64,000 bases of DNA, from the NCBI RefSeq assembly GCF_015244745.1, contig NZ_JABCQI010000009.1, positions 62,001 through 126,000 on the forward strand, read 5' to 3'. The DNA comes from Gluconobacter cadivus (GTDB lineage: Bacteria; Pseudomonadota; Alphaproteobacteria; Acetobacterales; Acetobacteraceae). Positions within the stretch are counted from its first letter, which is position 1. Every line of letters begins with the position of its first letter. Below the pieces are notes generated by a model. The model was not told the DNA's origin. It made no database searches and worked only from the letters and a program-made list of their open reading frames with translations. The position numbers and the translations under genes were made by a program. This document shows, one piece after another, positions 1 to 64,000 of the stretch.

Positions 1-207
1 GAAAAGATCACGGCCGCTGTCGGTCTGCCCGCAGACGACATTCTGTTCCTGTCCGATATCGGCGCCGAACTGGATGCCGCCCGGATGGCGGGTATGAGCG
101 TCTGCCAGCTCGTTCGCGAACAGGACGGCACTGTCCCGCATCCGGGTGTTGCACAGGCGCCGGACCTGACCTCGGTCTCTAGCCAGTTCGGCCTGCCCGT
201 CGCATGA
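1..207 (+). CDS. mtnC: Enolase-phosphatase E1 (MtnC-like), C-terminal fragment
   Basis: An open frame enters from the left edge and stops at a TGA ending at 207, giving about 68 residues. The stretch LFLSDIGAELDAARMAGM is the C-terminal HAD-phosphatase motif of MtnC, the bifunctional enolase-phosphatase of the methionine salvage pathway, where a D and the downstream A-G-M loop complete the Mg site. The stop overlaps the ribF start (ATGA), so the two are probably co-translated. The N-terminal half lies outside the window, so the HAD catalytic DxD cannot be checked. Other HAD phosphatases share this motif, which is why confidence is moderate. Confidence 0.7.
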   Translation, partial: EKITAAVGLPADDILFLSDIGAELDAARMAGMSVCQLVREQDGTVPHPGVAQAPDLTSVSSQFGLPVA

Positions 208-1127
208 TCCTGCACACGGACTGGCGCCATATCCCTGCCTCCGCCCGCAATACGGTGGCAGCGCTTGGCAATTTCGACGGCGTGCATCGCGGTCATGTCC
301 ACCTGCTCGATACATTGCGGATGGCTCGTCCCGATCATCCGCTGTCAGTCGTTACGTTCGACCCGCATCCCCGCACGCTGTTCCGCCCGCAGGACCCGCC
401 GTTCCGCCTGATGCTGCCGGATGTCCGCGCCGCAGCCCTCGGGGGGCAGGGCGTTGAACATGTCTTTCAGATCCCGTTCGATGCGGAATTCTCCCGTCTG
501 AGTGCCGACCGGTTCGTGAACGATGTTCTCGTGAAAAGCCTAGGGGTGGCGCATGTCGCCTGTGGTGCAGATTTCGCCTTCGGCCATCGCCGACACGGCA
601 ACATCGACCGTCTTGAGGCTCTTCTCGTGCCTCATGGAATCGGCCTGACCATCGTGCCCCAGCTTGTCGATGACGGCGGTCCGATCTCCTCCAGCCGCAT
701 CCGTCGCCTGTTGCAGGAAGGTTATCCAGAGCGCGCCGCCGAGGAACTCGGTCGTCCGTGGAGCATCACCGGTCCCGTCATGCACGGAGACCAGCGCGGG
801 CGGCTCCTCGGCTTCCCGACGGCCAATATTCCTCTGACCCAGCATCTCGAACCCGCGCGCGGTGTTTATGCCGCCCGCGTTACGCTGCCGGATGGCCGGG
901 TGATCCCCGGCGTTGCCAATATCGGCCGTCGTCCCACGATCAATGATGGTCGGGAAAGCCGCCTCGAAGTCCATCTCTTCGATTTCAACGAAGACCTGTA
1001 CGGCCAGATCCTCAGCGTCGCCCTGATCGCACTGCTGCGTGAGGAAAAGCGTTTCTCTGGTCTGGACGAACTCAAAGCCCAGATTGCCGCCGATGCCGCG
1101 CAGGCTCGCGCCATTCTGGCCAACTGA
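204..1127 (+). CDS. ribF: Bifunctional riboflavin kinase / FAD synthetase
   Basis: The 307-residue product converts riboflavin to FMN and FMN to FAD in the cytoplasm. The N-terminal nucleotidyltransferase domain carries GNFDGVHRGH at residues 22-31, TFDPHP near 51-56 and ISSSRIRRLL near 161-170. The C-terminal flavokinase domain starts near residue 185 and holds the GFPTANIP motif at 203-210. Length and domain order match typical bacterial RibF. The ATG overlaps the stop of the upstream mtnC-like gene by four bases, suggesting translational coupling. A GC-rich hairpin with a T-run follows the stop and should end the transcript. Confidence 0.95.
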   Translation: MILHTDWRHIPASARNTVAALGNFDGVHRGHVHLLDTLRMARPDHPLSVVTFDPHPRTLFRPQDPPFRLMLPDVRAAALGGQGVEHVFQIPFDAEFSRLSADRFVNDVLVKSLGVAHVACGADFAFGHRRHGNIDRLEALLVPHGIGLTIVPQLVDDGGPISSSRIRRLLQEGYPERAAEELGRPWSITGPVMHGDQRGRLLGFPTANIPLTQHLEPARGVYAARVTLPDGRVIPGVANIGRRPTINDGRESRLEVHLFDFNEDLYGQILSVALIALLREEKRFSGLDELKAQIAADAAQARAILAN

Positions 1128-1164
1128 GCCTTTTTCTCAATCCCCTGAACCTCGATGGACCGCG

Positions 1165-1195
1165 GCCCTTCTCCGTTTTCGGGGAAGGGCTTTTT
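1165..1195 (+). terminator. Intrinsic terminator after ribF
   Basis: A ten-base-pair stem (1165-1174 with 1181-1190, one G-U pair) closes a short T-rich loop and is followed by TTTTT at 1191-1195. It lies 38 bases past the ribF stop and separates ribF from the iron-receptor promoter region. Confidence 0.85.
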
Positions 1196-1236
1196 CTGTA
1201 TGACATTGTGTGTCATTTCGGTCACTTCTTTAAAGA

Positions 1237-1292
1237 GAGAATGAGAATCCTTCGCATTTTTGCGAAATCTGTATTGAGAATAGTTCTCAATA
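1237..1292. promoter_or_regulatory. Iron-type operator array (Fur-like) upstream of the TonB receptor
   Basis: Three adjacent symmetric elements lie here. GAGAAT is repeated in tandem at 1237-1248, which resembles Fur hexamers. TTCGCA-4-TGCGAA is a perfect inverted repeat at 1251-1266. TATTGAGAA-TAG-TTCTCAATA is a perfect nine-base inverted repeat at 1272-1292. A weaker TGACA-5-TGTCA dyad lies at 1201-1215. The position, 46 bases before the receptor start codon, fits repression by an iron regulator of the Fur superfamily. Which regulator binds which dyad is inference. Confidence 0.6.
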
Positions 1293-1338
1293 AATCTTTA
1301 AGGACAGCATCAGTTTTCGTTTGCAGGATCGTGATCCG

Positions 1339-3735
1339 ATGTCGTCCAGAATACCTCGCCCTCCTCTGGGCCCGCTCTCTCTGGCCGCTGGTCTGACGCT
1401 TGTCTGTACCGCAGCCCATGCCCAGCAGACTGATGCCCGGCATCATCACAAGGGTCGCCGTCAGCCCGTTCCCAAAAATACCGTACTCCCGCCGCAGGCC
1501 GCCAAATCCGCAGCCCCGAAGAGTGCAACACCCACTCCGAAAACGGCGGATAACAGCGTCAGCGCCGCCCCCGGTGAGGACGAGCATCTTCAGGTTCTGG
1601 GCTCGCCCATGAACATCCTGCACGAGACCATGGGTCTGAGCCGGATGCCGGAAGATGCCCTGCACACCCCGCAGACGATCAACATCGTCCCTCAGTTGCT
1701 GATGCAGCAGCAGAACGTCAAATCCCTCGACGAAGCCCTGCGCAACGTGCCGGGCATCACAGCCTCCGTCGGTGAGGGCGAGGGCGGCATGGCGGGCGAC
1801 CAGTTCCTCATCCGTGGCTTTCAGGCCCAGAACGACATTTACGAGAACGGCCTACGCGATTTCGGCGTCTATACCCGCGACAGCTTCGATTACGATCATG
1901 TCTCGGTCATCAAGGGGCCGTCTTCCGAGGTCTTCGGTAATGGCACCACGGGCGGAGCCATCAACATCACCACCAAGGTCGCCCATCTCGGCGACAGTTA
2001 TGGCGGCAGCTTCTCAGGAGGCTCCGCTGATTATTACCGCGGCACACTAGATTTCAATAAACAGATCGGGGACTCCACGGCCGTCCGCATCACCGGCATG
2101 GGCAACGAGAACAACACGGTTGGCCGCGACAACGTCTATTCGCATCGCTGGGGCATCGCGCCGTCGATCGCATTCGGTCTGGGCAAGCGCACGACGTTTA
2201 CGCTCGAATATTTCCACCAGACGGACAACCGCGTGCCGGACTATGGCGTGCCGGTCGTGACCAAGCCGGGTACGCGGATTGCAAAGCCCCTGACGGAATA
2301 CGGCCTGAACCGCAACAACTGGTACGGCACGACCTACGATCAGGATGCCTCGAACGTGGACATGCTGACAGGCCGCCTGAAATTCGATCTGAACAAGCAT
2401 ATTACGCTGTATGACGACCTGCGCGGCGGCATGTACAGCCGGTATTTCTCCGCTTCACAGCCTGGCTGCGATACGACCTGCGTGGCCAATTACTTCAATA
2501 ATCCCGAGGCGGCGACCATCAACCGGCGCGGCCATCTGGGCGGCCCGGAGCCCTATCAGCAGGACGACTGGTCCGTGCAGAACGTCTTTTCGGGCGTTGC
2601 AAAGTTCTCTACAGGCAGCATCCGCCATCAGATCATCGCAGGCGTCGACGTCGCGCATATCTATGACCGGCGCACCAACTACGCCTATAATTTTAATGGC
2701 CAGAACGGCACGCGGACCGATACGACAAGCCTGACCAATCCTTCCGCCACGCAGCCCGGCCTGCTGCTCGGAACGCTTGGTCAGTATAGCGGGAACCTCG
2801 TGAACATTTCCGGTGTTGGTCATGCCATGTACAAGACGGGCGATGCCACGGATGTCGGTGCGTTCTTCTCCGAACAGATGTGGCTTCTGCCGGAATTTTC
2901 GATCCGTGGTGGCTTCCGCTGGGACCATTGGGACAGCCATTACTCTGCCAACGGTGGAACCACAGGCGCCGGGGTATCGTACGGACAGCAGCAGGACACG
3001 TTCAACCCGACCGTCAGCCTGATGTACACACCGACCAGCGATCTCATGGTCTATTTCAACTGGGCGCAGTCCACCACGCCGCTCGGTCTGTATGTGACGA
3101 ACAGCTCCGAACCTTTGAAGTCCTCGACGCAGGGGTTCAGTCCCGAACGCAGCAGCCTGTACGAACTGGGCGCGAAGTATAACGCCTTCCACGGCCGCAT
3201 GGGCTTTACGGCCTCCGTGTTCCGTCTGGAGAAGGGCAACGCCCTCATGACCGATCCTTCGACCGGGGATGTGTCGTCCTCCAGCGATCGCCAACGAAAT
3301 CAGGGTGTCGAACTCAGCGTCTCGGGCGAGATTCTGAAGAACTGGACGATGATCGGCACCTACGCCTATTACGACGCTACGACCGTCTGGTCCCAGACGG
3401 CGGCCGATCTCGGCAAGCGTATCCAGTACGCCCCGAAAAACTCGGCCACGATCTGGTCCACCTACACGATCGCGCCCAACCGCCCGTGGAATGTCACGTT
3501 CGGTGGTGGCCTGACATGGCGTGATGGCGTGTATCTGAATGCCGCCAATACGGGCTGGGTGCCTGCGACCATGGAGTGGGATGCCGTCGTCTCGCATAAT
3601 TTCGGCAAGCACTGGCGCGTGGCCATGAACGGCTACAACCTGGACAACCGCCTGAACTACAGCAACCTGTTCAGCGACCGCGCCACCCCTTCCGTCGGCC
3701 GCTCTTTCCTCTTCAATCTTTCGGCGAATTACTGA
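1339..3735 (+). CDS. TonB-dependent catecholate-type siderophore receptor (Fiu-like)
   Basis: The product is an outer-membrane receptor of about 798 residues that would import ferric siderophores using TonB energy. I chose ATG at 1339 because AGGA lies ten bases upstream and the protein then begins with a signal peptide ending at AHA-QQ. A plug domain follows, with a TPQTINIVPQ-type stretch, LIRGF, an NGLRDFGVYTRDSFDYD segment and VIKGPSSEVFGNGTTGG. These are hallmarks of the Fiu/PiuA branch of TonB siderophore receptors. The barrel ends in the aromatic-rich SFLFNLSANY. Its stop overlaps the 3' end of the convergent Sel1 gene. The operator array upstream suggests iron regulation. The exact ligand cannot be told from sequence. 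Confidence 0.9.
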   Translation: MSSRIPRPPLGPLSLAAGLTLVCTAAHAQQTDARHHHKGRRQPVPKNTVLPPQAAKSAAPKSATPTPKTADNSVSAAPGEDEHLQVLGSPMNILHETMGLSRMPEDALHTPQTINIVPQLLMQQQNVKSLDEALRNVPGITASVGEGEGGMAGDQFLIRGFQAQNDIYENGLRDFGVYTRDSFDYDHVSVIKGPSSEVFGNGTTGGAINITTKVAHLGDSYGGSFSGGSADYYRGTLDFNKQIGDSTAVRITGMGNENNTVGRDNVYSHRWGIAPSIAFGLGKRTTFTLEYFHQTDNRVPDYGVPVVTKPGTRIAKPLTEYGLNRNNWYGTTYDQDASNVDMLTGRLKFDLNKHITLYDDLRGGMYSRYFSASQPGCDTTCVANYFNNPEAATINRRGHLGGPEPYQQDDWSVQNVFSGVAKFSTGSIRHQIIAGVDVAHIYDRRTNYAYNFNGQNGTRTDTTSLTNPSATQPGLLLGTLGQYSGNLVNISGVGHAMYKTGDATDVGAFFSEQMWLLPEFSIRGGFRWDHWDSHYSANGGTTGAGVSYGQQQDTFNPTVSLMYTPTSDLMVYFNWAQSTTPLGLYVTNSSEPLKSSTQGFSPERSSLYELGAKYNAFHGRMGFTASVFRLEKGNALMTDPSTGDVSSSSDRQRNQGVELSVSGEILKNWTMIGTYAYYDATTVWSQTAADLGKRIQYAPKNSATIWSTYTIAPNRPWNVTFGGGLTWRDGVYLNAANTGWVPATMEWDAVVSHNFGKHWRVAMNGYNLDNRLNYSNLFSDRATPSVGRSFLFNLSANY

Positions 3736-4508
3736 GCCGAAACAGTCTTGCCTGAAGGAGAAATTCCCATCTCCCTCAGGCGCTCGCGGACCCGCTCCAG
3801 CAGGTCCGCATCGCCTTGCGGCTCCAGCGCCGTGAGCTTCTGGTCCATCGCCAGCAGGATGTCGGACGTCGCATCCACAACAGCCTGACGCCACCAGCCC
3901 AGCGCCTCTTCGACCTTCCCGGCATCCACGAGCGCCGTCGCGTAATTATGCTGCCCCCGGTAATCGCCGCCCTCGGCTGACTTGCGGTACCAGTCCAGCG
4001 CCGCTGCCCGGTCCTGCGGCACGACCCAGCCTTCTTCCAGAAACCGCGCATAGAGGTTCATGGATTTCGCATGACCATGACCGGCGGCCGTGCGGAACAG
4101 ATCCAGAGCCCGCGGCAGATCCGCTTCCATGCCGATCCCGCGCATGGTGAGGATGCCCAGATTATACCGGCCCCATTCGTCGCCCGCAGCAGCAGCGGCG
4201 GCGTAACATTGCGCCGCCTGTTGCAGATCCTTCTCGCAGCCCCAGCCGAACTGGAAACACCGACCGCGCATGTTGTGCCCCGGCCCGAACCCGGCACTGG
4301 CTGCGATTGTAAACCACTCCAGCGCACCAGTCGGATCGCGCGGAACATGCACGCTGTTCAGCAGCACCTGCCCCCACTGCACGATCTGAAGGTGCTGACC
4401 TTTCAGCGCTCCCTGCCGGATTTCCTCGATCTGCGGCGGCAGCACAGGAGCCTCGGGACGACGGGGACGGGATTTGCGCCCCAGAAATTTCCGAACGATT
4501 CGCTTCAT
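3729..4508 (-). CDS. Sel1-like repeat (TPR-type) protein
   Basis: The 259-residue protein has a very basic N terminus (residues 1-17, many R and K), then at least four Sel1-like repeats between about residues 45 and 205. Examples are GRYNLGILTMRGIG and the pattern of paired AA residues with ALDWYRKSA. Such helical repeats mediate protein contacts; no catalytic site is visible. No signal peptide is evident, so it is probably cytoplasmic. Its start overlaps the stop of the GumN-like gene (TGATG), indicating coupling. A Sel1 protein also sits beside the PiuA receptor of Pseudomonas, so the link with the convergent Fiu-like receptor may be functional. The PiuC-type dioxygenase usually found there is absent. 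Confidence 0.8.
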   Translation of the reverse strand: MKRIVRKFLGRKSRPRRPEAPVLPPQIEEIRQGALKGQHLQIVQWGQVLLNSVHVPRDPTGALEWFTIAASAGFGPGHNMRGRCFQFGWGCEKDLQQAAQCYAAAAAAGDEWGRYNLGILTMRGIGMEADLPRALDLFRTAAGHGHAKSMNLYARFLEEGWVVPQDRAAALDWYRKSAEGGDYRGQHNYATALVDAGKVEEALGWWRQAVVDATSDILLAMDQKLTALEPQGDADLLERVRERLREMGISPSGKTVSAQ

Positions 4509-5479
4509 CAGAGTGCCGGCACGATCTGCTGGACCGTGAACCCGTCCTTCCGCAGAAGAGCGGGCAGTCCTTTCGGCCCCGCCATATGAAGGGAGCCCAC
4601 CGCCACGAACAGCGAGGTTCCGCTTTCATGGATTTTCGCAATTTTCGTGGCCATGCCGACATTCCGATCGTCCAGAAGCCGCGACATGAAGCGCCGTTCC
4701 TGCGCGGTGTTCAGACAGTCACACCAATCCCGGTACGCATCCAGCCGCTTCACGTCACTGGACGCCCACATTTCCGCAAGCCGCCGGTTTTCGGCCTGTG
4801 TCTTGCCCGATGATACGCCCTTGACGATGTCGTCGATGAACGCATCTTCATCCGCCTGATCCGGTCCGATCAGCAGGTCACGCTGCATCTGCACCGTCTC
4901 CAGCCCGATCAGCGGTTTTTTCAGACTGCCCGCCATGCCTTGAAGCACCGCATCCACAGCATAATCCGGATAATATCCATCCCCGCGCGCCGAAAGCGCT
5001 TCGACGCCCGCCGCTTCTACGCCCACAGCCACATGCGCAAACGCCGCACTCGGCACGCATTGCTGATCCATGAGGGCATCCACCTTCGCCTTGCGTCCGG
5101 ACTGCACGAGATGCGCCCAGCGCGCCGCATCTTCGGGTTGGCGCAGGCTGGTCGCGGTCTCGGGGGCGTTCAGATCAAGCTCCAGCGCGACCTCGCTGCT
5201 CTGCAAGATCGCAGCCCGCGTCAGCGGACCGGGCATCAGCCAGTCCTGCTTCGCGACATGCAGCGTTCCGTACAGCCAGGATGAATGCCCGTCCTTCGTC
5301 ACTTTCCACAAAAAGCCCCGGTCCGGAGCTGTCCTGAACATCTGCCCCATCCGGGCCCTGTCCGGCATGCTCGCGGCGGCCGGGCAACGGGGGGCCTGTG
5401 CCTGCGCGGCGATGCCGAACCCTGTCCAGACAGCCAGAACGGCTCCTGCAACGGACCGGAAGAAACGAAATGCGTTCAC
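4508..5479 (-). CDS. TraB/GumN family exported protein
   Basis: I placed the start at GTG 5477-5479 because AAGG lies seven bases upstream and the resulting N terminus (MNAFRFFRSVAGAV onward) is a clean signal peptide ending AAQAQA. An in-frame ATG further upstream has no comparable ribosome site. The mature protein has the TraB/GumN signatures SSWLYGTLHVAK near the N terminus and FVAVGSLHMAGPKGL near the C terminus. These paired GxxH motifs are the proposed metal ligands in this TIKI-like family. About 323 residues is the usual length. Substrate and role are unknown in bacteria. It is the first gene of a two-gene unit with the Sel1 protein. Confidence 0.82.
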   Translation of the reverse strand: MNAFRFFRSVAGAVLAVWTGFGIAAQAQAPRCPAAASMPDRARMGQMFRTAPDRGFLWKVTKDGHSSWLYGTLHVAKQDWLMPGPLTRAAILQSSEVALELDLNAPETATSLRQPEDAARWAHLVQSGRKAKVDALMDQQCVPSAAFAHVAVGVEAAGVEALSARGDGYYPDYAVDAVLQGMAGSLKKPLIGLETVQMQRDLLIGPDQADEDAFIDDIVKGVSSGKTQAENRRLAEMWASSDVKRLDAYRDWCDCLNTAQERRFMSRLLDDRNVGMATKIAKIHESGTSLFVAVGSLHMAGPKGLPALLRKDGFTVQQIVPAL

Positions 5480-5634
5480 GGACCTGCCTTCTGAAAAAAG
5501 CGTCATATCCTGCATCATCCGCCAGTCCCGCTGTCCCGGCAACCCGCTTTGAGGCGGCCCCGCATTGCTGCCGCCCTCAACCCCGGACTTGACCGGATTG
5601 GCTCCCGATCTCCATATGGTCCCCCTTAGTGTGA

Positions 5635-8517
5635 ATGACCGAAACTGGCCCGTCCCCCATGTCCGATAAGACTCCCGATCCTTCCGTCGCCGCATTCAAG
5701 GAACAGCAGGACCGCTACCGCGACACTGTGTTCCTCCCCCGTACCGGCTTTCCGATGCGCGGCGGTCTGCCCAAGCGCGAGCCCGAGACGCTCGCCCGCT
5801 GGGCCGAGACGGGACTGGACGACCGGATCCGCGAAGCCGGGAAGGGACGTCCCGTCTTCACGCTGCATGACGGCCCTCCCTACGCCAACGGTCATATTCA
5901 CATCGGACACGCCCTGAACAAGGTGATGAAGGACGTGGTCAACCGCGCCCATCGCATGTCGGGCTACGAGGTCCGTTATCTTCCGGGCTGGGACTGTCAC
6001 GGCCTGCCGATCGAATGGCGGATCGAGGAACAGTACCGCAAGGCGGGCAAGGACAAGGACCAGGTCCCCCTGCTCCAGTTCCGCGCCGAGTGCCGCCAGT
6101 ACGCTGCCGAATGGGTCCAGAAACAGGCCGAAGACTTCAAGCGCATCGGCGTACAGGCCGAATGGGCCAACCGCTACGTGACGATGGACTTCAGCTCCGA
6201 AGCCAAGATCGTCGACGAAATCGGCAAGTTTCTGCTCAATGGCAGCCTTTATCGCGGCCTGCGCCCCGTCATGTGGAGCCCGGTCGAGAAGACCGCCCTG
6301 GCCGAAGCCGAGATTGAATATCACGACATCGACTCCACCACGATTTTCGTGGCCTTCCCGGTCATCAAGGACCCGACACCCGCCCATGCCCTGAGCGGCG
6401 TCTCTGCGGTCATCTGGACGACCACCCCTTGGACCATCCCGGCCAACCGCGCGCTCGCTTATGGCCCGGACATCACCTATGTCGTCCTGCGCATTGACGA
6501 GACCAACGAAAACAGCATCGTCCCGCAGGGCGCAAAGCTGCTGGTGGCCGAAGACCGTGTGGAAGCCTTCTGCACGGAAGCGGGCATCATCGCCCATCAC
6601 ACGCTCTACACCCTTCCGGGCACGGCCCTCGAAGGCGCGGTCTGCGCCCATCCGCTGCGTGGCCGTGGGTATGAATATGACGTGCCGATGCTACCGGGCG
6701 AGTTCGTCACGACCGATGCCGGTACGGGCCTCGTCCACATGGCGCCGTCGCACGGTCAGGACGACTTTGCACTCTGCCGCCAGTACGGCATCGAAGTCCC
6801 CGAACTGGTGGAAGACGACGGGCGTTACGCGCCGTGGGTTCCGCATCTGGCCGGCATCCATGTTTTCAAGGCTGCCGATCCGGTTTGCGACCTGCTGACG
6901 GAAGCCCGCCAGTCCGCCGAACATGACGACGCACCCGCCACCGGCCTCATGGCCCGCGGCTCGGTCCGCCATTCCTACCCGCATTCCTGGCGCTCCAGAG
7001 CCCCGATCATTTTCCGCGCCACGCCGCAATGGTTCATCGCGATGGATGGTGAGACGAAGCTGCGCGAAAAATCCCTGAGCGCGCTGGATAACGTTACTTT
7101 CGTCCCCGAAGCGGCCCGTCGTCGCCTCACGTCGATGATCGAACAGCGTCCGGACTGGTGCATCTCCCGCCAGCGCGCCTGGGGCGTGCCGATCGCGGTG
7201 TTCGTCGAGAAGCGCACCGGCGAGGTCCTGCGCGATGCCGCCGTCATGCAGCGCATCGTCGACGCCTTCCGCGAGAAGGGGGCTGATGTCTGGTATGAAG
7301 CCGACCCGGCCGTGTTCCTTGGCGCCGACCGTAATCCGGCCGATTACGAACAGGTCTTCGACATCGTGGACGTCTGGTTCGAGAGCGGCTCGTCCCATCG
7401 CTTCGATCTGGGGCAGGAGGGGCTGAACTTCCCAGCCGATGTCTATCTTGAAGGCTCGGACCAGCATCGCGGCTGGTTCCAGTCCTCCCTGCTGGAAAGC
7501 GTCGGCACGATGGGCGTCGCGCCCTACAAGGCCCTCGTGACCAACGGCTTCGTCATGGACGAGCAGGGCCGCAAGATGTCCAAGTCTCTGGGCAATGTCG
7601 TGGCCCCGTCTGACGTGACCGACAGCCTCGGCGCGGACATCCTGCGTCTGTGGGTCCTGAACTCCGACACGAACGAAGACCTTCGCATCGGGCAGGAAAT
7701 CCTCAAGCAGCAGGGCGAGCTCTACCGCCGCCTGCGCAACACGCTGCGCTGGCTCCTCGGCGCGCTCGATGGCTTTACGCCCGAAGAGGCCGTGCCCTAT
7801 GCCGATCTGCCGCCGCTGGAGCAGTATATCCTGCACCGCCTGTCCGAACTGCGCGGCCTGATTTCCAGCGCGGTTGAGACGCATCAGTGGGTTGGCGTCT
7901 ATCCGGCTCTGCACGGCTTCTGCACCACCGATCTCTCGGCGTTCTATTTCGACATCCGTAAGGACGCGATCTACTGTGACGCCAAATCCGATCCGACGCG
8001 CCGCGCGGCCCGCACGGTTCTGGACGTCCTGCACCGTGCGCTCTGCACCTGGCTGGCACCGGTCCTTGTCTTCACGGCGGAAGAAGCCTGGCAGGCCCGT
8101 TTCGGCGAGGACGACAGCGTGCATCTCGCACAGTTCTTCGAGCCGGACGTTGAATGGAACGATCCCGAACTCGGCAATCGCTGGGAAGACATCCGCGCCT
8201 ATCGCCGCCTTGTCACGACCGAGTTGGAAACGGCCCGCCGTGACGGCACGATCGGCTCCTCGCTCGAAGCCAGCGTCACGCTGCCGCTGTCGCAGGAAGA
8301 AGCCGGAATTCTGGGGGGTCTCGACTGGGCCGAACTTCTCATCACGTCCCATGCCGAAACCGAACTGCTGCCGGGCGACACGGCCCATGGTGGCCCGCAG
8401 GTCGAGCGTGCACCGGGCCATAAATGCGCCCGCTGCTGGAAGGTCCTGCCGGAAGTTGGGGAAGACGCCGAACATCCTGCCCTGTGCCGCCGCTGCATCG
8501 ATGCGGTGAGCGCCTGA
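5635..8517 (+). CDS. ileS: Isoleucyl-tRNA synthetase
   Basis: This class I synthetase of about 960 residues charges tRNA-Ile. The HIGH motif occurs in GHIHIGHAL near residue 86-93, the KMSKS motif as GRKMSKSLGN near residue 645-654, and a C-terminal zinc finger with paired cysteines (CARC and CRRC) spans about 931-955. The editing (CP1) domain lies between the first two. Two starts are possible, ATG 5635 and ATG 5659 (MSDKTPDPS). Neither has a clear ribosome site, and the second fits homologues about equally well. The stop overlaps lspA by one base, a common bacterial ileS-lspA pairing. Confidence 0.96.
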   Translation: MTETGPSPMSDKTPDPSVAAFKEQQDRYRDTVFLPRTGFPMRGGLPKREPETLARWAETGLDDRIREAGKGRPVFTLHDGPPYANGHIHIGHALNKVMKDVVNRAHRMSGYEVRYLPGWDCHGLPIEWRIEEQYRKAGKDKDQVPLLQFRAECRQYAAEWVQKQAEDFKRIGVQAEWANRYVTMDFSSEAKIVDEIGKFLLNGSLYRGLRPVMWSPVEKTALAEAEIEYHDIDSTTIFVAFPVIKDPTPAHALSGVSAVIWTTTPWTIPANRALAYGPDITYVVLRIDETNENSIVPQGAKLLVAEDRVEAFCTEAGIIAHHTLYTLPGTALEGAVCAHPLRGRGYEYDVPMLPGEFVTTDAGTGLVHMAPSHGQDDFALCRQYGIEVPELVEDDGRYAPWVPHLAGIHVFKAADPVCDLLTEARQSAEHDDAPATGLMARGSVRHSYPHSWRSRAPIIFRATPQWFIAMDGETKLREKSLSALDNVTFVPEAARRRLTSMIEQRPDWCISRQRAWGVPIAVFVEKRTGEVLRDAAVMQRIVDAFREKGADVWYEADPAVFLGADRNPADYEQVFDIVDVWFESGSSHRFDLGQEGLNFPADVYLEGSDQHRGWFQSSLLESVGTMGVAPYKALVTNGFVMDEQGRKMSKSLGNVVAPSDVTDSLGADILRLWVLNSDTNEDLRIGQEILKQQGELYRRLRNTLRWLLGALDGFTPEEAVPYADLPPLEQYILHRLSELRGLISSAVETHQWVGVYPALHGFCTTDLSAFYFDIRKDAIYCDAKSDPTRRAARTVLDVLHRALCTWLAPVLVFTAEEAWQARFGEDDSVHLAQFFEPDVEWNDPELGNRWEDIRAYRRLVTTELETARRDGTIGSSLEASVTLPLSQEEAGILGGLDWAELLITSHAETELLPGDTAHGGPQVERAPGHKCARCWKVLPEVGEDAEHPALCRRCIDAVSA

Positions 8518-9041
8518 TGTCCCTGTGGCATGACGGCATGAGCCGTACAGGGCGTATGGTTCTGGGCTTCGCCCTGTTGGTTCTGGTTCTCGTTCTGGAT
8601 CAGGCCAGCAAGGACTGGATTCTGTACACCTATCACCTGCCGGATCGTGGTTCGGTCGAGATCCTGCCGTTCCTGAACTTCACGATGGTCTGGAACCATG
8701 CCGTGACCTTCGGCATGTTCGGCGGCCTCGGCAGCCGGGGGCCGTGGATTTTCTGCGCGGTCTCGCTGATTGCGGTGGGGCTTCTGGTCTGGACCCTGAC
8801 GCGGACGAAGCGCACGCTGGTTGCGGCGTCCTGTGGGGCGATCGCCGGAGGCGCCATCGGCAATGTCATCGACCGCCTGCGCTATGGCGCGGTCGTGGAT
8901 TTCCTGCACGCCCATGCGTTCGGCTGGTCATGGTATGTCTTCAACGTCGCGGATTCCGGGATCGTCTGTGGCGTCATTGTCTGGCTGATCGACTCCCTTC
9001 TTGCCGAACGTCAGGCCGCCAGAGCGTCGAACGCGAAGTGA
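8517..9041 (+). CDS. lspA: Lipoprotein signal peptidase II
   Basis: The 174-residue inner-membrane aspartic protease removes signal peptides from diacylglyceryl-modified prolipoproteins. Four hydrophobic segments are visible, along with the family motifs DQASKDW at residue 28, GNVIDRLRYGAVVDF from residue 115 (first catalytic Asp) and FNVADSG from residue 142 (second catalytic Asp). The ATG shares its A with the ileS TGA, which decides the start and implies coupling. A lipoprotein gene follows directly, a plausible substrate. Confidence 0.95.
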   Translation: MSLWHDGMSRTGRMVLGFALLVLVLVLDQASKDWILYTYHLPDRGSVEILPFLNFTMVWNHAVTFGMFGGLGSRGPWIFCAVSLIAVGLLVWTLTRTKRTLVAASCGAIAGGAIGNVIDRLRYGAVVDFLHAHAFGWSWYVFNVADSGIVCGVIVWLIDSLLAERQAARASNAK

Positions 9042-9118
9042 TACGCTGGCGGAACTTGTTTCCACGCTCCGCTCCGGCCTTGCTCCCGCGCCGCGCGGAC
9101 TGTAGGAGTGTTCCAATC

Positions 9119-9691
9119 ATGATCGCGTCCCAGGGGCCCTCCATGCGTCGTAACCGTCTTTTCGTTGCCCGTCTCAGTGTCCAGATGGGTGCCATGGCTT
9201 CCGTCGGCCTGCTGCTTTCGGGCTGCTCGGGCGCCGATGTCTCCCGCGCGATCGGTCTCGAACGGGCCATGCCCGACGAGTACACCGTCACAACCCGCGC
9301 CCCGCTCTCCATGCCGCCTTCCGAGCAGATGCAGCTCCCCGGCGCGGCGGATGCCCATCGCCCGGACGAAAGCCCGCGGATGCAGGCGCTCGAAACGCTT
9401 TCGCCGGACACGGCCCTGCATCCGGATTCCGGCAAGGGCAGCACCGGGCAGACCGCGCTGGTCGGACAGGTGGATAAGTCCGCCAATGCGCCGAACAACG
9501 CCGAACTCGGTGCGGCCGATGCCGGTTTTGTGGACAACCTGATGTTTTGGAAAGGCGGCAATGCCGGGTCCGTCGTCGATGGTGACGGCGAAAACCGTCG
9601 CATCCGCGAGAACTCGGCTCTGGGCCGCAACCCCGCAACGGGCGCCACCCCGACGGTCCGCAAGAAGAAAGCCTTCCTCGGCGTTCTCTGA
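9119..9691 (+). CDS. DUF3035-type lipoprotein
   Basis: The predicted protein of about 190 residues has an N-terminal signal with lipobox LLLSGC, so it should be lipid-anchored after LspA cleavage. The segment GLERAMPDEYTVTTRAPLSM matches the conserved core of DUF3035 proteins, which are common in alphaproteobacteria and often sit next to ileS-lspA. ATG 9119 has GTAGGAG about ten bases upstream. ATG 9143 (MRRNRLF) is an alternative that gives a shorter signal peptide. The C-terminal half is low-complexity with a basic end. The function is not established; envelope assembly is a guess. Confidence 0.78.
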   Translation: MIASQGPSMRRNRLFVARLSVQMGAMASVGLLLSGCSGADVSRAIGLERAMPDEYTVTTRAPLSMPPSEQMQLPGAADAHRPDESPRMQALETLSPDTALHPDSGKGSTGQTALVGQVDKSANAPNNAELGAADAGFVDNLMFWKGGNAGSVVDGDGENRRIRENSALGRNPATGATPTVRKKKAFLGVL

Positions 9692-9778
9692 GTATGCTTG
9701 TTCCTTCCGCTCCCTGATGGGGCGCAAGGAACGGCCCTGTCTGCCGTCCGGCTCCAGTCCGGACGATGAGGAGGCATC

Positions 9779-11620
9779 GTGACCGAGGCCCCGTCCATGT
9801 CCCGCCCCACAATCCGTCGCCTGTCCGGTCATGTCATCGACCTGATCGCGGCGGGCGAGGTCATCGAACGTCCCGCCGCCGCGCTCAAGGAACTGGTCGA
9901 AAACGCCATTGATGCCGGTGCAACCCGCATTGTGGTCGCGCTGCGTGCAGGCGGGACGGACCGGATCGACGTTACGGATAATGGCTGTGGCATGAGCCCG
10001 GTCGAACTGGAACTGGCTGTCGAGCGGCACTGCACGTCCAAACTTCTGGACGATCATCTCGTCCAGATCCGCACGCTCGGGTTCCGGGGCGAGGCGCTGC
10101 CCTCCATCGGCGCCAGCGCGCGGCTCTCCATCACGTCCCGTACGCCAGAGTCTGACACCGCCTGGTGCATCCGCGTGGACGGCGGTGTCATCACCCCGCC
10201 GCAGCCCGCCTCCGGCCCGGTCGGCACGCGCATTGTCGTAACGGACCTGTTCTTCGCCACTCCGGCGCGGCGCAAGTTTCTCAAGAGCGCGCGCGTCGAG
10301 AGCGGCCATGCCGAATCCGTCATGCGGCGGCTGGCTTTGTCCGCGCCCCATTGCGCCATGCGTGTGCTGCTGGACGACAAGGTTCTGTTCGACCTCCCCG
10401 AACAGAGTCCGATCAGTCGTGCGGCGTCCATCCTTGAGACCACGCCCGATACGCTGATCCCGCTGGACGAACAGCGCGGGGCCGTGCGTCTGTCGGGGTT
10501 CGCCTGTGGTCCGGCCCGAACCCGCGCCACCGGATCGGGTCAGTTCATTCTGGTCAACAACCGCCCGGTGACGGACCCGATGCTCCGGACCGCCATTCGC
10601 GTAGCCTATCGTCCCGTCATCGAGCGCGGCCGCTTCCCGGTCATGGCGCTGCATCTGAAAGTGCCGCTGGAACGGTTGGACGTGAACGTCCATCCCGCCA
10701 AGACGGAACTGCGTTTCGCCGATGAAGCCGAAATCCGCTCTCTCGTCATCGGCGGTCTGGGCCGGGCGCTGGGGCATGGCTCGAAGGGCGGAGGCGGCAT
10801 CCATGCGAGTTTCGCCCCGCGGTCTTCCATCGTCTATCCGCCCCGCCCGCCGGAACCCGGGGAGACGATGACGTCGCTCCCGTTACAGACCACTCTGCCC
10901 ACGGCCTCAGCGCCCCAAACCCCGCAAACCGTCCCTCGTCAGGGCTTCGCAGAAACGGACCCGGCTTTCGCTCCCGCCGCCCGCGCCCCTCAGCAGCCCG
11001 AGGCGCTCGATCCGGCATTTCCACTCGGCGCGTCCATCGCGCAGGTTTTCGACACCTACATTCTCGCGCTCGCACCCGATGGCGACCTGATCCTCGTGGA
11101 CCAGCATGCGGCCCATGAACGCCTGACCCATGAGCGCCTGCGCGAACAATATGCGAGCGGCGGCACCCTGCGCGCGCAGGCCCTGCTCCTGCCCGAAGTG
11201 GTGGACCTGCCTCGCCGTGAGGCCGAGGCCCTCATGGCGCGGGCGGAGGATCTCGCCAAACTCGGGATCGACCTCGAATCCTTCGGCCCCGGCAGTGTTC
11301 TGCTGCGCTCGGTTCCAGCCCTTTTGGGCGCGAAGGACATTCAGGGTCTCCTGAAAGACGTTGCCGACGAACTGGCTGGCGATCCGGATCTGGATGCCGC
11401 CAGTACGGGAAGTTTTGCCCATCATCTGGACGCCATTCTCGCTCGGATGGCCTGTCATGGCAGTATTCGTGCAGGTCGTCGGCTCAAGCCTGAAGAAATG
11501 GATGCCCTGCTGCGGGAGATGGAACGCACACCGCGGGCCAATACCTGTTCGCATGGACGGCCGACATGGCTTCGATTGACACGACGGGAACTTGAACGTC
11601 TCTTTGGGCGCGTAAAATAA
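9779..11620 (+). CDS. mutL: DNA mismatch repair protein MutL
   Basis: The 613-residue protein couples MutS recognition to strand removal. The N-terminal GHKL ATPase has ELVENAIDAGA, DNGCGMS and TLGFRGEALPSIG. A Pro/Ala-rich linker spans about residues 340-415. The C-terminal dimerisation domain carries the endonuclease motif DQHAAHERLTHE starting at residue 441 and ACHGSIRAG further on. The final metal-site motif reads CSHGRP rather than the usual CPHGRP. The presence of DQHA(x)2E(x)4E implies a nicking MutL of the MutH-independent type. The start is GTG 9779, supported by GAGGAGG five bases upstream. Confidence 0.95.
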   Translation: MTEAPSMSRPTIRRLSGHVIDLIAAGEVIERPAAALKELVENAIDAGATRIVVALRAGGTDRIDVTDNGCGMSPVELELAVERHCTSKLLDDHLVQIRTLGFRGEALPSIGASARLSITSRTPESDTAWCIRVDGGVITPPQPASGPVGTRIVVTDLFFATPARRKFLKSARVESGHAESVMRRLALSAPHCAMRVLLDDKVLFDLPEQSPISRAASILETTPDTLIPLDEQRGAVRLSGFACGPARTRATGSGQFILVNNRPVTDPMLRTAIRVAYRPVIERGRFPVMALHLKVPLERLDVNVHPAKTELRFADEAEIRSLVIGGLGRALGHGSKGGGGIHASFAPRSSIVYPPRPPEPGETMTSLPLQTTLPTASAPQTPQTVPRQGFAETDPAFAPAARAPQQPEALDPAFPLGASIAQVFDTYILALAPDGDLILVDQHAAHERLTHERLREQYASGGTLRAQALLLPEVVDLPRREAEALMARAEDLAKLGIDLESFGPGSVLLRSVPALLGAKDIQGLLKDVADELAGDPDLDAASTGSFAHHLDAILARMACHGSIRAGRRLKPEEMDALLREMERTPRANTCSHGRPTWLRLTRRELERLFGRVK

Positions 11621-11701
11621 CACGCAGGGTTGAAGAGTGGTTTCTTGCAGCCCCATGTTAGGACCAGCGGCGATCACGTTGCCGGCAGGAAAGACAAGAG
11701 A

Positions 11702-13444
11702 ATGTCAGCGTCACTACAAGGCAGTTCCGAGGCCAGCTCAGAAGTCAGCGATGCCTCGCTCATCCACTCCCTCCGCGCCATTCTCGGAGCGCGACATGTC
11801 CTGACGACCCCTTCGGCGACCTATCGCTTCCGCAAGGGGTTCCGTTTCGGCATGGGAGACGTGGTGGCGGTGCTTCAGCCGGGCAGCCTTGTCGAATTGT
11901 GGCGTGCCGCAAAGCTCTGCGCCGAGTCCGGTCGGATCATCATCATGCAGGCCGCCAATACGGGCCTGACGGGCGGCTCCACTCCTGACGGCAACGACTA
12001 TGACCGTGGCGTGGTCATCATCAGCACAAACCGTCTGGACGGCATCCACCTGATCGGCGAAGGGCGGCAGGTAGTCTGCCTGCCCGGCTCCACCCTGCAT
12101 GATCTGGAAGACAAACTCGCTGCCATCGACCGCGAACCGCATTCCGTGATCGGCTCGTCCTGTATCGGCGCGTCGGTTCTGGGCGGTGTCAGCAACAATT
12201 CCGGCGGCGCGCTGGTTCAGCGCGGCCCCGCCTTCACCGAAATGGCGCTGTTCGGCCAGATGGGCGCGGACGGCAAACTGCATCTCGTCAACCATCTGGG
12301 CATCCGTCTGGAGGGTAATCCCGAGGAAATCCTCGCTGCCGTGCAGGCCGGACAGCTTCCCGAAGCCGCCATCGACTGGAACGCCGGACGCGGTCACGAC
12401 GAAAATTACGCCACCCATGTCCGGGACGTAGACGCCGACACGCCCGCCCGCTTCAATGCCGATCCCAACCGCTGGTACGAAGCCGCGGGATGTGCGGGCA
12501 AGCTGGTCGTGTTTGCGGTGCGTCTGGATACGTTCGAGGCGAACAAAAATCCGGCTGTGTTCTATATCGGGACGAACAGCACGTCCGATCTTGAAGACCT
12601 CCGCCGTCACGCCCTGACCCATTTTGATGAACTGCCGATCGCCGGTGAGTATCTGCATCGCGATGCGTTCGATATTGCCGAGAAATACGGCAAGGACACG
12701 TTTGCGGTCATCCGTTATTTCGGCACGAAATACCTGCCGAAATTCTTCTCCATGAAGTCCCGCTTCGACGTTTTCGCGCAGAAACTACCGTTCCTGTCCG
12801 ATCATTTCAGCGATCTGGCGATGCAGGTCCTCAGCCGCTTCCTGCCGAAGCAGCTTCCCAAGCGCATGTGCGAGTACCGCGATCGTTTCGAGCACCACCT
12901 TATGCTCAAGGTCTCGGCTCCCATGACCGCACCGGTTCGGGCCTATCTGGAACAGTGGGCCTCAGGCACGGGCGGGGCTTTCTTCGAATGTACGCCCGAA
13001 GAAGGCAAGCTTGCCTTCCTGCATCGCTTTGCCGCGGCCGGTGCTGCCGTGCGGTACCGCGCAATCCATACGAAAACCGCCGAAGACATCGTGGCGCTTG
13101 ATGTCGCGCTGCGCCGCAATGATCGTGAGTGGTTTGAGGTCCTGCCGAAGGAGATCGAGGACAAGATCATCGTCAAACTCTATTACGGCCATTTCTTCTG
13201 CCACGTGATGCACCAGGATTACGTGATCAAAAAGGGCTACAACGCCATGCAGGTGGAGCACGACATGCTCCCCGGACTGGACGCCCGTGGCGCGCGCTAT
13301 CCGGCGGAACACAATGTCGGGCATCTCTACAAGGCACCGGACGAGATGGTCGCCCATTACCGCAGCCTCGATCCGTGCAACTGCTTCAATCCGGGCATTG
13401 GTCTTGCGACCAAGACCCGGAACTGGGTTGCCGAGAGCGTCTGA
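11702..13444 (+). CDS. dld: Quinone-dependent D-lactate dehydrogenase
   Basis: This peripheral-membrane flavoprotein of about 580 residues oxidises D-lactate and passes electrons to ubiquinone. The FAD-binding domain holds QAANTGLTGGSTP (residues near 83-95) and VIGSSCIGASVLGGVSNNSGG. The central segment QVLSRFLPKQLPKRMCEYRD belongs to the membrane-association domain of E. coli Dld. The C terminus has EHNVGHLYKAPDEM and DPCNCFNPGIG. Length equals E. coli Dld (571). ATG 11702 follows a purine-rich AGGAAAGACAAGAG leader. A ten-base-pair hairpin is centred on the stop codon. The enzyme fits the oxidative, respiratory metabolism of acetic acid bacteria. Confidence 0.94.
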   Translation: MSASLQGSSEASSEVSDASLIHSLRAILGARHVLTTPSATYRFRKGFRFGMGDVVAVLQPGSLVELWRAAKLCAESGRIIIMQAANTGLTGGSTPDGNDYDRGVVIISTNRLDGIHLIGEGRQVVCLPGSTLHDLEDKLAAIDREPHSVIGSSCIGASVLGGVSNNSGGALVQRGPAFTEMALFGQMGADGKLHLVNHLGIRLEGNPEEILAAVQAGQLPEAAIDWNAGRGHDENYATHVRDVDADTPARFNADPNRWYEAAGCAGKLVVFAVRLDTFEANKNPAVFYIGTNSTSDLEDLRRHALTHFDELPIAGEYLHRDAFDIAEKYGKDTFAVIRYFGTKYLPKFFSMKSRFDVFAQKLPFLSDHFSDLAMQVLSRFLPKQLPKRMCEYRDRFEHHLMLKVSAPMTAPVRAYLEQWASGTGGAFFECTPEEGKLAFLHRFAAAGAAVRYRAIHTKTAEDIVALDVALRRNDREWFEVLPKEIEDKIIVKLYYGHFFCHVMHQDYVIKKGYNAMQVEHDMLPGLDARGARYPAEHNVGHLYKAPDEMVAHYRSLDPCNCFNPGIGLATKTRNWVAESV

Positions 13445-13460
13445 CGCTCTCGGTTCTGTT
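13431..13460 (+). terminator. Stop-codon-spanning hairpin after dld
   Basis: CCGAGAGCGT (13431-13440) and ACGCTCTCGG (13444-13453) form a perfect ten-base-pair stem around a three-base loop that contains most of the dld TGA. A weak T-rich tail (TTCTGTT) follows. It probably terminates or protects the dld mRNA, because a convergent gene ends at 13476. Confidence 0.6.
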
Positions 13461-13475
13461 GCGGCCCGACCCCTG

Positions 13476-15614
13476 TTAGAATGCGGCGGTCAGGTTCATG
13501 TTGAAAGACCGCCCCATTCCCGGCAACGGCCCCAGAACACCCGTAGCGTCGTAATCCCCCAGTGAGAGGCCGCCTAGCGGCAGATAATATCGCTGATTCA
13601 GCACATTCGCGAGTTCGGCATTGAGCGTGAAATACCGCCAGCGATAGCTCCCCCCAAGCCCCAGCAGCGCATAGCCGGGCGTGCGGGGTTCGTTGCGCAG
13701 CCAGTCCACGGTGTCCTTGGATTTCACGAGCGTCACCTCGACGCGACCTGTCCAGTTCTCATAGGTCTCGTGTAGCCCGATCAGGCCGTTCGCCGGCATC
13801 TGGTGATACAGCCCCGAATGCGTGACCAGATCCACACCGCGCACCCAGTTGATGTTCCCGACCAGCTCGCCCCGTCCATAAGCTGTCCTGTCCCACAGGC
13901 GCACGGAGCCTGAGGCGTTGAGGCCGTAGCTCTGGGCGTTGTGATTGACGAAACCCAGCATCGACAACCCGTTCGAGAAGCTGCTCAGACGCCGGACGTT
14001 AATGTAGTTGTGCGTGTAGGTATAAAACGGCTGGATCTTCAGGTCCCAGCGCTGGGTCGGGTTCGGATCATGCCAGTCCACCGTCACGCTGGCCGTATTG
14101 GCGACCTCGGGAGACAGGTTCAGGTTCCCCACATAACCGTTGCCATCGCCAAACCAGCCGATCATCCGCGTCGCCATGCTCCCCATGCCCCAGGCATAAC
14201 GTTCATAGAGGTTTGGCGAGCGCGTCTTGCGGGCATAGCCCCCTTCGATGGACAGGCTGTCCAGCGGCTTCCAGCGGCCCGTCGCGGTCACGTCGAAATT
14301 GACGTCCGTGCGCCCGCGTGACGCCTGATTGAACCGCTCCGCCGCCATCGCATCGGCCATGGACATCATCCCGGTCCAGGAATACGGCGCGACCTTGCCC
14401 GTATTCATCATCACCAGATCGTTGCGAAATCCAAGCTGCGTGGAAAAGCGGGGCAGCCACTGCGCGTCCCATTCCGCGAAATGCCCCAGCCGGTCCCGAT
14501 GGCCGTTATTGATGTTGTGATAGGTGCCTGGCCCCATCATCATGCTGCCCTGAAGCGGCGGCCACCAGTCGTTCAGTCCGTTATGGTCGAAGGAACTGCC
14601 CAGTTTGAGTGTGTGCTTCAGTCCGAGCGGAATGGTCGCCTTGATCGCATAGGTCGCCGTGCGCGCATCCGTGTTCATCGGCATGCCCGTGGTCGCGCTG
14701 TGGCCGCCCTTGTCCGAAAGCATGTCCATGACATGCGTCACCCGCTGCCAGGAGCCGCGCACATCGAGTGTGCCCCAGTTGAAGTCGCCCTTGTACTTGC
14801 CGTTCACGAAGGTGGAGCGGTTATTGGTCATGTCCATGTACTGGTTGGGAAAGCCCTCATAGGGGATGTCCTGCTGACCGAAAGTCAGGGCCAGAAGATG
14901 ATTGGCCTTCTTCACGCCCAGCGTCACGGCATGGTTGAAGCTCAGATACTCGGTGGACCGCACGTGCTGCCCGTTCCCACCGGCCTGATAGTCGCTGGCA
15001 TGGGAATAGGACGCGGTATAGCGCAGGCTAAACATGTCATTGGCGACCGTCAAAGACCCCGAAGCCCCCGAACCGCCCCCATTGCTGCGATAATCCCCCC
15101 GCACATGCCCCGTCACGAGGATATTGCCCGTTTTGGCGAACAGCGGGTCTTTGCGCTCGATCTCGACGGTCCCGCCGATGCTGTCTCCGCCCAGACTTAC
15201 GGGCGTGATCCCCGCAATGGCCACCGCACGCGAAACGCTGTCGGGATCGACATAGGACATGGCGGGATTCATGTGGTTCGGACAGGCGGCATCAATCCGC
15301 ATGCCGTCCACGAGCGTCGCCACCCGATCGTCGGCCATGCCGTTCAGAACGGGCAGGGCGGAGACGCCGCCTGCGGAATAGGTGCTGTAACCGAGCGCAT
15401 GGTCCAGAAGATGCGCTGTATCCGCGCTGGTCGTCTGGGGTTGGCGTATGCCGATGACGTTCAACTGTTCGGCCTTGGCAGACTCAACGGAGTCTGGCTG
15501 GGAGAGAACATCCTGTGCGGATGCTCCTGAAAAGGCGGTCAGGGTAAAGAAAAGCGCCGTCAGGCACGGGCGCGCATAACCTGCGTCCGTGCGGGTCCTG
15601 TAATGGGGAAGCAT
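13476..15614 (-). CDS. TonB-dependent copper receptor (OprC/NosA-like)
   Basis: The product is an outer-membrane receptor of about 712 residues. I chose ATG 15612-15614 because GAGG sits nine bases upstream and a signal peptide ending SGASAQ follows. A TonB-box-like EQLNVIG is near the mature N terminus. The plug has ACPNHMNP, a CxxxM motif with Cys near residue 111 and Met near 115. THVMD gives an HxM motif near 294-296. In Pseudomonas OprC, CxxxM and HxM together make the copper site with almost the same spacing. The barrel ends in SFNMNLTAAF. The DUF2946-like gene just upstream supports copper handling. Confidence 0.86.
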   Translation of the reverse strand: MLPHYRTRTDAGYARPCLTALFFTLTAFSGASAQDVLSQPDSVESAKAEQLNVIGIRQPQTTSADTAHLLDHALGYSTYSAGGVSALPVLNGMADDRVATLVDGMRIDAACPNHMNPAMSYVDPDSVSRAVAIAGITPVSLGGDSIGGTVEIERKDPLFAKTGNILVTGHVRGDYRSNGGGSGASGSLTVANDMFSLRYTASYSHASDYQAGGNGQHVRSTEYLSFNHAVTLGVKKANHLLALTFGQQDIPYEGFPNQYMDMTNNRSTFVNGKYKGDFNWGTLDVRGSWQRVTHVMDMLSDKGGHSATTGMPMNTDARTATYAIKATIPLGLKHTLKLGSSFDHNGLNDWWPPLQGSMMMGPGTYHNINNGHRDRLGHFAEWDAQWLPRFSTQLGFRNDLVMMNTGKVAPYSWTGMMSMADAMAAERFNQASRGRTDVNFDVTATGRWKPLDSLSIEGGYARKTRSPNLYERYAWGMGSMATRMIGWFGDGNGYVGNLNLSPEVANTASVTVDWHDPNPTQRWDLKIQPFYTYTHNYINVRRLSSFSNGLSMLGFVNHNAQSYGLNASGSVRLWDRTAYGRGELVGNINWVRGVDLVTHSGLYHQMPANGLIGLHETYENWTGRVEVTLVKSKDTVDWLRNEPRTPGYALLGLGGSYRWRYFTLNAELANVLNQRYYLPLGGLSLGDYDATGVLGPLPGMGRSFNMNLTAAF

Positions 15615-15730
15615 GATCCACATCCTCGACTGATCTGAAATCCAGTCACGGCGGATCACGCCTCCGCAGGCTGTCCCGAAAAAGACAGACCGCAAGGCAG
15701 TTTCGTCCTCCGCCATGACCACAATGGGGG

Positions 15731-16171
15731 TCAGACGAGGCGAGGTGGTCCTCGGGAAGGGGGAAGCAGTCGCCAGATTGCGGGCGGCGCACGCGGCGTA
15801 CCGGGCGTCTGGCGGATCTGGCGTCCCAGGGTCCCACAGGCCGGCAGCACAGGCAGACTGGCCAGAATGACCGCCAGAAGCTGTAACAGGGGGCAGAGCG
15901 GGCAGGTGCCGTCATGCGAATGATGATGATGTCCAGCCGTCATTCCCGGCATCGGACCGGGCATCACCATGGGGGACGGTGCAATGTCGATGCCCGTCAG
16001 GCGCTCGATCGTCGCCCGGGGACTTTCTTCGGGATAGGAACATCCCTGAAGAACGAGTTGCCCCAGAAACCCCAGAAGAACCACGGCGATGACTGCGAGC
16101 GCAGGCAAACCGGACCGTCGGTTCGAAGGGGAAAAGAGGCAGGACATGACGCCCGCATCTGGCGCCGACAT
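15731..16171 (-). CDS. DUF2946-like His/Met-rich small membrane protein
   Basis: The protein has up to 146 residues; an alternative ATG at 16147 gives 138, and neither start has a strong ribosome site. A hydrophobic N-terminal segment (residues 20-42) is followed by a Met/Pro-rich stretch (MVMPGPMPGM), a His cluster (HHHHSH) and DGTCPLCPLLQL, the signature of DUF2946. A second hydrophobic segment follows, and the tail is Pro/Arg-rich. Cys, His and Met are typical soft-metal ligands, and such genes often neighbour copper TonB receptors, as here (116-base gap). A role in copper relay is inference. Confidence 0.7.
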   Translation of the reverse strand: MSAPDAGVMSCLFSPSNRRSGLPALAVIAVVLLGFLGQLVLQGCSYPEESPRATIERLTGIDIAPSPMVMPGPMPGMTAGHHHHSHDGTCPLCPLLQLLAVILASLPVLPACGTLGRQIRQTPGTPRAPPAIWRLLPPSRGPPRLV

Positions 16172-16252
16172 CCCCTGTCGGTCAAGAGAGCGAAATACGT
16201 CCCGACCCTATATTTCTGTCTGTTTTCAGCCGATTATAGGGCCCGCGTTGCG

Positions 16253-17143
16253 TCAGTGCAGGGACTTCTGCCGTCCGGTCAGCACATTCCCTGCCGAGGC
16301 GGCGGCAATACACAACACCCCCATCCAGCGCATTGCGGACAGGGCCTCATGCAGGAACACAAACCCTGACAGAGCGCCCAGCATCGGCTCCATGCTCAGA
16401 AGGATACCCAGATCGCGCGGGCTCAGGGTCCGCATCGCCATCATGTCCAGAATATACGGCACCGCCGAAGACAGGACCGCCACGCTCAACGCGGCCCCGC
16501 CCTGCCAAGGATGGGTCAGGACCGTCGGAATCGTCGGGATCAGACAAGGCAGCAGCAGGATGGCCGCCGTGCTCATGCCCAGTGTCGTGGCAACGGGCGC
16601 CGGGAACATTTTCCCCATCCGCGTGCCGGTCAGGATATAGACCACCCATCCACACCCGCTCAGAAGGGCCGCCGCCACGCCGAACAGATTGAGTGACGCC
16701 AGACCCACTGTCGGTCCTTCGGGCCGCAGCAACAGGAACAGCCCCGCAACCACCAGTCCCGCCCAGCACAGATCCAGCCAGCGGCGGGAGCCGACCAGCG
16801 CCAGCGTCAGGGGACCGGTGAACTCAAGAGCGACGACCACGCCCAGTGGCAGCCGGACCAGCGCCACGTAAAAGCAGAAATTCATGATCGCGACAGACGC
16901 GCCATAGGGCAGCAGCAGCTTCAGCCGCTCGACCGTCAGCGTGCCCGGCGTCGGCCGCCAGATGCACAACAGAATGACCGCAGCCAGACAGACGCGCAGC
17001 CCCACCATGCCGGTCGGGCCAAACAGTGGGAACAGTCCTTTCGCCAGCGTCGCGCCGATCTGGAAGGAGGAAATTCCCCCGATCAGACATCCGACCGCCT
17101 TGAGCTGGCTATTCGTTTCCGTGGAGCTGACCTGTGACGACAC
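16253..17143 (-). CDS. EamA/DMT-family exporter (RhtA-like)
   Basis: The 296-residue inner-membrane protein has about ten hydrophobic helices arranged as two EamA repeats. The segments VVVALEFTGPLTLALVGSRR and LGILLSMEPMLGALSGFVFL resemble RhtA, the threonine/homoserine exporter of E. coli. The substrate here is unproven; amino acid or metabolite efflux is likely. It lies two bases downstream of the parE stop on the same strand, so the two are probably co-transcribed although their jobs look unrelated. Confidence 0.85.
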   Translation of the reverse strand: MSSQVSSTETNSQLKAVGCLIGGISSFQIGATLAKGLFPLFGPTGMVGLRVCLAAVILLCIWRPTPGTLTVERLKLLLPYGASVAIMNFCFYVALVRLPLGVVVALEFTGPLTLALVGSRRWLDLCWAGLVVAGLFLLLRPEGPTVGLASLNLFGVAAALLSGCGWVVYILTGTRMGKMFPAPVATTLGMSTAAILLLPCLIPTIPTVLTHPWQGGAALSVAVLSSAVPYILDMMAMRTLSPRDLGILLSMEPMLGALSGFVFLHEALSAMRWMGVLCIAAASAGNVLTGRQKSLH

Positions 17144-17145
17144 GC

Positions 17146-19161
17146 TCAGACGTCGAGTTCGTCAACGGAACGGGCATGTTCCTGAATGAAACGGAACCGC
17201 AGTTCCGGCTTGCGGCCCATCAGGCTTTCCACACGCTCGCTGGTTGTCAGACGGTCCTCGGGCGGGGTGATGACGCGCAGAAGCGTCCGTCGGGCCGGGT
17301 CCATGGTCGTTTCCTTGAGATCCTTCACCGGCATTTCGCCCAAGCCCTTGAACCGGGAGACCTCGACCTTCGCATTGGCCTTGAAATCGGTTTTGATCCG
17401 TCGGACGCGGTCCTGATCGTTCATGGCATAGACCGTCTTGGGTCCATGCGTGATGCGATAGAGCGGCGGTTGCGCCAGATGCAGATGGCCCTGACGGATC
17501 AGTTCCGGCATTTCGCGATAGAAGAACGTCATCAGAAGCGAGGCGATATGCGCCCCGTCCACGTCGGCATCCGTCATGATGATGACGCGCCCATAGCGCA
17601 GACGGCTGATATCGAACGACGCCCCGATGCCGCAGCCCAGAGCCTCGGTCAGATCCCGAAGTTCCTGATTGGCCCGTAGTTTGTCGGTCGTGGCGGAGGC
17701 CACGTTAAGGATCTTGCCCCGCAACGGCAGCACGGCCTGCGTCTCGCGGTCGCGCGCCTGACGGGCGGAGCCGCCAGCCGATTCGCCCTCCACGAGGAAC
17801 AGTTCTGTCTCGGCAGCATTTTCGCGTGTGCAGTCCGTCAGCTTGCCGGGAAGGCGCAGCTTGCGTGTGGCGCTTTTGCGGGCCGTGTCCTTGACTTCAC
17901 GGCGGCGCAGACGCTCTTCCGCGCGTTCCACCATAAAGGCCAGCAGGCTGTCCGCCTGTTGCGGATTCCCGCCCAGCCAGTGATCCACGCGGTCGCGCAG
18001 CGCCCCTTCGACCAGTCGCGATGCCTCCTGAGAAGTCAGTTTGTCCTTGGTCTGGCCCTGAAACTGCGGATCGCGAATGAAGACCGAGAGCTTGGCGGCC
18101 ACGGAGCCGAGAACGTCTTCCGCCGAAATGGCGGCGGCCCGCTTGACCTTGCGCTGATCGCCCCAGGCACGCAGGCCCTTGACCAGCGCGGCCCGGAATC
18201 CGGCCTCATGCGTGCCGCCCTGAGGCGTGGGAATCGTGTTGCAGAACGAGGACAGGGTCGCCGTTCCGCTCTCAAGGAACGCCACGGCCCATTCCACGCG
18301 TCCGCCCGTCCGCCCATCGGATGCGATCGGCAGATCCACATCTCCCGCCCAGAGCGGTGTCAGCAGATCCGGATCAGGCCCGAGTTCCGCCGAAAGCGCA
18401 TCTTCCAACCCGTTGGGGAACTGGATGGTGGCTTCAACCGGCGTCTCGTCGCCCGCTTTGATGAGGGATGCTTCGCATTTCCACTGGATCGTTACCCCCC
18501 GGAACAGCGCCGCCTTGGAGCAGCACATCCGGTAGAGCCGGGCAGGGGAGAAATGATGGTTGCCGAAGATTTCCGGATCGGGCGTAAAGCGTACCGTCGT
18601 GCCGCGCCGGTTGGGCGCGTTGCCGACTTCCGCCAACGGCGCCAGCGAGACACCGCGCACAAAGTCCTGCCGGTACAGCGTCCTGTCTCGCGCGACTTCG
18701 ACTTCCAGCTTCTCGGAGAGCGCATTGACGACCGAACTGCCCACGCCGTGCAGGCCGCCGGACGTGTCATAGGCCTTGCCCGAGAATTTTCCGCCCGCAT
18801 GAAGCGTGGTAAAAATCACTTCAAGCGCGGATTTGTCGGGAAATTTCGGGTGAGGGTCGGTCGGGATGCCACGGCCGTTGTCGCGCACCATGAGCGTGCG
18901 CGGGCCTTCCAGCCGCACGTCGATGGTGGTGGCATGACCCGCTACCGCTTCGTCCATCGCGTTGTCGAGGATTTCGGAGGCGAGATGATGATACGCGGTA
19001 TCATCCGTGCCGCCGATATACATGCCCGGACGGCGCCGGACGGGCTCAAGCCCTTCCAGCACCTCGATGTCGTGGGCACCATATTCCGTATCGACCGGCC
19101 CCTTGCGGGATGTTCCGGCCTTGGGTTTGCCTGTCTTGCCTGACTCGAACAGATCGCTCAT
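17146..19161 (-). CDS. parE: DNA topoisomerase IV subunit B
   Basis: The 671-residue ATPase subunit of topoisomerase IV pairs with ParC (not in the window) to decatenate chromosomes. The GHKL ATPase has EILDNAMDEA, DNGRGIP and GLHGVGSSVVNALS. The TOPRIM domain has LVEGESAGGSA and DADVDGAHI. The early segment GLEPVRRRPGMYIGG is typical of the type IIA B subunit. Length (about 650-690) and the EGESAGG form favour ParE over GyrB, which is near 800 residues. The N terminus is rich in Lys, Gly and Thr. Confidence 0.93.
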   Translation of the reverse strand: MSDLFESGKTGKPKAGTSRKGPVDTEYGAHDIEVLEGLEPVRRRPGMYIGGTDDTAYHHLASEILDNAMDEAVAGHATTIDVRLEGPRTLMVRDNGRGIPTDPHPKFPDKSALEVIFTTLHAGGKFSGKAYDTSGGLHGVGSSVVNALSEKLEVEVARDRTLYRQDFVRGVSLAPLAEVGNAPNRRGTTVRFTPDPEIFGNHHFSPARLYRMCCSKAALFRGVTIQWKCEASLIKAGDETPVEATIQFPNGLEDALSAELGPDPDLLTPLWAGDVDLPIASDGRTGGRVEWAVAFLESGTATLSSFCNTIPTPQGGTHEAGFRAALVKGLRAWGDQRKVKRAAAISAEDVLGSVAAKLSVFIRDPQFQGQTKDKLTSQEASRLVEGALRDRVDHWLGGNPQQADSLLAFMVERAEERLRRREVKDTARKSATRKLRLPGKLTDCTRENAAETELFLVEGESAGGSARQARDRETQAVLPLRGKILNVASATTDKLRANQELRDLTEALGCGIGASFDISRLRYGRVIIMTDADVDGAHIASLLMTFFYREMPELIRQGHLHLAQPPLYRITHGPKTVYAMNDQDRVRRIKTDFKANAKVEVSRFKGLGEMPVKDLKETTMDPARRTLLRVITPPEDRLTTSERVESLMGRKPELRFRFIQEHARSVDELDV

Positions 19162-19242
19162 GTCTGCGTTGTCGCCGCCCCGCTAAGGAACGTCAAGCAA
19201 ACGCTTCGAGGCAGGGGCGACCGGCGGCTTCAGAACAGGGCC

Positions 19243-19803
19243 TCAGGCGCGGTTCGTGCGGCGTGTTGCGGCCTTTTTCGTCACGCCCTTGCGGGAATGG
19301 CGGTCCACGGTCGCTGGGGCTTCGCAGCTCTCATAGGAAGCAGGCTGGGCCACGTCCTTGGCTTCGGCGTAATGGGCCAGATCGGCAGAGCTTTCGAGAG
19401 CGTTGATCTCGTCGAACATTGCTTCGCGCTGCTGGCAGAACACCGTGCCGGATTTCAGTCCACCGAGCGACTGGATGTCGGCAAGCTGCGTGATGTAGTC
19501 GTCATGTTCGACCTGTGCGCGACGGCCATAGGTCGTGCGGAAATAGCTGTTCAGACGCTCGTCCGCATTCAGCAGGGCAGGGCGGAACTTGTTGACGAAG
19601 GCATTGTAGCGGTCCTGCGCCTTGCACGACAGCGCCGTCACCATCAGTTCGGACTTCAGTCCGGCCACATCGAAAGCCTCATGGGCGGGCGAATTGCCGC
19701 AGTCCGCAGCGCGGGCGGAAAGAGGATGAACAGCAGCAAGCGTAGCGCAGGAAAGCCCCACAGCAAGCAGGCCCTTGACGGAACGACGGAAGATCGACGG
19801 CAT
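19243..19803 (-). CDS. Exported protein of unknown function
   Basis: ATG 19803 is preceded by GGAG seven bases upstream and begins a signal peptide (MPSIFRRSVKGLLAVGL onward, ending SARAA). The mature protein of about 160 residues contains four cysteines, spaced so that two disulfides are possible, and predicted helices in the middle. The tail is strongly basic (KGVTKKAATRRTNRA). I do not recognise the family. It faces away from the lipoprotein gene at 20116 across a 312-base gap and lies 81 bases from the parE start. Confidence 0.65.
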   Translation of the reverse strand: MPSIFRRSVKGLLAVGLSCATLAAVHPLSARAADCGNSPAHEAFDVAGLKSELMVTALSCKAQDRYNAFVNKFRPALLNADERLNSYFRTTYGRRAQVEHDDYITQLADIQSLGGLKSGTVFCQQREAMFDEINALESSADLAHYAEAKDVAQPASYESCEAPATVDRHSRKGVTKKAATRRTNRA

Positions 19804-20115
19804 TGACAGACTCCACAAGACCGGATCGACCGGCCACAACCACTGGAACAGACTACCCGCGGTCGACCCCCGGCGAAAGCTGATTCTGCGTCTGAGGAAC
19901 GTGCGGCAAGCCCTTCATCCGAAACATGATTTCATGGCAGAAAAGGGGCGTGACGGCCTTCAGGGGCAATTTATCGGCCCTGTGGCACAAAATACCGTCA
20001 AAATGGTCAGAGCATTCGGATGCAGCCTTTCGCCCCGTGCCGTCCTGCTCTACATGCGAACGTCTGTCTGCTGCGGAAACGCGGCCTGTCCTGTCACGAT
20101 GCGTTGGAGTTGACC
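19804..20115. other. 312-base divergent intergenic region
   Basis: This gap separates two divergently transcribed genes for exported proteins. Small open frames cross it, but none has a convincing ribosome site or recognisable product. No tRNA-like fold or strong inverted repeat was noticed. It presumably holds two promoters. Confidence 0.5.
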
Positions 20116-20661
20116 GTGCGTCTGCGAGGTTCTGCCATTACCCTGGGTTCGGCATTGGCCGTGTCCCTGCTTCTCTCCGGCTGTGCCCAGCAGCCGATCG
20201 TCCAGCGTTCCGTGGCTCCGAATCCTTTCGGCTACCAGCGGACATCCGCCGTCTGCCACGTCTCGTCCGTCAAGAAGGCTGCCGATGGCACGATGAGTGT
20301 GGACATGACGGTCCGCAGCGATGACGGCCTGTGCTCCATCGCCATCCAGCAGCCGCTGGGAGGCAATTATGCCTCTTTCGGTGTCAATCCTCCGCCGTCA
20401 CACGGCAAGGCCTTCCTCTACAATTATGACGGCAAGACCTATGTGGATTACACGCCCGCTACGGCTTATGCCGGAACGGATTCGTTCACGGCCGAACTGA
20501 TCCCAGGGAATGGCCAGAAGCGCGAGCATCTGACGATTCACGCCACGGTCGATGCAACGGGTGTGGTCGTCGCAAAGCCGCCCGCAGTCGTTGCCCCCAC
20601 ACCGGTCAAGGCTACGGCCAAGAAGGCGCCTGTCCGTCACACGACGCACCGCAAGAAATAA
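20116..20661 (+). CDS. Lipoprotein of unknown function
   Basis: GTG 20116 has TTGGAG six bases upstream and opens a lipoprotein signal (MRLRGSAITLGSALAVSL onward, lipobox LLSGC). The protein of about 181 residues has two further cysteines in the mature part, a central region with YNYDGKTYVDYTPATAYAGTDSF that looks like beta-rich repeats, and a Lys/Arg/His-rich tail. The T-P-x-x-x-Y-x-G-x-D-S-F pattern resembles bacterial cadherin-like or Ig-like tandem domains, but a single copy is not enough to name it. An intrinsic terminator follows. Confidence 0.68.
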   Translation: MRLRGSAITLGSALAVSLLLSGCAQQPIVQRSVAPNPFGYQRTSAVCHVSSVKKAADGTMSVDMTVRSDDGLCSIAIQQPLGGNYASFGVNPPPSHGKAFLYNYDGKTYVDYTPATAYAGTDSFTAELIPGNGQKREHLTIHATVDATGVVVAKPPAVVAPTPVKATAKKAPVRHTTHRKK

Positions 20662-20682
20662 GACCCATTCCAGTCATGGACA

Positions 20683-20712
20683 GGGCGGAGAGGCTTCTCT
20701 CCGCCCTTTTTT
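20683..20712 (+). terminator. Intrinsic terminator after the lipoprotein gene
   Basis: GGGCGGAGAG and CTCTCCGCCC form a perfect ten-base-pair stem with loop GCTT, followed by six T. It is a strong rho-independent terminator. Confidence 0.93.
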
Positions 20713-20726
20713 GTGCCTAACAGACA

Positions 20727-20762
20727 CAAAAAAAACCGGCGGCTCCAAAGGAAACCGCCGGT
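20727..20762 (-). terminator. Intrinsic terminator after the OmpA-family gene
   Basis: On the minus strand ACCGGCGG pairs with CCGCCGGT around a short loop and runs into eight T. It serves the convergent OmpA-family gene ending at 20794. Confidence 0.9.
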
Positions 20763-20793
20763 AGACCGGAAAGGCTGGGCTTGTCCGTAGCTC

Positions 20794-21948
20794 TTACTTG
20801 AAATCGATTTCCACGCGCCGGTTCTGCGGCTCGCGTGTATTGGCTGCCGTGACCACCAGCGGATGGCTCTCGCCGAAACCCTGTGTCGCGATCATTCCCG
20901 CCGCTACGCCATCCCGCACCAGCTCTTCCTTGACGGCACTTGCACGACGCTGGGACAGCGCCATGTTGTAGGCTTCGCCACGCTGGCCCGGATGCGCTGC
21001 CGAACTGTCGGTATAACCGCTGACCTCGATATGCGTGACCTGAACGGACGTGGAGTTGCGCGCTGCTGCCGCGACCACGGCTTTTGCCCGTGCGCTCAGC
21101 GTGGCCGAATCCCAGTCGAAGAATACCAGATAGGTCCGGGTCGGTGCAGGGCCCGGGATCGGCATTGGCGCTTCAACCGGCTTCGGCGGTGGGGGCGCCG
21201 GATTAAACTCGTAGCGCAGACCCAGCATCAGCGAGTGGTTGAAGTCCGTACGGGTGTCGCGGTTGCCGCTGGACACGCCGAATTCCTTCGTCTTGTCCCA
21301 GCCGCCATAGATTCCGGTGGCCGTGGCATGGTGCCCGTTCGGCCCCATCAGCGTGTAGAATCGGTATTCCGCGGTAGCCGACAGACCCACGACCCACGGA
21401 ACAGGGAAGGAGAGACCGAAAATACCCTGATAGGCAAAGTTTCCGGCCGTGCCGCCGACATGCTGATCAAAGGCGCCGTTCGGAGCATGAACATAAGTGT
21501 TCATCGCCTGCCAGCCATAGCCGATACCCGCGCCGAAATACGGGAAGACCCAGGACTTGCCGATATCCATGTCGAACAGAGCATTGGCCATGACGCCATA
21601 GCCCTGCTGACGCCCGCCGACAGAGGACGGGAACGTGCTGGAGCGGAACTGCTGCAAGCGGTTGTTGCGGTAGTTGCCTTCGACCTCGACGCGGAAGCCG
21701 TTTCCGAGGCCATAGCCCAAGCTGCCGATTCCGGTCACGCCCGCCTGATAGTGGTCACGCCCGCTCGGAAAGACAGGCGACAGGCGTGCCGTCTGGTCCT
21801 GATTGAAGCTCGCGCCGCCTTCACCTGCAACATACAGTCCTTTGACGGGCTGTGCGGTTGCGGCACCCATGACGAGCATCGAAACGCCTGCAGTGAACCC
21901 GGCACGGGTTAGCCAGGTCCTGACAACGGATCGGTGCGTCATGTCCAT
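20794..21948 (-). CDS. OmpA-family outer-membrane protein
   Basis: ATG 21948 (MDMTHRSV) has GGAG four bases upstream and gives a signal peptide ending AATAQ. The mature N-terminal part (to about residue 270) alternates polar and aromatic residues like an eight-stranded barrel (for example GLYVAGEGGASFN and GLGNGFRVEVEGNYRNN). After a Pro-rich hinge (PAPPPPKPVEAP) comes a C-terminal OmpA-like peptidoglycan-binding domain: FFDWDSATL, IEVSGYTDSS, LSQRRASAV and NRRVEI. The 384-residue product should link outer membrane and cell wall. Confidence 0.9.
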   Translation of the reverse strand: MDMTHRSVVRTWLTRAGFTAGVSMLVMGAATAQPVKGLYVAGEGGASFNQDQTARLSPVFPSGRDHYQAGVTGIGSLGYGLGNGFRVEVEGNYRNNRLQQFRSSTFPSSVGGRQQGYGVMANALFDMDIGKSWVFPYFGAGIGYGWQAMNTYVHAPNGAFDQHVGGTAGNFAYQGIFGLSFPVPWVVGLSATAEYRFYTLMGPNGHHATATGIYGGWDKTKEFGVSSGNRDTRTDFNHSLMLGLRYEFNPAPPPPKPVEAPMPIPGPAPTRTYLVFFDWDSATLSARAKAVVAAAARNSTSVQVTHIEVSGYTDSSAAHPGQRGEAYNMALSQRRASAVKEELVRDGVAAGMIATQGFGESHPLVVTAANTREPQNRRVEIDFK

Positions 21949-22097
21949 TTTTCTCCAACCAGCCAAATCTGCCAACCTTACCGTGTGTGTTCTTGCCGAA
22001 AGCTCGGACGATGGCAACGCATCACACAGCATAATGCCGCATCATGCAGTTTTCTTTATGGCAGGTTCGCCATGTGCTGTGTCTTCACTCCCACAGT

Positions 22098-22439
22098 TTA
22101 CGCCTCTTCGTCCAGATCGAGCCTGCGTGACCCGAGGGTCCGCTCGATGGGCAGGGAGACGTCGCGCATCTCAAGCTCAACGATCCACAGATCGGGATCA
22201 TACTGTTTCTGCCGTTCCAGATAGGCGTCCACACTGGCGGCATCGCTCGCATCCACGCGGGTCCAGCCCGATCCGTCCTCCCGCAGAACACCAGTCCCGC
22301 CCGAGCGGTCTGTCAGGACGATCAGGACCGCACCGGCATCCTCATCGCCCTTTTTCAGAACCATGGCCGAGGTTCCGTCCGAAGAAATACGGCGCAGGAC
22401 AGCCCGTACCCAAAGTCCCGTTTTCAATCGTGCGCCCAT
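22098..22439 (-). CDS. DUF1491 family protein
   Basis: The 113-residue cytoplasmic protein has the DUF1491 pattern: LKTGLWVRAVLRRISSDG near the start, a KKGDEDAGAVLIVL segment, and the end YDPDLWIVELEMRD. The family is common in alphaproteobacteria and has no known function. The start ATG 22439 lies 25 bases past the stop of the S41 protease gene on the same strand, so it is probably the last gene of that run. The upstream in-frame extension to 22565 overlaps the protease and is unlikely to be real. Confidence 0.8.
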   Translation of the reverse strand: MGARLKTGLWVRAVLRRISSDGTSAMVLKKGDEDAGAVLIVLTDRSGGTGVLREDGSGWTRVDASDAASVDAYLERQKQYDPDLWIVELEMRDVSLPIERTLGSRRLDLDEEA

Positions 22440-22464
22440 AACCGTTTCCGTTCGTCCTGCAAGG

Positions 22465-24201
22465 TTAGTGGAGAGGCGCGCTGTTCTCGTCGGGAACAGA
22501 CTCCAGAGCCGCCTTATAAGCGGCAGGGGAAGACAGCAGCGCCTTTGCTGCGTCCATGTCGGCATCCGAGCCGATGGCGGCCGGACAGTGCTTGCGGATC
22601 TCGAGAATTTTCGCGACCGGGACCGGATAGCGGGCGGCCCGGGCGGTCTGCACGGCCTCGCCCTGAAGGCTGTTTCCTGCTTTCAGGGCGGAAAGCTGTG
22701 CCTGAAGCGCGTCCGCTCCAAGCGACGTGCAGATCTGCGGCATCACGCCCAGTCCCTGAATTGGCCAGCCCAGCGGAGCCTGATTGCGACTCCATGTCAC
22801 GAACAGTTCGCCGCCATTGGGCATCTGCCCGATCACCTGAACCAGCCCCTTGCCCAGAGTTTCGCTGCCGATCACGACGGCGCGCCGGTGATCGGCCAGC
22901 GCGGACGCCAGAATTTCGGCAGCACTCGCTGTCCGTCCGTCCACGAGAACTACCACGGGCGTTCCGTTGGTCATGTCGCCGCCCTGAACGGCCCAGATAT
23001 GGTTGGCCAGAGGATTCCGGCCCTGCGTGGTTACGGCGACGCCATGATCGAGCAGGAGAGCCGCCGTTGTCACGGCCTGTTGCAGGACGCCACCGCGATC
23101 TCCACGCAGATCGAGAATGATGCCCGCAGCCTTGCCTTTTCCCGGAGGCGGAGTGGGGGCGTCCGGGGTCGGTTCGTCCACGACCTGATCGATATACTGG
23201 CTGATTTCCTCGGCTGTCTGGGTCGAGAAGGACGTGACGCGCAGGACGGTGAAGGGACCATCGGTGGACGCAAACACGGTTTCAGGCGGAACCTGAACCC
23301 GTTGCAGTTTGAAGGTCGTGGGTCGGTGTCCCTTCGCGGCGATTCCCAGCGTAACGGCGCTGTGTTCGTCGCCTTCCAGCCACTCTTGAACGGTTGCGGC
23401 ATCCTGACCGTGCGTGGAGCGTCCATTGACGGACACCAGATGCTCGCCCGTATCGATGCCTGCCTCCCATGCGGGACCATTGGCGTTGACGGCTGTAATT
23501 ACGATGTTCCGTCCGCTCTGCCCGAGGCTCAGCCCCACTGTGCCGGTGCTGCCCGTGCGCCGCGTCCGGTCCGACGTGGCGGGAGAGGGGCCGAGATAGC
23601 GGGAATACGGGTCGAGATGATTGAACAGTTCGTCAAAAAATCCCTGCAACAGCGCGTCTGATCCGGCATCCCGCAAGGTGGAGGAATGCTGCCAGGCCGC
23701 CTGCATGGCCGCCGTGACCAGATCCGCCCATGCGGTATGGCTGTTCGTCGAGGGCAGAGTGCGGCTGAACAGAACGGTCTGGCCCTGAAGGACGCTCAGT
23801 GTCGTGGTGGACGGCGCATCGGCAGGTTTTTCAGCCGCGACGGCCGTTCCGGACGTATGGACGACGCCAGGGGCTGCGGCCGAGGGCGTGATCGTGACGG
23901 ATAGGGTCGGGTCGATGGCCGTCAGACCGTCCAGCCCCCAGACGCAGAAATCCCGTGCGGAATGGGCCTCCAGCGTTCGCGGCTCCAGAAAGCCGAGCGC
24001 CGCGACCAGAACGTCCCGTGTGATGGGGGACGAAAAAACGGGAGGTGCGGGCGGGGGCGGAGCGGCTGTAGGCGTTGCGGGAGCCGGGGCATTGCCGGTC
24101 GGTGTCTGGGCTTTTGCGGTGCCGCTCTGAACTGCGAGAACCATGATGCAGACCGTCAGACACAGCGCCACACGACATGCCGCCTTGCGGCTGCGCGGCA
24201 T
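22465..24201 (-). CDS. S41 family C-terminal-processing-type protease
   Basis: The exported serine protease has about 578 residues from ATG 24201; an in-frame ATG at 24297 would add 32. A signal peptide ends near GTAKAQ and is followed by a Pro/Ala-rich stretch. A PDZ domain (near NIVITAVNANGPAWEAGI) precedes the S41 catalytic domain with GIILDLRGDRGG, the nucleophile in DGRTASAAEI and the Lys in SETLGKGLVQ. The catalytic Ser-Lys pair is therefore intact. Compared with CtpA proteins it has an extra N-terminal domain of about 120 residues of unknown fold. It follows topA in the same direction with a 177-base gap. Confidence 0.83.
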   Translation of the reverse strand: MPRSRKAACRVALCLTVCIMVLAVQSGTAKAQTPTGNAPAPATPTAAPPPPAPPVFSSPITRDVLVAALGFLEPRTLEAHSARDFCVWGLDGLTAIDPTLSVTITPSAAAPGVVHTSGTAVAAEKPADAPSTTTLSVLQGQTVLFSRTLPSTNSHTAWADLVTAAMQAAWQHSSTLRDAGSDALLQGFFDELFNHLDPYSRYLGPSPATSDRTRRTGSTGTVGLSLGQSGRNIVITAVNANGPAWEAGIDTGEHLVSVNGRSTHGQDAATVQEWLEGDEHSAVTLGIAAKGHRPTTFKLQRVQVPPETVFASTDGPFTVLRVTSFSTQTAEEISQYIDQVVDEPTPDAPTPPPGKGKAAGIILDLRGDRGGVLQQAVTTAALLLDHGVAVTTQGRNPLANHIWAVQGGDMTNGTPVVVLVDGRTASAAEILASALADHRRAVVIGSETLGKGLVQVIGQMPNGGELFVTWSRNQAPLGWPIQGLGVMPQICTSLGADALQAQLSALKAGNSLQGEAVQTARAARYPVPVAKILEIRKHCPAAIGSDADMDAAKALLSSPAAYKAALESVPDENSAPLH

Positions 24202-24378
24202 GAAAAAGGTCACAGGGCGGGCGGCATGACGCAAGACGGGGTCCTTGGAGACGGGACGGCAAAAAACGGCTGCTCCCGTAACGCGACCACGCCACAAACT
24301 TCAGCCACGGTAAAGACTTGCCAGATCAAATCTGGGGTCGGCAGTGCCATCTGGCAACACTGCCGAGCCGATCTGTTT

Positions 24379-27075
24379 TCAGTCTTCCGACGACGTGTCG
24401 GAGACAGTCTTACGCTTCCGCGGCGTTGTGGTTTTCGTTTTTGTGGCGGATTTGGCCGGGATACGCTTCGTTACCGTCTTCGGAGCGGCCTCATCCCCTT
24501 CCGCAGAAGCAACGGTTTTCTTGGCCTTTGTGGTCTTTGGAGCTGCTTTTTTCGCGGAAGTTTTTTTTGCGCCACCTTTCAGGGGCTTGCCCTTTTCCGC
24601 CAGAAGCGCCACCGCCTCATCGAGCGTGACCTCGTTCATGTCCTGCCCCTTGGGCAGGTTGGCGATCAGCTGACCATGCTGGGCATAGGGTCCGAACCGT
24701 CCCTTGCGGATCATGACCGGCTCACCGTCTTTCGGATGTGCGCCCAGATTGCGGATGGAGGCGAGCTTTTTCGCCAGCGCATCCACGGCCCGGTTCAGCC
24801 CGACCGTCAGAACATCGTCATCCTTGTCGAGCGTGCCATAGATCGCGCCCATCTTCACATACGGTCCGAACCGTCCCAGACCGGCTTCGATCTTCTCACC
24901 CGTTTCAGGGTGAAGCCCCACCAGACGCGGCAGGGACAGCAGGCCTAGCGCCTGTTCCATGGTCATGGTGTTGCCGTCGATTCCCTTGGGAATCGTCGTC
25001 CGCTTGGGTTTGGCTTTCTTGTCCTCAGGATTGGGTTCGCCGCGCTGGATATACAGCCCGTACGGCCCGCGACGGATCGAGATGTCCTCGCCGGTATCCG
25101 GGTCCTGACCCAGAATTTTCGGACCGTCATTCAGCCCTTCGGTGTCGCCTTCTTCGGCCACCAGACGGCGTGTGAACTGGCAGGTCGGATAGTTCGAACA
25201 GCCGATGAAGGCGCCGAACTTGCCAAGCCGCAGGCCCAGCCGCCCGGTTCCGCAGGATGTGCAGACGCGCGGATCGCCGCCATCAGGGCGGGGCGGGAAG
25301 AAATGCGGCGCGAGGTCTTCGTCCAGAGCGTCGATGACGTCCGAGATTTTCAGATCTTTGGTCTGCGCCACTGCCGCCGAGAAATCATGCCAGAACGCGG
25401 CCATGACATCATGCCAGTCCGCGCGGCCGCCTGAAATGTCGTCAAGCTGCTCTTCAAGCGAGGCCGTGAAGCCCGAATCCACATAGCGCTCGAAGAAAGA
25501 CGTCAGGAACGCCGTAACCAGCCGTCCACGATCCTCGGGGATGAAGCGCCGTGCATCCAGCCGCACGTAATTGCGGTCCCGCAGCACGCCCAGAATGGAG
25601 GCATAGGTCGAGGGGCGGCCAATGCCGATCTCTTCCATTTTCTTGACGAGCGAGGCTTCCGAATAGCGCGGGGGCGGCTGGGTGAAATGCTGTTCGGCAT
25701 CCACGGCGCCGGTCGTCAGGCGGTCGCCTTCCTTCATCGGCGGCAGGAGCTTGCCGTCTTCATCCTCGACTTTGGTGTCGTCCCGGCCTTCGATATAGAG
25801 CTTGAGGAAGCCGTCGAATGCGATGGTCGAGCCTGTGGCGCGCAGAAGCGTCTGACCGCTGGCATCGGCGAGCGTCACCGCGACCTGATCCAGTTCCGCC
25901 GACTGCATCTGCGAGGCGACGGAGCGCTTCCAGATCAGTTCGTACAGCTTCTTCTGGTCGGGTGTCAGCGCATGGCCGACCTGCTGGGGCGTCAGGAAGA
26001 CGTCCGTCGGACGGATGGCCTCATGGGCCTCCTGCGCGTTCTTGGCCTTGGTGGAATAGGCGCGCGGGAAATCCGGCACATAGTCGTCGCCGAACGTCTC
26101 GCCGATATGCCCGCGGATGGAGCCAATGGCTTCTTTCGCCATCGTCACGCCGTCGGTTCGCATATAGGTGATCAGGCCTGTAGTTTCGCCGCGCAGATCC
26201 ACGCCTTCATAAAGTTGCTGCGCCGTACGCATCGTTGTCTGCGCGCTCATGCCGAGCTTGCGGGATGCTTCCTGCTGGAGGGTCGATGTCGTGAACGGCG
26301 GCGGCGGATTACGCTTGGTGCGCTTGCGCTCGACGGAGCGGACCGTGAACTGGCCGCCGAGGACCGTATCGCGCGCTCCGAACGCCAGCTGTTCGTTGTT
26401 CAGGTCGAACTGGTCGAGCTTTTCGCCCTTGAGATGCGTCAGGCGGGCCTGGAACGCGGCCTTGCCGGGTGTCGTGAAGCCGCCGGTGACGGTCCAGTAT
26501 TCTTTCGGGCGAAAAACCTCGATTTCGGCTTCGCGCTCACAGATCAGACGCAGTGCGACGGACTGCACGCGCCCGGCACTCCGGCTGCCCGGCAGCTTGC
26601 GCCACAGGACGGGGGAGAGCGTAAAGCCCACCAGATAGTCCAGCGCGCGGCGGGCCAAGTAAGCGTCGATCAGCGGGCGGTCCAGCTCGCGTGGAGCCGC
26701 CATCGCCGCCGTGACGGCCGATTTGGTGATTTCGTTGAAGGTGACGCGATGGACGTCCACGTTCTTCAGAAGCTTTTTTTCTTCCAGAACGCTGCGGACA
26801 TGCCACGAAATCGCTTCGCCTTCGCGATCCGGGTCAGTGGCGAGATAGAGGTTTTTCGCCCCCTTCAGCGCCTTGGTGATGGCCGAGATCTGCTTTGCGC
26901 CGCGTTCGTCCGTCTGCCAGCTCATGGCAAAGTTCTCGTCCGGGCGCACGCTCCCGTCTTTGGGCGGCAGATCTCGCACATGTCCGAATGAAGCGAGCAC
27001 GGTATATCCGCTTCCCAGATACTTGTTGATCGTCTTGGCCTTTGCCGGGCTCTCGACCACCACAACGTCCGTCAT
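24379..27075 (-). CDS. topA: DNA topoisomerase I
   Basis: The 898-residue type IA enzyme relaxes negative supercoils. The TOPRIM domain begins at once (VVVESPAKAKTINKYLG) and has ATDPDREGEAISWH. The active-site Tyr lies in GLITYMRTDG. A C-terminal zinc finger (CTSCGTGRLGLRLGKF with later Cys residues) is followed by several topoisomerase-C repeats of the type RxGRFGPY. The tail is very rich in Lys, Ala and Thr and should bind DNA. ATG 27075 has GGAG five bases upstream; the longer frame overlaps dprA. It lies 25 bases past the dprA stop. Confidence 0.95.
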   Translation of the reverse strand: MTDVVVVESPAKAKTINKYLGSGYTVLASFGHVRDLPPKDGSVRPDENFAMSWQTDERGAKQISAITKALKGAKNLYLATDPDREGEAISWHVRSVLEEKKLLKNVDVHRVTFNEITKSAVTAAMAAPRELDRPLIDAYLARRALDYLVGFTLSPVLWRKLPGSRSAGRVQSVALRLICEREAEIEVFRPKEYWTVTGGFTTPGKAAFQARLTHLKGEKLDQFDLNNEQLAFGARDTVLGGQFTVRSVERKRTKRNPPPPFTTSTLQQEASRKLGMSAQTTMRTAQQLYEGVDLRGETTGLITYMRTDGVTMAKEAIGSIRGHIGETFGDDYVPDFPRAYSTKAKNAQEAHEAIRPTDVFLTPQQVGHALTPDQKKLYELIWKRSVASQMQSAELDQVAVTLADASGQTLLRATGSTIAFDGFLKLYIEGRDDTKVEDEDGKLLPPMKEGDRLTTGAVDAEQHFTQPPPRYSEASLVKKMEEIGIGRPSTYASILGVLRDRNYVRLDARRFIPEDRGRLVTAFLTSFFERYVDSGFTASLEEQLDDISGGRADWHDVMAAFWHDFSAAVAQTKDLKISDVIDALDEDLAPHFFPPRPDGGDPRVCTSCGTGRLGLRLGKFGAFIGCSNYPTCQFTRRLVAEEGDTEGLNDGPKILGQDPDTGEDISIRRGPYGLYIQRGEPNPEDKKAKPKRTTIPKGIDGNTMTMEQALGLLSLPRLVGLHPETGEKIEAGLGRFGPYVKMGAIYGTLDKDDDVLTVGLNRAVDALAKKLASIRNLGAHPKDGEPVMIRKGRFGPYAQHGQLIANLPKGQDMNEVTLDEAVALLAEKGKPLKGGAKKTSAKKAAPKTTKAKKTVASAEGDEAAPKTVTKRIPAKSATKTKTTTPRKRKTVSDTSSED

Positions 27076-27100
27076 CGCCACTCCGGTATTCCGCGTCACT

Positions 27101-28285
27101 TCAGTTCGGCAGCAACGCCACGCGTCCGCCGGGCACAAACTCCACGACCCCGCCAAGCTCAAGCTCGGCCAGCGTCGCAAGCACTGCCGACACGGAGAAC
27201 TGGCAGCGGCGCACCACATCGTCAACTGCTACAGGCGTCACGGAGAGAAGAGACCGCACGCTTTGCTGCACCAGATCGGGGTCGATCCAGTCGGCATCGG
27301 AGATGTCGCCCCATACAGACGTTGGTTCGGAAAAGCCGGTCAAAGGCGGGGTGTGGCGTGCTGGATGCTGCCATGGTGCAGGCTCACGCTCGGGAAGCTC
27401 AAGCGGTAGAGCCTGAAGAATATCGGCAATATTTTCTGTCAGGGTTGCCTGACCCGTTTTCAGCAGATGGTTGCCGCCCCGTGACCGGGGATCGAGCGGT
27501 GAACCCGGCACGACCAGAAGTTCACGATTGTAGGACTGGGCAAGATCGGCCGTGATCATCGTGCCTGATTCTAGCGCTGCTTCGATAATCAGGCATCCCG
27601 ACGAAATCCCGGCGATCAGGCGGTTGCGCCTTGGAAAATGGCGGGCCTGCGGGGCGGTTCCGAGCAGCGCTTCCGTTACCAGACAGCCATTTTCGGCAAT
27701 CTGCTGCTGAAGGGATGCATTTTCCGGCGGATAGGCATGATCCAGCCCTCCGGCGATCGCACCGACCGTCAGGCCGGGATGCAGTGCGGCGGCGTGTGCT
27801 GCCGAGTCGATACCCCGCGCCAGCCCGGAAACCACGCAGATTCCGGCATGAGCCATTTGGGCCGAAAGGCTCTCTGCAATCCGGATTCCCGCAGCCGAGG
27901 CATTGCGCGCACCTACCACCCCTACAGACCGCATCGACAGCTTCCGGACATCCCCGAGCGCGAACAGTACCGGTGGCGCATCCGGCACATGGGACAGGAG
28001 TAGCGGATAGTCTGCATCCCCCCGGACCAGCATTTTCCCGCCCAGTTTTTCAAGGCGTTCCAGTTCGTCCGTCATGCGAGAAACGGACGGAATGGCAGGG
28101 TCGTCCCGCCGCCCTGCTTTACGCATGCGTCCGGGCAGTGCTGCCAGAGCGGCTCCTGCGCTGCCATACTGCGTCATCAGTCGCGCAAAGTTGATCGGAC
28201 CAACGCCCGTTGTTTGCGACAGGCGCAGCGTGTCGATTCGGTCTGCGGCAGAAACGACGGGAGAGGCGGCTGCGGAATCTGTCAT
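27101..28285 (-). CDS. dprA: DNA-processing protein DprA
   Basis: The 394-residue protein loads RecA on incoming single-stranded DNA during natural transformation. The Rossmann-like core shows VVGARNASAAGIRIAESL, VVSGLARGIDSAAHAAAL and ALESGTMITADLAQSYNRELLVVPGS. The last 70 residues form the winged-helix domain seen in proteobacterial DprA. ATG 28285 has AAGGAG nine bases upstream. Together with comEC at 34158 it hints at a competence apparatus, although DprA is also kept in species not known to be transformable. Confidence 0.94.
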   Translation of the reverse strand: MTDSAAASPVVSAADRIDTLRLSQTTGVGPINFARLMTQYGSAGAALAALPGRMRKAGRRDDPAIPSVSRMTDELERLEKLGGKMLVRGDADYPLLLSHVPDAPPVLFALGDVRKLSMRSVGVVGARNASAAGIRIAESLSAQMAHAGICVVSGLARGIDSAAHAAALHPGLTVGAIAGGLDHAYPPENASLQQQIAENGCLVTEALLGTAPQARHFPRRNRLIAGISSGCLIIEAALESGTMITADLAQSYNRELLVVPGSPLDPRSRGGNHLLKTGQATLTENIADILQALPLELPEREPAPWQHPARHTPPLTGFSEPTSVWGDISDADWIDPDLVQQSVRSLLSVTPVAVDDVVRRCQFSVSAVLATLAELELGGVVEFVPGGRVALLPN

Positions 28286-28332
28286 AAGGTCTTTCTCCTT
28301 AAGGTAGATTCCTTAATAGGCACTTAAAAACA

Positions 28333-28965
28333 TCAGGAACGGGGCGCTTGGTCCACGTTCACGCGCGGCTCTTGGCCCGTTAGAAGGCGTGCAATATTGC
28401 TCCAGTGTCGTGCCCAGATCAGCATCGAGACGAGCAGCGTCGCCACCGGGATCGGGGAGTGCAGCGCGCGTCCGGACAGCAGCACCATCAGCATCGGCGC
28501 GAGCAGAAATGCCGCCAGAGCCCCGGCTGAGGAAATCCGGCTCAGGCGCGCCACCAGCAGCCACACCACGCAGCAGGCCAGCCCGACCGGCCAGGACAGA
28601 ACCCAGATCGTCCCGAGACCCGTCGCAACGCCCTTGCCCCCCTTGAAGCCGAGCCAGATCGGAAAACAGTGCCCGATAACGACAGCGACGGTTGCGACGG
28701 CCATGGTCATGTCGCTCGCGCCCGGAAAGAAAAACCGTGCGATTAGGACAGCGGCTGCCCCCTTGAGCGCATCCAGCAGCAGCGTGGCCGCTGCCAGACC
28801 GCGTCGTCCCGTGCGCAGGACATTGGTTGCGCCGATATTGCCCGAACCGATTTTGCGAATATCCCCGCCGCCAGAAAGCGCCGTCAGCAGCAGCCCGAAC
28901 GGAATACTTCCGATGACGTAGGACACGAGGAACAGCAGGATGAGCTGTGCCTGAAAGCCGCTCAC
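28333..28965 (-). CDS. plsY: Glycerol-3-phosphate acyltransferase PlsY
   Basis: The 210-residue membrane enzyme transfers the acyl group from acyl-phosphate to glycerol-3-phosphate, the first step of phospholipid synthesis. Five hydrophobic segments are visible. The three conserved loops are present: SIPFGLLL, GSGNIGATNVLRTGRRG, and the later GHCFPIWLGFKGGKGVATGLG. The ATG overlaps the stop of the upstream pyrC-like gene (ATGA), so translation is probably coupled. Confidence 0.95.
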   Translation of the reverse strand: MSGFQAQLILLFLVSYVIGSIPFGLLLTALSGGGDIRKIGSGNIGATNVLRTGRRGLAAATLLLDALKGAAAVLIARFFFPGASDMTMAVATVAVVIGHCFPIWLGFKGGKGVATGLGTIWVLSWPVGLACCVVWLLVARLSRISSAGALAAFLLAPMLMVLLSGRALHSPIPVATLLVSMLIWARHWSNIARLLTGQEPRVNVDQAPRS

Positions 28966-30248
28966 GAGCGGGCCTCCGCCAGCCCGTCAGCCGTGAAGAC
29001 TTCCACGCCGCGCTTGAAGGTCCGCAGGACACGGCCTTTCAGATTCCGGCCGTCAAAGGGTGTGTTTTGCGCGCGTCCCGGCAGGTCTCCGGCGAGCACA
29101 GTCCACGAGCCTTCCGGATCGAACAGGCACAGATCGGCATCGCTCCCGACTGCCAGCGTTCCGGCCTCAAGCCCCAGCAGGGCGGCTGGAGCGGAGGTCA
29201 GGAGACGCAACGCATCTACGAGTGGCAGTCCCGCGCCGAGCGTGACGCCCAGCAGCGTGACCAGTCCGGTGCCGCCAGCACGGGCCTGCGCGAAAGGCAG
29301 CCGCTTGTCATCCGCGTCCGCCGGAGCATGGTCGGAGGCTACAGCGTCAATCGTTCCGTCCGCCAGTGCGGCACAGACGGCCTGTCGGTCCGTATTGTTG
29401 CGCAAGGGAGGCGAGAGTTTCGCGTAGGTGCGGAAGTCGCCGATATCGTCTTCGGTCATGGCGAAATAGGGCGGCGCCGTATCGCAGGTCACGCGTACGC
29501 CCCGCCTTTTGGCTGCACGGATCAGGTCCAGCCCTTCTGCCGTCGAGACATGCGCGAAATGCAGCCGCGCGCCTGTCATGGCCGCCAGACGCAGATCGCG
29601 GGCGATCATGATGGCCTCGGCTTCGGCCGGAACCTGCGGCAGGCCCATCCGCACTGCGCGTGCTCCGGCGGTGGCACAGGCCCCTTTAGCCAGAGACGGA
29701 TCTTCCGGATGCTGCACCACGATGGCGTCCAGAAAGCGCGAATAGGACAGCAGGTTGCGCATCTGCTTGGCGTCCGAAATCGCGCGGGTTCCGTCCGTGA
29801 ACGCCACGGCTCCAGCGTTGCGCAGAAGCCCGAGTTCGGCCATCTCACCGCCCTCGCAGCCGCGCGTCAGCGCGCCGTAGGGATGGATCGAGACCATACC
29901 CGTCTCTTCGCCCCGGACCCGCAGCAGATGCACGAGCGCCGGGTTGTCGATCGGGGGCGAGGTGTTGGGCAGGACCGCCATGGTCGTGATGCCGCCTGCC
30001 ACGGCTGCCCGCGCCCCGGAAGACACGCTCTCGCGGTATTCCGATCCCGGCTCTCCGAGGGCCACGCGCATGTCCACCAGACCGGGACACAGGACGGCTC
30101 CCGCGCCATCAATGATCCGCGCGCCTTCGGGGACCGGTCCGTCTTCGCAGGCGACGATCTTGCCCTGACGCACAACTAGTCGCCCGATTTCGTCCCGGCT
30201 CGAAGCCGGGTCGATCAGGCGGACATTTTCAAAAACGATATCAGTCAT
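28962..30248 (-). CDS. pyrC': Dihydroorotase-like protein, probably inactive (PyrC'/PyrX type)
   Basis: The 428-residue protein has the class I dihydroorotase fold, but where active enzymes have D-x-H-x-H followed by REPG it reads [13 protein letters not shown] (residues 57-68), so both metal-binding His are missing. The later TPHH-like segment is also altered ([13 protein letters not shown]). HPED, HVSTAEG and ASDHAP remain. Such pseudo-enzymes overlap pyrB in Pseudomonas and others and act as structural subunits of aspartate carbamoyltransferase. The start overlaps the pyrB stop by four bases. A true dihydroorotase should be encoded elsewhere. Confidence 0.88.
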
Positions 30249-31186
30249 ACCGGCATCCGTGCCCGGGACAGACGGTCCAGAACCGCCATCCGCACAGCCA
30301 CGCCCATTTCAACCTGTTCGGAAATCACGCTCTGATCCGAATCCGCCACGTCCGAGGCGATTTCGACGCCACGGTTCATTGGGCCCGGATGCATAACCAG
30401 CGCGCCGGGATTGGCCAGTGCCAGACGGCGGCGGTCCAGCCCAAAGAAATGGAAATATTCCCGCGCACTCGGCACCAGACCCGCCCCCATGCGCTCCTTC
30501 TGAAGCCGCAGGGACATGACGACATCCGCGCCGTCCAGCGCCTTGTCCATGTCCGAATATAGCTCGACATTGCCGAGCTCAGCCATGGCCCCCGGCAGCA
30601 GCGTCGGCGGGCCGACCAGCCGCACCCGGTTTCCGAATGCCGTCAGCAGATGGATGTTGGAACGTGCCACCCGGCTGTGTCCGACATCGCCGCAGATCGC
30701 GACCGTAAGGCCCTCAAGACGGCCGAAATGCCGGCGGATGGTCAGCGCATCCAGCAGCGCCTGTGTCGGATGTTCATGCGTGCCGTCGCCCGCATTGACG
30801 ACGCTGGCTTCGACTTTCTGCGACAGCAGGGCGGGCGCGCCGGACTGCGCGTGGCGGATGACCAGCAGGTCACAACGCATGGCGTTGAGCGTCGCCGCCG
30901 TATCCAGCAGCGTCTCGCCCTTGTTCACCGAACTTGTGGCGACGGACATGTTGATGACGTCCGCGCCAAGCCGCTTGCCCGCGAGTTCGAAACTCGTGCG
31001 GGTGCGGGTGCTGTCTTCGTAGAACAGATTGATGACCGTCCGCCCCCGCAGCGCATCACGCGGCGCGGAGCGCGAACGGCTCAGCAGCGCATAGCTCTCC
31101 GCCAGATCGAGGAACGGCACGAGCTGTTCAGCCGACAGCCCCTCGATTCCCAGAAGATGCCGGGGGACGGAGGGCCGCTCAGCCAT
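30245..31186 (-). CDS. pyrB: Aspartate carbamoyltransferase catalytic subunit
   Basis: The 313-residue enzyme condenses carbamoyl phosphate and aspartate, the committed step of pyrimidine synthesis. The carbamoyl-phosphate loop [18 protein letters not shown] and [12 protein letters not shown] are present, as is [12 protein letters not shown] near the C terminus. No regulatory subunit gene (pyrI) is adjacent. Instead the pyrC' pseudo-subunit overlaps it, as in class A holoenzymes. The start overlaps the gltX 3' end by eight bases. Confidence 0.95.
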
Positions 31187-32597
31187 CGTTGGATACGGAA
31201 GCGAGAACGGCGGCGATGCGGGCCAGAACCTCGTCCTGTCCCAGCGCTGCGAGCGTCAGATCAATGCCCGGAGACGTCGTGGAACCGGTCATGGCCGCGC
31301 GCAGCGGCTGGGCCACGGAGCCGAGCTTGATCTCGTGTTTTTCAGCATAGGCGCGCAGCGTCGCATCGACGGTTTCCGGCGTGAAGTCCGAAAGCGCGGC
31401 CAGATCCTTGCCGACGCCCTGCAGAACCGTGCGCCCGTCCTCGCCCAGCAGCTTCTCGGCTTTAGGGGTGAAGGTCAGGGGCAGGGTGAAGCCTGCGAAA
31501 GCGGCATTGTCCGCCAGTTCCACGAGCGTCTTTGCGCGCTCCTTGAGGCCCGGCATCATCGCAAGGATGCGCGCGCGGGTCTTGTCATCCGTCACAACGC
31601 CGTCGCGACCTGCAAGGCGCTGCATGACGTCATCCGTCAGGCGCGCATCATCGGCAACGCGCATCCAGATCCCGTTCAGATGCGCCAGCTTGACGTAATC
31701 CATGCGGGACGGGGAGCGGCCTACGCCATCCAGATCGAAGAGCTTGATCTGTTCCTCGCGGGACAGGACTTCGGCATCGCCATGACCCCAGCCCAGACGC
31801 AGCAGGTAGTTGCACAGGGCTTCCGGCAGATAGCCTTCCTCGCGGAAATCCACGACCGACTGTGCGCCATGGCGCTTGGACAGCTTGGCGCCATCGGGGC
31901 CGTGGATCAGCGGCAGATGTGCGAAATGCGGCAGGTTCCAGCCCATGGCGCGATAGATCATGGCCTGACGGAACGTGTTCGTCAGATGATCGTCACCGCG
32001 CATGACATGGGTGATGTCCATATCGTGATCGTCCACGACCACGGCATGCAGATAGGTCGGCGTGCCGTCCGAACGCAGCAGGATCAGGTCGTCCATTTCG
32101 GAATTCGCGACCCGGACTTCGCCCTGCACCAGATCCTTGATGATCGTCTCACCGTCACGCGGGGCCTTCAGACGCACGACATACGGCGCACCGGCGGGCG
32201 CTTCGGACGGATCGCGGTCCCGCCATGTGCCATCGTAACGGGGCGGGCGCTTCTCGGCCATGGCCTTCTCACGCATGGCGGTCAGCTCTTCGGGGGTGCA
32301 GAAGCACTTGTAGGCCTGACCCTTTTCCAGAAGCTCAAGTGCCACTTCCGTATGGCGGTCCTGCCGGGCGGACTGGAAAACCGGTTCCGCATCCGCCTCG
32401 ATTCCCATCCAGGCCAGACCGTCAAAGATCACGTCCACGGCTTTTTGAGTGGAGCGTTCCTTGTCGGTGTCCTCGATCCTCAGAAGGAATTCGCCGCCGT
32501 GATGACGGGCAAAGAGGAAATTGAACAGGGCGGCGCGGGCGTTGCCGACATGCAGCAGACCCGTCGGGGAGGGGGCAAATCGCGTACGGATGGTCAT
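31179..32597 (-). CDS. gltX: Glutamyl-tRNA synthetase
   Basis: The 472-residue class I synthetase has [19 protein letters not shown] (HIGH-type motif as HVGN) at residues 6-24 and KLSKRHGAQ as the KMSKS equivalent. The motif [16 protein letters not shown] lies between them. The C-terminal anticodon-binding region is complete. Whether it is discriminating or also charges tRNA-Gln cannot be decided by eye; many alphaproteobacteria use the amidotransferase route. It is the first gene of a minus-strand run leading to DUF1491 at 22.1 kb. Confidence 0.94.
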
Positions 32598-32737
32598 GCC
32601 GCCATCATATCATGCTCTGACCTGCGCTTCCATCCGCCTGCGCCAGCGGGGCTGCGACGCTCCGTCACGAGCCCGCGCTTTACAAAAAGCTAAGGTTCTT
32701 CAAGCGCGTGTGATTTCCAGCGGCCTCCCGAAGCGGC

Positions 32738-32756
32738 CTATTGTGACGTTCAATAG
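32738..32756. promoter_or_regulatory. Operator-like dyad before the cupin gene
   Basis: CTATTG and CAATAG form a perfect six-base inverted repeat separated by seven bases. It lies 19 bases before the cupin start codon in the gltX/cupin divergent gap, so a bound regulator could block transcription or translation initiation. No regulator gene is adjacent. Confidence 0.4.
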
Positions 32757-32775
32757 TCCGGGTGGTGCCTTTCCA

Positions 32776-33363
32776 ATGAACAGACGCGATTTTAATGCCC
32801 TGCTGGCAGGGCTGGGTCTGACCTTCGGAGAGGGGAAGATCCATCACGCCAGCGCCACGACCTCCCGTGTGGATGTCTTTACGCTGCGCGCCAATGACTG
32901 GGTTCCGAACAATCCGGAACTCCCTGTCATCGTCTATCGCAATGCGCTCGAAGCCGGGCCGGATCGCGAAGCGGTGTATGAAGACCTGTTCAGCCGGAAC
33001 GGCTGGCCGCCGCAGTGGCGCAACGGTGTCTATCCGTTTCATCACTATCACAGCCTTGGTCATGAAGTTCTGGGCTTTTCCAACGGTTCCGCACGCCTGA
33101 TGCTGGGAGGGCCGAACGCCCGGACGGTCGAGGTGCGCGGTGGCGACATCGCCGTGCTTCCGGCCGGAACGGGGCACTGCAATCTCGGATCGGACACGGA
33201 GTTCACCGTCATCGGCGCCTATCCACCCAACCAGTCTTTCGACATCCTCCGCGCCGCGCCTACGGCGGAGCAGAGTGCCCGTATTCACGGCCTGCCATTC
33301 CCGAAAACCGATCCGGTTCAGGGTGCAGCAGGCGTCCTCGCACGGGAGTGGCACCCATCATGA
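32776..33363 (+). CDS. YjlB-type cupin protein with Tat-like leader
   Basis: The protein of about 195 residues begins with NRRDFNALLAGLGL, a twin-arginine-like start followed by a hydrophobic stretch. Homologous YjlB cupins are normally cytoplasmic and lack a leader. The cupin core is clear: NGWPPQWRNGVYPFHHYHS (His cluster), HEVLGFSNGSARLMLGG, VLPAGTGH and IGAYPPNQSFD. Metal binding through the HHYHS histidines is likely. Its stop overlaps the next start (ATGA), so the two genes are coupled. The function of the family is not established. Confidence 0.82.
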   Translation: MNRRDFNALLAGLGLTFGEGKIHHASATTSRVDVFTLRANDWVPNNPELPVIVYRNALEAGPDREAVYEDLFSRNGWPPQWRNGVYPFHHYHSLGHEVLGFSNGSARLMLGGPNARTVEVRGGDIAVLPAGTGHCNLGSDTEFTVIGAYPPNQSFDILRAAPTAEQSARIHGLPFPKTDPVQGAAGVLAREWHPS

Positions 33364-34085
33364 CGGGTTTTCCTCTCAGGCGGCGTCCGTTCCTCGCAGC
33401 GCTTGCTGGTCTGGCCACGGTCAGCAGCGCCAGTGCGGTCGAGGCGACGAGCCAGAAAATGCGGATCGGCATTATCGGCACAGGTCATGTCGGTACGACG
33501 CTGGCGGAGCTCTGGGTTCATGCGGGTTATCCCGTCATGGTGTCATCGCGCTCCCTGAGCGAGGCGCAGTCTCTGGCCACATCGCTGGGCCCGCTCGCCA
33601 CGGCCGGAACCCCGGCGCAGGCGGCGGCCTATGGCGATGTGGTGGTGCTGGCCGTCCCCTATGGTGCTATTCCGCAGCTCGGCCCGCAGCTCAGCCGGAC
33701 GTTGTTGGACAAGGTTCTGCTTGATCCGTCCAATCCCTATCCCTGGCGGGATGGGGCGATTGCGGACACGGCGCAGCGGGACGGGGCGGGGGTGACGACA
33801 CAGCGTTATTTCCCTTCGGCGCATGTGGTGCGGGCGTTCAACTCCATCGATATGACCACGCTACGTTCCGAGGCGCATCGCGCTTCGCCGCTTCTGGCGG
33901 TTCCGGTGGCGGGGGATGATGCGCAGGCTGTCTCGCAGGTGACGACGCTGGTGAGGGCAGCCGGATTCGACCCTGTCGTGACCGGCAATCTTGCGACCGC
34001 AAGGCTGTTTCAGCCGGGGAGCACCGGGTTTGAACTGGAGCGGGATGCTACCGGTCTGAAACAGGCGCTGCACCTTCCGCAGTAG
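33360..34085 (+). CDS. Tat-exported NAD(P)-binding oxidoreductase (F420-reductase-like fold)
   Basis: The 241-residue protein starts with LRRRPFLAALAGLA, a good Tat signal, and a cleavage site after SSASA. The mature part opens with MRIGIIGTGHVGTTLAELW, a GxGxxG dinucleotide fold, and has VVLAVPYGAIPQL, SNPYPWRDG and VVRAFNS, typical of the NADPH-dependent F420-reductase-like family. Tat export would allow folding with NADP(H) before transport, as for glucose-fructose oxidoreductase of Zymomonas. The substrate is unknown. It is coupled to the cupin gene by an ATGA overlap. Confidence 0.8.
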   Translation: MTGFPLRRRPFLAALAGLATVSSASAVEATSQKMRIGIIGTGHVGTTLAELWVHAGYPVMVSSRSLSEAQSLATSLGPLATAGTPAQAAAYGDVVVLAVPYGAIPQLGPQLSRTLLDKVLLDPSNPYPWRDGAIADTAQRDGAGVTTQRYFPSAHVVRAFNSIDMTTLRSEAHRASPLLAVPVAGDDAQAVSQVTTLVRAAGFDPVVTGNLATARLFQPGSTGFELERDATGLKQALHLPQ

Positions 34086-34147
34086 ATTGAGCCGCAGGAG
34101 GCGCTGACCTTAATCGGGGAGGCGCGTCCTGCGGAAAAATCCGTTAC

Positions 34148-34171
34148 GGTTCTGTTTGTGAAGACAGAACC
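34148..34171 (+). promoter_or_regulatory. Hairpin enclosing the comEC start codon
   Basis: GGTTCTGT (34148-34155) and ACAGAACC (34164-34171) are perfect complements, and the comEC GTG lies in the eight-base loop between them. Such a fold would affect ribosome access. No good ribosome site is visible upstream. Confidence 0.45.
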
Positions 34172-36359
34172 CCTTTCCGTCCCGGACCTTGATCCGCGCG
34201 AACTACTGGAGCGCGAAGAAGGCCTCGACCTTGTGCCGAAGCTGCCTTCGCCCCTGATCCGGTCTATGCTGGATCAGGGGCGGCAGATGATCTGCTGGCT
34301 TCCGGTGGCAGTCGGGCTGGGGGCCGTGTTCTATCTCGTCCTGCCGTTTGAGCCTTCCATCCTGTCTGTTGTGTTTGGCACTCTTTCGATGGGGCTGTCA
34401 GGGGCAGCGTGTCTCCGGTGGGGCTGGCAGCGGCTGTTTCCGCGCCTGCTGGGGTTTGCGCTGCTTGCTTTTGCGGCTGGTTTTGGTGATCTGGCTTTTC
34501 AAGCCTGGATTCAGCCGCCCATGCCGGTGTTGCCGACCCATGCCACCGTTCTGACGGGCCGCGTACAGTCGCTGGAAATCCTACCGCCCCGGAATGATGA
34601 CGAAGATGACGGCCATCGCATCACTTTGGCCGATGCCGTGTTCGACACGCCCGTTGATGCCGGAATGGCCCCATTGCGCCGGACGCTGCATATTCGCCTG
34701 CGGGACGATGACGATCTGTTGCCCGAGCCGGGAAGCACGATCAGTCTGCGCGCGATGCTGCGGCCGCCGCCACCGCCGTCATGGCCCGGCGGACGCGATC
34801 TTCAGCGCGAGGCATGGTTTTCGGGACTGGCGGGAAGCGGTTATGCGCTGGGGCCAGTCAGTCTTTCAGGCGCAGCGGTCCGGGCTTCATGGATCGAGAC
34901 CCTGCGCGAGGCTGTCGCGTTCCGCACGGCAGCTGTGCTGCCCGACCAGACCGCCGCCATTGCCGCCACGCTTCTGGCCGGTGAAGCCGGAGGGATTGAC
35001 CAGCAGACGCGGGAGGCATTTTCCGCATCTGGGCTGGCGCATCTTCTTGCTGTGGCGGGGTTGCATCTGGGGCTCGTAATGGCGGCTGTGATCGTGACGC
35101 TGCGGTGTGGTCTGGCGTCGATTGAATATGTCGCCCTGCGCTGGCCCTGTCGGCAGATCGCCGCCGTTTCGGGGTTGTTGGCCGGGGCGGGCTATGTGCT
35201 GTTGACGGGGGCGCATCTGCCCAGCCTGCGGGCACTGGGCATGGCGAGCCTCGTGACGCTGGCCATTGTGACCGGGCGGCGTGTCCTGTCCATGCGGTCT
35301 TTGTCCATTGTGGCGTTGCTGATCCTGCTGGTTTCGCCGGTGTCGGTCGTGGATGTGTCGTTCCAGATGTCTTTCGCCGCCGTGATGGGGCTGATTGCGG
35401 GCTATGGTGTGCTGCGTGAGCCGCTTATGCGGCTGCGCGGGGAGGGGAAGTGGTACAGGGTTGTGGCGTCCTATGGCGCGGCCCTGACGCTGACGAGTCT
35501 TCTCGCCGGCTTGGCGACGCTGCCGGTCAGTATGGCGCATTTCGGGGCGTTTCAGCCGTGGTTTGTGCTGGCCAATCTTGTGGCCGTGCCGCTTGCAGCT
35601 GTCTGGATCATGCCGGTTGGGCTTCTGGCGCTTGTTGCCATGCCGTTTCATGCCGAAGCGCCGTTTCTGAAACTCATGGGCGTGGGCATCCGCATCGTGC
35701 AGGCGCTGGCGGAGCGGGTGGCGGCGTTTCCGATGGCGCATCAGCCTGTTCCGGCCATGCCGGGCTGGGGGCTGCTGTTCGTGATGCTTGGGCTGTGTTT
35801 TCTGTGCCTGTGGAAAGGCCGGGTTTCTCTGGTCGGTCTGCTGCCGGTGGCGATCGGGGTGGCGTCGATCTGGCTGGTCCCGAAACCGGATATTTTCGTG
35901 TCGGCGGATGCGGGGCTGATGGCGGTGCGCCGTCCGGACGTTCTGCTGGTCGGTCCGCATTCCGGTCTGGAACGCCGCACGCTGGAAGACTGGCAGCAGG
36001 CTCTGGCGCTTCCGGTGGCGCCTCTGCCGCCGGACTGTCTGGCTGGTTTATGCCGGATCAGCGTCGAGGCGCAGACTGTTCTGCTGCGTCCCCGGGACTC
36101 ATCGGATGGCGCCATTCTCCCGGATGCGCGGCAATGCGACGGGGTGAGCCTGTTCATCAGCGCATCTCCCGCCCGTAAAGGCTGCGCGGATGTGCCGTCC
36201 ATCGACCGGTTTTCGGTCTGGCGCGACGGGGCTTATGCCGTGTTCGCCGGGCGTGCCCTTACGATTGTTTCGGATCGGAGCTGGCGTGGAAACCGGCTCT
36301 GGGTGCCGCCCGTGGGTTGGCACGGCATGCCGAACCTGCCTCTGGCTCAGTCCGAGTAA
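34158..36359 (+). CDS. comEC: ComEC/Rec2 family DNA-uptake channel protein
   Basis: The 733-residue inner-membrane protein has an N-terminal DUF4131 region with several hydrophobic helices, a soluble OB-like segment (about residues 115-240) and a competence domain with many helices. The conserved segment AIAATLLAGEAGGIDQQTREAFSASG is interrupted only by normal variation, and LAVAGLHLGLVM, LTGAHLPSLRALGMA and FQMSFAAVMGLI follow. The C-terminal metallo-beta-lactamase domain of Bacillus ComEC is missing, which is usual for this class. It probably moves single-stranded DNA inward. The GTG 34158 start is provisional; it lies in a hairpin loop. Confidence 0.88.
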   Translation: MKTEPLSVPDLDPRELLEREEGLDLVPKLPSPLIRSMLDQGRQMICWLPVAVGLGAVFYLVLPFEPSILSVVFGTLSMGLSGAACLRWGWQRLFPRLLGFALLAFAAGFGDLAFQAWIQPPMPVLPTHATVLTGRVQSLEILPPRNDDEDDGHRITLADAVFDTPVDAGMAPLRRTLHIRLRDDDDLLPEPGSTISLRAMLRPPPPPSWPGGRDLQREAWFSGLAGSGYALGPVSLSGAAVRASWIETLREAVAFRTAAVLPDQTAAIAATLLAGEAGGIDQQTREAFSASGLAHLLAVAGLHLGLVMAAVIVTLRCGLASIEYVALRWPCRQIAAVSGLLAGAGYVLLTGAHLPSLRALGMASLVTLAIVTGRRVLSMRSLSIVALLILLVSPVSVVDVSFQMSFAAVMGLIAGYGVLREPLMRLRGEGKWYRVVASYGAALTLTSLLAGLATLPVSMAHFGAFQPWFVLANLVAVPLAAVWIMPVGLLALVAMPFHAEAPFLKLMGVGIRIVQALAERVAAFPMAHQPVPAMPGWGLLFVMLGLCFLCLWKGRVSLVGLLPVAIGVASIWLVPKPDIFVSADAGLMAVRRPDVLLVGPHSGLERRTLEDWQQALALPVAPLPPDCLAGLCRISVEAQTVLLRPRDSSDGAILPDARQCDGVSLFISASPARKGCADVPSIDRFSVWRDGAYAVFAGRALTIVSDRSWRGNRLWVPPVGWHGMPNLPLAQSE

Positions 36360-36370
36360 GGCCTGAATTT

Positions 36371-37069
36371 TCAGGCCGTGGCTGTTTTGCGTGTGGACGG
36401 GGCTACCATGCGTTTGTCTGGATACAGGCACCATGTCGTGGCCGGGCAGCGCCAGCATTCGGGCGCGCGGGCCTTGCAGACATAGCGTCCGTGCAGGATC
36501 AGCCAGTGATGCGCCGGGCGGAGCATGTCTTTCGGGATGCGGGCGACCAGCCCGTCCTCGACCTGTCGCACGGTTTTGCCGGGGGCCAGACCGGTGCGGT
36601 TACCAATGCGGAAGATGTGGGTATCGACCGCCATCGTATCCGCGCCGAATGCGACATTCAGCACGACATTTGCCGTCTTGCGCCCCACACCAGCCAGCGC
36701 TTCGAGCGAGGCCCGGTCGGAGGGGACCTGTCCGCCGTGACGCTCCAGCAACTGGTGGCAGAGCAGGTCCACATTATGCGCTTTCGCCCGCCACAGGCCG
36801 ATGGTGCGGATATGTCGCGCAATGCCCTCTTCGCCGATCGCTGCCATGGAGGTCGGGTCGGGGGCTTCCTCGAACAGGCCTTTCGTCGCCTTGTTGACGG
36901 ATTTGTCCGTCGCCTGTGCCGACAGCACGACGCTGACCAGAAGTTCGAACGGATTGCGGAACACCAGTTCGCTTTCCGCATCGGGATTGGCTTCGGCCAG
37001 TGCCGTGATGAAGGCTTTGGCGGCCGCCTTGCTCATGGCCCGCTTTGCGGTTGCGGGGGCATCGGTCAT
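36371..37069 (-). CDS. nth: Endonuclease III
   Basis: The 232-residue base-excision glycosylase/AP lyase removes oxidised pyrimidines. The helix-hairpin-helix LEALAGVGRKTANVVLN contains the catalytic Lys, and VDTHIFRIGNR holds the catalytic Asp. The C-terminal iron-sulfur cluster has the expected C-x6-C-x2-C-x5-C spacing. ATG 37069 has GGAG nine bases upstream; longer frames run into the divergent ABC-gene promoter. It is convergent with comEC across 11 bases. Confidence 0.95.
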   Translation of the reverse strand: MTDAPATAKRAMSKAAAKAFITALAEANPDAESELVFRNPFELLVSVVLSAQATDKSVNKATKGLFEEAPDPTSMAAIGEEGIARHIRTIGLWRAKAHNVDLLCHQLLERHGGQVPSDRASLEALAGVGRKTANVVLNVAFGADTMAVDTHIFRIGNRTGLAPGKTVRQVEDGLVARIPKDMLRPAHHWLILHGRYVCKARAPECWRCPATTWCLYPDKRMVAPSTRKTATA

Positions 37070-37234
37070 GACGGGCACTCCAAGAGGGTGTGTTGCCGGG
37101 GGTGTGTTGCGTCTGGTCCGGACACACAGCAAGATACGGCAAAGTTCTGAAAACTCCATGCCATCACACCCCATGCCATTACACCGTGGCCTGTTCTGCA
37201 TGACATCGCAGACCGGCAGACGGCGGAGCGCCCT

Positions 37235-39085
37235 GTGCCTGATACCGTGTCCGATACCCCTCTTCCCATGAGTCGCCAGCAGCAGGAGGGCCGCAAGCAG
37301 GAGGTGTCCTTCACGGACGTCCTGTCTTTCGTCTGCAGCCGCTGGTGTGACCATCCTCTTCTGCTGGCCAAGACGCTTGGGGGCGTTGCCCTCGCCACGC
37401 TGGCCGATGTTTGCACACCGGTTCTCGCGGGCCGTCTGGTGGAGGATATTTCCCGCCATGCCGCAGGCCCGGCTGTGGAGAAAACCTCGGAACTGCTGCA
37501 TCTGCGCGATGATGCGGGGTTGATGGTCGCGGGGCTGATCGTCCTCGGGCTGGTGGGGCTATTTGGGCGGCGTTCGTCTTTCATCGGGATTTCGCATCTC
37601 ACGCTTGCCATCATGCACCGCGTTGCCAATCAGGCGTTTGATCGGGTGCAGCGCTTCTCGACGGACTGGCATGCCAATAATTTTGCCGGTTCGACCGTCC
37701 GTAAGTTGACGCGTGGGATCTGGGCGATTGATACGCTGGACGATACGCTCCTGCTCCTGATCGCGCCGGAAGTGCTGGTTCTGGGCGGGACGACGGCGGT
37801 TCTGATGTTTCGCTCACCGTTGATGGGTTCGGTTCTGGCGGTTTCGGTCGTGCTGTTCGCCACGCTCTCCATCCTGCTGACCCTGCGCTATGTGGCGCCG
37901 ACGGCCCGCGCGTCCAATGAATGGGACACGAAAATGGGTGCGGCCATGGCGGATGCCGTGACCTGCAATCCGGTCGTTAAGGCATTCGGTGCGGAAAACC
38001 GCGAGGACGACCGGCTCGACAGCATCATCCGGGGTTGGCGTCAGCGCACACTGACGACATGGGTCCGGGGCACGAATAGCGCCAATCTTCAGGCTCTGGC
38101 TTCGCTCGCCATGCGGATGCTGCTGATCGGGCTGGCTGTCTGGCTGTGGTGGGGAGGGAACGCTGGTCCGGGGGATGTGGCGTATGTTCTGACCATGATG
38201 TTTCTCGTGCAGGGGTATCTGCGCGATCTGGGGCAGCAGGTCAGTCAGGTGCAGCGTTCGGTCAATGAGATGGAGGAACTCGTGGCGATTTTCCGTCGCG
38301 ATCCCGCCATTCAGGACGCAGACGATGCCCAGACGGCGCGTTTCACGACAGGCGCGATCCATTTCGAGCATGTGGACTTCCAGTATCCGGGGCAGGTCAA
38401 ACCGCTTTACCACGACCTGAGCATCGACATCGCGCCGGGCTCCCGCGTGGCGCTTGTCGGGCCGAGCGGCTCGGGCAAGACGACCCTGACAAAGCTGCTT
38501 CAGCGTCTTTATGACGTGAATGGCGGGCGGATCGTGGTGGACGGGCAGGATATCGCGCATGTGACGCAAGACTCCCTGCGCGCGCATATCGCCATTGTTC
38601 CGCAGGAACCGGTGCTGTTTCATCGCACGCTTGCGGAAAACATCGCCTATGCGCGCCCCGATGCGAGCCGTGCCGAGATCGAAGACGCTGCCCGTCTGGC
38701 CAACGCGGCACCGTTCATCGAGCGGCTGCCCGAGGGTTACGAAACCATGGTCGGCGAGCGTGGCGTGAAGCTCTCGGGCGGCGAGCGCCAGCGTATTGCC
38801 ATCGCCCGCGCCTTTCTGGCCGATGCACCCATCCTGATTTTCGACGAAGCGACGTCCAGCCTTGATTCCGAGTCCGAATCCCTTGTGCAGGACGCGATGC
38901 GTCGCCTGATGCAGAATCGGACCGTCATCGTGGTGGCGCATCGTCTCTCGACGGTCATGGAACTGGACCGCATCCTCGTGTTCAGTCAGGGCGCTTTGAA
39001 AGAAGACGGAACGCACGCCGAACTGATTACGCGCGAAGGCGGGATCTATCGCCGCCTGTTCGAGCTTCAGTCTCTGGAGGGCTGA
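37235..39085 (+). CDS. ABC transporter, fused permease and ATPase (B-family exporter)
   Basis: The 616-residue half transporter has a six-helix transmembrane domain (about residues 30-330) and a C-terminal nucleotide-binding domain. Walker A is GPSGSGKTT near 409-417, the signature is LSGGERQRIA, Walker B is ILIFDEATSSLD and the H-loop is VVAHRLST. It should work as a homodimer. GTG 37235 has GGAG six bases upstream, and ATG 37268 is an alternative. The family covers lipid, peptide and drug export; neighbours do not identify the substrate. Confidence 0.9.
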   Translation: MPDTVSDTPLPMSRQQQEGRKQEVSFTDVLSFVCSRWCDHPLLLAKTLGGVALATLADVCTPVLAGRLVEDISRHAAGPAVEKTSELLHLRDDAGLMVAGLIVLGLVGLFGRRSSFIGISHLTLAIMHRVANQAFDRVQRFSTDWHANNFAGSTVRKLTRGIWAIDTLDDTLLLLIAPEVLVLGGTTAVLMFRSPLMGSVLAVSVVLFATLSILLTLRYVAPTARASNEWDTKMGAAMADAVTCNPVVKAFGAENREDDRLDSIIRGWRQRTLTTWVRGTNSANLQALASLAMRMLLIGLAVWLWWGGNAGPGDVAYVLTMMFLVQGYLRDLGQQVSQVQRSVNEMEELVAIFRRDPAIQDADDAQTARFTTGAIHFEHVDFQYPGQVKPLYHDLSIDIAPGSRVALVGPSGSGKTTLTKLLQRLYDVNGGRIVVDGQDIAHVTQDSLRAHIAIVPQEPVLFHRTLAENIAYARPDASRAEIEDAARLANAAPFIERLPEGYETMVGERGVKLSGGERQRIAIARAFLADAPILIFDEATSSLDSESESLVQDAMRRLMQNRTVIVVAHRLSTVMELDRILVFSQGALKEDGTHAELITREGGIYRRLFELQSLEG

Positions 39086-39207
39086 GGCCGGAAGGAAATT
39101 GGCATCTTTCCCGGTTTGGGGGCGTTTCGTCCTTCAAGGACGTTTCCGCCCGGAGCACAGGATGCCCGATAAAGAAGCTCGGCGGGAGCCAGACAGGAGA
39201 CCGCCGC

Positions 39208-40587
39208 ATGACCATTCGTTCCGCTTTCACCGCCCTGCTGCTCGCAACGCCTGCCGCTTTCAGTATCGGAAATGCGCTGGCAGAGCCGGTCGCGTTCGAG
39301 CACGCGCGGCTGATTGACGGGACCGGGGCCTCGGCGCAGCCGGACGCCACGGTGGTCATCGACAACGGCGTGATTCTTTCGGTCGGCATCCCGGCTCCCG
39401 CCGATGCCCGGCATGTGGATCTGACGGGCAAGACGCTGATGCCCGCTCTCATCAGCGATCACAGTCATGTCGGCCTCGTGAAAGGCACTGGAGCCAGCCG
39501 CGACAACTATACCCGCGCCAATATTCTCGCCGCCATGAAGCAGTATGCGGATTATGGCGTCCTGACCGTCACGGCGCTGGGTCTGAACCGTTCTCCGCTG
39601 TTCGATACGCTGCGTCAGGAACAGCATGAGGGCCGTAATCCGGGGGCGGATCTGTATGGCGTGGATCAGGGGATCGGTGCGCCGGATGGTGTGCCCCCGG
39701 CCGCCATGGTCAAAGGCGTTGGTCCCGATCAGGTCTTCCGTCCGACCACGCCGGAAGAAGCGCGCAAGGACGTGGACCAGATGATTGCGGAACACACGGA
39801 TCTGGTGAAGCTCTGGGTGGACGACTTCCGCAATGATGTCCCGGATGGCAAGACCTATCCCATGCTGCCGCCCGCTATCTATCAGGCCGTCATCGACGAG
39901 GCGCATCAGCATGACACGCGGGTTGCGGTGCATATCCACGATCTTGCTGTCGCCAAGGCCATCGTGGCGGCAAAAGCCGATATTCTCGCGCATGGCGTGC
40001 GGGACCAGCCAGTGGATCATGATCTGATCGCGGCGATGCTTCGTCAGGGCACATGGTATATTGCGACGCTGGATCTGGACGAGGCGAACTATCTCTATGC
40101 CGAGCAGCCGGAGCTGCTCTCCAATCCGTTCGTTCTGGCGAGTATGGACCCGGCCCTGCGTCGTCAGTTCACAGACCCGAAATGGCGCGCGGAGACACTG
40201 GCCAAGCCTCTGACCAAGGCCTCGCACTACGCGCTGTCGGTGAATCAGAAGAACCTCGCCGTTCTGTATCGGGCGGGGGTGAAGGTTGGTTTCGGTACGG
40301 ATTCCGGGGCCGCACCGACCCGTATTCCCGGCTTTGCCGAGCATCGTGAGCTGTATCTGACGGTGCAGGCCGGGCTGTCCCCCGTGCAGGCCATCAGTCT
40401 GGCCACGGGCAATGCCGCGGCCCTGCTGCATCTGTCAGACCGTGGTGTGATTGCGCCCGGCCGCCGGGCGGATCTGCTGATCGTGGATGGCAATGCGGAT
40501 GAGAACATCGGCGCTGTGGATCAGATTGATCAGGTCTGGCAGCGGGGCACGTTGGTCAGCCACGGCCCCGTCCGTTCGAAGGACTGA
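39208..40587 (+). CDS. Exported amidohydrolase family protein
   Basis: ATG 39208 has AGGAG nine bases upstream and begins a signal peptide ending GNALA. The mature protein of about 435 residues has the amidohydrolase barrel pattern: SDHSHVGL (HxH), HIHDLAVAKAIVAAKADILAH, GFGTDSGAAP and a C-terminal PGRRADLLIVDGNADENI. These give metal ligands His, His, His and Asp, as in imidazolonepropionase-like and prolidase-like members. The periplasmic substrate is unknown. Its stop codon abuts the stop of the convergent antiporter gene with no spacer. Confidence 0.86.
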   Translation: MTIRSAFTALLLATPAAFSIGNALAEPVAFEHARLIDGTGASAQPDATVVIDNGVILSVGIPAPADARHVDLTGKTLMPALISDHSHVGLVKGTGASRDNYTRANILAAMKQYADYGVLTVTALGLNRSPLFDTLRQEQHEGRNPGADLYGVDQGIGAPDGVPPAAMVKGVGPDQVFRPTTPEEARKDVDQMIAEHTDLVKLWVDDFRNDVPDGKTYPMLPPAIYQAVIDEAHQHDTRVAVHIHDLAVAKAIVAAKADILAHGVRDQPVDHDLIAAMLRQGTWYIATLDLDEANYLYAEQPELLSNPFVLASMDPALRRQFTDPKWRAETLAKPLTKASHYALSVNQKNLAVLYRAGVKVGFGTDSGAAPTRIPGFAEHRELYLTVQAGLSPVQAISLATGNAAALLHLSDRGVIAPGRRADLLIVDGNADENIGAVDQIDQVWQRGTLVSHGPVRSKD

Positions 40588-41811
40588 TTATGCGGTAGCC
40601 TCGGGGCGCGAACGTCCCGAGACGAGTCGGAACATCGGCCCGGTCAGCGTCGTGGAGATCACGGCCAGAACCATCAGCGAGGCAAAGGCGAATTCCGAAA
40701 TCATGCCGTGCGCGTGCAGGATGGTCGCCGCCACGATTTCCATCAGCCCCTTGCACTGCAACAGGGAGCCGATGCCCAGCGCCTGACGGTTCGTCAGGCC
40801 CGGAGCAGGCGGGAAAATCCAGACGGCAAGGATTTTCGTGACGATCGCAATGACGACCAGCAGCAGGGAGGCCAGAACGGATGGCCATGTCAGCGCATCG
40901 CCGTCGATCCGCAATCCGCTATGGCCAAAGAACATCGGGGCCAGCCAGATCAGCGAGAACGTCCCCACAGCTTCGACCGGCAGGCGACGGACCCAGCGTG
41001 GCGGCATGAGCGCGCCTGCGAAATAGGCGCCGATCAGTTCGTGCAGCCCCAGTTCGTGGCTCGCCCAGGACCCGGCGGCCAGATAGGCCGGAACAGCGGC
41101 CCAGATGATCCAGATCGGCGGGTTTTTCAGGTTCCGCGTGGCCCAGCTGCTGAGGAGCGCCATGCCGACCAGAAGCAGGACGGCCAGTCCTTCAAATCCG
41201 GTCCAGCCATGCAGCGCATCCGATCCGCGTGCCGCGAACTGGAGGATGGCCAGCCCGATCCAGAGGGCCGCATCGTCCACGACTGCGAGTTTGAGAGCAA
41301 GCTGTCCGACGGGGCGGTACACAGGCTCCAGTTCACGCACGATCCCGATCAGAACCGGCAGCGCACTGACGGAAATGCACAGTCCGATCGACATGGCACC
41401 GATCCAGCTATTGCCATGTGGGGCCTGCCAGCCATGCAGTGGCAGGAAGAACAGTTTGACCAGAATGGTGCCGATGACGAACGGAACGCCCAGCGCCACG
41501 AGCGCTCCGCCCAGCAGGCGACCCAGCGTCGGGGAGGGGAGGTTTTCGGCTTCGGGGGAATGGGTGGGGTTCTGCCACATTTCCAGCCCGGCGGTGAACG
41601 CCAGAACCAGAACGGCCAGCCAGCCGATATAATCGCCGTAAAGCGAGGGAATACCGACCTTTGACGCTGGAAAATGCAGGACCGCCAGAACAATGCCCAC
41701 CAGAATGGGCAGGATGGCAATGGGAATGGAACGCCTGAGCAGTTGCCACAGTCCCCACGGAACGAGGACAAATATAAATGCATCCGCAAACAGTGCTGTC
41801 ACATTCCCCAT
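40588..41811 (-). CDS. Kef-type cation:proton antiporter
   Basis: The 407-residue membrane protein has about twelve hydrophobic helices of the CPA2 sodium/potassium:proton exchanger fold. Segments such as LKLAVVDDAALWIGLAIL (with the paired Asp expected in the transport site) and ALGIGSLLQCKGLMEIVAAT are characteristic. No TrkA-N or RCK domain follows, so it is the short form. It may help pH or salt homeostasis in an acid-producing organism; that is inference. A long AT-rich palindrome lies 37 bases upstream of the start. Confidence 0.87.
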   Translation of the reverse strand: MGNVTALFADAFIFVLVPWGLWQLLRRSIPIAILPILVGIVLAVLHFPASKVGIPSLYGDYIGWLAVLVLAFTAGLEMWQNPTHSPEAENLPSPTLGRLLGGALVALGVPFVIGTILVKLFFLPLHGWQAPHGNSWIGAMSIGLCISVSALPVLIGIVRELEPVYRPVGQLALKLAVVDDAALWIGLAILQFAARGSDALHGWTGFEGLAVLLLVGMALLSSWATRNLKNPPIWIIWAAVPAYLAAGSWASHELGLHELIGAYFAGALMPPRWVRRLPVEAVGTFSLIWLAPMFFGHSGLRIDGDALTWPSVLASLLLVVIAIVTKILAVWIFPPAPGLTNRQALGIGSLLQCKGLMEIVAATILHAHGMISEFAFASLMVLAVISTTLTGPMFRLVSGRSRPEATA

Positions 41812-41847
41812 GACGATCCCTTTTTTGTTTTAGGTCCGGTCAGGGTA

Positions 41848-41888
41848 ACATGGATCAAAAAAATTGGGGTAATTTTTTATTTCCATGT
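41848..41888 (-). promoter_or_regulatory. AT-rich nested palindrome upstream of the antiporter
   Basis: ACATGGA (41848-41854) and TCCATGT (41882-41888) form an outer dyad. Inside it A-run-ATT and AATT-T-run form a second one around GGGGT. The whole 41 bases lie in a strikingly AT-rich stretch (about 41820-41945) in an otherwise GC-rich window. It could be an operator or a folded leader for the antiporter gene. Confidence 0.5.
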
Positions 41889-41939
41889 AATAAATAATTC
41901 TATGTTTCTGTTTTCAAAGAACTGTTTTTAAAAGGAATG

Positions 41940-41977
41940 AAAACCCGGAATTTTCTTTTGGAAAGTCCGGGTTTTTT
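41940..41977. terminator. Bidirectional intrinsic terminator after rdgB
   Basis: AAAACCCGGA pairs with TCCGGGTTTT around a 16-base AT-rich loop, with T-runs on both strands. It lies just past the rdgB stop on the minus strand and separates it from the antiporter promoter region. Confidence 0.82.
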
Positions 41978-41984
41978 CCAGTCA

Positions 41985-42584
41985 TCAGGCGATGAAATTC
42001 TTCAGGAATTGCTCCAGCGCCCGGCCGCGATGACTGATGGCATTTTTCTCGGCTTCGGTCATTTCCGCAAAGGTCCGGTTTCCGCCTTCCGGCACGAACA
42101 TCGGATCATAACCGTGTCCATGATCGCCCTGTGGGGGCCAGACGACCGTGCCGTGACATTCGCCCTGTACGGTCCGGGTCTCGCCATCCGGCCAAGCCAG
42201 ACACAGGGCTGCGACGAAAAAGGCCCGATGATCGGCACTGTCGCCCATTTCCTGATGCACACGGTTCATTGCGATCTGCATGTCTTTGGTCGGGCCGCCC
42301 CAGCGCGCGGAATAGACGCCGGGCCGGTTGTCCAGCGCCGCGACGCAGAAGCCGGAATCATCGGCCAGCGCGGGCAGCCCTGATGCTCGGGCCGCGGCCA
42401 GAGCTTTGATGGCGGCGTTGCCGGTGAATGTCTCTTCCGTCTCTTCAGGTTCTGGGAGGTTCAGTTCGGCGGCTGAGATGACGGTGATCCCGCTCTCGGC
42501 CAGCAGGGTGGAGAATTCGCGCAGCTTGCCGGCATTATGGCTGGCCAGAACGATTTTTGAGCCTCGGGACAGTGTCCGCATCAT
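41985..42584 (-). CDS. rdgB: dITP/XTP pyrophosphatase (RdgB/HAM1)
   Basis: The 199-residue house-cleaning enzyme hydrolyses non-canonical purine triphosphates such as dITP and XTP. The signatures are [14 protein letters not shown] near the N terminus, [24 protein letters not shown] in the middle and [20 protein letters not shown] followed by [11 protein letters not shown]. The ATG overlaps the rph stop (ATGA), a common rph-rdgB arrangement. The far longer upstream frame overlaps rph and is not real. Confidence 0.95.
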
Positions 42585-43303
42585 GCAGTCTCCAGGACGT
42601 GATTTTGGGCGTCGAACAGTCGGGCTGTGCCGAGCTTTGCCAGTCGGAGGAGTTCGAAAAATTCGCTCTCCTGAAACGGCTTGTCTTCGGCGGTTCCCTG
42701 AATTTCGATGATGCCACCATCCGCGGTCAGCACGAAATTCGTATCGGCCTGCGCGCTGCTGTCTTCGATATAGTCCAGGTCCAGAACGGCTCCCGCCTCT
42801 GTCAGCCCGCATGAGACCGCTGCGACCTGAGCCGTGAGGGCCTGTGAGCGTTTGATTGTCTTCAGCGCGATCGCCAGTGCCACCCAGGCGCCCGTGATGG
42901 AGGCGCAGCGCGTGCCGCCATCCGCGTTCAGGACGTCGCAGTCGAGCGTGATGGTGCGCTCTCCCAGCTTTTTCAGATCCACACAGGCCCGGAGCGACCG
43001 GGCAATCAGTCGCTGGATTTCCTGCGTCCGGCCGGATTGCTTGCCTTTGGCCGCTTCGCGCTGGCCGCGCTGATGCGTCGCCCGGGGGAGCATTCCGTAT
43101 TCGGCCGTGATCCAGCCCTGTCCCCTGTTGCGCAGGAACGCCGGAACACGCTCCTCGACCGTGGCCGTGCACAGGACTTCCGTGCCGCCTACGCGGATGA
43201 GCGCGGAGCCTTCGGCATGGCGGGCAAAGCCCGTTTCGATTGAAACAATACGGTTTTCGTCCGGCGCACGCCCGGAGGGACGCTTGCGTGCGGTGTCAGT
43301 CAT
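42581..43303 (-). CDS. rph: Ribonuclease PH
   Basis: The 240-residue phosphorolytic exoribonuclease trims tRNA 3' ends. Conserved segments include [53 protein letters not shown] and [17 protein letters not shown]. Length is standard and the C-terminal part is complete. It is divergent from hrcA, with an 83-base gap that should hold both promoters. Confidence 0.95.
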
Positions 43304-43386
43304 GTCAAAAAAGATCCCGTGGAAGAATATGTCCCGCCTCTAGCGCGTTTGACGCAGACCCATCCAGCCCCGACAGTGGGTTTACC

Positions 43387-44457
43387 ATGATGCGACCACA
43401 GCCTCCCCTGTTCCGCCCTTCCATCCCGATGCCGCACGGTCTGGGAGATCGTGAAGCCGCGATTTTGCGTGAAATCGTCGAGGAATATGTCGAAACGGGT
43501 GAGCCCATCGGCAGCCAGACGCTGGCCCAGCGCCTCCAACCGGCCCTGTCTTCGGCCACGATCCGCAATGTCATGGCAGATCTGGCGCGGGCCGGGCTGC
43601 TGTTCAGCCCGCATGTTTCGGCCGGGCGTCTGCCGACCGAAAAGGGCGTGCGTCTGTTTGTGGATGGCCTGCTCCAGTTTGGCGCGCTGACGGAGGAAGA
43701 CCGCGCCAGCATCGACAGCCGCCTCGATATTCACGGGCGGTCCTATCAGGACATTCTTTCCGAAGCATCGTCCCTGCTGTCGGGTCTGTCTTCCGCTGCC
43801 GGACTCGTGCTCGCGCCGAAATCGGATGCCGCGCTCAAGCATATCGAGTTCGTAGCACTTGGTCCGGGGCGGGTTCTGGTCATTCTGGTGGGTTCGGACG
43901 GGCAGGTTGAGAACCGCATCATCGAGACCCCGCCCGGTGTGCCGCCTTCCGCTCTCGTCGAGGCCGGGAACTATCTGAACGCTCGCCTTGGAGACCTGAC
44001 GCTCGGCACATTGCGTGAGCGGGTTCGCAGCGAAATGGATGCCAGCCGCCATGAACTCGACGCCCTGACAGCCAGTGTGATCGAAAGCGGTCTTGCGACA
44101 TGGGACGCCGACGGGGGGACGCTGTTCGTGAAAGGGCAGGGGAAGCTGCTGGCCGACATCACGGAAATCGAGCGTCTGACGACGATCCGCATGCTGTTCG
44201 ACCATCTGGAGACGCAGGAGACCATGCTCCAGCTTCTGCAACTGGCCGATGCGTCCGAAGGGGTGCGGATCTATATCGGGCGTGAAAGCGGCATGTTCGG
44301 CATGTCGGGCGTGTCCATGATCGTGGCGCCTGCCCGTAACGAGGCCCAGAAAATCGTGGGGGCGATTGGCGTGATCGGCCCGACCCGTCTGAATTACGGG
44401 CGGATCGTGCCTGTTGTGGACTACACGGCGCGGATGGTTGGTCGTCTGCTTGGCTGA
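43387..44457 (+). CDS. hrcA: Heat-inducible transcription repressor HrcA
   Basis: The 356-residue repressor binds CIRCE elements of chaperone operons. The N-terminal winged helix has ILREIVEEYVETGEPIGSQTLAQRL and LSSATIRNVMADLARAGLL. The C-terminal GAF-like part ends with GVIGPTRLNYGRIVPVVDY. ATG 43387 is the best start; longer frames extend into the rph promoter. grpE and dnaK, frequent partners, are not adjacent, and no CIRCE repeat was seen upstream, so this copy does not look self-regulated. Confidence 0.93.
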   Translation: MMRPQPPLFRPSIPMPHGLGDREAAILREIVEEYVETGEPIGSQTLAQRLQPALSSATIRNVMADLARAGLLFSPHVSAGRLPTEKGVRLFVDGLLQFGALTEEDRASIDSRLDIHGRSYQDILSEASSLLSGLSSAAGLVLAPKSDAALKHIEFVALGPGRVLVILVGSDGQVENRIIETPPGVPPSALVEAGNYLNARLGDLTLGTLRERVRSEMDASRHELDALTASVIESGLATWDADGGTLFVKGQGKLLADITEIERLTTIRMLFDHLETQETMLQLLQLADASEGVRIYIGRESGMFGMSGVSMIVAPARNEAQKIVGAIGVIGPTRLNYGRIVPVVDYTARMVGRLLG

Positions 44458-44565
44458 AGGCTGCTGAACGTGTCGGGATGATGGTCCCGGGGTTACGCCT
44501 CTTTCATGAAATGACCTTGTTTAGACGGGGCGACGGAAGGGGCGGAATAATGCTATGCAGGGGGC

Positions 44566-47196
44566 ATGACGCGACGCTCTCTCCGCTCCCGTAACCCTCA
44601 AGGTCCGGGCGCCACGCCACCACGCCCTCCCCGTTTTCGCCGCTACCGGCAGTCCCTGGCGATCATCGCCGGTGTGGGGCTTGTGGGCGTGGCCGGGGCG
44701 GGCATTCTGGGCTGGACGACCTATGCCAAGCTGGTGGCGGATCTGCCCAGCGTGGACAGCCTGCGCGCCTATCAGCCGCCGACCGTCAGCCGCATCTATG
44801 CTGCCGATGACCGTCTGATGGCCGAACTGGCGAACGAACGCCGGATCTTTGTGCCGATCAACGCCATCCCCGAGCGTGTGAAGAATGCCTTCATCGCCAC
44901 GGAAGACCATAATTTCTACACGCATGGCGGTGTGGATTTTATGGCGATCGGCCGTGCGGGCCTGACGGACATTTTCGCGCGTCATGGCCGCCGTCCGCTG
45001 GGAGCTTCGACCATCACCCAGCAGGTGGCGAAGGTCATGCTGCTTAACAGCAACGTCGTGAGCCTCGATCGCAAGATCAAGGAAGCTCTGCTCGCCATGA
45101 AGATGGAGCAGGTGCTGTCCAAGGACAAGATTCTCGAAATCTACCTGAACGGCATCTATCTCGGGAACGGCGCTTATGGTGTCGCCGCGGCCGCGCAGAG
45201 CTATTTCAACAAGCCGCTCGACCAGCTTGATGATGCCGAAGCCGCGTCCCTCGCAGCGCTTCCCAAGTCGCCCACGAACTACAATCCGTTCCTGCATCCG
45301 CAGGCCGCGATGGGACGCCGCAACCTTGTGCTGGACCTGATGGTTGAGGCTGGCGTTCTGACGCGTGAGCAGGCCGATCAGGAAAAGCAGGAGCCGCTGG
45401 TCCCGCAGCAGAAGCAGCGTTTTGGACCTCTGCCGGATTCCGAATGGTTCGGCGAGGAAGTCCGCCGTCAGTTGATCGCCCAGTATGGTCAGGACCGTGC
45501 GGCACAGGGTGGTCTGGAGGTCCATACCAGTCTGGACCAGAACCTTCAGACCACCGAAACGCGTCTGCTGCATGAAGGGCTGATGAATTACGACCGCGCC
45601 CATAGTGGCTGGCGGGGGCCGTTGCGCAACCTGCCGGATATTCAGGATGACGGCTGGGAGAGTGCGCTCGATCATGTCACGCCGCCCGGCGGGATGCTGC
45701 GCGAGTGGCGTCTGGCGGTTGTGCTGCCGGGTGGCACGCATATTGGCTGGATCGAGGACGGCAGCCCCCGCAAAGGCGCGCTCCTTGCGACCGATATCGG
45801 CTGGGCGCGGCGGGCGCATCCGCTGCGTGCCGGGGACGTCATCATGATCGAACCGCAGGAAGGCGGTTCGGCGGCATTACGTCAGATCCCACAGGTCGAA
45901 GGGGCGGCGGTGACGCTGGATGTGCGTACGGGCCGCGTTCTGGCGATGGTCGGCGGCTGGTCGTTCCATGAAAGCCAGTTCAACCGGGCCACGCAGGCGC
46001 TGCGTCAGCCGGGATCGTCCTTCAAGCCTTTCGTCTATCTTGCCGCGATGGAACAGGGGATTTCCCCGTCCGAGCGTTTCGACGATTCGCCCATTTCCTA
46101 TGGCGACTGGCATCCGCAGAACTACGAACATGACAACTGGGGCCCGACGACGCTGCATGACGCGCTGCGCGAAAGCCGCAACCTCGTCACGATCCGTGTC
46201 GCCGCCCATCTCGGCATGAAAGCGGTCGCGGATACGGCTATCCGCGCCGGACTCGTGGCGCAGATGCCGCATGTCCTGCCCGCAGCACTCGGCGCCGTCG
46301 AAACCACCGTCATGCGTGAGGCCGCGGCCTACGCCACGATTGCCAATGGCGGACATATCGTCACGCCGACCCTCGTGGATGACATTCAGGACCGCTCCGG
46401 GAGCGTGCTGTGGCAGGCGGGGGGGCTGAAGCTCGGCACTGCCATGCAGGCTCCGCCCAGCGAACAGCCTGCTCCCACGGACAGAACACCGGCCGATGGT
46501 ACGACACCGCCCGCCGCGCCCACTCCCGTCTCGGCCACGCCCGTACCCGGCAGCGTGTCTGTCCCGTCCCTGACCGACGCGCGTCCGACGCTGGCCAGCG
46601 AGCAGAGCACGTTCCAGATCGTGAAGATGATGCAGGACGTGATCGCCCGGGGCACTGGCCGTATGGCGGGTGTTGGTATCGATCGTCCTATCGCGGGCAA
46701 GACCGGGACCAGTCAGGACTTCCATGACGCCTGGTTTGCCGGGTTCTCCCCCGATATCGTCACGGTGGTCTGGGTTGGTTTCGACACACCCCAGACGCTG
46801 GGCCGCAATTCGGATGGTGGCCGCATTGCCGGGCCGATCTGGAACAAGATCATGAAGGTCGCTCTGGCCAGCCGTCCGAAGCTCGACTTCCGTGTGCCGG
46901 ACGGTATTACGCTGGCCAGCTACGACACGGGGCGCATTTCGGCCGTCGATGGCTTCAAGACCGATCAGGTTCCGGGTGCGTCCGTTGAGCTGCATGGCTT
47001 CGGCGCTGGTACGGAAGCCCTGACTGCCGCCGATACGGGCGCGGACAGCGTGATTTCGGATTCCGAAAGCGGCATGGCCCAGATGCCGGACCAGCCGGGA
47101 GGCGGCACGTCCGGAACCGGGTCGTCCGCAGCGCCGGGACAGGCCCAGAAACCTGCTCCGTCCGATGGTGACATCGGCGTGGGCGGCCTATACTAA
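44566..47196 (+). CDS. mrcA: Penicillin-binding protein 1A
   Basis: The 876-residue class A PBP polymerises and cross-links peptidoglycan. A membrane anchor lies at about residues 30-55. The glycosyltransferase domain has the catalytic Glu at 113 in ATEDHNFYTHGG and the GASTITQQVAKVMLL motif. The transpeptidase has the nucleophile Ser484 in SSFKPF, SRN at 537-539 and KTGT at 712. A Pro/Thr-rich segment of some 60 residues lies between the last two motifs, and a Gly/Ser/Pro-rich tail ends the protein. ATG 44566 closely follows AGGGGGC. It is transcribed toward prfB. Confidence 0.94.
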   Translation: MTRRSLRSRNPQGPGATPPRPPRFRRYRQSLAIIAGVGLVGVAGAGILGWTTYAKLVADLPSVDSLRAYQPPTVSRIYAADDRLMAELANERRIFVPINAIPERVKNAFIATEDHNFYTHGGVDFMAIGRAGLTDIFARHGRRPLGASTITQQVAKVMLLNSNVVSLDRKIKEALLAMKMEQVLSKDKILEIYLNGIYLGNGAYGVAAAAQSYFNKPLDQLDDAEAASLAALPKSPTNYNPFLHPQAAMGRRNLVLDLMVEAGVLTREQADQEKQEPLVPQQKQRFGPLPDSEWFGEEVRRQLIAQYGQDRAAQGGLEVHTSLDQNLQTTETRLLHEGLMNYDRAHSGWRGPLRNLPDIQDDGWESALDHVTPPGGMLREWRLAVVLPGGTHIGWIEDGSPRKGALLATDIGWARRAHPLRAGDVIMIEPQEGGSAALRQIPQVEGAAVTLDVRTGRVLAMVGGWSFHESQFNRATQALRQPGSSFKPFVYLAAMEQGISPSERFDDSPISYGDWHPQNYEHDNWGPTTLHDALRESRNLVTIRVAAHLGMKAVADTAIRAGLVAQMPHVLPAALGAVETTVMREAAAYATIANGGHIVTPTLVDDIQDRSGSVLWQAGGLKLGTAMQAPPSEQPAPTDRTPADGTTPPAAPTPVSATPVPGSVSVPSLTDARPTLASEQSTFQIVKMMQDVIARGTGRMAGVGIDRPIAGKTGTSQDFHDAWFAGFSPDIVTVVWVGFDTPQTLGRNSDGGRIAGPIWNKIMKVALASRPKLDFRVPDGITLASYDTGRISAVDGFKTDQVPGASVELHGFGAGTEALTAADTGADSVISDSESGMAQMPDQPGGGTSGTGSSAAPGQAQKPAPSDGDIGVGGLY

Positions 47197-47235
47197 GGCC
47201 ACCAGAACAGACCCCCCTTATGAGTGGAGGACACT

Positions 47236-48367
47236 ATGTCGGCCGAAACCGAGGCCCTTTCCGTCCAGATCAAGCAGTCGGTGGCACTGCTGAGGAGGCA
47301 TCTTTGACTGGGATGTCGCAACAACACGCCTCGCGGAACTGAACCACCGCGTTGAAGACCCCGACCTTTGGAACGACGCAGACGCTGCCCAGAAGCTGAT
47401 GCGCGAGCGCACGACGCTTGCCAACCAGATCGAAGGCGTCCAGCAGATCGAAGCCGAGGTCGAAGGCACGCTCGAACTGGTCGAACTGGCGGAGATGGAA
47501 GGGGATGACAGCCTCGTTCAGGATGCCGTTCAGACCCTGCGCGCCATTGCCGAAGACGTCCGCAAGCGCGAAATCGAAAGCCTGCTCTCGGGCGAGGCGG
47601 ACAGCAATGACTGTTACGTCGAGGTGAATGCGGGCGCCGGTGGCACGGAAGCTCAGGACTGGGCCGAGATGCTCCTGCGCATGTACACGCGCTGGGCCGA
47701 GCAGCATGGCTACAAGGTCACGTTCATCGAAGGCAGTGAAGGCGAGCAGGCTGGTATCAAGTCCGCGACCATTCAGGTGAGCGGCCCGAACGCCTATGGC
47801 TGGCTCAAGACCGAGGCCGGTGTGCATCGTCTGGTTCGGATCTCGCCGTTCGATGCGGCGGCCCGTCGCCAGACGTCGTTCGCGTCTGTGTGGGTCTATC
47901 CGGTCGTTGATGATTCGATCGAGATCGAGATCAACGATTCGGATCTGCGCGTCGATACGTTCCGGGCCTCGGGCGCGGGTGGACAGCACGTTAACAAAAC
48001 GGATTCGGCCATCCGGATCACCCATATCCCGACCGGGATCGTGGTGGCCTGTCAAACCGACCGTTCGCAGCACCGCAACCGCGCCAAGGCGATGGAAATG
48101 CTGCGGGCCCGAATGTACGAAGCCGAGTTGCAGAAGCGCGAAGCCGCTGCCGCCCAGACGGAAGCCTCCAAAACCGATATCGGCTGGGGACACCAGATCC
48201 GGTCCTACGTTCTGGCGCCCTATCAGCTCGTCAAGGACTTGCGGACGGGTGTGGAGAAGGGAAATCCGGGCGCGGTGCTCGATGGTGCCCTGGACGACTT
48301 CATGTCGGCCTCGCTGGCGCAGAGCGTGGGGGCGACCCGATCGGAAGCCAGTGCCTCGGCCCAGTAA
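47236..48367 (+). CDS. prfB: Peptide chain release factor 2, programmed +1 frameshift
   Basis: Codons 1-23 read from ATG 47236 (GGAGG five bases upstream) and meet an in-frame TGA at 47305-47307. Slipping +1 at CTT-T continues as GAC-TGG-GAT into the long frame to the stop at 48367, giving about 376 residues. The product recognises UGA and UAA stops. The SPF specificity motif is in [10 protein letters not shown] and the catalytic GGQ is at 248-250. Termination at the internal UGA by RF2 itself gives autoregulation. The coding join is 47236-47304 plus 47306-48367. A strong terminator follows. Confidence 0.96.
47293..47308 (+). other. prfB: Programmed +1 frameshift site of prfB
   Basis: AGGAGG (47293-47298) acts as an internal Shine-Dalgarno three bases before CTT-TGA-C (47302-47308). 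Spacing and slippery codon equal the E. coli RF2 site, where the hexamer is AGGGGG. The stimulatory site here is a perfect match to the anti-Shine-Dalgarno core. Confidence 0.93.
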
Positions 48368-48413
48368 GTCCTGTTACGTTTAAGCCCTGTCGGCTTTCAG
48401 ACGGATTCGCTCA

Positions 48414-48451
48414 GGCGCCGGAACAGAAAAACTGTTCCGGCGCCTTTTTTC
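48414..48451 (+). terminator. Intrinsic terminator after prfB
   Basis: GGCGCCGGAACAG and CTGTTCCGGCGCC form a perfect 13-base-pair stem around AAAAA, followed by TTTTTT. It is one of the strongest terminators in the window. Confidence 0.95.
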
Positions 48452-48764
48452 TTGAATCTGTCATAACGCGGTGAAGTGACGTTACGTTCTCAGGATTTCG
48501 GGGAATATTTTTATTTGCCCGGACAGGGCGCAAAGCGCAGAATATGTCCACAATATGAAAAAATCGTTTCGATAAGAGCAATCACCGGCTTGACAGCATG
48601 GGGGTTAGACTGCCCAATCAGCATATCGGGTATGTTCTCACGGCATATGACGCATTCCTATGCGTCTGCAGCGGGAAAGCCTGATGGCAACACAGAAATC
48701 GGGGCACCGCACCCGGCAGATGTGGACCAACGCCGGTGTCAGTGAGGGGTAAGAAGGTTTCGAC
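48452..48764 (+). other. Intergenic leader before the TonB operon
   Basis: The 313 bases between the prfB terminator and the TonB gene contain an 89-codon open frame without a good ribosome site or family resemblance. AAGAAGG lies seven bases before the TonB ATG. The promoter should lie here, possibly near TTGACA at about 48590. I saw no clear Fur-type dyad. Confidence 0.4.
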
Positions 48765-49433
48765 ATGAAGAGCTACGCCGCACAGCAGCGCAAGCCGACA
48801 GACTACATTGTCGCGATCGTCGTGGCCGTGCTGGCTATGGGCGCTGTGATCTATGCGCTTATGAGTGGTGCTGTGAGCAAACTGGTCCAGGAAAAGCCGC
48901 CTATCAAGACGGAAGTGATCAAGGAACAGCCCAAGCCACCGCCGCCACCGCCGCCGCCGCCGCCGCCGCAGATGGAGCAGCCGCCGCCGCCGTATATTCC
49001 GCCGCCGAAGATTTCCGTGCCGCCGCCGCCCAAGGCGATCCAGCGTGTCACTCACGCCAAGCCGCCGCATCCGGTACCGCCCAGCCCGACCCCCTCGCCG
49101 GAGCCCGTTCCGTCTCCGCCGCAGGGACCGCCAGCTGACGCAGTGCCAGATCATCAGGCAGGCGCGCGGCCGATCAACGGTGCACAGGCTGTCTATCCGG
49201 ACGAGGCCATGGAAGAAAACCGCGAAGGTCATGTGACCGCATCGTGTGACATTCTTCCGACAGGCAAGACGGCGAACTGTACCATTACCAGTTCGAGCGG
49301 TGGCCATGAGTTCGTGGAAAGTGCGCTCGACTTCCTTCGTCGGGCCCGTTACCAGCCCGCCGTTGTCAATGGCGTTCCGGTAACAGAGCATCACCACGTC
49401 CTGCACATCGACTTTACGATGGGCGACGACTGA
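48765..49433 (+). CDS. tonB: TonB-family energy transducer
   Basis: The 222-residue protein spans the periplasm and pushes on outer-membrane receptors. A single transmembrane helix lies at about residues 14-36. A Pro-rich rod follows (residues 50-130) with an eleven-proline run encoded by CCG/CCA repeats. The C-terminal TonB domain spans about 140-220, with YPDEAMEENREGHV, two Cys that could pair, and LRRARYQPAVVNGVPV. The downstream ExbB and ExbD genes complete the motor. It may serve both TonB receptors at 1.3 kb and 13.5 kb. Confidence 0.9.
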   Translation: MKSYAAQQRKPTDYIVAIVVAVLAMGAVIYALMSGAVSKLVQEKPPIKTEVIKEQPKPPPPPPPPPPPQMEQPPPPYIPPPKISVPPPPKAIQRVTHAKPPHPVPPSPTPSPEPVPSPPQGPPADAVPDHQAGARPINGAQAVYPDEAMEENREGHVTASCDILPTGKTANCTITSSSGGHEFVESALDFLRRARYQPAVVNGVPVTEHHHVLHIDFTMGDD

Positions 49434-49460
49434 TCTTTCGACTGCCGTCAAACAGAATTG

Positions 49461-49490
49461 CCCTGTCAGGATTTCCAGTCCCTGACAGGG
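49461..49490 (+). promoter_or_regulatory. Intercistronic hairpin between tonB and exbB
   Basis: CCCTGTCAGG and CCTGACAGGG are perfect ten-base complements around a ten-base loop. No T-run follows, so this is not a classic terminator. It may protect or process the mRNA, or reduce downstream expression. Confidence 0.55.
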
Positions 49491-49513
49491 CTCAGAAAAG
49501 GGCCGGTCTCCAT

Positions 49514-50668
49514 ATGGCCGACACCCCATTAAAAGCTCCGGAAACGGGCATCGATAACGAGGATATGGAGTTCATGACCAGACTGTTCCGCCTTCCTGCC
49601 CTTGCCGTTCCGACGAAGGCGCGTGCCGTCCGGGCCAGCGCGCTGGCTCTGACGCTGGCCCTGGCTTCCGGTGCAGTTGCACCGGCCGTCGCTTTCGCCC
49701 AGCCGGCTCCTGCCGACCAGAGCGCTCCTGCAGCCGCTCCGGTTGACCCCTCTACCAACCCGGCACCCCCGGCAACGTCCGCCGATCCGGCTGGCGCTCC
49801 TGGGGCAGCTGCTCCGAATGATGCGGGTGCACCTGCTGCGCCTGCTGACAGTGCCGCTCCGGCAACGGCTCCGGCCGACCAGTCTCCCGCAGCGGCTGCA
49901 ACGCCGGGCGAGAGCGCAACTGCGACGCCGGAAGCTCCTGCTCCGCAGGGTAACCCGTATGGCCTCGGCGCTCTGTGGGCCAATGGCGATGCGATTGCCC
50001 GTGGCGTTCTGATCATCATGGTGATCATGTCCGCTGGTACCTGGATCATCATGGTCATGAAATTCCTGGAGCAGGGCCGTCTGTTTGCTGCCTCCAAGGA
50101 AGCTGCCCGCGAGTTCTGGACCAAGCCGTCCGTTCAGCAGGGTGCTGCTGCTTTGAAGGCGTCTTCTCCGTTCCGCTACATCGCAGAAACGGGTATCGTT
50201 GCCGCAGAGCACCACGAAGGCTCCATGCGTGACTCGATCGACCTGCCGTCCTGGACCGAAATGTCCATCTCGCGCTCGGTCGACACCATCAACACTCGTA
50301 TGCAGGGCGGCCTCGCCTTCCTCGGTACGGTGGGTTCCACGTCGCCGTTCGTCGGTCTGTTCGGTACGGTCTGGGGTATCTATCACGCCCTGACGGCCAT
50401 CGGCATCTCCGGTCAGGCGTCCATCGACAAGGTTGCAGGCCCGGTTGGTGAGTCCCTCATCATGACGGCTATCGGTCTTGCCACTGCTGTTCCGGCCGTG
50501 TTGGGTTACAACCTGCTCGTTCGTCGCAACAAGGGTGCCATGGATCGCGTTCGCAACTTCGCGGCCGACATCCAGTCCGTCCTGATCGGCGGCTTCCGTC
50601 ACGGCGTCAGCCCGGAACAGGGCAGCATGGCTGTTCCGACCACCATCACCACCAGCGAGCGGATCTGA
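49514..50668 (+). CDS. exbB: ExbB/TolQ-family proton channel with long exported N-terminal extension
   Basis: The frame encodes 384 residues from ATG 49514. ATG 49565 and 49574 are alternatives; the last gives a signal-like start MTRLFRLPALAVP. The N terminus has a hydrophobic stretch ending AVAFAQ, then about 85 residues of Ala/Pro/Asp low-complexity sequence. The MotA/TolQ/ExbB domain follows, with a helix at GVLIIMVIMSAGTWIIMVMK, then RYIAETGIVAAEH, TMQ-type FLGTVGSTSPFVGLFGTVWG and ATAVPAVLGYNLLVRR. It forms the pentameric stator with ExbD. The exported linker is far longer than in E. coli ExbB. Confidence 0.9.
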   Translation: MADTPLKAPETGIDNEDMEFMTRLFRLPALAVPTKARAVRASALALTLALASGAVAPAVAFAQPAPADQSAPAAAPVDPSTNPAPPATSADPAGAPGAAAPNDAGAPAAPADSAAPATAPADQSPAAAATPGESATATPEAPAPQGNPYGLGALWANGDAIARGVLIIMVIMSAGTWIIMVMKFLEQGRLFAASKEAAREFWTKPSVQQGAAALKASSPFRYIAETGIVAAEHHEGSMRDSIDLPSWTEMSISRSVDTINTRMQGGLAFLGTVGSTSPFVGLFGTVWGIYHALTAIGISGQASIDKVAGPVGESLIMTAIGLATAVPAVLGYNLLVRRNKGAMDRVRNFAADIQSVLIGGFRHGVSPEQGSMAVPTTITTSERI

Positions 50669-50672
50669 TCCT

Positions 50673-51098
50673 ATGGGAATGAACGTCGGAGGAGGCGGCG
50701 GTGACGACGAGGTGGTGTCGGCAATCAACACCACCCCCCTCGTCGACGTCATGCTGGTGCTGCTGATCATCTTTCTGATCACCATCCCGGTCGCCACACA
50801 CTCGGTGAAGGTCAAGCTGCCGGTCGATGCGAATACGCCTACCCAGACCAGGAAGGGCAACATCGTTCTGGCAGTGAATTCAAACGGCCAGGTGTTCTGG
50901 GACACGACGCCGGTTGCGAACCACACTGACCTGCTGAACCGTCTCGTTGAGGTGGCAAAGCAGAAGCCCCAGCCGCAGATCCAGATCCGCGGTGATCAGG
51001 CTGCCAAGTATCTGGCAGTCGGCCAGGTGGTCGCGACCTGCCAGGAAGCTGGTATCGCCCACGTGGACTTCATTACCGAGCAGCCTCACTCGAACTGA
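50673..51098 (+). CDS. exbD: ExbD/TolR-family protein, first copy
   Basis: The 141-residue protein has a short cytoplasmic start, a single helix (about residues 22-42) and a periplasmic domain. The key Asp that carries protons is in INTTPLVDVMLVLLIIFLI. It lies four bases after exbB. The periplasmic part ends with GIAHVDFITEQ. It should assemble with ExbB inside the pentamer. Confidence 0.93.
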   Translation: MGMNVGGGGGDDEVVSAINTTPLVDVMLVLLIIFLITIPVATHSVKVKLPVDANTPTQTRKGNIVLAVNSNGQVFWDTTPVANHTDLLNRLVEVAKQKPQPQIQIRGDQAAKYLAVGQVVATCQEAGIAHVDFITEQPHSN

Positions 51099-51170
51099 GG
51101 TCGTGTCGGGTCGTTCCGGACAGGGCGGCCCGACAAAGCTTTCACGTCACCTTTTTGGAGAACCGCCGTC

Positions 51171-51605
51171 ATGGGCATGAGCGTCGGATCTGACAGCACG
51201 CACGAAGACGAAGGCATTGTCGATATCAACACCACGCCGTTGATCGACGTGATGCTGGTGCTGCTGATCATGCTGATCATCACCATTCCGCTTCAGACAC
51301 ACTCGGTGGCGATCGATCTGCCTCAGGGCAATCCTCCCCCATCGACCGAACAACCCAAACTCGTGACCGTCAGCATCGGCTACGACAACAGCATTTCCTG
51401 GAACAACGAGCCGATTACGTCCGAGGCGTCTCTTCAGGCTCATTTTCAGGCCGCGGCCGCAATGCCGGACCAGCCTGAAATGCATATCCACCCGGATCGT
51501 CTTGCGGACTACAAGACCGTGGCCCATGTTATGGCAGACGCACAGCGTCTTGGTATGACCAAGCTTGGAATTGTTGGTCTGGATCAGTTCATGGAAGGAC
51601 AGTAA
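51171..51605 (+). CDS. ExbD/TolR-family protein, second copy
   Basis: The 144-residue protein resembles the first ExbD (DINTTPLIDVMLVLLIMLII) but differs over much of the periplasmic domain. The proton-carrying Asp is kept. GGAG lies ten bases upstream of ATG 51171. Paired, diverged ExbD genes behind ExbB also occur in Xanthomonas, where the second copy is needed only for some substrates. A heteromeric ExbD dimer is possible. Confidence 0.92.
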   Translation: MGMSVGSDSTHEDEGIVDINTTPLIDVMLVLLIMLIITIPLQTHSVAIDLPQGNPPPSTEQPKLVTVSIGYDNSISWNNEPITSEASLQAHFQAAAAMPDQPEMHIHPDRLADYKTVAHVMADAQRLGMTKLGIVGLDQFMEGQ

Positions 51606-51608
51606 TTC

Positions 51609-52850
51609 GTGTCTTTGTCCCTTTACCGCCGTCTGAGCGCCCGTAATCTTCTGCTGGCCGGTGTCTTTGGTATCGCCGCGTTTGCTGGCTCCGCCCATGC
51701 CGATGACGTTCTCGGTCAGGCTGTTGGCAAGGATCTGCAGCAGGCCCAGAGTGCTCTGGCATCCAAAAATTATGCCAAGGCCATGGAAGCCGTCGATGCC
51801 GCAGACGCGGTCAAGGGCAAGACCGATTACGAAACCTACACCACGGCTCAGATGCGCGCCGCGATTGCCGCACAGTCCGGCAACACGGACGCCGCGATCA
51901 AGGCCTATGACGTTCTGATCAACAGTTCGCGTACGCCGAAGGCCGCGAAGGGCCAGATGCTGATGGCACAGGCCACCATGGCCTACAGTGCCAAGCAGTA
52001 CGCCCGCGCCATTCCGGCGACCGAGCGCTATCTGAAGGAATACGGCGCCGACCCTCGCATGCAGACCATGTTGATCCAGTGCTACTATCTGCAGCAGGAC
52101 TGGAAAGGCACGGCCAAGGCCGCGCAGGAGCAGGTGGACGCCACGATCAAGGCTGGCAAGGTTCCGGCCGAAAATCAGCTTCAGATGCTGGCCACGGCCT
52201 ATACGAACCTGAAGGATGCGGACGCCAAGACGCATGCCTATGTTCTTCTAGCCAAGTATTATTCGAAGCCTGATTACTGGTCGATGCTGATCCATGATCT
52301 GGTCGCGAATCCGAACCTCTCGCCGCCGCTCATTTTCTATGTCGAGCGCCTGCGTCTGGCGACGGGTGTGCTGAAGGATCCGTCCGATTATCAGGACATG
52401 GCCGAGCGTGCAGTGCAGATGGGCCTGCCCCAGCTTGCGCTGAACCTGCTCAATCAGGGTTATGCGAATCACTCGCTTGGTAACGGCCCCACCGCCGCTG
52501 CTGATGCGAAGTTCCATGCGTTCGTTGCCCAGCAGGCTGCCACGAACCGGAGCCAGCTTGCTGCTGCTGTGACGCAGGCGGCCTCTGCGCCGAATGCAGG
52601 ACCGGCTCTGACTGCTGGCTACAATCAGGTTCTGAATGGGCAGGTTGATGCCGGTCTGGCCCTGATGAAGACGGGTCTGGGGAAGAATCCGCGTTATCCC
52701 GATCTGGCTCAGGTTGAATACGGTATGGCGCAGATGGACGGTGGTCAGAAGGCCGAAGCTATCAAGACGTTTGAGGCTGTTTCCGGAAACGGACCGGCCC
52801 GTGATGTGGCGGAACTGTGGTCTCTGCTGCTCTCGCGTCCTGCGAAGTAA
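51609..52850 (+). CDS. Exported TPR-type protein of the TonB operon
   Basis: GTG 51609 lies three bases after the second exbD stop. The 413-residue product has a signal peptide ending AGSAHA and a mature chain of helical repeats (for example QSALASKNYAKAMEAVDAAD and YSAKQYARAIPATERYLKEY) that read as degenerate tetratricopeptides along the whole length. No enzyme motif is visible. Being last in a tonB-exbB-exbD-exbD unit, it probably sits in the periplasm as a partner or adaptor of the complex. The family name is not known to me. Confidence 0.82.
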   Translation: MSLSLYRRLSARNLLLAGVFGIAAFAGSAHADDVLGQAVGKDLQQAQSALASKNYAKAMEAVDAADAVKGKTDYETYTTAQMRAAIAAQSGNTDAAIKAYDVLINSSRTPKAAKGQMLMAQATMAYSAKQYARAIPATERYLKEYGADPRMQTMLIQCYYLQQDWKGTAKAAQEQVDATIKAGKVPAENQLQMLATAYTNLKDADAKTHAYVLLAKYYSKPDYWSMLIHDLVANPNLSPPLIFYVERLRLATGVLKDPSDYQDMAERAVQMGLPQLALNLLNQGYANHSLGNGPTAAADAKFHAFVAQQAATNRSQLAAAVTQAASAPNAGPALTAGYNQVLNGQVDAGLALMKTGLGKNPRYPDLAQVEYGMAQMDGGQKAEAIKTFEAVSGNGPARDVAELWSLLLSRPAK

Positions 52851-52870
52851 GACAGTCTTTCGACTCAGGA

Positions 52871-52899
52871 AAAAGCCGGGGTTTTCCCCGGCTTTTTTT
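52871..52899. terminator. Bidirectional intrinsic terminator between the TonB operon and flgH
   Basis: AAAAGCCGGGG and CCCCGGCTTTT pair around a TTTT loop, with T-runs in both directions. It lies between two convergent genes and can serve both. Confidence 0.94.
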
Positions 52900-52903
52900 G
52901 TGT

Positions 52904-53650
52904 TCAGAACGGCAGGACCGTGTCCATGAACTGCTGCCCGTATCGTGGTGTCTGAAGCTGCGTGAGAGTTCCGCGTCCCCCGTAGGAGATCCGTGCTTCG
53001 GCCATCCGGTCATGCGTGACTGTATTATCCGCCGTGATGTCCTGAGGGCGGACAATGCCGCTCACGCCCAGCTCGCGTAGCTCGCTGTTGACCCGGACCT
53101 CCTGTTTTCCCATCACGACAAAATTGCCGTTGGGCAGGACCTGAGTGATGGTTCCGGCCAGACGCAGGGTAACAGTTTCGTTGCGGGTGATTTTCCCAGT
53201 CGCGCTGGAATCGCTGCTACTGGCCGTATTCAGGCTGTTTGCACCGGTGATCGAGCTGATGATCTTGCCCTTGATGCCGAAAAGGTTGGGAATGCCGAAC
53301 TTTTCGTCAGCGGCCCTGTCAGCCGTCGTTCCGTTGTTGAAAGCGGCGTTGTCGGTGATGTCCACAATGATCGTGACGAGATCCCCGACCTGAGAGGCCC
53401 GTTGATCCTTGAAGAAGGCTTTGCTTCCGGATCGCCACAGGCTGGCCGCTTCGTCAGGAGGCGGCTGAAGGGGGGGCATCGGCATGCTGACGGGACGATA
53501 GGAGGCCGCCAGCGTCGGGTTGGTGATGGAGGTCATGCGGGGTGGCCGTCCGATTTCGGACATCTGGGCGAGGGAATTGCAGGCTGACAGGACAGGCAAG
53601 AGGCCAAGCAGCCCCAGAGTACGCACAGAATGTCGAAAAGGATGCCGCAT
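52904..53650 (-). CDS. flgH: Flagellar L-ring protein FlgH
   Basis: The 248-residue lipoprotein (lipobox VLSAC) forms the outer-membrane ring around the flagellar rod. Family segments are SLWRSGSKAFFKDQRA, VGDLVTIIVDITDNA, LPNGNFVVMGKQEVRVNSE and GIVRPQDI with AEARISYGGRG. Length is standard. No other flagellar gene is in view, so it is separated from the flgI/flgA cluster here, or the cluster lies elsewhere. Confidence 0.94.
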   Translation of the reverse strand: MRHPFRHSVRTLGLLGLLPVLSACNSLAQMSEIGRPPRMTSITNPTLAASYRPVSMPMPPLQPPPDEAASLWRSGSKAFFKDQRASQVGDLVTIIVDITDNAAFNNGTTADRAADEKFGIPNLFGIKGKIISSITGANSLNTASSSDSSATGKITRNETVTLRLAGTITQVLPNGNFVVMGKQEVRVNSELRELGVSGIVRPQDITADNTVTHDRMAEARISYGGRGTLTQLQTPRYGQQFMDTVLPF

Positions 53651-53930
53651 GGGGAAGTTGAGATCCGTCAGTTCCGTATGGTCTCAAGCAAACACGGTAT
53701 CGGTAAAAAACCTGTTAAGACGCACGGATTGTCGTGCATTGAAAAGAGCTGATGGACGTCGGATCGTCAGCCGTAGCGGACCTGCTTCCGATGCGGCCTT
53801 GCCCTGTTCGCGGATGTGGCCGAAAAGAGTCCGGTCTGGGATGACATTCGGCCAGTCTGGGCCATTCTGCCAGGAGAACGCCCCATGTCGACTGTTTCTG
53901 TCTTTGCTGTTGCGGGTCGTTCGTTCGCTC

Positions 53931-54851
53931 ATGGCTCCTGACATGGGGTTGCGGATTCTTCTGACGGGTGGGCAGGGATTTGTTGGGCAGCACCTCGAAG
54001 CCCGGCTTCTGGACCGACTGCCCGGGCATGTGCTGCTAGAAGATCCGATGGATATTCGGGATCGGGCTGCCGTCGAGCGTTTTGTCCGCAGCGAAAAGCC
54101 CGATGCCTGTCTGCATCTGGCTGCCGTCTCGTCTGCTGCCCGTGCCGAGGCTGATGACGCATGGACTGTCAACCTGGACGGAACGCTCATTCTCGCCGAG
54201 ACTTTTGAGGCTTATGCCCCCCATGCCAGTTTTGTGTTCGTCTCAACGGCCGAGATCTATGGCGCGAGTTTCTCGTCAGGGCAGCCGCTCGATGAAACGG
54301 CCGTTATTGCGCCGGTCAATGCCTATGCGTCCAGCAAGGCGGCGGCAGATCTGGCGATTGGTAATCTGAGTCAGGAGGGGTTGCACGGCGTACGTCTGCG
54401 CTCTTTCACGCAGGCTGGAACGGCGCAGGATGAGGCGGCGATTCTGCCATTTCTTGCGGCACAGGTTGCGCGGATCGAGGCTGGCCAGCAGGCGCCGGTC
54501 ATTACCGTTGGCCAACTGGATGCCGGATTTGACGTTACCGATGTGCGTGATGCCTGCGACGCCTATATCAGTGCGCTCGTTCCGCCTCGTCCGCTGCCTA
54601 ATGGCAGCGTTCTGAACATCTGCTCCGGCGTGACGCGGACCGTCCGTTCGATGGCGGAGGATCTTCTGGACGTTGCGGGTGTTTCGGCCACGCTCAGGGT
54701 AGATCCGGCCCTTGCCTCGCCGTCTGGTCTTGCGGTCATGCAGGGTAATCCGGCGGCGGCGCGTGAGGCACTGGACTGGTCCGCGCGCATTCCGTGGAGC
54801 GAGACGCTGGTAACGGTTCTCAATGACTGGCGTTATCGCATCACACTCTGA
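53931..54851 (+). CDS. NAD-dependent epimerase/dehydratase (GDP-deoxymannose-reductase-like)
   Basis: The 306-residue short-chain dehydrogenase has the dinucleotide motif LLTGGQGFVGQHL, the HLAAVSSAARAE stretch, FVSTAEIYG and the catalytic YASSK (Tyr-x-x-x-Lys). The compact size and the pattern suggest reduction of a 4-keto sugar nucleotide, as in GDP-6-deoxy-D-lyxo-4-hexulose reductases, but the sugar cannot be fixed by eye. ATG 53931 and 53943 are both possible starts. No polysaccharide genes flank it. Confidence 0.8.
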   Translation: MAPDMGLRILLTGGQGFVGQHLEARLLDRLPGHVLLEDPMDIRDRAAVERFVRSEKPDACLHLAAVSSAARAEADDAWTVNLDGTLILAETFEAYAPHASFVFVSTAEIYGASFSSGQPLDETAVIAPVNAYASSKAAADLAIGNLSQEGLHGVRLRSFTQAGTAQDEAAILPFLAAQVARIEAGQQAPVITVGQLDAGFDVTDVRDACDAYISALVPPRPLPNGSVLNICSGVTRTVRSMAEDLLDVAGVSATLRVDPALASPSGLAVMQGNPAAAREALDWSARIPWSETLVTVLNDWRYRITL

Positions 54852-54904
54852 AAGCCCGTAATACAATCGACAAAGACCATTTTCTTCGCAAAACCGGAGT
54901 TCGT

Positions 54905-55087
54905 ATGATGACAGACCCTCATGACACTGAAATCACGGTGCTCGCCACTGCGAACGGACTGGTCATTCCGGTCGAGTTTCATGCAGGCGTGCGGAGCAAT
55001 CTGGATCTTCTGCGCAATTATGGTGCGCTGATCGAAGGGCTGGAACTGCCTGATCGCCTCGAACCTGCATTCCGGTACGAGCCATGA
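54905..55087 (+). CDS. DUF4089/AtzG-like small amidase subunit (HpxX-like)
   Basis: The 60-residue protein is easily missed. It reads VEFHAGVRSNLDLLRNYGALIEGLELPD, the DUF4089 pattern shared by AtzG and HpxX, which form a helical cap on AtzE-type amidases. Its stop overlaps the amidase start by four bases (ATGA). AtzG stabilises and gates AtzE in cyanuric-acid degradation, and HpxX plays the like part in purine clusters. The coupled arrangement makes complex formation likely. Confidence 0.82.
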   Translation: MMTDPHDTEITVLATANGLVIPVEFHAGVRSNLDLLRNYGALIEGLELPDRLEPAFRYEP

Positions 55088-56418
55088 GCGGCCTTCAACT
55101 GCGCACCGTTGCGCTCGCCGCCAGCGTTCGCAAGGGCGAAATTTCTGCTCGTGAACTCGCGGTGAAGGTTCTGGCCGATATCGAAAGCCGGGACGGAGCC
55201 TATGGCTGCGTCACGCGCCTTCTGATGCAGCGTGCGCTGGAAGCGGCTGAACGGGTGGACCGTCTGGTGCTTCAGGGGCAGGACCCCGGACCGCTCGCGG
55301 GTGTGCCTTTCGGCATCAAGGATCTGTTCGATGTCCGCGGAGAGATCACGACGGCGGGGTCCAAGGTTCTCGCCAATGATCCGCCCGCCACGCAGGATGC
55401 GGTTCTGGTCGCGCATATGATCGCAGCCGGGGCCATCCCCGTTGCCCTGACGAACATGGACGAATTCGCCTACGGATTCGCCACGATCAATGCGCATTAC
55501 GGCAATACCCGCAATCCGCATGCGCCGGACCGCCTGGCGGGAGGCTCCTCAGGCGGGTCGGCGGCGGGTGTGGCGGCGCGGCTGTTTTCCATCGGGCTGG
55601 GGTCCGATACGAATGGCTCGATCCGCGTTCCGTCCTCGCTCTGCGGTATCTGGGGGCTGCGCGCGACGCAGGGGCTCCTGTCGACCGAGGGCAGTTACCC
55701 GTTCGTGCCGAGTCTCGATACGGTCGGACCGTTTGCGGATAGTGCAGGCGGACTGAAGGCCTGTTTTGAGGCTCTCAGCGCCAAGGCGCTTCCGGCTGTG
55801 GAAGCGGGAAGCCTGCGGATTGCCCGGTTGGGTGGCTGGTTCGGTGAAAACATGTCTCCCCCGATGCAGACGGCCATCGACAAACTCTCGATGGCGCTAG
55901 GGGTGACGGATGTGGTCGAACTGCCGGAGGTGGCGCGGGCGCGGGCGGCTGCTTTTGTTATCAGTGCGTCCGAAGGGGCCGGGCAGCATCTTACCCGGTT
56001 GCGGACACGTGCTGCGGAATACGATCCTGCCGTGCGTGACCGCCTGCTGGCCGGTGCGCTTCTGCCATCCACGCTCGTCTTTCAGGCCCATCGTCTGCGG
56101 CACTGGTTCCGGGACCGGATGCACGAAGCGTTTGCAAAGACCGACATCCTGCTGGCTCCGGCGCTTGTCGGAGAAGCGCCGCGCTTCGATCAGCCTGAAA
56201 TCGAGATCGGGGGCAGGATGGTCTCCGCCCGCGCCAATCTGGGGCTGTATACGCAGCCGCTGACGCTGGCTGGTTTCCCGGTTCTGACGGTTCCGATGAC
56301 GGTTCCGGGTCTGCCGCTCGGCGCGCAGCTCATCGCGCGTCCGGGGCGGGAAGACCAGCTTTTCGCGCTGGCGGAAAAGCTGGAAGCGGACGGGCTGGCC
56401 GAAGCCCGTCTGATCTGA
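55084..56418 (+). CDS. AtzE-like amidase (HpxY-like)
   Basis: The 444-residue amidase-signature hydrolase has the Ser-cisSer-Lys triad: Lys79 in GVPFGIKDLFD, Ser155 in GGSSGGSAAG and the nucleophile Ser179 in GSDTNGSIRVPSSLCG. The C terminus is typical (LPLGAQLIARPGREDQLFALA). AtzE hydrolyses 1-carboxybiuret; the structurally similar oxalurate is the expected substrate in purine clusters (inference). It is coupled to its small subunit and converges on the DAACS transporter gene with one base between stops. Confidence 0.86.
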   Translation: MSGLQLRTVALAASVRKGEISARELAVKVLADIESRDGAYGCVTRLLMQRALEAAERVDRLVLQGQDPGPLAGVPFGIKDLFDVRGEITTAGSKVLANDPPATQDAVLVAHMIAAGAIPVALTNMDEFAYGFATINAHYGNTRNPHAPDRLAGGSSGGSAAGVAARLFSIGLGSDTNGSIRVPSSLCGIWGLRATQGLLSTEGSYPFVPSLDTVGPFADSAGGLKACFEALSAKALPAVEAGSLRIARLGGWFGENMSPPMQTAIDKLSMALGVTDVVELPEVARARAAAFVISASEGAGQHLTRLRTRAAEYDPAVRDRLLAGALLPSTLVFQAHRLRHWFRDRMHEAFAKTDILLAPALVGEAPRFDQPEIEIGGRMVSARANLGLYTQPLTLAGFPVLTVPMTVPGLPLGAQLIARPGREDQLFALAEKLEADGLAEARLI

Positions 56419-56419
56419 C

Positions 56420-57682
56420 TTAGGGCTGTTTCAGCGCCTCGGCCATTCTTGCGTGGTCGAGGCGCTTTTCCCACGCAGCGATCAGGACCGGGGCCACGCA
56501 GTTACCGGCGAAATTGCCGACAGCCCGGGCGATTCCCACGAACCAGTCCACGGCCAGAAGCATCACCAGACTTCCGGGCGGAATGGAGGGAACGCTGGCC
56601 AGCGTCGCCGCCAGAACGACGATCGCAAAACCCGGAATGCCGTGCGCGCCTTTGGACGTGATCAGGGCGGTTACCAGCAAGGTTGCGATCTGCCAGAATG
56701 TCAGATGCGTCCCGGTGGCATTGGCCAGAAAAATGACCGCCAGCCCCAGATAGATCGACAGTGCATCCAGATTGAGCGAATAGCCCGCAGGCACCACGAT
56801 TCCGACGACCTGCCGCTCGACGCCCAGTTTTTCGAGCTTGGTCATGAGGCTGGGCAGAACCGCATCGGAGGCCGTGGTGGTGGCGACGATCAGCAGTTCT
56901 TCACGGAAATACCGTGCAAATCGCAGCGGGTTTACGCCTGCGAGCCGAAGGCCCCCGCCTAATGCGCAGACGACAAATGCGCCGACCAGCAGGAAGTACA
57001 GGACTGTAAATCCGGCCAGATGGCCGATTGTTCCGAGGCCATATCGTGCCGTCGTCGTCACCATCGCTCCGAAGACGCCGAGTGGTGCCACGCGGATGAT
57101 GAGGCCCATCATGCGTGAAAACAGGTCGGATACGCTTTCGATCAGTCGGACCAGCGGCAGGCCCCGCTCTCCCATGCCGCTCAGGCAGCATCCGACAAGA
57201 ATCGCGAAAACCAGAATCTGAAGGACATTGCCCTGCGCAAACGCATCGGCCGGGGTGTGGGGGATGAGTGAGAGCAGGAAGCCGCTAAAGCCTTCCGCAC
57301 GCAGATTTTGGGCATGACCGCCATAGGAGGCGATCATCCGGGCGTCGCTCGCTGTGGGAACGAAGCCCACGCCCTGTCCGATTCCCAGCCCCATCGCCAC
57401 CATGACTGCCACGACAAGCGCCACTGTGGTCATGAGTTCGAAATAGAGCATCGCGCATCCGCCAAGACGCCCCACTGTCTTCAGGGAGCCCGCACCCAGA
57501 ATGCCGAGTGTTACGATGCAGAACAGTAGCGGCCCGACCGCCATGATGATGAGGCGCATGAACAGCGCTGTCATCCAGCCCACGTCATCTGCCAGAAAAG
57601 GGCAGAACAGCCCCGCACCAAGCCCCAGAACGGTCGCCAGAACGACCTGCGCGAACAGGCTTTCTGCAAAAGACTTCACCAT
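56420..57682 (-). CDS. Dicarboxylate/amino acid:cation symporter (DAACS family)
   Basis: The 420-residue inner-membrane carrier has about eight helices and re-entrant loops as in DctA and GltP. Visible signatures are a transport-core segment with TTTASDAVLPSLMTKLE (the SSSAAT-like serine-threonine run), VPAGYSLNLDA and VTALITSKGAHGIPG. Its start overlaps the HpxW-like gene stop, so it is co-translated with it. Uptake of an acidic purine-pathway intermediate is plausible, but substrate choice is inference. Confidence 0.88.
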   Translation of the reverse strand: MVKSFAESLFAQVVLATVLGLGAGLFCPFLADDVGWMTALFMRLIIMAVGPLLFCIVTLGILGAGSLKTVGRLGGCAMLYFELMTTVALVVAVMVAMGLGIGQGVGFVPTASDARMIASYGGHAQNLRAEGFSGFLLSLIPHTPADAFAQGNVLQILVFAILVGCCLSGMGERGLPLVRLIESVSDLFSRMMGLIIRVAPLGVFGAMVTTTARYGLGTIGHLAGFTVLYFLLVGAFVVCALGGGLRLAGVNPLRFARYFREELLIVATTTASDAVLPSLMTKLEKLGVERQVVGIVVPAGYSLNLDALSIYLGLAVIFLANATGTHLTFWQIATLLVTALITSKGAHGIPGFAIVVLAATLASVPSIPPGSLVMLLAVDWFVGIARAVGNFAGNCVAPVLIAAWEKRLDHARMAEALKQP

Positions 57683-59268
57683 GCTGCGACGGCTCCGTCG
57701 CTCCGGGGGTCAGTTGCGCCTTCGAGCCGTCCGTTCTCGTGACGGACTAATGCACCAGCATGGCCCATGATAATGGACTGTTCTTCAAGCGCCTCGACGA
57801 CGTGGCCGGCCGTTTCAAGCTGCGACATCACATCCGGGCTGAAACCCGGCTCCACCTTGAGCGACAGGCTCTCTTCCCCCCATGTTCGTCCCAGCAGCCA
57901 GCGCGGACGACGGATGGCCTCCTGAAGCGGAACGCCGTGGCGGACGTGGCGGCTGAAGACTGCGGCCTGTGTCTGGGGCTGTCCTTCGCCGCCCATGGTG
58001 CCGTAAACCATGGTCCGTCCGTCGCGGAGTCGGGCTGCGGCCGGGTTGAGCGTATGAAAGGGCTTTGCGCCGGGGCGCAGGATGTTCCAGCCCGAATGGG
58101 CCAGACGGAAGGACGAGCCTCGGTTCTGCCAGAACAGTCCGCTCTGCGGCAGCATCACGCCGGAGCCGAACTCGAAATACAGGCTCTGGATCATGCTGAC
58201 GGCCATGCCATTGCGGTCGATCGCGCCCATCCAGGTCGTGTCGCCCCATTGCGTTTGTTCCGTCCAGGGCATGGCATGGGTCATGGACATCCGGGCTGTC
58301 ATCGCCTCCAGCCGTGCCGGATCGGCGAGCAGGCTCCGCGCCAGTGCTTCGGAATGCTCGCTGCCATCCGTGTAATGGTTGCGATAGAGAAACGCCTGTT
58401 TGGTCGCCTCGACCAGCCCGTGGATGTGCGAAAAGCTCTCCGGCCCGTCGTCGCGGCTCAGATGATCCGAGAGCGCAAGGATCAGAAGGGATGCCACGCC
58501 CTGTGTGGGAGGCGCGGTGTTGTAGAGGGTGCCATCGCTCGTCTGGGCCTGAAGCGGTTCCTTGACCTCCGCGCGATGCGCCAGCAGGTCCAGCGACCGA
58601 ACCGGGCTGCCTGCCGCCGCCAGATCCGCTGCCAGACTGCGGGCGAGCGGGCCGTTATAGAAGCTCCGCAAGCCGTCCCGGTTGAGCATCCGCAGCGTCT
58701 GGGCCAGTTCCGGCGATTTGCGGATGCTTCCCGCTGTCCAGGGTTTGCCTTCGGGAAAGCAGATCCGCGCCAGTGTCGGGTCCGACATCAGTTCGTGCTG
58801 TTTCTGCGCGAGAAGGGCGCCTTCGCTTTCGGAAACCACCCGGCCATGTTCGGCGTAATGGATGGCGTCACGCAGCAGCCGGTCCAGCGGCAGGGGATCG
58901 CGCAGTTCGGCGCTCAGTTCCAGCGCGGTTTCCCAGCCCGAGACCGTGCCCGCCACCGTATTGGCCGCAAGGCCGCCGCGCCAGGGAATGACGGTGTGCC
59001 CGGTTTCGGTATAGATCGTATGTTCGGCGCCCATCGCCAGCGCTCCGCAGGCGTCAATCGCCACGGTGCGGCCGTCCGGATGGCAGATCAGCCAGAATGC
59101 ATCGCCGCCCAGCCCCGTCATGTGCGGATACACCACGGCCAGCGTGGATGCCGTGGCGACGACGGCCTCAATGGCCGTACCGCCTTCGCGCAGGACATCC
59201 AGCCCCGCCTGACTGGCCAGATGGTGGGGCGACGTCACCATTCCGCCAAGAGCGTTGGGTGTGAGCAT
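57676..59268 (-). CDS. Gamma-glutamyltransferase-fold amidohydrolase (HpxW-like)
   Basis: ATG 59268 has AAGGA seven bases upstream. The 530-residue Ntn-hydrolase has no signal peptide, unlike periplasmic Ggt, so it should be cytoplasmic. The self-cleavage site reads GDTTWMGAIDRNG, with nucleophile Thr near residue 344, aligned with the TTH of Ggt. YGTMGGEGQPQ is the typical late glycine motif. HpxW of Klebsiella, in the same superfamily, hydrolyses oxamate to oxalate and ammonia. The context favours that role over glutathione cleavage, without proving it. Confidence 0.82.
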   Translation of the reverse strand: MLTPNALGGMVTSPHHLASQAGLDVLREGGTAIEAVVATASTLAVVYPHMTGLGGDAFWLICHPDGRTVAIDACGALAMGAEHTIYTETGHTVIPWRGGLAANTVAGTVSGWETALELSAELRDPLPLDRLLRDAIHYAEHGRVVSESEGALLAQKQHELMSDPTLARICFPEGKPWTAGSIRKSPELAQTLRMLNRDGLRSFYNGPLARSLAADLAAAGSPVRSLDLLAHRAEVKEPLQAQTSDGTLYNTAPPTQGVASLLILALSDHLSRDDGPESFSHIHGLVEATKQAFLYRNHYTDGSEHSEALARSLLADPARLEAMTARMSMTHAMPWTEQTQWGDTTWMGAIDRNGMAVSMIQSLYFEFGSGVMLPQSGLFWQNRGSSFRLAHSGWNILRPGAKPFHTLNPAAARLRDGRTMVYGTMGGEGQPQTQAAVFSRHVRHGVPLQEAIRRPRWLLGRTWGEESLSLKVEPGFSPDVMSQLETAGHVVEALEEQSIIMGHAGALVRHENGRLEGATDPRSDGAVAAW

Positions 59269-59278
59269 GGTCTTGTCC

Positions 59279-60163
59279 TTAAAGAGGAAGGAGTTCGGGT
59301 TGAAGGCGCGGGACATGCGCGCATAGCGTCCGGATCAGCAGGTCTTCGGGGCCCTGCGCGGTCTGATGGCGGGTGGAGGCGATGAATTCCACTTGAGGCA
59401 TGTCCGGCAGAAGGCCCGGCGCGCAATGCGGCAGATGCTCCACATTTCGCAGAAACGCGGGCTGCGGCGTCACGCCATATCCCGCCCGGACGGCGGCTAG
59501 AAGCGCTCCGAGACTCCCGCTGGTAAAGGCCAGATGCCACGCTCTTCCGCTCTTGTTGAGCGTCTCGATCGCCAGTCTGCGCGTTACGCTGCCATCGGGA
59601 AACGTGACGAGCGGAATGGATTGTTCTGCCGGAAATTCGGTGCCAGCGGGCGCGTACCAGCGCATGTCCTCGGTCCAGAGTTTCTGGCCGCGCGTCTCGC
59701 TTGTGCGTCGCATCCCGCACCAGACATCCAGTTCTCCCTGTTCCAGAAGATGCGCCAGATGCGCCGACAGCCCCACGGTCAGCGTGATCTGAAGGGAGGG
59801 GTGGGAGGCGCGGAAGGTGCCGAGAATTTCGGGAAAGCGTGTCAGGAGCAGGTCTTCCGTCACACCCAGCCGGATTGTCCCGCGCGGCGCGTCCTGCCGG
59901 AAGTGGGACAGGATGCTGTCCTCGCATTGCAGAAGCTGTCGGGCCAGACCGATCAGCGCCATGCCGTCTGCGGTCAGACGCACGCTTTTGGTGCTGCGGG
60001 CCAGCAGGCGCGTGCCAAGCTGCTCCTCCAGCCTGCTGACATGCTGGCTGATGGTGGACTGGCTCACCCCCTGGCTCTGCGCGGCTGACGTGAAATGCAG
60101 TGTCTCCGCGACGGCGAGAAAGGATTGCAGATGGAACGGATCGAGATGGATCTGATCTTTCAT
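59279..60163 (-). CDS. LysR-family transcriptional regulator
   Basis: The product of about 294 residues has an N-terminal helix-turn-helix (FLAVAETLHFTSAAQSQGVSQSTISQHVSRLEEQLGTRLL) and a two-lobed effector domain. ATG 60163 is preferred over 60181 because the longer form would place the operator-like palindrome inside the coding sequence. The gene reads into the HpxW-like gene (10-base gap) and is divergent from the HpxK-like gene. It probably senses an intermediate and controls both directions. The effector is unknown. Confidence 0.87.
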   Translation of the reverse strand: MKDQIHLDPFHLQSFLAVAETLHFTSAAQSQGVSQSTISQHVSRLEEQLGTRLLARSTKSVRLTADGMALIGLARQLLQCEDSILSHFRQDAPRGTIRLGVTEDLLLTRFPEILGTFRASHPSLQITLTVGLSAHLAHLLEQGELDVWCGMRRTSETRGQKLWTEDMRWYAPAGTEFPAEQSIPLVTFPDGSVTRRLAIETLNKSGRAWHLAFTSGSLGALLAAVRAGYGVTPQPAFLRNVEHLPHCAPGLLPDMPQVEFIASTRHQTAQGPEDLLIRTLCAHVPRLQPELLPL

Positions 60164-60164
60164 G

Positions 60165-60190
60165 CCAATATGTGGGACCATATTTATTGG
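60165..60190. promoter_or_regulatory. Nested palindrome in the LysR/HpxK divergent region
   Basis: CCAATA (60165-60170) and TATTGG (60185-60190) form an outer dyad. AATATG and CATATT (60167-60172 and 60179-60184) form an inner one around TGGGAC. The AT-rich T-N11-A style symmetry at a LysR promoter suggests the regulator's own binding site. Confidence 0.5.
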
Positions 60191-60265
60191 CAGGTCAACT
60201 TGATCTGATTCCGTTATGAGCGCAAAGTTCCCCCGCTTGACCCATCACCCCGGACAGGAGCGCCC

Positions 60266-61501
60266 ATGACAGCCCACGGAGCCCGCGCCGTCGAGCGGTG
60301 CCGTCTTCTCGCGGATGGTCCGTTCAGCGAGACGCCGGGCAGTCTGTTCCGATTCTGGCTCGGTCCTGCCTATCAGCGCACGCTTGCGCAGGTCGCAGAA
60401 TGGATGGAAGAGGCCGGTCTCAGCACCCGTCTGGATGCTGCCGGCAGCCTTGTCGGGCGCTACGAGGGGCTTGTGCCGGGTGCTCCGGCCCTGATGATCG
60501 GTTCGCATCTCGATACTGTCCGTAATGGCGGTGCGTTTGATGGCAATCTGGGTGTCATGCTGGGGATCGAACTTGTTTCCGCCCTGAAGGAAGAGGGCAC
60601 TCGCCTACCATTCGCCATTGAGGTCATGGGGTTCGGAGACGAGGAGGGGTCCCGTTTTGCAGCTCCCATGATCTGTTCCCGCGCCATGGCCGGGCTGATT
60701 GAATCCATTCCCGAAGGCATGACGGATGCGTCCGGCGTGACCATGGCCGAAGCCATGATCCGTTATGGTCTTGACCCGGCGCGCCTGAGTGAAGCCGCCC
60801 GTCGGCCGGATGAGCTGATCGCTTATATTGAGCCTCATATCGAACAGGGCCCGGCGATCGAAAGCGTGGACGGAGAAATCGGCGTCGTCACAGCCATAGC
60901 CGCCCAGACCCGCCACCGGGTGACCGTCACCGGTCAGTCCGATCATGCGGGTACGACGCCCATGACCATGCGTCGGGACGCCCTGACGGCGGTGGCTGAA
61001 ATGATTCTCGCTGTTGAACGTCATGGCCGGTCCGGAGGCGCCACGCAGGTTGCCACGGTCGGGCAGGTTGAGGTCGTGCCCAATACCTCGAACGTCATCC
61101 CCGGCGAAGTCCGCTTCTCGCTCGACATGCGGGCTGAAACCGAGGCGGCTCGGGATGCGATGGTGGGCGCCATTCGCGCAGATCTGCACGCCATCGCCGC
61201 CAGCCGGGGCGTCGGCATCACGTTCGACACGCCGCAAATCCTGCCTGCCGCTGCCTGTGCGCCCGAACTGGTGGAGCGCCTGTCCCGGGCCGTGACAACC
61301 GTGACCGGCCGTCCGGCCCAGCGCGTTCTCAGCGGTGCTGGGCATGATGCCATGGCCATGGTCGATCTGTGCCCGATGGGCATGCTGTTCATTCGCAGCC
61401 CCGGCGGCCTCAGCCATCACCCCGATGAAACCGTTCGTGTGGGAGACGTCGCGCTCGCCCACCGCGCCCTGCTTGCCTTCGTCAAGGAGTTCCAGTCATG
61501 A
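60266..61501 (+). CDS. Allantoate amidohydrolase-like Zn-dependent hydrolase (HpxK-like)
   Basis: The 411-residue M20/AmaB-AllC family enzyme would cleave allantoate to ureidoglycine, ammonia and CO2. Di-metal ligands are visible: MIGSHLDTVRNGGAFDGNLG (His, Asp), GFGDEEGSRFA (Glu pair), YIEPHIEQGPA and GAGHDAMAM (His). Related members hydrolyse N-carbamoyl amino acids, and the neighbouring aminotransferase tips the call. CAGGAG lies five bases before ATG 60266. It is coupled to the next gene by ATGA. Confidence 0.87.
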   Translation: MTAHGARAVERCRLLADGPFSETPGSLFRFWLGPAYQRTLAQVAEWMEEAGLSTRLDAAGSLVGRYEGLVPGAPALMIGSHLDTVRNGGAFDGNLGVMLGIELVSALKEEGTRLPFAIEVMGFGDEEGSRFAAPMICSRAMAGLIESIPEGMTDASGVTMAEAMIRYGLDPARLSEAARRPDELIAYIEPHIEQGPAIESVDGEIGVVTAIAAQTRHRVTVTGQSDHAGTTPMTMRRDALTAVAEMILAVERHGRSGGATQVATVGQVEVVPNTSNVIPGEVRFSLDMRAETEAARDAMVGAIRADLHAIAASRGVGITFDTPQILPAAACAPELVERLSRAVTTVTGRPAQRVLSGAGHDAMAMVDLCPMGMLFIRSPGGLSHHPDETVRVGDVALAHRALLAFVKEFQS

Positions 61502-62730
61502 GCCAGCCCTCAACTTACGCACAGCTCGACCCGCCGTCCCGTCTGCTGATGGGGGCGGGGCCGACCAACGTCCATCCGCGCATTCTGCGCGCCATGTCCT
61601 ATGACGTGATCGGCCAGATGGACCCGGAAATGACCGCCTATATGGACGAGGTCATGGCTCTGTACCGCGAAGTCTTCCGCACGAAGAACCATTGGACGCT
61701 GCTCGTGAACGGCTCGGCCCGGTCGGCTATTGAAGCCGCTCTGGTATCGCTGGTCTCGCCGGGCATGAAGGTCGTCATTCCGCGTTTTGGCCGCTTCGGC
61801 CTGCTGCTGACGGAAATCGTCCATCGCTGTGGTGGCATTCCGTGTACGGTGGATGTGGAATGGGGGGAGGTCGTTGACCCGGACCGCATCGAAGCCGCCA
61901 TCATCGAACACAAGCCCGGTTTGGTCGCCTGTGTGCATGGCGACACGTCCACCACGACTGCCCAGCCGCTCGAAGAGATCGGCCGGATCTGCCGCAAGCA
62001 TGACGTGCTGTTCTATGTGGACGCTACGGCAACCCTCGGCGGCATGACGTTCGAGACCGATGCTTGGAATATCGACGTTGCCACGGCAGGGCTTCAGAAA
62101 TGCCTGAACGGTCCTCCGGGTTCCGCGCCGATCACGCTGTCGGACCGTGCGGTTGCTGCCATTCTCAAGCGCCGTCACGATGAAGCCGGTATTGCCACCG
62201 GTCAGGAACAGGGAAGTGGTCCGGTCATCCAGTCGAATTATTTCGATCTGGCGATGCTGATGAACTACTGGTCTCCGGCCCGGATGAACCATCATACCGA
62301 AGCGACCTCCATGCTTTATGCCGCGCGTGAGACGGCGCGTCTGGTTGTGGAAGAGGGTGTGGAGGCCCGTGTTGCGCGTCATGTCAGGGCAGGGCGCGCC
62401 ATGGTTGCCGGGCTGCGGGCCATGGGGCTAAAGGTCTATGGCGACGATACCACCCGCATGAGCAATGTTACCGGCGTCTGGGTGCCGGACGGTGTGGACA
62501 ATGCCCGCATCCGCGAACTGATGCGCGACGATTTCGGGATCGAGATCGTCTCGTCCTTTGGACCGCTGACCGGGAAGATCTGGCGCATCGGGGCCATGGG
62601 TCTCAACGCCCGCAAGGACAAGGTGCTCCTTACGCTGGCCGCGCTCGATTCTGTTCTGGCCGGCGAGGGCGTAACGCTCAACCGTGGCGCCGGCGTGGAT
62701 GCTGCCCGTGCTGCCTGGGATGCGGCCTGA
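61498..62730 (+). CDS. Ureidoglycine:glyoxylate aminotransferase-like (PucG/HpxJ)
   Basis: The 410-residue class V PLP enzyme has the Schiff-base Lys201 in ATAGLQKCLNGPPGSAPI and the ring-stacking GDTSTTTAQP. GQMDPEM has Gln40 where alanine:glyoxylate aminotransferases usually have His, a feature of PucG-type enzymes that act on ureidoglycine. The expected reaction gives oxalurate plus glycine from glyoxylate. The overlap with the HpxK-like gene means the unstable ureidoglycine could be used as soon as it forms. Confidence 0.86.
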   Translation: MSQPSTYAQLDPPSRLLMGAGPTNVHPRILRAMSYDVIGQMDPEMTAYMDEVMALYREVFRTKNHWTLLVNGSARSAIEAALVSLVSPGMKVVIPRFGRFGLLLTEIVHRCGGIPCTVDVEWGEVVDPDRIEAAIIEHKPGLVACVHGDTSTTTAQPLEEIGRICRKHDVLFYVDATATLGGMTFETDAWNIDVATAGLQKCLNGPPGSAPITLSDRAVAAILKRRHDEAGIATGQEQGSGPVIQSNYFDLAMLMNYWSPARMNHHTEATSMLYAARETARLVVEEGVEARVARHVRAGRAMVAGLRAMGLKVYGDDTTRMSNVTGVWVPDGVDNARIRELMRDDFGIEIVSSFGPLTGKIWRIGAMGLNARKDKVLLTLAALDSVLAGEGVTLNRGAGVDAARAAWDAA

Positions 62731-62764
62731 GCAGTTTTCGGGCCGGGGACTCTATCCGGAAGCT

Positions 62765-62950
62765 CTATTTCGGATGGTTCTTCCGGCCTGAACCACTTTT
62801 CTTCCCGCCACCGTCTTCCTTATTGACCGTGGCCCAGGCGCGGCGCTCCGCTTCCTTTTCGGAGATGCCGCGCTTTTCATAGCTTTCCTCGATATGCTCC
62901 GCTTTGCGTTTCTGTTTGTCGGTATAGGCTGACTTGTCCCCACGAGGCAT
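62765..62950 (-). CDS. Small basic conserved protein (often labelled plasmid stabilisation)
   Basis: ATG 62950 has AGGAGG upstream. The 61-residue protein is MPRGDKSAYTDKQKRK onward, with a helical EHIEESYEKRG part, RRAWATVNKED and a Gly/Lys/Ser-rich tail. Near-identical patterns occur widely on chromosomes, usually with an unsupported plasmid-stabilisation label. No partner toxin is visible. DNA or RNA binding is possible from charge alone. Confidence 0.75.
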   Translation of the reverse strand: MPRGDKSAYTDKQKRKAEHIEESYEKRGISEKEAERRAWATVNKEDGGGKKSGSGRKNHPK

Positions 62951-63121
62951 GATCCTGCCCTCCTGCATGAGATCCAGCCTCCTCTACGTCCGAACCCGAC
63001 ATGCGTTCCCCGGCGCTTTGTCCCTACACAAACAGGTGTAAGGGCAGGAGTGCGGGCTTGATCCGAAGCCCTCATGGCGCGAGCATCTCCGGACTTCATT
63101 GCCGCCCGGAGAACATGCAGA

Positions 63122-64000
63122 ATGTCGCTCGTCTTTCATCATACGCCCGAACGTGCCGCAGTCTGGCGAGAGAAATTCGCTCGTGCCCGGCCGGATATCC
63201 CGTTTCATGTCTGGCCTGAAACCGGCCCGAAAGAAGATGTCCGCTATCTTGCAGCCTGGCAGACGCCGGACGATCTCGGCGCGCTTTTTCCCAATCTGGA
63301 AGTTCTGTTCTCGCTGGGCGCAGGGATCGATCAGCTCAATCTGGCCAATATTCCCCCCGGCGTGCAGATCATCCGCATGGTGGAGAACAGTCTGGTTGAG
63401 GGCATGATCGAATATGTTCTGTGGGCGGTATTTTCCTTCCATCGGGACATGTTCCGCTACGCGCGCCAGCAGCGCGAGCATGTCTGGAACGGTTCGCATA
63501 ACCGTCCTGCACGGCTCTACCGCGTTGGCGTCATGGGGATGGGAGAACTGGGGAGCCCGGTTCTGGAGAAGCTCGTCTCTTTCGGATATGAATGCCGGGG
63601 CTGGAGCCGCAGCCGCCGGGAGGTCGCGGGCGTGACATCCTTTGCCGGAGAAGCGGAGCTGGGCGATTTTCTGGCGCAGACCGACATTCTGGTCTGCCTT
63701 GTCCCGCTCACGGAAGCGACACGCGGCATCCTCAACCGCGACCTTTTTGAAAAACTGCCGAAAGGCGCGTGCGTCATCAACTGCGGACGCGGTGGTCATC
63801 TGGTACAGGACGATCTGATCCCGGCGCTCGATAGCGGACAGCTGTCACAGGCGGTTCTCGATGTCGCCACGCCCGAACCGCTGCCGCCCGAACATCCGTT
63901 CTGGGATCATCCGCGTATTTTCCTGACCCCCCATATCGCCAGTGCCGCGCAGTCGGACAGCGCGGCCGAGGTCGTTCTGGCCAATTTGCGACGCTACGAA
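63122..64000 (+). CDS. ghrA: Glyoxylate/hydroxypyruvate reductase A-like dehydrogenase, cut at the right edge
   Basis: ATG 63122 (MSLVFHHTPERAAVW) has GGAGA about ten bases upstream and stays open to the window end (293 codons). Family length is near 310, so only the C-terminal tip is missing. The D-isomer 2-hydroxyacid dehydrogenase features are GVMGMGELGSPVLEKL (Rossmann), NCGRGGHLVQDD (catalytic Arg region), the DVATPEPLPPEHPFW Glu and TPHIASAAQ (His). It reduces glyoxylate or hydroxypyruvate with NADPH. A link to glyoxylate use by the neighbouring aminotransferase is plausible. Confidence 0.87.
   Translation, partial: MSLVFHHTPERAAVWREKFARARPDIPFHVWPETGPKEDVRYLAAWQTPDDLGALFPNLEVLFSLGAGIDQLNLANIPPGVQIIRMVENSLVEGMIEYVLWAVFSFHRDMFRYARQQREHVWNGSHNRPARLYRVGVMGMGELGSPVLEKLVSFGYECRGWSRSRREVAGVTSFAGEAELGDFLAQTDILVCLVPLTEATRGILNRDLFEKLPKGACVINCGRGGHLVQDDLIPALDSGQLSQAVLDVATPEPLPPEHPFWDHPRIFLTPHIASAAQSDSAAEVVLANLRRYE

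Follow-up and report, generated by a model that had tools for sequence, protein, structure and literature searches.

A gene pair of Gluconobacter and other bacteria encodes a cupin and an FNO/STEAP-type Rossmann protein, both with predicted export leaders

Introduction

Export by the Tat system is already known for NADP proteins (GFOR and AAOR), for an F420-binding protein, and for a cupin. GFOR of Zymomonas is an NADP protein with a Tat signal (PMC6708511), and its relative AAOR of Caulobacter has a Tat signal as well (PMC4628093). Rv0132c of M. tuberculosis binds F420 and is exported by Tat (PMC3478262). MncA, the manganese cupin of Synechocystis, is exported by Tat and thereby traps Mn in the cytoplasm (PMC4192464). 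STEAP4, whose oxidoreductase domain is relevant below, uses NADPH and possibly a diffusible FAD (PMC6194020).

Here we describe a pair of genes from Gluconobacter cadivus that lie in a stretch of 64,000 nucleotides, which we will call the window. The first gene encodes a cupin and the second encodes a Rossmann protein, and both proteins have a predicted export leader. Export of the Rossmann protein is unexpected, as NADP is found inside cells and the relatives known so far act there. Enzymes linked to NADP are expected to be cytoplasmic. The export of GFOR is reported to depend on NADP binding (Halbig 1999, cited in PMC6708511), and to our knowledge, the known NADP enzymes outside the cytoplasm (those of the GFOR type) all rely on a bound cofactor that is carried across by Tat. 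In listings of open-licence papers, we found no report of a cupin/Rossmann pair or of an exported FNO-type protein. A clade of FNO/STEAP proteins with leaders, its link to a Tat cupin, and the replacement of Tat leaders by Sec-like ones were not seen in those listings and are apparently new.

The gene pair and its surroundings

A preliminary description of the locus reported two genes with RRDF and RRRPFLA starts, joined by ATGA. This was borne out (Table 1) and is backed by the conservation of the leaders (see below). The overlap probably couples the translation of the two genes. Across 49 loci with the pair (counted as distinct Rossmann domains), the genes are always on the same strand and in the same order, and the spacing between them, with gene starts picked by a script, is -4 in 27 loci and -1 in 4, with the remaining 18 taking other values. 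The window cupin is 99% identical to the cupins found at named loci of G. kondonii and G. albidus.

Table 1. Features of the cupin/Rossmann gene pair, with positions in the window
Feature	Position	Strand	Basis
Cupin gene, 195 aa	32776..33363	+	Full cupin motifs; matches to cupin models weak; AlphaFold2 mean pLDDT 86.8
Rossmann gene, 241 aa, F420_oxidored (PF03807), FNO/STEAP type	33360..34085	+	PF03807 at 66.2 bits; mean pLDDT 90.7
ATGA stop/start overlap of the two genes	33360..33363	+	Sequence
Predicted Tat leader of cupin, residues 1-27, RRDF	32776..32856	+	Putative cut after ASA
Predicted Tat leader of Rossmann protein, residues 1-26, RRRPFLA	33360..33437	+	Putative cut after ASA
First metal motif of cupin, H90 H92 E97	33043..33066	+	Each in 89/89 deduplicated cupin rows
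Fourth expected metal ligand of cupin, H134	33175..33177	+	89/89 deduplicated cupin rows
Dinucleotide-binding glycines G40xG42xxG45	33477..33494	+	Conservation in exported-clade rows
R64, aligned with SR of FNO/STEAP	33549..33551	+	49/61 exported-clade rows, 19/22 leaderless rows; putative role
R158 of RAFN, mark of the exported clade	33831..33833	+	R in 61/61 clade rows; K in 20/22 leaderless relatives

The cupin begins with MNRRDFNALLAGLGL, with MNRRDFNALLAGLGLTFGEGKIHHASA as its leader, and the N-terminus and leader of the Rossmann protein is MTGFPLRRRPFLAALAGLATVSSASA. In the AlphaFold2 models, the first 30 residues have low confidence (block means of 46-55) and most of the remainder has high confidence. 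Scans of positions 32550-34300 gave no promoter-like site and one terminator-like site, which lies within the cupin gene; this does not exceed what shuffled sequences gave.

The flanking genes on the minus strand (28962-32597 of the window) look like pyrC, pyrB, and gltX, and the gene downstream of the pair (34158-36359) presumably encodes a ComEC-like membrane protein; these names were read by eye. Elsewhere in the window (19243-19803, minus strand), another ORF has an RR-type start followed by a signal-like stretch (FRRSVKGLLAVGLSCATLAAVHPLSARA).

Identity of the two proteins

The preliminary description called the cupin YjlB-like. In cupins generally, three histidines and one glutamate, spread over two motifs, are the ligands of the metal, and the window cupin has all four. 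It falls under the gathering scores of the general cupin models (the best is Cupin_1, at 16.7 vs. 22); among the members of an alignment of 27 cupins (A1), the best match to a cupin model is to Cupin_2 (E = 1.9e-06). The window cupin is below the cut-off for bicupin oxalate decarboxylases (TIGR03404, 20.7 vs. 254.2) and has one domain. Among solved sequences, it comes closest to oxalate decarboxylases and to SLL1358 (2vqa), which we take to be MncA; all of these matches are weak (E = 6.9e-05 for MncA). MncA is an exported cupin too, but it has two cupin domains instead of one. A fold search with the cupin model gave TM-scores (by query) of 0.24-0.37 among the 50 matches listed, and so gave no functional lead. 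We also considered the cupin-type phosphoglucose isomerases (PGI-type, PF06560), and rejected them: this family is not listed for the window cupin, and it is listed for 4 of the 27 members of A1 with a best E of 0.056. Nothing that we found favours the isomerase that the preliminary description had suggested.

The Rossmann protein, at 66.2 bits, is well above the cut-off of PF03807 (21.6 bits), and all 31 members of an alignment of its relatives (A2) are listed for this family at E ≤ 1. It is similar to FNO and NpdG (1jax, 5n2i) in its Rossmann fold, its GxGxxG motif, and its sequence and fold matches. But it has a leader, its score is far under the curated cut-off for NpdG (TIGR01915, 51.8 vs. 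149.8 bits), and its host lacks CofD (PF01933 has no matches in the host genome, G000, while the control matched in 10 of 14 genomes). Without CofD, the host presumably has no F420. The protein had initially been likened to F420 reductases, and this label does not hold: the protein is FNO/STEAP-like by fold, and we reject F420 reductase as its function in this host. Its relatives on plasmids are named "NADPH-dependent F420 reductase" in databases, which is silent on export and is likely wrong about the cofactor for this host. Rv0132c is a precedent for Tat export with a bound deazaflavin, but the host here lacks CofD, and the fold of Rv0132c is a different one (luciferase-like).

Among solved structures, the top fold matches of the Rossmann model are STEAP3, STEAP2, 4huj, 3dtt, and 5n2i, with FNO (1jax) at rank 14; several of the closest folds have NADP in their titles. 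4huj (SMa0349 from Sinorhizobium meliloti) is also the top profile match. The oxidoreductase domains of the STEAP proteins (2vns, 9pgw, 6hcy) are the best fold matches in the PDB, and their SR is at the same place in a profile alignment. However, the STEAP domain is cytosolic and is joined to a haem membrane domain, whereas this protein is a single, stand-alone Rossmann domain behind a predicted export leader, with 241 amino acids and no joined haem membrane domain.

GFOR and AAOR are likewise NADP-type Rossmann proteins with a Tat signal. But they belong to a different family (Gfo/Idh/MocA), and some relatives of the window protein have Sec-like leaders. We rejected the GFOR family for the window protein, as Gfo/Idh/MocA is absent from the 10 Pfam families listed for it at E ≤ 1.

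In the clade of exported-type Rossmann proteins (described below), G40 and G42 are present in 61/61 rows and G45 in 92%. Y101, P105, G142, G144, and R174 are further marks of this clade. Judging from the alignment, we expect R64 to lie at the 2'-phosphate of NADP.

Predicted leaders

Both proteins have an N-terminal RRxF-type motif, a mildly hydrophobic stretch, and AxA, by eye and by script, which agrees with the original description of Tat-like leaders on both. A single leader is weak evidence because a crude rule (RR plus a hydrophobic stretch) also fires by chance: it is satisfied by 22 of 385 Met positions inside genes, and by 7 of the 45 ORFs in the window. (Throughout, leader labels are from a hydropathy script and from reading by eye.) The curated models for Tat signals did not bear out the prediction, as neither window leader, scanned alone, matches TIGR01409 or PF10518 at E ≤ 10. 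When 10 leaders were scanned alone, TIGR01409 listed two, one of them above its cut-off, and PF10518 listed the same two, neither of them above. The relative L103 exceeds the TIGR01409 cut-off (19.2 vs. 16.7). Among alignment members, TIGR01409 matches 1/27 of A1, and PF10518 matches 1/27 of A1 and 1/31 of A2. The host does have TatC (PF00902, E = 4.4e-69).

Comparisons between genomes are more informative. At least 90% of the cupins in A1 (27 rows, two of them leaderless) have R3 and R4, and all 31 rows of A2 have R8 and R9 in the Rossmann leader; A2 is a selected set, as its rows were picked from the best hits that bear a leader. Within the genus, among genes of equal length (19 cupins and 18 Rossmann genes), the arginine codons for R3/R4 and R7-R9 vary between AGR and CGN and no arginine is lost. 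In this genus set, pN/pS for the n- and h-regions is 0.142 for the cupin (residues 2-16), vs. 0.153 for the mature part, and 0.127 for the Rossmann protein (residues 2-18), vs. 0.328 for the mature part; for the entire leader (residues 2-27), the values are 0.30 and 0.231. So the n- and h-regions of the Rossmann protein are more constrained than its mature part, those of the cupin are about equally constrained, and the c-regions are less so. We also considered a short cytosolic form that would be made from an internal start, and rejected it: only 6 of 20 genus sequences have a Met immediately ahead of the domain. Overall, these comparisons of sequences lend good support to the proposed export of both proteins.

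Tat and Sec-like leaders in the Rossmann family

In a quick tree of 83 Rossmann sequences, 61 form one clade (SH-aLRT of 98, the only kind of support computed; several leaderless rows are on long branches). In this clade, 53 have Tat leaders, 7 have Sec-like leaders, and one, the frameshifted L004, is leaderless. The other 22 rows are all leaderless. The preliminary description had named a general lack of the leader in homologues as evidence against export; this lack is not seen in close homologues (60/61 of the clade have leaders) but does hold for remote ones (22/22 leaderless). The tree omits L195 (which has an RR leader; its domain was misplaced by the script), the fragments L010, L046, L054, and L116, rows under 170 amino acids, and rows that are over 93% identical.

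In the Enterobacteriaceae (the family of genome G446), 8 of 295 genomes have an exported-type Rossmann protein (E ≤ 1e-52). Seven of these have Sec-like leaders and one (L224) has a Tat leader. One of the seven, L219, has a lipobox (LLTGC) and is the same as L145 from Erwinia; we set the Rossmann labels of L145 and L219 to Sec-like by hand because of this lipobox and because the RR is upstream of the likely start. A twin-arginine cupin is just upstream in 6 of the 8 loci, and in all six, the Rossmann partner is Sec-like or lipoprotein-like. Thus, the conserved property is predicted export rather than Tat itself, because these partners of Tat cupins have Sec-like or lipoprotein leaders.

A copy on a Pantoea plasmid (L226) is Sec-like with no cupin seen nearby, and the relatives in P. 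lini and P. umsongensis are Sec-like by eye. The Sec-like members keep GxGxxG and SRHP (10/10 loci, including some duplicates). In L219 (= L145), L220-L223, L225, and L226, the NADP-type SRHP is kept despite the Sec-like or lipoprotein leader.

Distribution and pairing

Of 26 genomes in the genus-level group, 25 have a full-length cupin, and G015 has a remnant of 30 residues. In 25 genomes the Rossmann gene is present at the locus, and in 23 of these it is near full length; it is split at a contig end in G011 and is frameshifted just after the leader in G020. G006 keeps the cupin and is missing the Rossmann gene (the best match is 36% identical and is elsewhere). G006 and G015 imply that the two genes can be lost separately. 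The comparisons support joint inheritance of the pair in acetic acid bacteria.

Some individual loci are worth describing. In L110 (4560-4760, G. sphaericus) and L004, a frameshift lies just behind a readable Rossmann leader, due to either a pseudogene or a sequencing error. In L117 (G. frateurii) and L017, the Rossmann gene is missing and the cupin frame extends for 100 further residues. In L026 (from G015), a Rossmann gene with a leader is beside a cupin that is cut to its last 30 residues, and in L089, an interrupted cupin adjoins an intact Rossmann partner.

Across the host family (249 genomes), 84 have a match to the cupin and 134 have a match to the Rossmann protein (E ≤ 0.001). Most of the lower-scoring cupin matches leave out the leader and start at query residues 27-42; in this family, leaders were examined in the fetched loci (batches of up to 30). 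A broader set comprises 80 named cupin loci, the best 80 among the 574 relatives listed. The flank includes the Rossmann gene in 23 of them: 21 are from acetic acid bacteria and the others are from Erwinia endophytica and Tatumella. Twin-arginine cupins without a Rossmann gene in the flank (up to 4 kb) are found in Acidobacteriota, Pantoea, Phytobacter, Azotobacter, and others. "Unpaired" here means no match in the flank, which was about 1.5 kb for some loci and up to 4 kb for others.

A tree of 89 cupins includes 25 paired ones, all with Tat leaders; 35 unpaired ones with Tat leaders; and 29 leaderless ones, all unpaired. By a Fisher test, p is 7.9e-06 for these counts, although the rows are not independent and the pairing needs about five changes on the tree. 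The number of gains or losses of the leader is unsure because 49 of 86 inner branches are open. This tree omits L089 (the interrupted cupin, labelled leaderless, whose neighbour is a Tat Rossmann gene), L080, rows shorter than 120 amino acids, and rows over 93% identical. Labels were set by hand to none for L069, L142, L147, L172, L177, and L183, and to Tat for L145 and L219. If L089 is kept, then the cupin is of the Tat type at 48 of 49 pair loci.

We compared the neighbours of five groups of paired loci (Gluconobacter, Acetobacter, Gluconacetobacter, Neokomagataea, and Enterobacterales). Only the cupin and Rossmann clusters span all five, and we found no third neighbour or membrane partner in common among the neighbour clusters. 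The Rossmann cluster has 20 loci, of which L226 and L231 were fetched via the Rossmann gene itself. Four clusters of flanking genes, with 9-12 loci each, which we take to be pyrC, pyrB, gltX, and comEC, are confined to Gluconobacter, except for one Acidobacteriota locus in the first (presumably pyrC). Clusters 2 and 22 lie opposite the cupin or Rossmann gene, on the other strand, and were taken as antisense readings, and the generic clusters 7 and 8 recur among unpaired loci (8 and 7 loci).

Could the partner of an unpaired cupin be encoded elsewhere in the genome? In 24 sampled genomes with an unpaired cupin, we found an exported-type Rossmann protein (E ≤ 1e-60) in 3 of 12 with Tat cupins (Azotobacter vinelandii and two Pantoea) and in 2 of 12 that were intended to represent leaderless cupins (P. 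lini and P. umsongensis); the latter set includes L164, which has an RR leader according to the script. As most of the sampled genomes with an unpaired Tat cupin lack an exported-type Rossmann protein, the partner is not needed everywhere, which argues against an obligate pair. Conversely, several genomes have an exported-type Rossmann gene, with its motifs intact, and no cupin in the flank. In a sample of 398 genomes across the phylum, 40 have a Rossmann match (E ≤ 1e-25) and 36 have a cupin match (E ≤ 1e-30). Besides the window's own, we read 29 of these cupin loci, and by eye they are mostly leaderless, with the exceptions of L258, L263, and perhaps L279-L281.

Two plasmid loci also have cupins of this type. 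On a Klebsiella conjugative plasmid (L227, 5001-5612), a twin-arginine cupin has chromate transporter genes and an IS1 element in its vicinity. On an Azotobacter chroococcum plasmid (L228), a Tat-type cupin is a few genes from cytochrome c, a GMC oxidoreductase, and a gluconate 2-dehydrogenase subunit. The neighbours of L228 are a possible hint of periplasmic sugar-acid chemistry.

Proposed roles of the cupin and the Rossmann protein

We propose that the two proteins form a periplasmic module in which a metal-preloaded cupin, like MncA, and an FNO/STEAP-type oxidoreductase share a substrate. We consider this somewhat better than an even bet. Both proteins would leave the cytoplasm, by Tat in the Gluconobacter lineage. 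The cupin would fold around its metal (likely Mn or Fe) in the cytoplasm and would be exported folded, as MncA is; by analogy, securing the metal is a plausible reason for Tat export here as well. In the lineages with Tat leaders, the Rossmann partner would also be exported folded, probably with a bound dinucleotide. In the periplasm, it may pass hydride between its cofactor and either a flavin or a small carbonyl compound, and the cupin may act on this substrate too, either ahead of the partner or following it. Gluconobacter makes sugar-derived acids and ketones in the periplasm, and the substrate is perhaps one of these. Both the substrate and the cofactor are guesses. As for the exported pair that was originally envisioned, both proteins do have leaders, but Tat cupins of the same family also occur without the Rossmann gene.

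Alternatively, the Rossmann protein might be a nicotinoprotein like GFOR, in which NADP is locked in prior to Tat export and is then recycled as one substrate in the periplasm is oxidized and a second one is reduced; the cupin would then be an accessory isomerase or lactone enzyme. The Tat leader, the conservation of GxGxxG and (in 49/61 members) of R64, and the precedents of GFOR and AAOR, with their Tat signals and the reported dependence of GFOR export on NADP, are consistent with this idea. However, the partners in Enterobacteriaceae are Sec-like or lipoproteins and yet have the same SRHP motif, and a preloaded cofactor cannot pass through Sec, so these members are hard to reconcile with it. 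Also, the protein has no match to Gfo/Idh/MocA at E ≤ 1, and it is small and lacks the substrate domain of GFOR. A GFOR-like mechanism suits the Tat lineages, but the Sec-like lineages argue against it as a general rule, and the comparison with GFOR in the preliminary description, with the cofactor loaded before Tat, does not fit them. We view this explanation as possible but doubtful.

The main alternative to a GFOR-like mechanism is STEAP-like use of a periplasmic flavin. The exported clade might pick up its cofactor in the periplasm (FAD or FMN, or scavenged NAD(P)) and act as a flavin or metal reductase, like an outward-facing, soluble STEAP domain. The domains of STEAP3 and STEAP2 are the top structural matches, STEAP4 is a precedent (NADPH and possibly diffusible FAD), and the Sec-like members would need to be loaded after export. 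But no membrane partner is common to the five groups of paired loci compared, most members retain R64, an indication of NADP, and we know of no periplasmic source of NADPH. This seems unlikely.

The exported Rossmann protein might instead be non-enzymatic, as a binding or scaffold protein that stabilizes or matures the cupin. This would explain their close linkage in acetic acid bacteria, but it seems inconsistent with the Rossmann genes that have intact motifs and no cupin in the flank, and with G015, which keeps the Rossmann gene after losing most of the cupin; we think it very unlikely. Least probable of all is that the leaders are non-functional and both proteins are cytoplasmic: the crude rule does give false positives (22/385) and the Tat models miss both window leaders, but the arginine pairs are kept through synonymous codon changes, Sec-like leaders replace Tat leaders with export kept, and no internal start is conserved (6/20 genus sequences have a Met before the domain).

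Returning to the proposed periplasmic module, its Rossmann component belongs to an FNO/STEAP clade with conserved leaders, some of them Sec-like, which raises the question of which nucleotide is used outside the cytoplasm. This is testable in Gluconobacter, an industrial organism that carries out useful chemistry in the periplasm. A bolder extension, which we offer as speculation and judge to be distinctly unlikely, is that the clade comprises widespread periplasmic enzymes that use pyridine nucleotides or flavins, with a Tat cupin that makes or consumes the substrate. Since the Sec-like members fold outside the cytoplasm, they would load their dinucleotide from an extracytoplasmic pool. If this is true, then periplasmic redox chemistry with NADP or flavin would not always rely on a cofactor carried by Tat.
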